The position numbers and the translations under genes were made by a program. A stretch of DNA of 16,354 nucleotides from an uncultured Clostridia bacterium (lineage in GTDB: Bacteria > Bacillota_A > Clostridia > TANB77 > CAG-508): contig CANQQF010000028.1 in NCBI GenBank assembly GCA_947625985.1, positions 1 to 16,354 of the forward strand, in the 5' to 3' direction. Shown one piece after another: positions 1-16,354 of the stretch (the first letter of the stretch is position 1; each line of letters begins with the position of its first letter). The notes under the pieces are model-generated. The model had not been told where the DNA came from. It saw only the letters and a list, made by a program, of their open reading frames with translations, and did no database searches.

Positions 1-1
1 A

Positions 2-28
2 CAGAGACTACAATTAATGTAGTCTCTG
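2..28 (+). terminator. Hairpin, possible terminator of a gene left of the window
   Basis: A 10-bp perfect stem (2-11 with 19-28) closes a 7-nt loop. A run of seven T lies on the plus strand at 44-50, but 15 nt away, with a second weak hairpin (29-43) between. It may end a plus-strand gene outside the window, or a minus-strand transcript. Direction is uncertain. Confidence 0.35.
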
Positions 29-128
29 GAGAAAAGAGCTCTCTTTTTTTAGTGTCCACTATATGGGGTTCACTTCATTTACCTTCTTTTTTTAACAACT
101 AAATATTTATTTATCACAACTTTAATAA

Positions 129-160
129 GATTTCCAAGCTATTTCACAAAAATGGAAATC
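129..160 (-). terminator. Weak hairpin downstream of the RHH gene
   Basis: An 8-bp inverted repeat (GATTTCCA at 129-136, TGGAAATC at 153-160) with a 16-nt loop lies 24 nt past the stop of the ribbon-helix-helix gene. The U-tract on the minus strand is poor (TCTTATT), so termination is only possible. Confidence 0.3.
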
Positions 161-183
161 AAAATTCAATTACAATATAAGAA

Positions 184-369
184 TTAATCTTCTTTATTAG
201 CCATAGCATATTCTATACAATTAAGAATTAATGTATTCATAGAAATATTATGTTTATTAGAATATGCAGACACTTCTTGATGTAATTCTTCTGGTAATCT
301 CAATGTGAATTTTATATCTACATTTTTATAATTTTCAGGTCTAAATTTTTCAAACTTTTCAACTTTCAT
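184..369 (-). CDS. Small ribbon-helix-helix (Arc/CopG-like) DNA-binding protein
   Basis: A 61-residue protein with the ribbon-helix-helix layout: a beta strand with alternating residues (KFTLRLP, 20-26) that would insert into the DNA major groove as a dimer, helix A (about 27-40), a turn, and helix B beginning SMNTLI (about 43-57). The short charged N-terminus is not conserved in such families. The start is supported by AAGGTGAT seven bases upstream of the ATG. RHH proteins of this size act as antitoxins, plasmid-type repressors or small transcription regulators. No toxin partner is visible: the next gene is divergent and the left flank to base 1 holds no ORF. It probably binds the divergent intergenic region (370-495), but that is inference. 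The fold is fairly sure, the role unknown. Confidence 0.75.
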   Translation of the reverse strand: MKVEKFEKFRPENYKNVDIKFTLRLPEELHQEVSAYSNKHNISMNTLILNCIEYAMANKED

Positions 370-424
370 TTTATCACCTTAAATAGTATAATCATTTTTC
401 AATATATTATTAAACCATTATTTT

Positions 425-454
425 TTGATATTGATTTTTAAGGTCTATTATGAT
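425..454 (+). promoter_or_regulatory. Candidate sigma-A promoter of the DUF4190 gene
   Basis: TTGATA at 425-430 and TATGAT at 449-454, with an 18-nt spacer; each hexamer has one mismatch to consensus. It points at the plus-strand gene starting at 496 and would give a leader of about 35 nt. It lies between two divergent genes, so the RHH protein could act here. Confidence 0.5.
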
Positions 455-495
455 ATTCTTTTTTATATAAAAAATATGAAAAAGGAGAAAATTTT

Positions 496-1284
496 ATGGA
501 TACAAATAAGGAAAAAAATCAAAAAACAGATGAAACAGAAGAAACAAAAAATCAAAATAATTCATGTGGAACGGCCGCATTAGTTTTAGGTATTGTTGGT
601 GTATCTATTTCTTTTATTCCACTTTTTAATTATATTGCATTTATTTTAGGTATACTTGCAGGTATATTTGGTCCAATTGGAATGTCTCACAAGAACAAAA
701 AAGGACCTGCAATCGCTGGACTTGTTCTAGCTCTTATTACTATACTAATATCATCAATTACTATTTACCCTACTTTGTCTAACCCATCTAATAATACAAA
801 TACAGTTAATCAGACTAGTAATACCACAGCTTCTACAGTTCAGCAACAAGATAATTTAGTTACTCCAGGTCAAATCATGACTGGAAAGGACGTTGAAGCT
901 AGTATTGTAAGTGCAGCTTTTGCTCAAGATGTTTTACCACCAAAGACTAATTCTTATTTTTATAGTCATTATGAAGTGGATGATTCTTCAAATACATATT
1001 TATATCTTGTTCTTGATTGCAAAAATATTTCTACAATCAATATAGATGCTGATTCTGTAGCAAAAGTCACTGTAAAATATAAAGGATCATATACTTATAC
1101 AAGTTTTTCAGCAATACCAGATGATTCTCTTGGTTTTACCTACTCTAAAAATATAAAACCATTAACTAATCAACAAATATATTTCTTAGCTGAAATGCCA
1201 AAAAGTATAGCTGATGAAACAGATACACCAGTCGAAATAGATATTAAGATTGATAACACAACATACGTATATCAATATAGATAA
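496..1284 (+). CDS. DUF4190-type membrane protein with extracytoplasmic beta-rich domain
   Basis: A 262-residue protein. Residues 1-24 are hydrophilic and cytoplasmic. Residues 25-92 match the DUF4190 pattern: two membrane helices (about 27-62 and 71-92) separated by a short basic turn (HKNKKGP), with the typical ALVLGIVG and AGLVLALI runs. A Ser/Thr/Asn-rich linker (93-125) leads to an outward-facing domain (about 130-262) with beta-strand patterns such as YLYLVLDCKN and IYFLAEMP. This resembles the Ig-like DUF4352/DUF5067 domains found on clostridial surface lipoproteins. The RBS AAAGGAG sits 8 nt before the ATG. It is the only plus-strand gene here and is monocistronic, ending at a bidirectional hairpin. 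Function is unknown; an envelope-stress or cell-wall role would be a guess. Confidence 0.75.
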   Translation: MDTNKEKNQKTDETEETKNQNNSCGTAALVLGIVGVSISFIPLFNYIAFILGILAGIFGPIGMSHKNKKGPAIAGLVLALITILISSITIYPTLSNPSNNTNTVNQTSNTTASTVQQQDNLVTPGQIMTGKDVEASIVSAAFAQDVLPPKTNSYFYSHYEVDDSSNTYLYLVLDCKNISTINIDADSVAKVTVKYKGSYTYTSFSAIPDDSLGFTYSKNIKPLTNQQIYFLAEMPKSIADETDTPVEIDIKIDNTTYVYQYR

Positions 1285-1336
1285 TATCTAATGAACTCTT
1301 TACTTTATACATTTTCCCTATATAAAATAAATTTAA

Positions 1337-1364
1337 GTCACATAAGTTATTATACTTATGTGAC
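1337..1364 (+). terminator. Intrinsic terminator shared by convergent genes
   Basis: Perfect 11-bp stem (GTCACATAAGT at 1337-1347 with its complement at 1354-1364), 6-nt loop, then six T at 1365-1370 on the plus strand. It ends the DUF4190 gene. On the minus strand the tail is only A/T-rich, but it is also the first hairpin after the histidine kinase stop. Confidence 0.85.
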
Positions 1365-1396
1365 TTTTTTATAATATATTTACTTTTTTAATTTTA

Positions 1397-2410
1397 TTAG
1401 TCTAGATTATAACTTCCTTTGGGAAAAATAAGCTTAACTTCAGTTCCTTCATTTATTTTTGAATTAATTTCTATTCCTATTCCTAGCTTTTTACATAATT
1501 TTTTAGATAAATATAAGCCAATTCCTGTAGATTTTTTATTTATAGTTCTTCCATTTGTTCCAGTAAATCCTTTTTCAAAAACTCTTCCAATTTCACTCTC
1601 TTTAATACCAATTCCATTATCCTTTACATTTAAAATAACATTTTCTTTTCCCTTTTTAGCACATATTTCAATTTCAGGATTATTCTCTTTCATATATTTA
1701 ATACTGTTTTGAACAATTTGATTTAAAATAAAAACTATCCATTTGCTGTCGGTATTTACTTCTAAATCCAAATCATGCATATTTATAGCAATCTTTTGAC
1801 CTAATAATACAGACTTATTTTTTCTAATACATTCATTTACTATTTCTTCTAATTTAATTTTATTTATACAATAATCTTTTTCCGTTACATTGCTTCTTGC
1901 ATAATATAAAACTTGCTCTATATAATTTTCTAATTTGTCAATTTCTTCATCAATACTCTTTGTTACATCATTTTTATTATTCTCAATAATCATTTTACTT
2001 GTAGCAATTGGAATTTTAATTTCATGTATCCAAAGTTCAATATATTCTTTGTAGTCTTCTTGTAAATACTTGTATTTATTAACATTCTCATGCATTGATT
2101 TTTCTATTTGCTCTACAATGTTTTTTAGTAATTTACCTTCTATAAAAGTTGGATTCTCAGCAATTTCAGAGATCAAATACTTTTCATCTAATTCATCTAA
2201 TAAACTTAAAGTCTTTTTGTAATAGCTATTTTTAATAAAATATTCTATAAGTATTGAAACAAGATATGCTATTAATATAATAGCTACTATATATATTCTA
2301 ATAAAAGAATTTAATGGATACATTAATAGAAAAATTTCAACTGTACATAAGGCAAAACAAATTAAAAATAGTTGTAATGATTTTTCTTTCAAAAAACTTG
2401 TAAAACTCAT
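1397..2410 (-). CDS. Intramembrane-sensing sensor histidine kinase (BceS/GraS-like)
   Basis: A 337-residue kinase with two closely spaced membrane helices (about 12-31 and 37-58) and almost no extracellular loop. This is the hallmark of intramembrane-sensing kinases that respond to cell-envelope damage or peptide antibiotics, usually through a partner ABC transporter. The phospho-acceptor motif WIHEIKIPI places the active histidine at residue 129. The ATPase domain shows the N box (NQIVQNSIKY, 230-239), G1 (DNGIGI, 264-269), the F-box region (GRVFEKGF, 275-282) and G2 (STGIGLYLSKK, 294-304). All catalytic motifs are intact. The start overlaps the response-regulator stop by ATGA, so the two are translationally coupled. 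No BceAB-type transporter lies in the window; the downstream neighbour is convergent. The signal sensed is therefore unknown. Confidence 0.9.
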   Translation of the reverse strand: MSFTSFLKEKSLQLFLICFALCTVEIFLLMYPLNSFIRIYIVAIILIAYLVSILIEYFIKNSYYKKTLSLLDELDEKYLISEIAENPTFIEGKLLKNIVEQIEKSMHENVNKYKYLQEDYKEYIELWIHEIKIPIATSKMIIENNKNDVTKSIDEEIDKLENYIEQVLYYARSNVTEKDYCINKIKLEEIVNECIRKNKSVLLGQKIAINMHDLDLEVNTDSKWIVFILNQIVQNSIKYMKENNPEIEICAKKGKENVILNVKDNGIGIKESEIGRVFEKGFTGTNGRTINKKSTGIGLYLSKKLCKKLGIGIEINSKINEGTEVKLIFPKGSYNLD

Positions 2411-3087
2411 TTTTCCTCCTCTTTCAACATATATCCTTGTCCTCTTTTAGTCTCTATTAAATCATTTAATTTTAATTCTTCGAGTTTCTTTCTTAATCTC
2501 GTCATATTCACTGTTAATGTATTATCATCTATAAAGCAATCAGTCTCCCAAAGAAAATCCATAATCTCATCTCTTGAAACAATCTTTCCTCTGTGCTCAA
2601 TTAAATACTTCATTATTTTAAATTCATTTTTAGTAAGTTCAATTTTCTGTTCTTCTTTTTCTAAATAACTTTTAGATATGTTTAATATAAATTCTCCACA
2701 ATCAATTTTTTCTTGAATTCCTCCAAGTTTTGATCTATTTAAAACAGAAGCAATTTTAGCCAACAAAATTTGTATATTAAAAGGTTTTGTAACATAGTAA
2801 TCTGCCCCATTTTGAATACTTAAAAGTTCGTCTAATTCGTTATTTCTACTAGTAATAATTATTATTGGAATCATAGATTTTTTTCTAACTTCTCTGCAAA
2901 CATATTCCCCATCAGCTCCGGGTAAATTTATATCAAGCAAAACTAAATCTGATTTACTTTCCAAGATATCATTAACTGTATTGCTAAAATCTTCTAGGAA
3001 CTCCGCTTCATATCCATTATGCTTTAAAAAAATTTCTATTTCTTTTCGCAATTTTTCATCATCTTCAACAATAAGAATTCTTTTCAT
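2407..3087 (-). CDS. OmpR/PhoB-family response regulator
   Basis: With the start at 3087 the protein has 226 residues: an N-terminal receiver domain (1-115) with the acidic pair at Asp9/Asp10, phospho-acceptor Asp52 (LLDIN), Thr79 and Lys101 (TKPFN), and a C-terminal winged-helix DNA-binding domain (about 130-222) ending in the family signature RGQGYML. An in-frame ATG at 3108 would add seven residues, but it overlaps the -10 box, while the ATG at 3087 has AAGGAG at good spacing; the downstream start is preferred. The partner kinase follows with a 4-nt overlap. It is expected to activate envelope-defence genes on phosphorylation, but its targets cannot be read here. Confidence 0.92.
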   Translation of the reverse strand: MKRILIVEDDEKLRKEIEIFLKHNGYEAEFLEDFSNTVNDILESKSDLVLLDINLPGADGEYVCREVRKKSMIPIIIITSRNNELDELLSIQNGADYYVTKPFNIQILLAKIASVLNRSKLGGIQEKIDCGEFILNISKSYLEKEEQKIELTKNEFKIMKYLIEHRGKIVSRDEIMDFLWETDCFIDDNTLTVNMTRLRKKLEELKLNDLIETKRGQGYMLKEEEK

Positions 3088-3106
3088 ATACTCTCCTTTT
3101 TCACAC

Positions 3107-3115
3107 ATTATAGCA
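3107..3115 (-). promoter_or_regulatory. Extended -10 promoter of the two-component operon
   Basis: On the minus strand TGC followed by TATAAT gives a perfect -10 with the TGn extension; the -35 region falls in the T-rich tail of the upstream terminator and is poor. Transcription would start near 3100, just 12-15 nt before the chosen ATG, which rules against the ATG at 3108. Confidence 0.6.
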
Positions 3116-3129
3116 CATATAAGCCAAAA

Positions 3130-3163
3130 AATAATAACCTTACGCTATTGTAAGGTTATTATT
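3130..3163 (-). terminator. Intrinsic terminator of the zinc-ribbon gene
   Basis: Perfect 14-bp stem (3130-3143 with 3150-3163), 6-nt loop, followed on the minus strand by a T-tract (TTTTTGG). It lies 15 nt after the stop at 3178. Confidence 0.88.
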
Positions 3164-3177
3164 TTATTTTTTAAATT

Positions 3178-4116
3178 TTAATCTTTATATGGTGTAGATT
3201 TATACCCTTCATTTTGAAGTCTTGTAACCATTTTATCTAATATTGATTTCCATACTTTTTGAAATGTTTCATTTTCTCCAAATGCAATTACCAATTTAGG
3301 ACTAATTGCATAATAAATTTTTATAAATAATTTACCGCCTCTTGTTTTTTCTAATTTGTAATCTCTATATCTTCTTAATGTCCATACTTCAGGGCAATCA
3401 TAAGATCCATAAACACATGTTGCAATATAACAAGCTGGTTTTGGAGCTCTATAAATTTTTAGTTTTAATTCCTTTATATATGAAGAATCTTTTTTAGCTT
3501 CCTCATATTTTTTTGCAATATTATCTAGAGATTTATTTAGTTCAGGATATAAATATGAAGTTTGTTTAACAATATATGGATAAGGATAAAATGCTTTATT
3601 TTTATTTACAGCTCGTCCAATTATCATTTTATTTTTAAGCGAATTAGATAGATAAATAATTGCATCTACTACGCTTATAACAATATTTCTGTTTTCTTCT
3701 TCATTATTCATATCAAAATAATCATCTATAACTGAAATAGATTTATTTAATACTCGAAAAGCATTTTGCCATTTAGAAGAATAATCTTCTAAAATTGTTA
3801 CTCTCAACTTTGCATAAGAACTAAAAAAGATTGCTTCAATATTTTTTGGTTCATTCTGTTCAACCATATCATAATATTTTTGAGCTTCCTCCCAATCTTC
3901 TTTTTGTCTAGCCCTTCTAGCATTTTCTAAATATTTTTTTATAGAGTCACTATTATCAATTTTTACAGTACTGCCGGATACATCAACATGTCCTTCTATC
4001 ATCATTTTTTTAGCTTCATCAACAGTATATTTTGTCTTACAATATTGACAAACAAAATATCCATCTTCTTTTATAAATTCATTAGAGCCACACAAGTCAC
4101 ATTTAATTGCCTTCAT
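3178..4116 (-). CDS. Zinc-ribbon, TPR-like and CFI-box-type C-terminal domain protein
   Basis: With the start at 4116 (AGGAGG six bases upstream) the protein has 312 residues. The N-terminus is a zinc ribbon with paired CxxC motifs (Cys6/Cys9 and Cys23/Cys26). Residues about 58-135 are helical and TPR-like (LENARRARQKEDWEEAQKYY). The C-terminus (about 227-312) carries the pattern CYIATCVYGS...CPEV..LRRYRD...G..F...YY..SP, which I recognise as the CFI-box-CTERM type domain found at the end of diverse bacterial proteins; its function is not known. There is no signal peptide or membrane helix, so it is likely cytosolic. A longer form starting at 4140 would begin in a TATAAT box (4139-4144) and is disfavoured. 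Monocistronic. Biochemical role unknown. Confidence 0.8.
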   Translation of the reverse strand: MKAIKCDLCGSNEFIKEDGYFVCQYCKTKYTVDEAKKMMIEGHVDVSGSTVKIDNSDSIKKYLENARRARQKEDWEEAQKYYDMVEQNEPKNIEAIFFSSYAKLRVTILEDYSSKWQNAFRVLNKSISVIDDYFDMNNEEENRNIVISVVDAIIYLSNSLKNKMIIGRAVNKNKAFYPYPYIVKQTSYLYPELNKSLDNIAKKYEEAKKDSSYIKELKLKIYRAPKPACYIATCVYGSYDCPEVWTLRRYRDYKLEKTRGGKLFIKIYYAISPKLVIAFGENETFQKVWKSILDKMVTRLQNEGYKSTPYKD

Positions 4117-4199
4117 AATTTTCCTCCTAAAATTTGACATTATATTACATATTTTTCCAAAACAATATTATCATTTTTCTTATGATGTTTCAATAAAAT

Positions 4200-5006
4200 T
4201 TAAACTTTTTTATTCATACTTCCCATTTTATATCCTTCTAAATCTACAGAAACATATGAAAAGCCATATTTTTTAAATTCACTTGCGATTTTTTCTCTGT
4301 TTTCTTTCATTGTTATTTTTTCTATTTCTTCCGGCAGTACTTCAATTCTTGCAATATTACCATGAATTCTAACTCTTAGTTGTTTAAATCCCATATCAAT
4401 AAGAAGTTGCTCTGCTTTATCTACCATTTCTAATTTTTCTTTTGTAATGTTTTCTCCATAAACAAATCTACTAGCTAAACAAGCATAAGAAGGCTTATTC
4501 CATGTAGATAATCCTAATTTTTTAGATAACTCTCTTATTTCTGATTTATAAAATTTAGCATACATTAGTGGACTTTTAACATCAAGTTCAGATATTGCTT
4601 TAAGTCCTGGCCTATAATCTCCTAAATCATCCATATTTGAGCCCTCAACTAATTCACTTGCTCCATTTTCTTTAGCTAGTTTTAGGAAATTAGTAAACAA
4701 GGTCTTTTTGCATAAATAGCATCTGTTTCTTGGATTAGATGAAAATCCTTCTATTTCTGATTCTGAAGTCTCAAAAACAAAATATTTAATTTTTTCTTTA
4801 TTGCAAAATTCAACAGCCTCATCAAATTCTCTTTTAGGAAAGAAATTAGATTTTCCAATTATCGCAATAACATTGTTGCCTAAAGTTTCTTTTGCTTCTT
4901 TTAAAAGAAAAGTTGAATCAACTCCAGAAGAAAATGCAACAGCCACACTTCCTAGAGATTTTAAATATTCTTGCAATATCTTTTCTTTCTTTTCTAGTTC
5001 TTCCAT
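4200..5006 (-). CDS. larE: ATP-dependent sulfur transferase LarE (three-cysteine, probable Fe-S type)
   Basis: LarE adenylates and then sulfurates the dicarboxylated pyridinium precursor made by LarB, on the way to the nickel-pincer nucleotide cofactor of lactate racemase (LarA) and related enzymes. The 268-residue length is normal. It shows the PP-loop ATP-binding motif (SSGVDS, 26-31; usual form SGGxDS), DYRPGLKA (130-137) and the C-terminal RVRIHGNIARIE block. Cys176 (PSYACLASR) aligns with the cysteine sacrificed in Lactobacillus LarE. Unlike that enzyme, this one also has Cys96 and Cys99 (RCYLC), giving the three cysteines that bind a [4Fe-4S] cluster in catalytic, non-sacrificial LarE proteins. 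RBS AAGGAG precedes the ATG. No larA, larB or larC is in the window. It lies right after the glyA terminator with no room for a standard separate promoter. Confidence 0.9.
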   Translation of the reverse strand: MEELEKKEKILQEYLKSLGSVAVAFSSGVDSTFLLKEAKETLGNNVIAIIGKSNFFPKREFDEAVEFCNKEKIKYFVFETSESEIEGFSSNPRNRCYLCKKTLFTNFLKLAKENGASELVEGSNMDDLGDYRPGLKAISELDVKSPLMYAKFYKSEIRELSKKLGLSTWNKPSYACLASRFVYGENITKEKLEMVDKAEQLLIDMGFKQLRVRIHGNIARIEVLPEEIEKITMKENREKIASEFKKYGFSYVSVDLEGYKMGSMNKKV

Positions 5007-5031
5007 TTGGTCACTCCTTTTTCTTTTAAAA

Positions 5032-5069
5032 AAACGTACTTTACTTTTAGTTACAAGTAAAGTACGTTT
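5032..5069 (-). terminator. Intrinsic terminator between glyA and larE
   Basis: Perfect 15-bp stem (5032-5046 with 5055-5069), 8-nt loop, followed on the minus strand by seven T. It begins 6 nt after the glyA stop and ends about 25 nt before the larE start. Confidence 0.9.
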
Positions 5070-5075
5070 AGATTA

Positions 5076-6317
5076 TTAATTTTCATACAATGGATGTTCT
5101 TTACATATTTTAGCAACTCTTTGTCTAATTTCATCTTTTTTATCTTCATAATAGTCTACAGTCATATTTATAAGTTGTGCAATTTCAACCATTTCTTTTT
5201 CTTTGAATCCACGTGTTGTAACTGCAGGAGTTCCAATTCTTATACCACTTGTAATTGTTGGTTTTTCTGTATCAAATGGTACTGCATTTTTATTTACAGT
5301 AATTCCTACATCATCTAATCTAGTTTCTAATTCTTTACCTGTGATATGTCTATTTCTTAAATCTATTAACATTAAGTGATTATCTGTTCCTCCAGATACT
5401 AGATCAAATCCTAATTTTAATAGTTCCTCTGATAATGCTTTTGCATTTTTTACTATTTGTTTTTGATATTCTTTGAATTCAGGTTTCAAAGCTTCTCCGA
5501 AACATACAGCCTTTGCAGCTATAACATGCATTAAAGGTCCTCCTTGTGTTCCTGGGAATACAGCTTTATCAATAGCTTTAGCAAATTTTTCTTTGCAAAG
5601 TATTAATCCTCCTCTTGGTCCACGAAGTGTTTTATGAGTTGTTGTTGTTACTATGTCAGCATATTTAACAGGATTTTGATGAAGTCCTGCAGCAACTAGT
5701 CCTGCGATATGTGCCATATCTACCATAAATAATGCGTCTACCTTATCAGCAATTTTTCTTATTCTTGCAAAATCTATTTCTCTTGGATATGCACTTGCAC
5801 CGGCAAGTATCATCTTTGGTTTATTTTCTAATGCCAATCTTTCTAATTCTTCATAATCAATTGTTCCAGTTTTTTCATTAAGTCCATAAGGAATAAAATT
5901 ATATAATTTTCCAGAAGAATTTACTTTACTTCCATGTGTTAAATGTCCACCATGTGATAAATTCATTCCTAAAACAGTATCTCCTGGTTCTAACACTGCA
6001 AAATAAACTGCCATATTAGCTTGTGCTCCAGAATGTGGTTGAACATTTGCATGTTCTGCTCCAAAAAGTTTTTTTACCCTTTCACGTGCAAGATTTTCTG
6101 CTACATCAACATATTCGCATCCTCCATAATATCTTGCAGCAGGATATCCTTCAGCATATTTATTTGTTAAGTAACTTCCCATAGCTTCCATTACAGAATT
6201 ACTAACAAAATTTTCAGAGGCAATTAACTCAATTTTATTTTGTTGTCTTCCTAATTCATCCATTATTACTTTATATATTTCTGGATCTGTTTTCTTTAAA
6301 TTATCAAAATTTGGCAT
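5076..6317 (-). CDS. glyA: Serine hydroxymethyltransferase
   Basis: Cytosolic PLP enzyme that converts serine plus tetrahydrofolate to glycine plus 5,10-methylene-tetrahydrofolate, the main feed of one-carbon units. With the start at 6317 it has 413 residues, the usual bacterial length. Diagnostic blocks are [10 protein letters not shown] (about 30-39), the Tyr/Gly-rich [14 protein letters not shown] (58-71), SHGGHLTHG (121-129), [12 protein letters not shown] (200-211) and the PLP-lysine motif [14 protein letters not shown] with Lys229. C-terminal residues fit the family to the end. The reading frame extends 26 codons upstream, but those would overlap the promoter; AAGGAAGGA lies just before the ATG at 6317. 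It is monocistronic with a consensus promoter, a leader of only about 25 nt (too short for a riboswitch) and a strong terminator. Confidence 0.97.
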
Positions 6318-6348
6318 ATATATCCTTCCTTTCTTTTTATATACGGTC

Positions 6349-6377
6349 ATTATATAATAAATAAATTTAAGTGTAAA
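6349..6377 (-). promoter_or_regulatory. Sigma-A promoter of glyA
   Basis: TTTACA (6372-6377) and a perfect TATAAT (6349-6354), separated by 17 nt on the minus strand. Start of transcription is expected near 6342. Confidence 0.85.
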
Positions 6378-6441
6378 TAAGTTTTTAAATATCAAGCAAA
6401 GTATTGATTTAAAGCAGTTTAAAGCTTTCGATTGTCACAAA

Positions 6442-6475
6442 AAAATCCTTAAAACATTTTTGTTTTAAGGATTTT
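6442..6475 (-). terminator. Intrinsic terminator of the DUF362 gene
   Basis: Perfect stem of 14 bp (6442-6455 with 6462-6475), 6-nt loop, running into a T-tract on the minus strand. Lies 11 nt past the stop at 6487. Confidence 0.9.
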
Positions 6476-6486
6476 CATTTATAAAA

Positions 6487-7368
6487 CTATTCAACTTCTA
6501 TTAATTCATATTCTTTAGTGCCTATTCCTAAATCAGCTGCAGCATCTATTGTATGTTCTCCATGTCTTGAAGTTACTCTCTCCATGAAATGTTCTTTTCC
6601 TGGATCATTTGATTGTTTTACTAAATCAATACATGCTTTATCTATTGCAACTGGATCAAGAGAAGCTAATATTCCAATATCTTTCATACATGGATCTTCT
6701 GCAACATTGCAACAATCGCAATCAACAGACATATTACACATCATATTAATATATGCAATTTTTCCATCAAAATATTTTACAACTGAAGATGCAGCATCTG
6801 CCATAGACTCTAAGAATTTAATTTGATCTGCTTTAAACATATCGTCATAAGAACCACCTTCAGCACCTGTACAATGTATATATCTTTTTCCTTTTCCAGA
6901 AGCAACACCAATTGATAATTGTTTTAATGCTCCACCATATCCACCCATTGGATGTCCTTTAAAATGAGAAAGAACTAACATTGAATCATAGTTATCTATA
7001 TTTTTTCCAACATAATTTTTCTTAATTACTTTTCCATTAGGTATTTCTAATACTTTATCTGGTCCTTCTGCATCCATAATATCAACATCAAAATATTTAG
7101 TCCATTCATGTTCTTCCATTAATTCTTTATGTTTTTCAGTTGTGTCTCTAGCTCCATCATAAGCTGTATTACATTCAACCATTGTTCCATTTACATATTC
7201 TATCATATCTTTTAAAAATTCTGGGCGAAGATAGTTTTGATTTCCTCTTTCTCCAGAATGAACTTTTACTGCTACTTTTCCAGGTAGATCTTTTTCTAGA
7301 ACTTTATACATTTTTACTACACTTTCAGGTGTTAATTCCTTAGTAAAATAAACTTTAGCTTTTTCCAT
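6487..7368 (-). CDS. DUF362 domain-containing protein
   Basis: With the start at 7368 (GGGAGGG six bases upstream) the protein has 293 residues. DUF362 covers nearly the whole length: the start VYFTKELTPESVVKM, the KVHSGERGNQNYLRP block (35-49), and the family's best signature SHFKGHPMGGYGGALKQLSIG (134-154), then ASLDPVAIDKACIDLV (235-250). Many DUF362 proteins carry a separate ferredoxin-like 2[4Fe-4S] segment; this one has only a compact cysteine cluster (Cys211, 217, 219, 220, 227), which could bind one metal centre. No signal peptide. The family's reaction is not firmly established. It is a single-gene unit with its own terminator. An in-frame ATG at 7386 is possible but lies upstream of the best RBS. 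Confidence 0.87.
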   Translation of the reverse strand: MEKAKVYFTKELTPESVVKMYKVLEKDLPGKVAVKVHSGERGNQNYLRPEFLKDMIEYVNGTMVECNTAYDGARDTTEKHKELMEEHEWTKYFDVDIMDAEGPDKVLEIPNGKVIKKNYVGKNIDNYDSMLVLSHFKGHPMGGYGGALKQLSIGVASGKGKRYIHCTGAEGGSYDDMFKADQIKFLESMADAASSVVKYFDGKIAYINMMCNMSVDCDCCNVAEDPCMKDIGILASLDPVAIDKACIDLVKQSNDPGKEHFMERVTSRHGEHTIDAAADLGIGTKEYELIEVE

Positions 7369-7401
7369 TAAAAACCCTCCCATCAATTTTTATTTACATA
7401 T

Positions 7402-7432
7402 ACTATATCACAAAATACTATATTATAGTCAA
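7402..7432 (-). promoter_or_regulatory. Possible promoter of the DUF362 gene
   Basis: TTGACT (7427-7432) and TATAGT (7402-7407) on the minus strand, but the spacer is 19 nt, longer than usual. A TATAAT also occurs at 7421-7426 without a good -35. One of the two is likely to be used. Confidence 0.35.
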
Positions 7433-7460
7433 GTAGTGTATAAATCTAAAATAAAAAAAA

Positions 7461-7483
7461 GATGAATATTTAAAATATTCATC
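7461..7483 (-). terminator. Intrinsic terminator of the GNAT gene
   Basis: 10-bp stem (7461-7470 with 7474-7483), 3-nt loop, followed on the minus strand by eight T. Lies 10 nt past the stop at 7493. Confidence 0.87.
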
Positions 7484-7492
7484 TACTTTTTT

Positions 7493-7954
7493 CTATGCTA
7501 AACATTTTTTAAAATATGCTTCTTCTTCATATTGTGATTCCACATCATCTGGTTTGAAAGAATTCTTTGTATAAAATCCTATAGCTCTTTCCATTCTTTT
7601 ATAAGTTCCAAGAATAATATATTTATAACCATTATCTACAGCAAATTTTTCTAGAATGTTTAAAAGTTCTTGTGCAATTCCAAAGCTTCTATATTCTTTT
7701 TTTACATACATTCTTTTTAATTCTAATGTTTCATCATCTACTATTTTTCCAGCAATTGTACCAATTACATTATTATTTTCATCTAGTGCAATCCAGAAAT
7801 TGCCTCCATTTTTTAGATATTCTAAATAAACATCTTCATTTCTTATTTTTTCAATTCCATAATCTAGGTTAAATTCGCCTGCATAAATATATTCAATAAA
7901 TTTTTTTACATCTACATCAAATTCTTCATTGTATTCAATTATTCTTCTTTCCAT
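7493..7954 (-). CDS. GNAT-family N-acetyltransferase
   Basis: A 153-residue GNAT protein, which would transfer an acetyl group from acetyl-CoA to an amine. Motif A, the acetyl-CoA pyrophosphate loop, is LKRMYVKKEYRSFGIAQELL (79-98), with R/G/A at the usual loop positions; FWIALDENNNVIGTIAG (53-69) forms the preceding strands, and IGFYTKNSFK (125-134) is the C-terminal motif B. The family covers N-terminal, small-molecule and antibiotic acetylation; the substrate cannot be told. The RBS AAAGGGG is six bases before the ATG. That RBS/start region is complementary to a repeat just upstream (7985-7997). No separate promoter is obvious between the upstream structured RNA and this gene, so it may be expressed by readthrough from the promoter at 8377-8405. 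Confidence 0.85.
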   Translation of the reverse strand: MERRIIEYNEEFDVDVKKFIEYIYAGEFNLDYGIEKIRNEDVYLEYLKNGGNFWIALDENNNVIGTIAGKIVDDETLELKRMYVKKEYRSFGIAQELLNILEKFAVDNGYKYIILGTYKRMERAIGFYTKNSFKPDDVESQYEEEAYFKKCLA

Positions 7955-8076
7955 TGTTTTCCCCTTTCTAATTTTTTATTTTCAGGCAAAACAATGGAAT
8001 ATATGTCTTAAATTTAATAACGGATAGCATGGCTATCATTATTTAAGATAAAAAACATATATTTTATTGTTTTGCC
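7951..8076 (-). promoter_or_regulatory. Candidate attenuator: two mutually exclusive hairpins before the GNAT start
   Basis: Three related 13-nt segments occur. Segment A (8064-8076) and B (7985-7997) pair over 11 bp, and the helix continues for 9 more bp after two mismatches and then in two further helices, making a 92-nt hairpin (7985-8076). Segment B also pairs with C (7951-7963): ten perfect bp (CCATTGTTTT with AAAACAATGG), one mismatch, two more. C contains the end of the GNAT ribosome binding site and its ATG. A-B leaves the start open; B-C closes it. Neither hairpin has a U-tract, so neither is a terminator. Segment A lies inside the small ORF upstream. The pairings are seen; the regulatory role is inferred. 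Confidence 0.5.
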
Positions 8077-8130
8077 AAAGTTGATCGAGTTTGAATCAAT
8101 ATTTTTCGTACTCGCTCCTGCGCCATCCAT
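8014..8130 (-). CDS. Small ORF, 38 codons, possible leader peptide
   Basis: An ATG at 8130 preceded by AGAGGTGA (close to the full anti-Shine-Dalgarno complement) nine bases upstream opens a 38-codon frame ending in TAA at 8014. The product begins MDGAGASTKNIDSNSINF and has a hydrophobic patch YMFFIL near residues 24-29; I do not recognise it. The first codons (GGC, GCA, GGA, GCG, AGT, ACG) are GC-rich and unlike codon use in neighbouring genes, so selection may act on RNA rather than peptide. The second half is encoded by one arm and the loop of the 92-nt hairpin. It sits 25 nt after an intrinsic terminator and 59 nt before the GNAT gene. It could be a leader peptide, a real small protein, or a chance frame. 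Confidence 0.4.
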   Translation of the reverse strand: MDGAGASTKNIDSNSINFGKTIKYMFFILNNDSHAIRY

Positions 8131-8155
8131 TATAAATTTCACCTCTTTCTTTATC

Positions 8156-8183
8156 AAAAAAAAATCGCGGCTAAACGCCGTGA
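8156..8183 (-). terminator. Intrinsic terminator of the structured RNA
   Basis: On the minus strand a short GC-rich stem (CGGC-GTTTA-GCCG at 8168-8180, with an extra C-G and T-A pair past one mismatch) is followed by nine T (8156-8164). Stem is short, so readthrough into the small ORF is plausible. Confidence 0.7.
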
Positions 8184-8370
8184 AATTACAAATTTAAAAA
8201 TCAACCAACGTTTGAGCTTTAGCATTATAGGGCTTGTTTCATTGTATTAATCAATACCTTGCTTTCGATATTGACTGCTATCCTGCTGGTGATGTCTCCA
8301 TCACTTCGCGGCAACAACCCGGATCCCTATAGTAGCCTTACCTACCAATTAAATTATTTTTAAACACATT
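8156..8370 (-). ncRNA. Unidentified structured RNA, about 215 nt
   Basis: Defined by a near-consensus promoter and a terminator, with no ORF. The core (8221-8345) is visibly GC-richer than its surroundings. Stems seen on the minus strand: GGCTACTAT (8337-8329) with ATAGCAGTC (8281-8273), 8 of 9; TTGTTG (8317-8312) with CAGCAG (8288-8283); a perfect GTGATG-GAGA-CATCAC hairpin (8304-8289) with a GNRA-type loop; TCAATA (8274-8269) with TATTGA (8256-8251); and TATAGGG (8331-8325) with CCCTATA (8232-8226), which competes with the first. It is not tmRNA, SRP RNA, RNase P, T-box or any riboswitch class whose core I can recall. Length, fold complexity and host fit the raiA-motif RNA class of Firmicutes, but I cannot confirm that from sequence alone. 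Confidence 0.65.
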
Positions 8371-8376
8371 TTAATT

Positions 8377-8405
8377 ATATTAACAGAATTTCTTGCATAT
8401 GTCAA
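8377..8405 (-). promoter_or_regulatory. Strong sigma-A promoter of the structured RNA
   Basis: Perfect TTGACA (8400-8405), 17-nt spacer, TAATAT (8377-8382) with a TGT extended -10 on the minus strand. This is the best promoter in the window and faces a region with no long ORF. Transcription would begin near 8370. Confidence 0.87.
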
Positions 8406-8443
8406 TAAATTTTGCTAAATATTATGATATTTTAGTAATTTTT

Positions 8444-9094
8444 TTATTTATTCTCATTAATAATGCCTTCTCCTATTATTTCCTCATTATTCTTCAATAA
8501 TACTTCCACATCGTTTTCAATAACAATTGGAACTTCAAGAGACACACGAATTTTCTGTTCTTCTTCTGAAACTATAGTTGCAGAACAATTTATATCACTT
8601 TTTATATATATTTTATTAATTTCTTTAACTAATTCAGATAAAGATATATCAGTAGATGTTATTTGTATATTAAAATTATATATTGGTTTTGTTGTTCCAA
8701 GCAATGTAACTGATTGACCTACCTGTATCATTTCAGTTGAAATATCTGTATCCAATACTATACATATATACTCGCCTTCTTTGGCAGATGTAACTTCTTC
8801 ATCATCCTTTTGCAATTTTTCCACCTTACAATCGACGCCTTTTCCTCCTAGTCCTTCAATTGAAATTTCATCATCTAAATTTATTTTTCCTTTTTCAACA
8901 TCTCCAAAAATTTTTATCTGATTTTCATCTTCTTCTATATTATCAATATATAATAAGAAAAAATTTTCCTCTGCAACCTCTGTGATGTTTTGAGCAATAC
9001 TCTGATTATACTTCTTCGTAAAATTTTTAGATACAATTACTAAAATTATTATTACTAATATTAATACTATTAAATAAAAAAACTTATTTTTCAT
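8444..9094 (-). CDS. Membrane-anchored protein with EF-Tu domain-2-like barrel
   Basis: A 216-residue protein with one N-terminal membrane helix (about 5-22) preceded by lysines, so the rest should face outward. Residues about 58-134 match the layout of domain 2 of translation GTPases: a GDVEKGKINLDDEISIEG strand-turn-strand, a central strand CKVEKLQK, then AKEGEYICIVLDTDISTEMIQVGQSVTLLGT, which parallels the AxxGDNxGxxLRGI...RGxVL pattern of EF-Tu. No GTPase (G) domain is present. The C-terminal part (140-216) is a separate alpha/beta or beta-rich segment I do not recognise. RBS is AGGGGT. It lies 45 nt downstream of the large LPXTG protein gene, likely co-transcribed by partial readthrough. 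Function is unknown; the barrel may bind ligand or protein. Confidence 0.65.
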   Translation of the reverse strand: MKNKFFYLIVLILVIIILVIVSKNFTKKYNQSIAQNITEVAEENFFLLYIDNIEEDENQIKIFGDVEKGKINLDDEISIEGLGGKGVDCKVEKLQKDDEEVTSAKEGEYICIVLDTDISTEMIQVGQSVTLLGTTKPIYNFNIQITSTDISLSELVKEINKIYIKSDINCSATIVSEEEQKIRVSLEVPIVIENDVEVLLKNNEEIIGEGIINENK

Positions 9095-9113
9095 GTTTTA
9101 CCCCTATTATATA

Positions 9114-9141
9114 AAAGAGATGCAATGATCTGCATCTCTTT
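9114..9141 (-). terminator. Hairpin overlapping the stop of the LPXTG gene
   Basis: An 11-bp stem (9114-9124 with 9131-9141), 6-nt loop. The stop codon itself is in the stem. The T-tract is short (TTTTATATAA), so termination may be partial, letting some transcripts continue into the next gene 20 nt on. Confidence 0.6.
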
Positions 9142-12112
9142 ATTTTACATCTCTATATGAAACAAATTTTATAAGTGCAAATACTGATACTGGCATTATT
9201 ATAACAAGAATTATAATAACTGCTTTATTTATACCAGTCTTAGGTAATTTTTGTTTTGAGACACTTTTATCTTGATTTTTTATTTTAGTTAAACTTCCGT
9301 TAGAAGAACCACTTCCGCTTCCACTTCCATTACCGCTACCATTGCCACCTTGTCCATTTCCATCGCCTTGAGGAAGATTTCCAGTTCCAGGATTTACAGG
9401 TTCTTTAGTAATTGTAGCTTTTACTGTTTTAGTTACTTCTTCACTATATCTTCCAGCATTATCTAGTACTCTAGCCGTTATTTTAAGTTCTCCTTGGAAA
9501 ATTTTTATTACTGTGTATAAATTATCCTCTGCAACTGTCTGCCATTGACCATCATCAATTTTAAACTGATAAATAACATCATCATCTTCATTATCACTAT
9601 TTAGTTTAAAGCATACGTATCTTTCAATAAATTCATCATCTGAAATAATTGTTGGTTCTTTTATTGGACTAAATACTGTACATTCTACTGTTTCATTATC
9701 TACATTATCAGTAGCTCTTGCCCACAAATATATTGTATCTTTACTTTCTCCATCGTAAGTAACAGCTGATGAATATGTTTTCCATTCATCTTCTGATGGT
9801 TGTTCATCTTCCGTTGTCCATGCATATTGCTTAGTATTTATTCCAGATCCCATGTCAGTATAATTAATTACTGTTTTTCCATTTGCTCTATCAAAAGTTA
9901 TAACAGGACCAGAAACGTCTATTTTTGCGTCAATACTTATAGATGCAATATTTTCAGCCTCATCCTTAAAGTAGAAATAATATGTTCCGGTTTCTTCTAC
10001 GGAAACATTTTCAGTAACTTCTTCATTAGTTGTTGGTACAGGTATCCATCCAGGAGAAGAAGCAGTTATATCATTCTGATTACTAACTTGATATGCAGAT
10101 ACACCACTTAAATTGTCCTTTGCTTTTCCTATAATATTTTTTCCAAATTTACTCCATTCAGCATTATCTAATGAAACAGAAGTAATATTTGGTTTTACTT
10201 TATCAATATTTATTGGATGCTCAACCTCGCTCGTTACAACATTAAATCCATCTGTTGCAGAAAGCAATAATGTTGTAGTTCCCTCTTCAGTTAATGTTGA
10301 AGGTTGACTAGTAGATTCAATTTTTTCAGCAGAGTTTTCCTTTGAATAATAAGAAGTGGTTACACCTTCAGTTTTTTCTTCTATAGTCGCATAAATATCT
10401 TGGTTAGACCATGAATTTTCTGTATAATTTTCACCTTCATCATTATTAAATTTTAGAATAAGATCTCCTATTAGTAGCTCTTCTGTTTTTACTTTAAGTT
10501 CTTCAGATTCTGATGTGTTACCTACCATATCTGTTGCTTGAGTTTTTATTACATATTCAGTGTTAGGTGTAAGTCCATCGAAAACATTACCCTCTTGCCA
10601 ATCGCTCCATTGATCACCTTTTTTTATTTGATATCTAGTTTTTGTACTATCTATACCACTATGTTCATCTATTTGACCTAAAGTTACAGTAATACTATGA
10701 GTTGTTGTTTTCACAGTAGGTTGGGTATCAGTCGGAGGTATTCTATCAATTTTTGTATTTTTAGTAACTATGTCAGAGTAATCTTCTGGCTTTGTACCAA
10801 CGATTCTCGCATCAACTTGAATTAATCCATTTTCTTCTATAGGAATATCTTTGTCCTTCTCACAATCTTTCCAATCTCCATTATTGATTCGATATTGATA
10901 TTTTTCCACATATTCTTGAACATTTACATCATCTGTTATTTTAAAAGTTACATCATTTTTTGTCCATCCTTCTTCAGAAACAGAAAGCTCGGGATTTTTT
11001 AAATATGTAACTGTAAACTTTCTTTCTACTGTATTACTCTCACAACCCGTAGCATCTGTTGCCCATACTTTTAATGTATGAACCTTATCCGTTGATAAAT
11101 TTAGGTTTGTTAAATCTAATGTAAAGGTCTCTGTTCCACCAGTTGTATTCATTGGTTCTAAAGTATAGTCCTCGTCATCAACAATATAATGTATTGTAAT
11201 TTTATCTCTTAGATCTTTATCTGTAACTGTTCCATCAAATTTAACATCTGTATAATAAAACTTTTTGTTATCTTCCAAAGTTAAACCAGTATTTGGAACA
11301 TTAATTTCTCCTACTTCCATTAAAACAGAATATTTTTTAGTTTCTCCTGCTTTTATTTCTTTATTTGTCCAAGAATAACAAAATGAACTATCCTGATTTT
11401 CAATTTTCTTTTTATCTGAATTATCAGTAAACATATTCTTTAAATAATCTCTTGACCAACCTCCAATCCATAAAGTATCAATATTTGTAGTGTTGTCTAC
11501 ATTTCTTCCATAAAATACAAATTGAACTGGTTTATCTGTATGTCCATCCTTTGTCCAAAGCCTTACACCAGAGCCATCATCTAATCTTTCTATTGTTGCT
11601 TTATCATCACCATCAATTTGAACATCTGCACAAGTAGCAAGTGAAATAGTAGCATCATCATGTGTTGTATTTTTTAAAGTATATGTTATTTGTAATTGCT
11701 CTCCATCATTAATAAAATCGGTATCAACATGTAATTGTATTCCGTTTATATCTTGTATACCATCACCAGTTACTTGCTTATATTCCATAGCAATCGCATT
11801 GTTTTCCCAAGTAGTACCATCTTCACTATTTTTTAATATTTCATTCATATTTCCATTTTTTCCATTGACATTTAAAAATGTATGATATCCATAATTGCTA
11901 TAGGTACTACTAATTAGTTGTTTTCGCCCAGTACTTTCATCAGTAACTATATATCCTTTTATGTCAAAACCCTTTAAATCACCACTAAGTTCCAATCCTC
12001 CACTAGTGCTAGTTACATTCATATTTCCATTATCTCTAGGTGTTATAGCAAATAAACATATAGGTACAGTTATTATTAATAAAAATACAAGAAAAACAAT
12101 TATCTTTTTCAT
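9140..12112 (-). CDS. LPXTG-anchored multi-domain surface protein
   Basis: A 990-residue secreted protein. Residues 1-22 form a signal peptide (KK, then a hydrophobic run). Residues about 35-270 form an N-terminal beta-rich domain I do not recognise. A series of Ig-like/FN3-like modules follows at about 283-370, 375-457, 460-545 (a clear FN3 with LTPNTEYVIKTQATD), 550-636, 640-733, 734-818 and 820-903, several with the recurring WxxWxxx and ATDxxGN pattern. A Gly/Ser-rich spacer (908-940) spans the wall. The C-terminus has the sortase signal LPKTG (956-960), a membrane helix and a basic tail, so a class-A/B-like sortase should link it to peptidoglycan; no sortase gene is in the window. RBS AGAGGG precedes the ATG. 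Likely an adhesin or glycan-binding protein (inference). Confidence 0.88.
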   Translation of the reverse strand: MKKIIVFLVFLLIITVPICLFAITPRDNGNMNVTSTSGGLELSGDLKGFDIKGYIVTDESTGRKQLISSTYSNYGYHTFLNVNGKNGNMNEILKNSEDGTTWENNAIAMEYKQVTGDGIQDINGIQLHVDTDFINDGEQLQITYTLKNTTHDDATISLATCADVQIDGDDKATIERLDDGSGVRLWTKDGHTDKPVQFVFYGRNVDNTTNIDTLWIGGWSRDYLKNMFTDNSDKKKIENQDSSFCYSWTNKEIKAGETKKYSVLMEVGEINVPNTGLTLEDNKKFYYTDVKFDGTVTDKDLRDKITIHYIVDDEDYTLEPMNTTGGTETFTLDLTNLNLSTDKVHTLKVWATDATGCESNTVERKFTVTYLKNPELSVSEEGWTKNDVTFKITDDVNVQEYVEKYQYRINNGDWKDCEKDKDIPIEENGLIQVDARIVGTKPEDYSDIVTKNTKIDRIPPTDTQPTVKTTTHSITVTLGQIDEHSGIDSTKTRYQIKKGDQWSDWQEGNVFDGLTPNTEYVIKTQATDMVGNTSESEELKVKTEELLIGDLILKFNNDEGENYTENSWSNQDIYATIEEKTEGVTTSYYSKENSAEKIESTSQPSTLTEEGTTTLLLSATDGFNVVTSEVEHPINIDKVKPNITSVSLDNAEWSKFGKNIIGKAKDNLSGVSAYQVSNQNDITASSPGWIPVPTTNEEVTENVSVEETGTYYFYFKDEAENIASISIDAKIDVSGPVITFDRANGKTVINYTDMGSGINTKQYAWTTEDEQPSEDEWKTYSSAVTYDGESKDTIYLWARATDNVDNETVECTVFSPIKEPTIISDDEFIERYVCFKLNSDNEDDDVIYQFKIDDGQWQTVAEDNLYTVIKIFQGELKITARVLDNAGRYSEEVTKTVKATITKEPVNPGTGNLPQGDGNGQGGNGSGNGSGSGSGSSNGSLTKIKNQDKSVSKQKLPKTGINKAVIIILVIIMPVSVFALIKFVSYRDVK

Positions 12113-12222
12113 TATTTTTTACCCTCTACATATACAAAAATATTACTTTATTTTTTTATATCACTACTAATGAACAATTTAAACGAATTTCACTGAATTG
12201 TAATATTTGTAACCAAAATTTA

Positions 12223-12256
12223 AAAGAGATACCGTATTTAACTAAGGTATCTCTTT
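12223..12256 (-). terminator. Intrinsic terminator of the prephenate-dehydratase-like gene
   Basis: 11-bp stem (12223-12233 with 12246-12256), 12-nt loop, then TTTT-AAA-TTTT on the minus strand. It begins 6 nt after the stop at 12263. Confidence 0.75.
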
Positions 12257-12262
12257 CAAATT

Positions 12263-12829
12263 TTATAAACTATAAATTTTAAATTCTGTTAAGTTATCTT
12301 TTAAATCTTCTATATTTTCATACATCAATTCCAGATTATACATTTCTCCAGCATTCTTTCTACATATAATAGCAGTTGTTTTTGGTAACGTTCCCTCTGC
12401 TAAGTACTTTGCAGCTAACGCAGTATCTTCAACTTCTACTTCTTTTAGATTTTGCAGATTTTTTCTTCTAAATTCTTTTGTTTGTAGTAAAGCCTGAATA
12501 TGTGAAGCAATTTCAGTTAATTCCTCATTTCTTACTTCTTTATTCTTTTTAAAAATTGAATGATGAATTGGTAAGTCTAATTCATCTAAACAATTTAATT
12601 CTATTTTTAATTCTTGTATTGCTTTTTTAGTTTCTTCAACTTCTCCAGCATAATAATTATTTGTGGCAAAAACGCCATATTTAATCTGCCCTTTTTCAAG
12701 GCTTTCTGCAACATTTTTTGAATTAATTAATGGTATAAATTCTACATCTTTTAAGTTTAATCTTTCTGCAAATATATATGCAGCTTCCTCACTATTGGAA
12801 CCTATAATTCCTTGATATCCTATTTTCAT
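12263..12829 (-). CDS. Prephenate-dehydratase-like protein, stand-alone and probably non-canonical
   Basis: A 188-residue protein with the prephenate dehydratase (PheA/PDT) fold signature: IGYQGIIGSNSEEAA at 3-17, HIQALLQTKEF (110-120) in place of the usual H-x-QAL-x-QC block, and ENIEDLKDNLTEF (171-183) at the end. True PDTs form phenylpyruvate from prephenate and have about 280 residues with a C-terminal ACT domain that senses phenylalanine; here the protein ends right after the catalytic lobe. The central P-I-E-N-S motif reads ATNNY (55-59), and the catalytic TRF motif reads TEF (181-183), swapping arginine for glutamate. It may have lost dehydratase activity or act on another acid. RBS is AAAGGATG. 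Monocistronic, own promoter and terminator. No aromatic-pathway gene is nearby. Confidence 0.7.
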   Translation of the reverse strand: MKIGYQGIIGSNSEEAAYIFAERLNLKDVEFIPLINSKNVAESLEKGQIKYGVFATNNYYAGEVEETKKAIQELKIELNCLDELDLPIHHSIFKKNKEVRNEELTEIASHIQALLQTKEFRRKNLQNLKEVEVEDTALAAKYLAEGTLPKTTAIICRKNAGEMYNLELMYENIEDLKDNLTEFKIYSL

Positions 12830-12864
12830 TTTTAATCATCCTTTTGCAATATATTTTTAGATAT

Positions 12865-12892
12865 ATATTAGTTTTCCACAATTTATCATCAA
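12865..12892 (-). promoter_or_regulatory. Candidate promoter of the prephenate-dehydratase-like gene
   Basis: TTGATG (12887-12892) and TAATAT (12865-12870) on the minus strand, spacer 16 nt. It lies in the 94-nt gap after the DUF4153 gene and gives a leader of about 30 nt. Confidence 0.5.
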
Positions 12893-12923
12893 TAAGTGTT
12901 TAAATTTTTAATTTACTTATATA

Positions 12924-14561
12924 TTATTTTTCTAATAAGAATCCATCAATACTAAAGTAAGTAATTGTTTCTACTGTTGTTTCTGTATATTCAATATTTA
13001 AGTTTGTTATTATTATTTTTATATTGTCCTGTACAATTTCATTTTCGTTATCAAAATATTCATATATATTATTTTTATGTTCTAAATATTCATACATTTT
13101 ACTTGTTATATCTATTTGTAATCCAGCTACTTCTAATATGACTTTATTATCTTCCGGATCTACATATTGATTTTTGTTTATCTCATATAATTTTGTATAC
13201 CCCTCAATATTTAGTGCATTATTTAACATATAAGAACTTACATTTAAATTATTATTTGATATTTCATTACTTGATGAACCTATAGATGCTCTTTGTTCCT
13301 CTCTTATCTTTTCGATATAATCTCTATCTTCTTGAGTAATGTATTTGGGTCCTAAAACAGAATTATTTAAATAATTATATCCACTAACTATTGTCATTTT
13401 TTCTTTATGTGATAAATCATCTTTTCTAGTATACAATCTCATGTTATTGCATTGACTCACAGCTGATACTGTAAACATATTTATATATGGCACAATAGTT
13501 GCAACTATCACAAGTATTGGAAGTACTATAAAAATCTTTCCAACATTTTCTTTATTTTTCAAATATATTATTGTGTATATTATTTCAAAAACAACTATCA
13601 TTACACACAAATATCTTGGTATTGTAAAACCATTAGCTATAATTCTTACACCTATTGCATATATTTGTAAAAAGATAAATGGTATAAATAATAATGGTAA
13701 TTTATTATTTATCTTGTCAAAAATTTTTCCATCATCGAAAGCTTCACACATTGTCCAGATAGGAAGTCCCATTATAAATAGTGCTGTTAAAATTCTAAAT
13801 ATTTGGTTTGATGGCATACTGCGTAATACTAATATTTTAATTATATACATATATATAATTGCAAATGATGCCATAATTAAACTTCCAAGTACATATTTTA
13901 TTACAACTTTTGAAAATTTTCCCATTCCGGCATCTGGTTCAGATACATTATAAATTAATCTTGGAACTAAATATATACCCAAAAGCAATAATTCAACTTT
14001 TAAGACTAAAGTATATCCTTTGCCTCCTAATATTAAGAGAACAAAGATTGATGTAACTATTAAAAGTCCAATAGCAAAAATCGCATATATCAAATTTGTC
14101 TTAAATATACTTATATATGTTTTTGTAATATATTCCTTGAATGGTTTATCTGATTTCTTATAATTAAAGTATATACCTAAATTAATAAGAACAATTCTTA
14201 AAGATATTATAAACTTCTTTAACCAAAATAAAGATACTTCCTTTTGCGTTCCACCAGAGTTTTCTATTATTGTTCCTGCAGCTGTAAGTACACCACTAAC
14301 TATTGCAGCAACAATATAGAACCAAATTTTAAATTTAGACTTTTCTCTTAATATAGTTTCAATTAAAAAAGTTTCAAATACAAATGTAAATAAAAATGCA
14401 CTTATATTTGGAAGTAAATCTTTGTTTTCTAAATTCAAATCAATACTTATAATGTATATTAGAGTTAGAATAAATATAATTCCTATTGTTAGTGGAAATC
14501 TTCCAATTACTTTTTTAACTTTACTAAAAAAGTTATTACTCTTTTCTTTTACTTTTTCCAT
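12924..14561 (-). CDS. DUF4153 multi-pass membrane protein
   Basis: A 545-residue protein with a short basic cytoplasmic start and about ten to twelve membrane helices in residues 20-375. Recognisable DUF4153 features are the RFPLTIGIIFILTLIY opening, LPLLFIPFIFLQIYAIGVRI and GFTIPRYLCVMIVVFEIIY. The last 170 residues form a soluble, extracytoplasmic-looking domain (YTRKDDLSHKEKMTIVSGYNYL...). The start has GAGAGG six bases upstream. DUF4153 proteins are common in clostridia; their function is not established, though some sit beside regulators of cell-surface or stress genes. Here the neighbours give no clue. No clear terminator follows; weak A/T-rich repeats near 12890-12920 are not convincing. 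Confidence 0.8.
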   Translation of the reverse strand: MEKVKEKSNNFFSKVKKVIGRFPLTIGIIFILTLIYIISIDLNLENKDLLPNISAFLFTFVFETFLIETILREKSKFKIWFYIVAAIVSGVLTAAGTIIENSGGTQKEVSLFWLKKFIISLRIVLINLGIYFNYKKSDKPFKEYITKTYISIFKTNLIYAIFAIGLLIVTSIFVLLILGGKGYTLVLKVELLLLGIYLVPRLIYNVSEPDAGMGKFSKVVIKYVLGSLIMASFAIIYMYIIKILVLRSMPSNQIFRILTALFIMGLPIWTMCEAFDDGKIFDKINNKLPLLFIPFIFLQIYAIGVRIIANGFTIPRYLCVMIVVFEIIYTIIYLKNKENVGKIFIVLPILVIVATIVPYINMFTVSAVSQCNNMRLYTRKDDLSHKEKMTIVSGYNYLNNSVLGPKYITQEDRDYIEKIREEQRASIGSSSNEISNNNLNVSSYMLNNALNIEGYTKLYEINKNQYVDPEDNKVILEVAGLQIDITSKMYEYLEHKNNIYEYFDNENEIVQDNIKIIITNLNIEYTETTVETITYFSIDGFLLEK

Positions 14562-14611
14562 ATGTACCTCTCTACTTCATATTACTACATATTTATAATT
14601 ACATTTTTTTA

Positions 14612-14811
14612 CTTTTTATTATTATTTTCTACCATATATAAAATTCTTTTTCTTCCATTGTTTTTGTCATACTTAAAATCATTAAATTGTTAGTCCAGCT
14701 AATTTGTCTCACCAGTGGAGCGACAATTTCATTATCTTTATATGTTTCATCAAACTAATTTATCTATAATTTTTCTCCCCAATTAGCATCATATTTTGTG
14801 ATAATTGAATA
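14612..14811 (-). pseudogene. Remnant of a YhcG/DUF1016-family nuclease gene
   Basis: No intact ORF, but minus-strand translation gives ITKYDANWGEKL (about 14768-14805), a stop, then FDETYKDNEIVAPLV (about 14710-14754) continuing RQISWTNNLMILS and TKTMEEKEFYI, ending at an in-frame stop near 14629. This matches the N-terminal DUF1016 domain of YhcG-like PD-(D/E)XK proteins, which typically read ETYKDNE-x-V-x-PLV-x-Q-ISWTNNL-x-I and then EEKEFYI. The usual stretch of about 20-25 residues between WGEKL and the second block is missing, there are three in-frame stops, and a further frame change near 14630 would continue ENNNKK. The C-terminal nuclease domain is absent. It is a decayed fragment, about 200 nt. 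Identification is by remembered family pattern. Confidence 0.6.
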
Positions 14812-15279
14812 CTACTTATTTTTTATCATTATATAATGCGTTTGATTTTCCTCTATTTTTTAAACCCCATTCTTTCATATAATTTTATTGCTTTTTCATT
14901 TATTTTAAATGCTTGTAATTTAATGCTTTTTCCTTTGTTCTCAAATATAATCTCATTTAATACTGCTGTTCCAATTCCTTTATTTTGATATTCTGGTTTT
15001 ATACAAATATTGCCTATTTCAAAGATATTATTTTCTATTTCTTCTCCATTGTAAAATCCGTACCAAATCATCTTTTAAATATATAAGTTCTATATTTTTA
15101 AAATTTTCTTTCATAAATTTATCAAATAGCTTTTTTTGGATTTCTTCATTCCACTCTCCATAAATATTTTCTACGTATTTTTGATAAACTTCTTTTTTCA
15201 AATCATAAATAAACTTAATTTGTTCTTGGTTACCATTTTTATATGGTTCTAGTTCTAAATTTGGTACTTCCCAACCCAA
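14812..15279 (-). pseudogene. GNAT-family acetyltransferase gene broken by two frameshifts
   Basis: Two overlapping frames together make one GNAT protein. The upstream frame (to about 15061) gives LELEPYKNGNQEQIKFIYDL through IELIYLKDDLV; one extra base at 15060 (GTACGGA instead of GTAGGA) moves the rest into another frame, which continues GFYNGEEIENN, motif A ICIKPEYQNKGIGTAVL, and AIKLYERMGFKK. A stop at 14853 follows a run of six A; adding one A restores the usual GNAT tail IEENQTHYIMIKNK, ending at 14812. The repaired protein would have about 155 residues. The start is unclear: TTG at 15279 has no good RBS. Either a true pseudogene or assembly indels, since one site is a homopolymer; decay of the next gene favours a pseudogene. 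Confidence 0.8.
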
Positions 15280-15375
15280 TCTAATTTTGCGTTCTGTAAT
15301 TTTATTTTCAAGAGTTCTAGCCTTCTGTTCAGAAATAATGTGATCATAATTTGAGCTTTCTTCTGAACAATATAC
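15280..15375 (-). other. Open in-frame stretch between RhuM stop and GNAT pseudogene
   Basis: The 32 codons following the RhuM stop contain no stop codon and are in the same frame as the first part of the broken GNAT gene. They would encode a charged helical segment (SEQKARTLENKITERKIRLG). I see no RBS or promoter. It may be a fragment of another gene fused to the GNAT remnant, or chance. Confidence 0.25.
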
Positions 15376-16354
15376 TTAACCCCACAAAATTTTATTGTAA
15401 TTTTTTATATCCTCTCCCATAATTTCAAGATAATCTTTTTCAGCTTGGGTTAAATGAGTCTTCATATATTTATCATATTCTTGATGTGCTTTTTTTAACG
15501 CTTTTTCATGTGACACACTTCCCTTTCCTGCCAAAATATCCTTATGTGTCATGGTTAAAAATCCATCTAATTCTTTTGTCCAATCTTTCATTGTCATAGG
15601 ATGCATATTTAAAGCATTAATTTCAGCAACATCTAAATAAGCTGATACCATTCTATTTAATAAATCTAGTTCATTTTCTGTTAAATAATTTTTAGCAACT
15701 TCTGTTTCTGCTCTTGTAGGCATGTTCCCTTTAAAATTAGTTAAACCAATATTTTCTTTTTTGCTATCTACTCTATTAAATATTACTTCTGCAGCTGTGT
15801 TTCTGTGGACTGCATAATGCATCTTATTTTGAACTGTTTTGAAAAATTCTTTTGTTTTTTCATCTTTTGCATCATAATCGATACTTGTTGCATAGATATC
15901 TAAAATTTTTCTCCAAAATACTTTTTCAGATGAACGAATATCTCTAATTTTTTCTAATACTTCTTCGAAATATACTCCTCCACCATTATTTTTAAATCTA
16001 TCAACATTCAAATTATATCCTTTTATTAAATATTCTCTTATTAATTTATTTGCCCATATTCTAAATTGAGTACCACGAATTGATTTTACACGATATCCAA
16101 CTGATATAATTAAATCTAAATTATAGAATTTTGTTTTGTAATTTTTTCCATCTGAGGCAGTTAGTAAGGATTCCTTACTAACTGATTTTTCTTCTAACTC
16201 TCTTTCTTCAAAAATATTTTTTATATGCATCGTTATATTATTTCTTGTTGTATTAAAAAGTTTCGCCATTGCATTTTGCGTTAACCAAACATTTTCATTT
16301 TCAAGTCTTACTTCTATCTTAACTTGTCCGTCATCAGAAGTATAAATTAATATT
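15376..16354 (-). CDS. rhuM: RhuM-family protein (5' end cut by the window)
   Basis: The frame is open from the right window edge to TAA at 15376, about 325 codons. Translation from the edge begins ILIYTSDDGQVKIEVRLEN, then VWLTQNAMAKLF, matching the start of RhuM-family proteins within a few residues of their initiator, so the ATG lies just beyond the window; an internal ATG at 16269 is not the real start. Conserved blocks: HIKNIFEERELEE (HTH-like N-terminal region), YNLDLIISVGYRVKSIRGTQFRIWA, YFEEVLEKIRDIRSSEKVFWRKILDIYATSIDYD and AKNYLTENELDLLNRMVSAYLDVAE. The family was named in a Salmonella pathogenicity island and often rides in type I restriction-modification loci; its activity is unknown. 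It appears intact, and is followed by decayed genes. Confidence 0.92.
   Translation of the reverse strand, partial: ILIYTSDDGQVKIEVRLENENVWLTQNAMAKLFNTTRNNITMHIKNIFEERELEEKSVSKESLLTASDGKNYKTKFYNLDLIISVGYRVKSIRGTQFRIWANKLIREYLIKGYNLNVDRFKNNGGGVYFEEVLEKIRDIRSSEKVFWRKILDIYATSIDYDAKDEKTKEFFKTVQNKMHYAVHRNTAAEVIFNRVDSKKENIGLTNFKGNMPTRAETEVAKNYLTENELDLLNRMVSAYLDVAEINALNMHPMTMKDWTKELDGFLTMTHKDILAGKGSVSHEKALKKAHQEYDKYMKTHLTQAEKDYLEIMGEDIKNYNKILWG

Follow-up and report, generated by a model that had tools for sequence, protein, structure and literature searches.

The transcription unit and its parts

Here we describe a complete transcription unit at positions 8405-7453 (-) of the window, the whole 16,354-nucleotide stretch of DNA analysed, from an uncultured Clostridia bacterium. 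The unit comprises a promoter, an M-box, a terminator, a small upstream open reading frame (uORF), two hairpins, a GNAT acetyltransferase gene and a terminator-like hairpin, and all coordinates below refer to the minus strand. A first-pass annotation had proposed a layered leader in front of the GNAT gene, and each element that it listed is present in its place.

A single scan of genome contigs for relatives of the GNAT protein found 12, of which three are close by GNAT identity: L001 (78%), L002 (59%) and L003 (61%). All three are from uncultured Clostridia, and their genomes belong to one genus, represented by 14 genomes in the set. The order of promoter, M-box, terminator hairpin, uORF, hairpins and GNAT is kept in all three, so that the elements and their conservation in the relatives found, together with the RNA pairing potential described below, are demonstrated here. 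The L001 neighbours are, by reading, those of the window (preceded by a prephenate dehydratase gene and followed by DUF362), while L002 and L003 have other neighbour genes; the GNAT reading frame of L003 is interrupted close to its beginning. Proteins P0003-P0008, with 58-75% identity, indicate that other assemblies also contain close GNATs.

The promoter (8377-8405) consists of TTGACA and TAATAT separated by 17 nucleotides, with an extended -10 TG, and scores 10/12 against the consensus. It is where the first-pass annotation had put it but is not, as claimed there, the best of the window, given that three other matches reach 11/12. Because its score is not the highest, and the 108 promoter-like sites in the window are not above the 115.5 given by shuffles, it is conservation alone that argues for this promoter: TTGACA or TTGATA, a spacer of 17 and TAATAT also occur in L001, L002 and L003, and hence in 4/4 loci. 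A second match at 8157-8129 (11/12), which overlaps the Shine-Dalgarno sequence (SD) and start of the uORF and is not kept in L001-L003, is probably a chance match.

The foldable RNA of the first-pass annotation is an M-box (ykoK leader) Mg2+ riboswitch aptamer at 8197-8356, which matches the Rfam covariance model RF00380 with 100.1 bits, the gathering cut-off being 44; with 104.3-110.5 bits in L001-L003, all four GNAT loci exceed the cut-off. It is followed, as had also been noted, by an intrinsic terminator at 8156-8183 (six pairs with one mismatch, then nine T), which is absent from the list of the consensus scan of the window. A hairpin with GCGTTT in or beside its loop stands at this position in 4/4 loci, with a poor T run in L001 (TTTATTATATT). 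The 3′ strand of the aptamer (8205-8217) is predicted by folding to act as an antiterminator by pairing with the terminator 5′ half; in the window this fold has -11.6 kcal/mol, versus -6.8 for the terminator hairpin alone. Across the four loci the free aptamer 3′ strand with the terminator 5′ half gives -11.6 to -19.7 kcal/mol and the terminators alone -6.8 to -11.7, the compared stretches differing in length, and mutually exclusive terminator and antiterminator forms are predicted in each. This layout is the usual M-box arrangement, and membership of the M-box family implies a response to Mg2+, making Mg2+ rather than an antibiotic the most likely signal for the window leader. A usual, non-defining trait of the family, a Mg2+ transporter gene downstream, is absent here: the next gene encodes the GNAT and is followed by the terminator-like hairpin.

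Behind the terminator lies a uORF of 38 codons (MDGAGASTKNIDSNSINFGKTIKYMFFILNNDSHAIRY; 8014-8130) with the conserved SD AGAGGTGA at 8139-8146, confirming the small ORF and ribosome binding site of the first-pass annotation. A counterpart is present in 3/3 close relatives. Since the gaps inside the alignment of the four uORFs are multiples of three and dN/dS is 0.28-0.53 across the six pairs of loci, the uORF is probably coding and under purifying selection. It was also considered as a fragment of a transporter, an idea dropped for want of any Pfam, NCBIfam or PDB match.

The GNAT gene (7493-7954) encodes 153 amino acids that match Pfam PF00583 with 62.8 bits and are modelled by AlphaFold2 with a mean pLDDT of 90. 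None of the aminoglycoside acetyltransferase (AAC) models matched at its curated cut-off, the best scoring 30.9 bits versus 265, and the best-scoring named families, RimI and PaiA, were likewise below cut-off. Among solved structures the closest is 3d8p, a S. aureus GNAT whose function is not stated, and a search of viral contigs with the GNAT profile gave one relative only, at 32%. Right behind the gene, a terminator-like hairpin followed by a T-rich stretch (7453-7484), found likewise in L001-L003, closes the unit as a one-gene unit.

Alternative hairpins between the uORF and the GNAT start

In our pairing model the RNA behind the terminator can form three hairpins, of which H1 hides the uORF start, H2 hides the GNAT start and H3, competing with H2, can free the GNAT start. 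H1 joins the uORF start (AUAAUGGAUGGC, 8122-8133) to uORF codons 35-38 (8017-8028) with 12/12 pairs in 4/4 loci. The first-pass annotation had overlooked this sequestration of the uORF start by the 3′ end of the same uORF. The peptides of the GNAT leaders have A-[I/V]-[R/H]-Y at or close to their end, which the pairing of the last codons with the start would explain. H2 is formed by a switch arm 3′ of the uORF (UCCAUUGUUUUGCC, 7985-7998) with the SD and start of GNAT (7950-7964) and closes the GNAT start in all four loci, and in H3 the same switch arm pairs instead with uORF codons 19-22 (GGCAAAACAAU, 8066-8076), in a segment that reads GG[C/U]AAAA. The long inverted repeat at 8076-7985 was also considered as a MITE-like mobile hairpin and rejected, its arms being the conserved coding uORF and a spacer that is conserved in the relatives.

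The presence of competing hairpins at the GNAT start is supported by the stability of the RNA from the uORF SD to the GNAT start, which exceeds that of 300/300 dinucleotide shuffles in each of the four loci (z of -5.2, -4.3, -5.1 and -4.1). The uORF start is closed with a probability of 0.98-1.00 in the GNAT loci, a level reached in only 3, 0, 9 and 7 of 300 synonymous codon resamplings of the respective loci. For H1 and H2 together, 96.2% of alignment cells are paired, versus 41-59% on sliding by 1-3 columns. When the 3′ letters were shuffled, the observed covariation score was reached in 2/500 cases, the paired percentage in 2/500 and the number of cells changed on both sides in 10/500, while the counts of pairs with both sides changed (169/500) and of pair types (354/500) were not above shuffles; all of these figures come from four GNAT leaders, a small number of sequences. 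The comparative search that the first-pass annotation had proposed found the order of elements kept in each of the three close relatives found, with three of five covariation measures above shuffles and the other two not. H3 shows one compensatory change, a C-G to U-A replacement that stays paired in L001, and one lost pair in L003; in L001-L003 it has only 6-7 pairs and its pairing is patchy beyond the compensatory change.

To model a ribosome early on the uORF, the RNA beneath it at codons 4-6 was made unavailable for pairing. In this folding model the GNAT start of L001 opens from 0.17 to 0.81-0.82 and that of L002 from 0.25 to 0.56-0.65, with H3 taking over in both. The window start hardly opens, from 0.20 to 0.23 for codons 4-6 and to 0.23-0.24 for early ribosomes in general or, in another calculation, from 0.25 to 0.27, and is therefore no clear case in this model; in L003 the early ribosome closes the start further, from 0.45 to 0.22-0.25 for codons 4-6 and to 0.22-0.37 for early ribosomes in general. 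H1, H2 and H3 can be drawn in 4/4 loci, and the modelled switch works only in L001 and L002.

Acidic uORFs behind clostridial M-boxes

Within the family, M-boxes occur in 6/292 genomes. G001-G003 carry one before GNAT, G002 and G003 have another before mgtE (mgtE likewise stands behind the M-box of L019), and G193, G221 and G174 have one each, before mgtE. GNAT relatives are more widespread, in 27/292 family genomes (E<=1e-15); outside G001-G003 their identity is 34-48%, and 0/24 of those genomes are among the M-box genomes. In the class, 100 M-box matches were found in 91/391 genomes, of which 97 were collected as loci (G757 and G762, at a contig end, were left out, and G001 had been analysed before), 96 of them with useful DNA behind the box. 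A BLAST match to MgtE was found in 52/96 and a GNAT match in 0/96, judged by the first three ORFs of at least 90 codons beginning within 1000 nt; L093 has a GNAT-like ORF 1.5 kb from its M-box, behind other genes. The remaining loci mostly resemble corA, P-type ATPase or MgtC genes, with exceptions in L095 (metallophosphoesterase) and L115 (ABC permease). A Pfam check of representatives identified CorA in L066 and L101, E1-E2 ATPase in L080 and L102 and MgtC in L076, the other non-MgtE targets being assigned by reading only. As none of these 96 other clostridial M-box loci has a GNAT gene next, an M-box before GNAT is rare, and the cases seen are confined to the window and this one genus. The first-pass annotation had named GNAT homologues lacking the upstream elements, together with homologous RNAs never followed by GNAT, as one observation that would refute a linked system, and this applies in part: the more distant GNATs, in 24 of the 27 genomes with GNAT relatives, have no M-box in their genome, and most M-boxes have no GNAT next.

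A covariance model of the uORF-GNAT region (R1) found, among 37 sources searched on both strands, the four members, three of them twice owing to duplicate loci, and two matches at 10.5-10.7 bits. Among the 97 M-box loci it gave one clear match, L085 (31.3 bits and E 0.0011, the runner-up having E 0.85), which has a uORF between its M-box and mgtE. A listing of SD-preceded ORFs then revealed similar uORFs in many M-box leaders, with peptide starts such as MDSGPLPN, MDPGPLPSL, MDCDPDSNY, MDADPGEK, MDSDPLPGK and MDIGPYGGR.

These were counted in 82 leaders, the 97 loci minus 11 near-duplicates, L060 (no more than 67 bases follow its M-box), two loci without a main ORF (L093 and L142) and L070, which was dropped for a wrong offset and itself carries a MDSGPSNYC uORF. 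L059 and L062 have a short downstream flank, so that their counted leader includes some or all of the M-box, and neither gave a uORF. An SD-preceded ATG uORF of 15-80 codons was present in 49/82 leaders, compared with a mean of 4.8 and a maximum of 12 over 100 shuffle sets. A uORF starting with M[DE] was present in 43/82 (shuffles 0.4, maximum 2) and one that also has proline in the next eight residues in 32/82 (0.1, maximum 1); in the other 39/82 no M[DE] uORF was found under the test used. Among other small SD-ATG ORFs of the same loci, M[DE] starts numbered 9/116, 2/116 with an early proline. TPP-riboswitch leaders (30 loci, one dropped), with a median length of 214 nt versus 214.5 nt for the M-box leaders, gave 1/29 and 0/29, respectively. 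Acidic uORFs behind clostridial M-boxes are thus a statistical class, which lies before Mg2+ transporter genes, as do most of the 96 M-box loci.

The uORF start has the consensus M-D-S-[G/D]-P. In the 41 distinct M[DE] peptides, in which position 2 is D or E by selection, position 3 is S in 20, position 4 is G in 21 or D in 12 and position 5 is P in 25, and the recurrent residues of these uORFs from other M-box leaders lie in codons 2-8. Taking simply the first uORF of each leader, position 2 is D or E in 40/49. With codon 2 left out, aspartate makes up 11.4% and proline 16.3% of codons 3-8, versus 1.7% and 2.4% of later codons; glutamate is not enriched early (2.4% versus 3.6%).

Within this class the window uORF is the weakest case. 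It has a single early acidic residue, Asp2, and no proline, whereas the uORFs of L001-L003 have aspartate at codons 2 and 5. The motif score over codons 2-7 beats that of 98.5% of random peptides for the window, 99.99% for L001 and 99.96% for L002 and L003, largely because of Asp2; over codons 3-7, random peptides score as well in 0.4% of cases for L001, 1.4% for L002 and L003 and 28% for the window. Beyond Asp2 the window peptide therefore fits the motif no better than chance, and its folding model is without switching; it is tied to the class via its relatives, its place behind an M-box and Asp2, and not via residues 3-7.

The folding analysis was extended to 40 leaders, namely 37 other M-box leaders with the window, L001 and L002 (L003 was left out); leaders whose spacer was shorter than 10 nt, or whose uORF began over 330 nt away from the gene, were omitted. 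The gene start was unpaired at 0.31 in free RNA, 0.41 with a ribosome at codons 3-5 and 0.34 with a later ribosome, compared with 0.42, 0.41 and 0.46 in twelve shuffled-spacer sets. Openness was greater with the early than with the late ribosome by more than 0.15 in 11/40 leaders (shuffles mean 1.2, maximum 4), smaller by more than 0.15 in 3/40 (shuffles 6.75) and within 0.15 in 26/40. The opening effect predicted for an early ribosome is thus modest over the 40 leaders. The SD of the uORF itself was more closed than in shuffles (0.27 versus 0.39).

A two-step reading and its alternatives

We interpret the segment as the 5′ leader of a one-gene GNAT unit that would be controlled by Mg2+ twice, by the aptamer and by a ribosome-destabilising leader peptide, a reading that we consider somewhat more probable than improbable. 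In the first step, a known mechanism assigned here via membership of the M-box family, sufficient Mg2+ would let the aptamer hold its own 3′ strand, so that the terminator forms and transcription ends short of the uORF; when Mg2+ is scarce, this strand would instead pair with the terminator 5′ half and RNA polymerase would continue. In the second step, which we infer for the GNAT leader together with uORF translation, ribosome destabilisation and switching, H1 would close the start of the uORF, and H2 that of GNAT, on the read-through RNA. If a ribosome were held on the acidic codons at the beginning of the uORF, or dropped off there, H1 would be kept open and H3 could form, leaving the GNAT start free, while a smoothly translating ribosome would cover the H3 arm so that H2 forms and GNAT is off. 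In the leaders of enterobacterial Mg2+ transporter genes ribosomes are destabilised by acidic and proline codons near the start, so both steps would report Mg2+ shortage. The known Mg2+ riboswitch, and the order and hairpins kept in three relatives, support the idea of the first-pass annotation that this is a riboswitch leader with translation-dependent control.

The same leader design, with stronger M-D-x-[G/D]-P peptides, would precede many clostridial Mg2+ transporter genes, the window being a branch that drives an acetyltransferase. On this wider proposal, for which we see the chances as evenly balanced, about half of clostridial M-boxes would be two-sensor Mg2+ switches with a motif independent of MgtL and MgtQ, and the module would have moved before GNAT in one genus to give the first M-box-controlled acetyltransferase. 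A textbook Mg2+ riboswitch would then have, in clostridia, a second and overlooked sensor, the ribosome, read via a leader peptide. Since the start of this peptide is similar to MgtL, from unrelated bacteria, a peptide signalling Mg2+ shortage would have evolved convergently. The Mg2+ regulon would also include an acetyltransferase, and a non-transport target (polyamine, ribosomal or other protein) may be acetylated at Mg2+ shortage.

The purifying selection on the uORF is also what would be expected if the M-box were a plain transcriptional switch and the uORF a small protein that is translated and is what the switch regulates, with GNAT merely the next gene; the M. tuberculosis M-box that controls the conserved uORF Rv1805A, for which the accessible text proposes a peptide role (PMC12810186), offers a precedent. 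The C-terminus of the peptide is, however, largely set by pairing with its own start, the recurrent residues of the 41 other M[DE] uORFs lie in codons 2-8 and H2 closes the start of GNAT in each of the four loci, so we regard this explanation as unlikely, if the strongest of the three alternatives. Somewhat less probable again is that H1 and H2 do not switch and only lower translation, the unit being a weak Mg2+-repressed gene. The absence of early-ribosome opening in the window model and its reversal in L003, the thin support for H3 and the departure of the window uORF from the acidic motif beyond Asp2 all fit such an arrangement, whereas early opening in 11/40 leaders versus 1.2 in shuffles, and the compensatory change in H3, argue against it. 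An antibiotic-inducible translation attenuator of the erm/cat type before a drug-modifying GNAT, an idea raised in the first-pass annotation, would share the leader ORF, the sequestered gene start and the alternative pairing. We consider it very improbable, as the upstream aptamer belongs to a Mg2+ family, the drug-resistance AAC models score far below cut-off and acidic uORFs of this kind precede Mg2+ transporter genes.

Among the literature matches listed, which included few subscription papers or preprints, we found nothing on an M-box before a GNAT gene or on acidic M-box uORFs in Firmicutes; one paper employs the M-box of B. subtilis as a reporter, and the words "leader" and "uORF" are absent from its accessible text (PMC11567004). 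M-boxes are described, in the portion available, as "almost always" preceding corA, mgtE or mgtA, Nramp genes being an exception (PMC4072509). The four GNAT loci share with the family an aptamer over the cut-off and a terminator with an antiterminator from the aptamer 3′ strand, and differ in their target and in the uORF between terminator and gene. The Rv1805A system likewise has an M-box and then a conserved uORF before the annotated gene; the accessible text describes a translational platform and Rho, in contrast to the intrinsic terminator here, and does not mention an acidic start (PMC12810186).

A closer parallel for the second step is mgtQ, a translational attenuator in the mgtC-mgtB intergenic region of Salmonella, in which, according to the sections available, Asp2 and Glu5 codons destabilise the ribosome and stems 1:2 and 3:4 are replaced by 2:3, formed with the ribosome on region 1, thereby freeing the mgtB RBS (PMC8092293). 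In both systems, as far as mgtQ is described there, a short ORF carries early acidic codons (Asp2 and Asp5 in L001-L003, Asp2 only in the window), and the ORF start and the gene RBS lie, or here are predicted to lie, in separate stems; the alternative pairing that frees the mgtB RBS would have its counterpart in H3. By the same account mgtQ has 8 codons, lies inside an operon and is described with no riboswitch, whereas H3 and H1 of the window use separate uORF segments; the likeness drawn here is one of design. MgtL and CorL provide a further comparison. From the passages accessible, corL translation lowers corA (PMC11552253), low Mg2+ switches mgtA on through MgtL, whose acidic and proline-rich N-terminus reads EPDP (Glu2, Asp4; PMC11282234), and mgtA and corA use Rho-dependent termination (PMC11282234, PMC11552253), unlike the window, whose uORF is without the prolines. 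The clostridial consensus M-[DE]-x-[GD]-P fits the positions of EPDP in MgtL as reported there.

Genes flanking the M-box in the window

In the window, two genes on the reverse strand separate the M-box from the prephenate dehydratase gene, one encoding a 990-aa protein (9140-12112) whose C-terminus carries LPKTG and a membrane tail, a motif that we take to mark a surface-type protein, and the other an anchored protein of 216 aa (8444-9094), for which elongation factor Tu domain 2 scored 22.9 bits, a weak hit under the cut-off. Both genes are missing from L001, a close-relative locus with the same M-box-uORF-GNAT order, and ahead of its promoter lies an apparent remnant, the 3' end of the 216-aa protein gene. 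Elsewhere on the reverse strand of the window, two overlapping ORFs (14853-15279) resemble a single GNAT divided over two frames, and a RhuM-family protein is encoded at 15376-16269 (PF13310, 343.5 bits).

GNAT units in other genomes

In L003 (4958 onward), another close-relative locus, the GNAT frame is disrupted close to its start, and the same locus has a weakened arm of H3, the alternative hairpin proposed to free the GNAT start; the unit looks as if it were in decay or misassembled. A 43% GNAT relative in a different genome (L026) is immediately preceded, at ~1380-1500, by a uORF with its own SD (MNRIFILAYIRKN...), which differs from the M-box GNAT uORF. This genome was absent from the M-box genomes of the family survey.

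Other clostridial M-box loci

Metallophosphoesterase (L095; M-box match of 70.6 bits) and ABC permease (L115) genes lie behind M-box matches as two further unusual targets. The uORFs of L085, L087 and L088 form a sub-group of M-box uORFs with DIKP(P) at a more internal position. By reading, codons GACATAAAAC of the L085 uORF pair with GTTTTATGTC downstream, which could alternatively pair with the transporter SD region.
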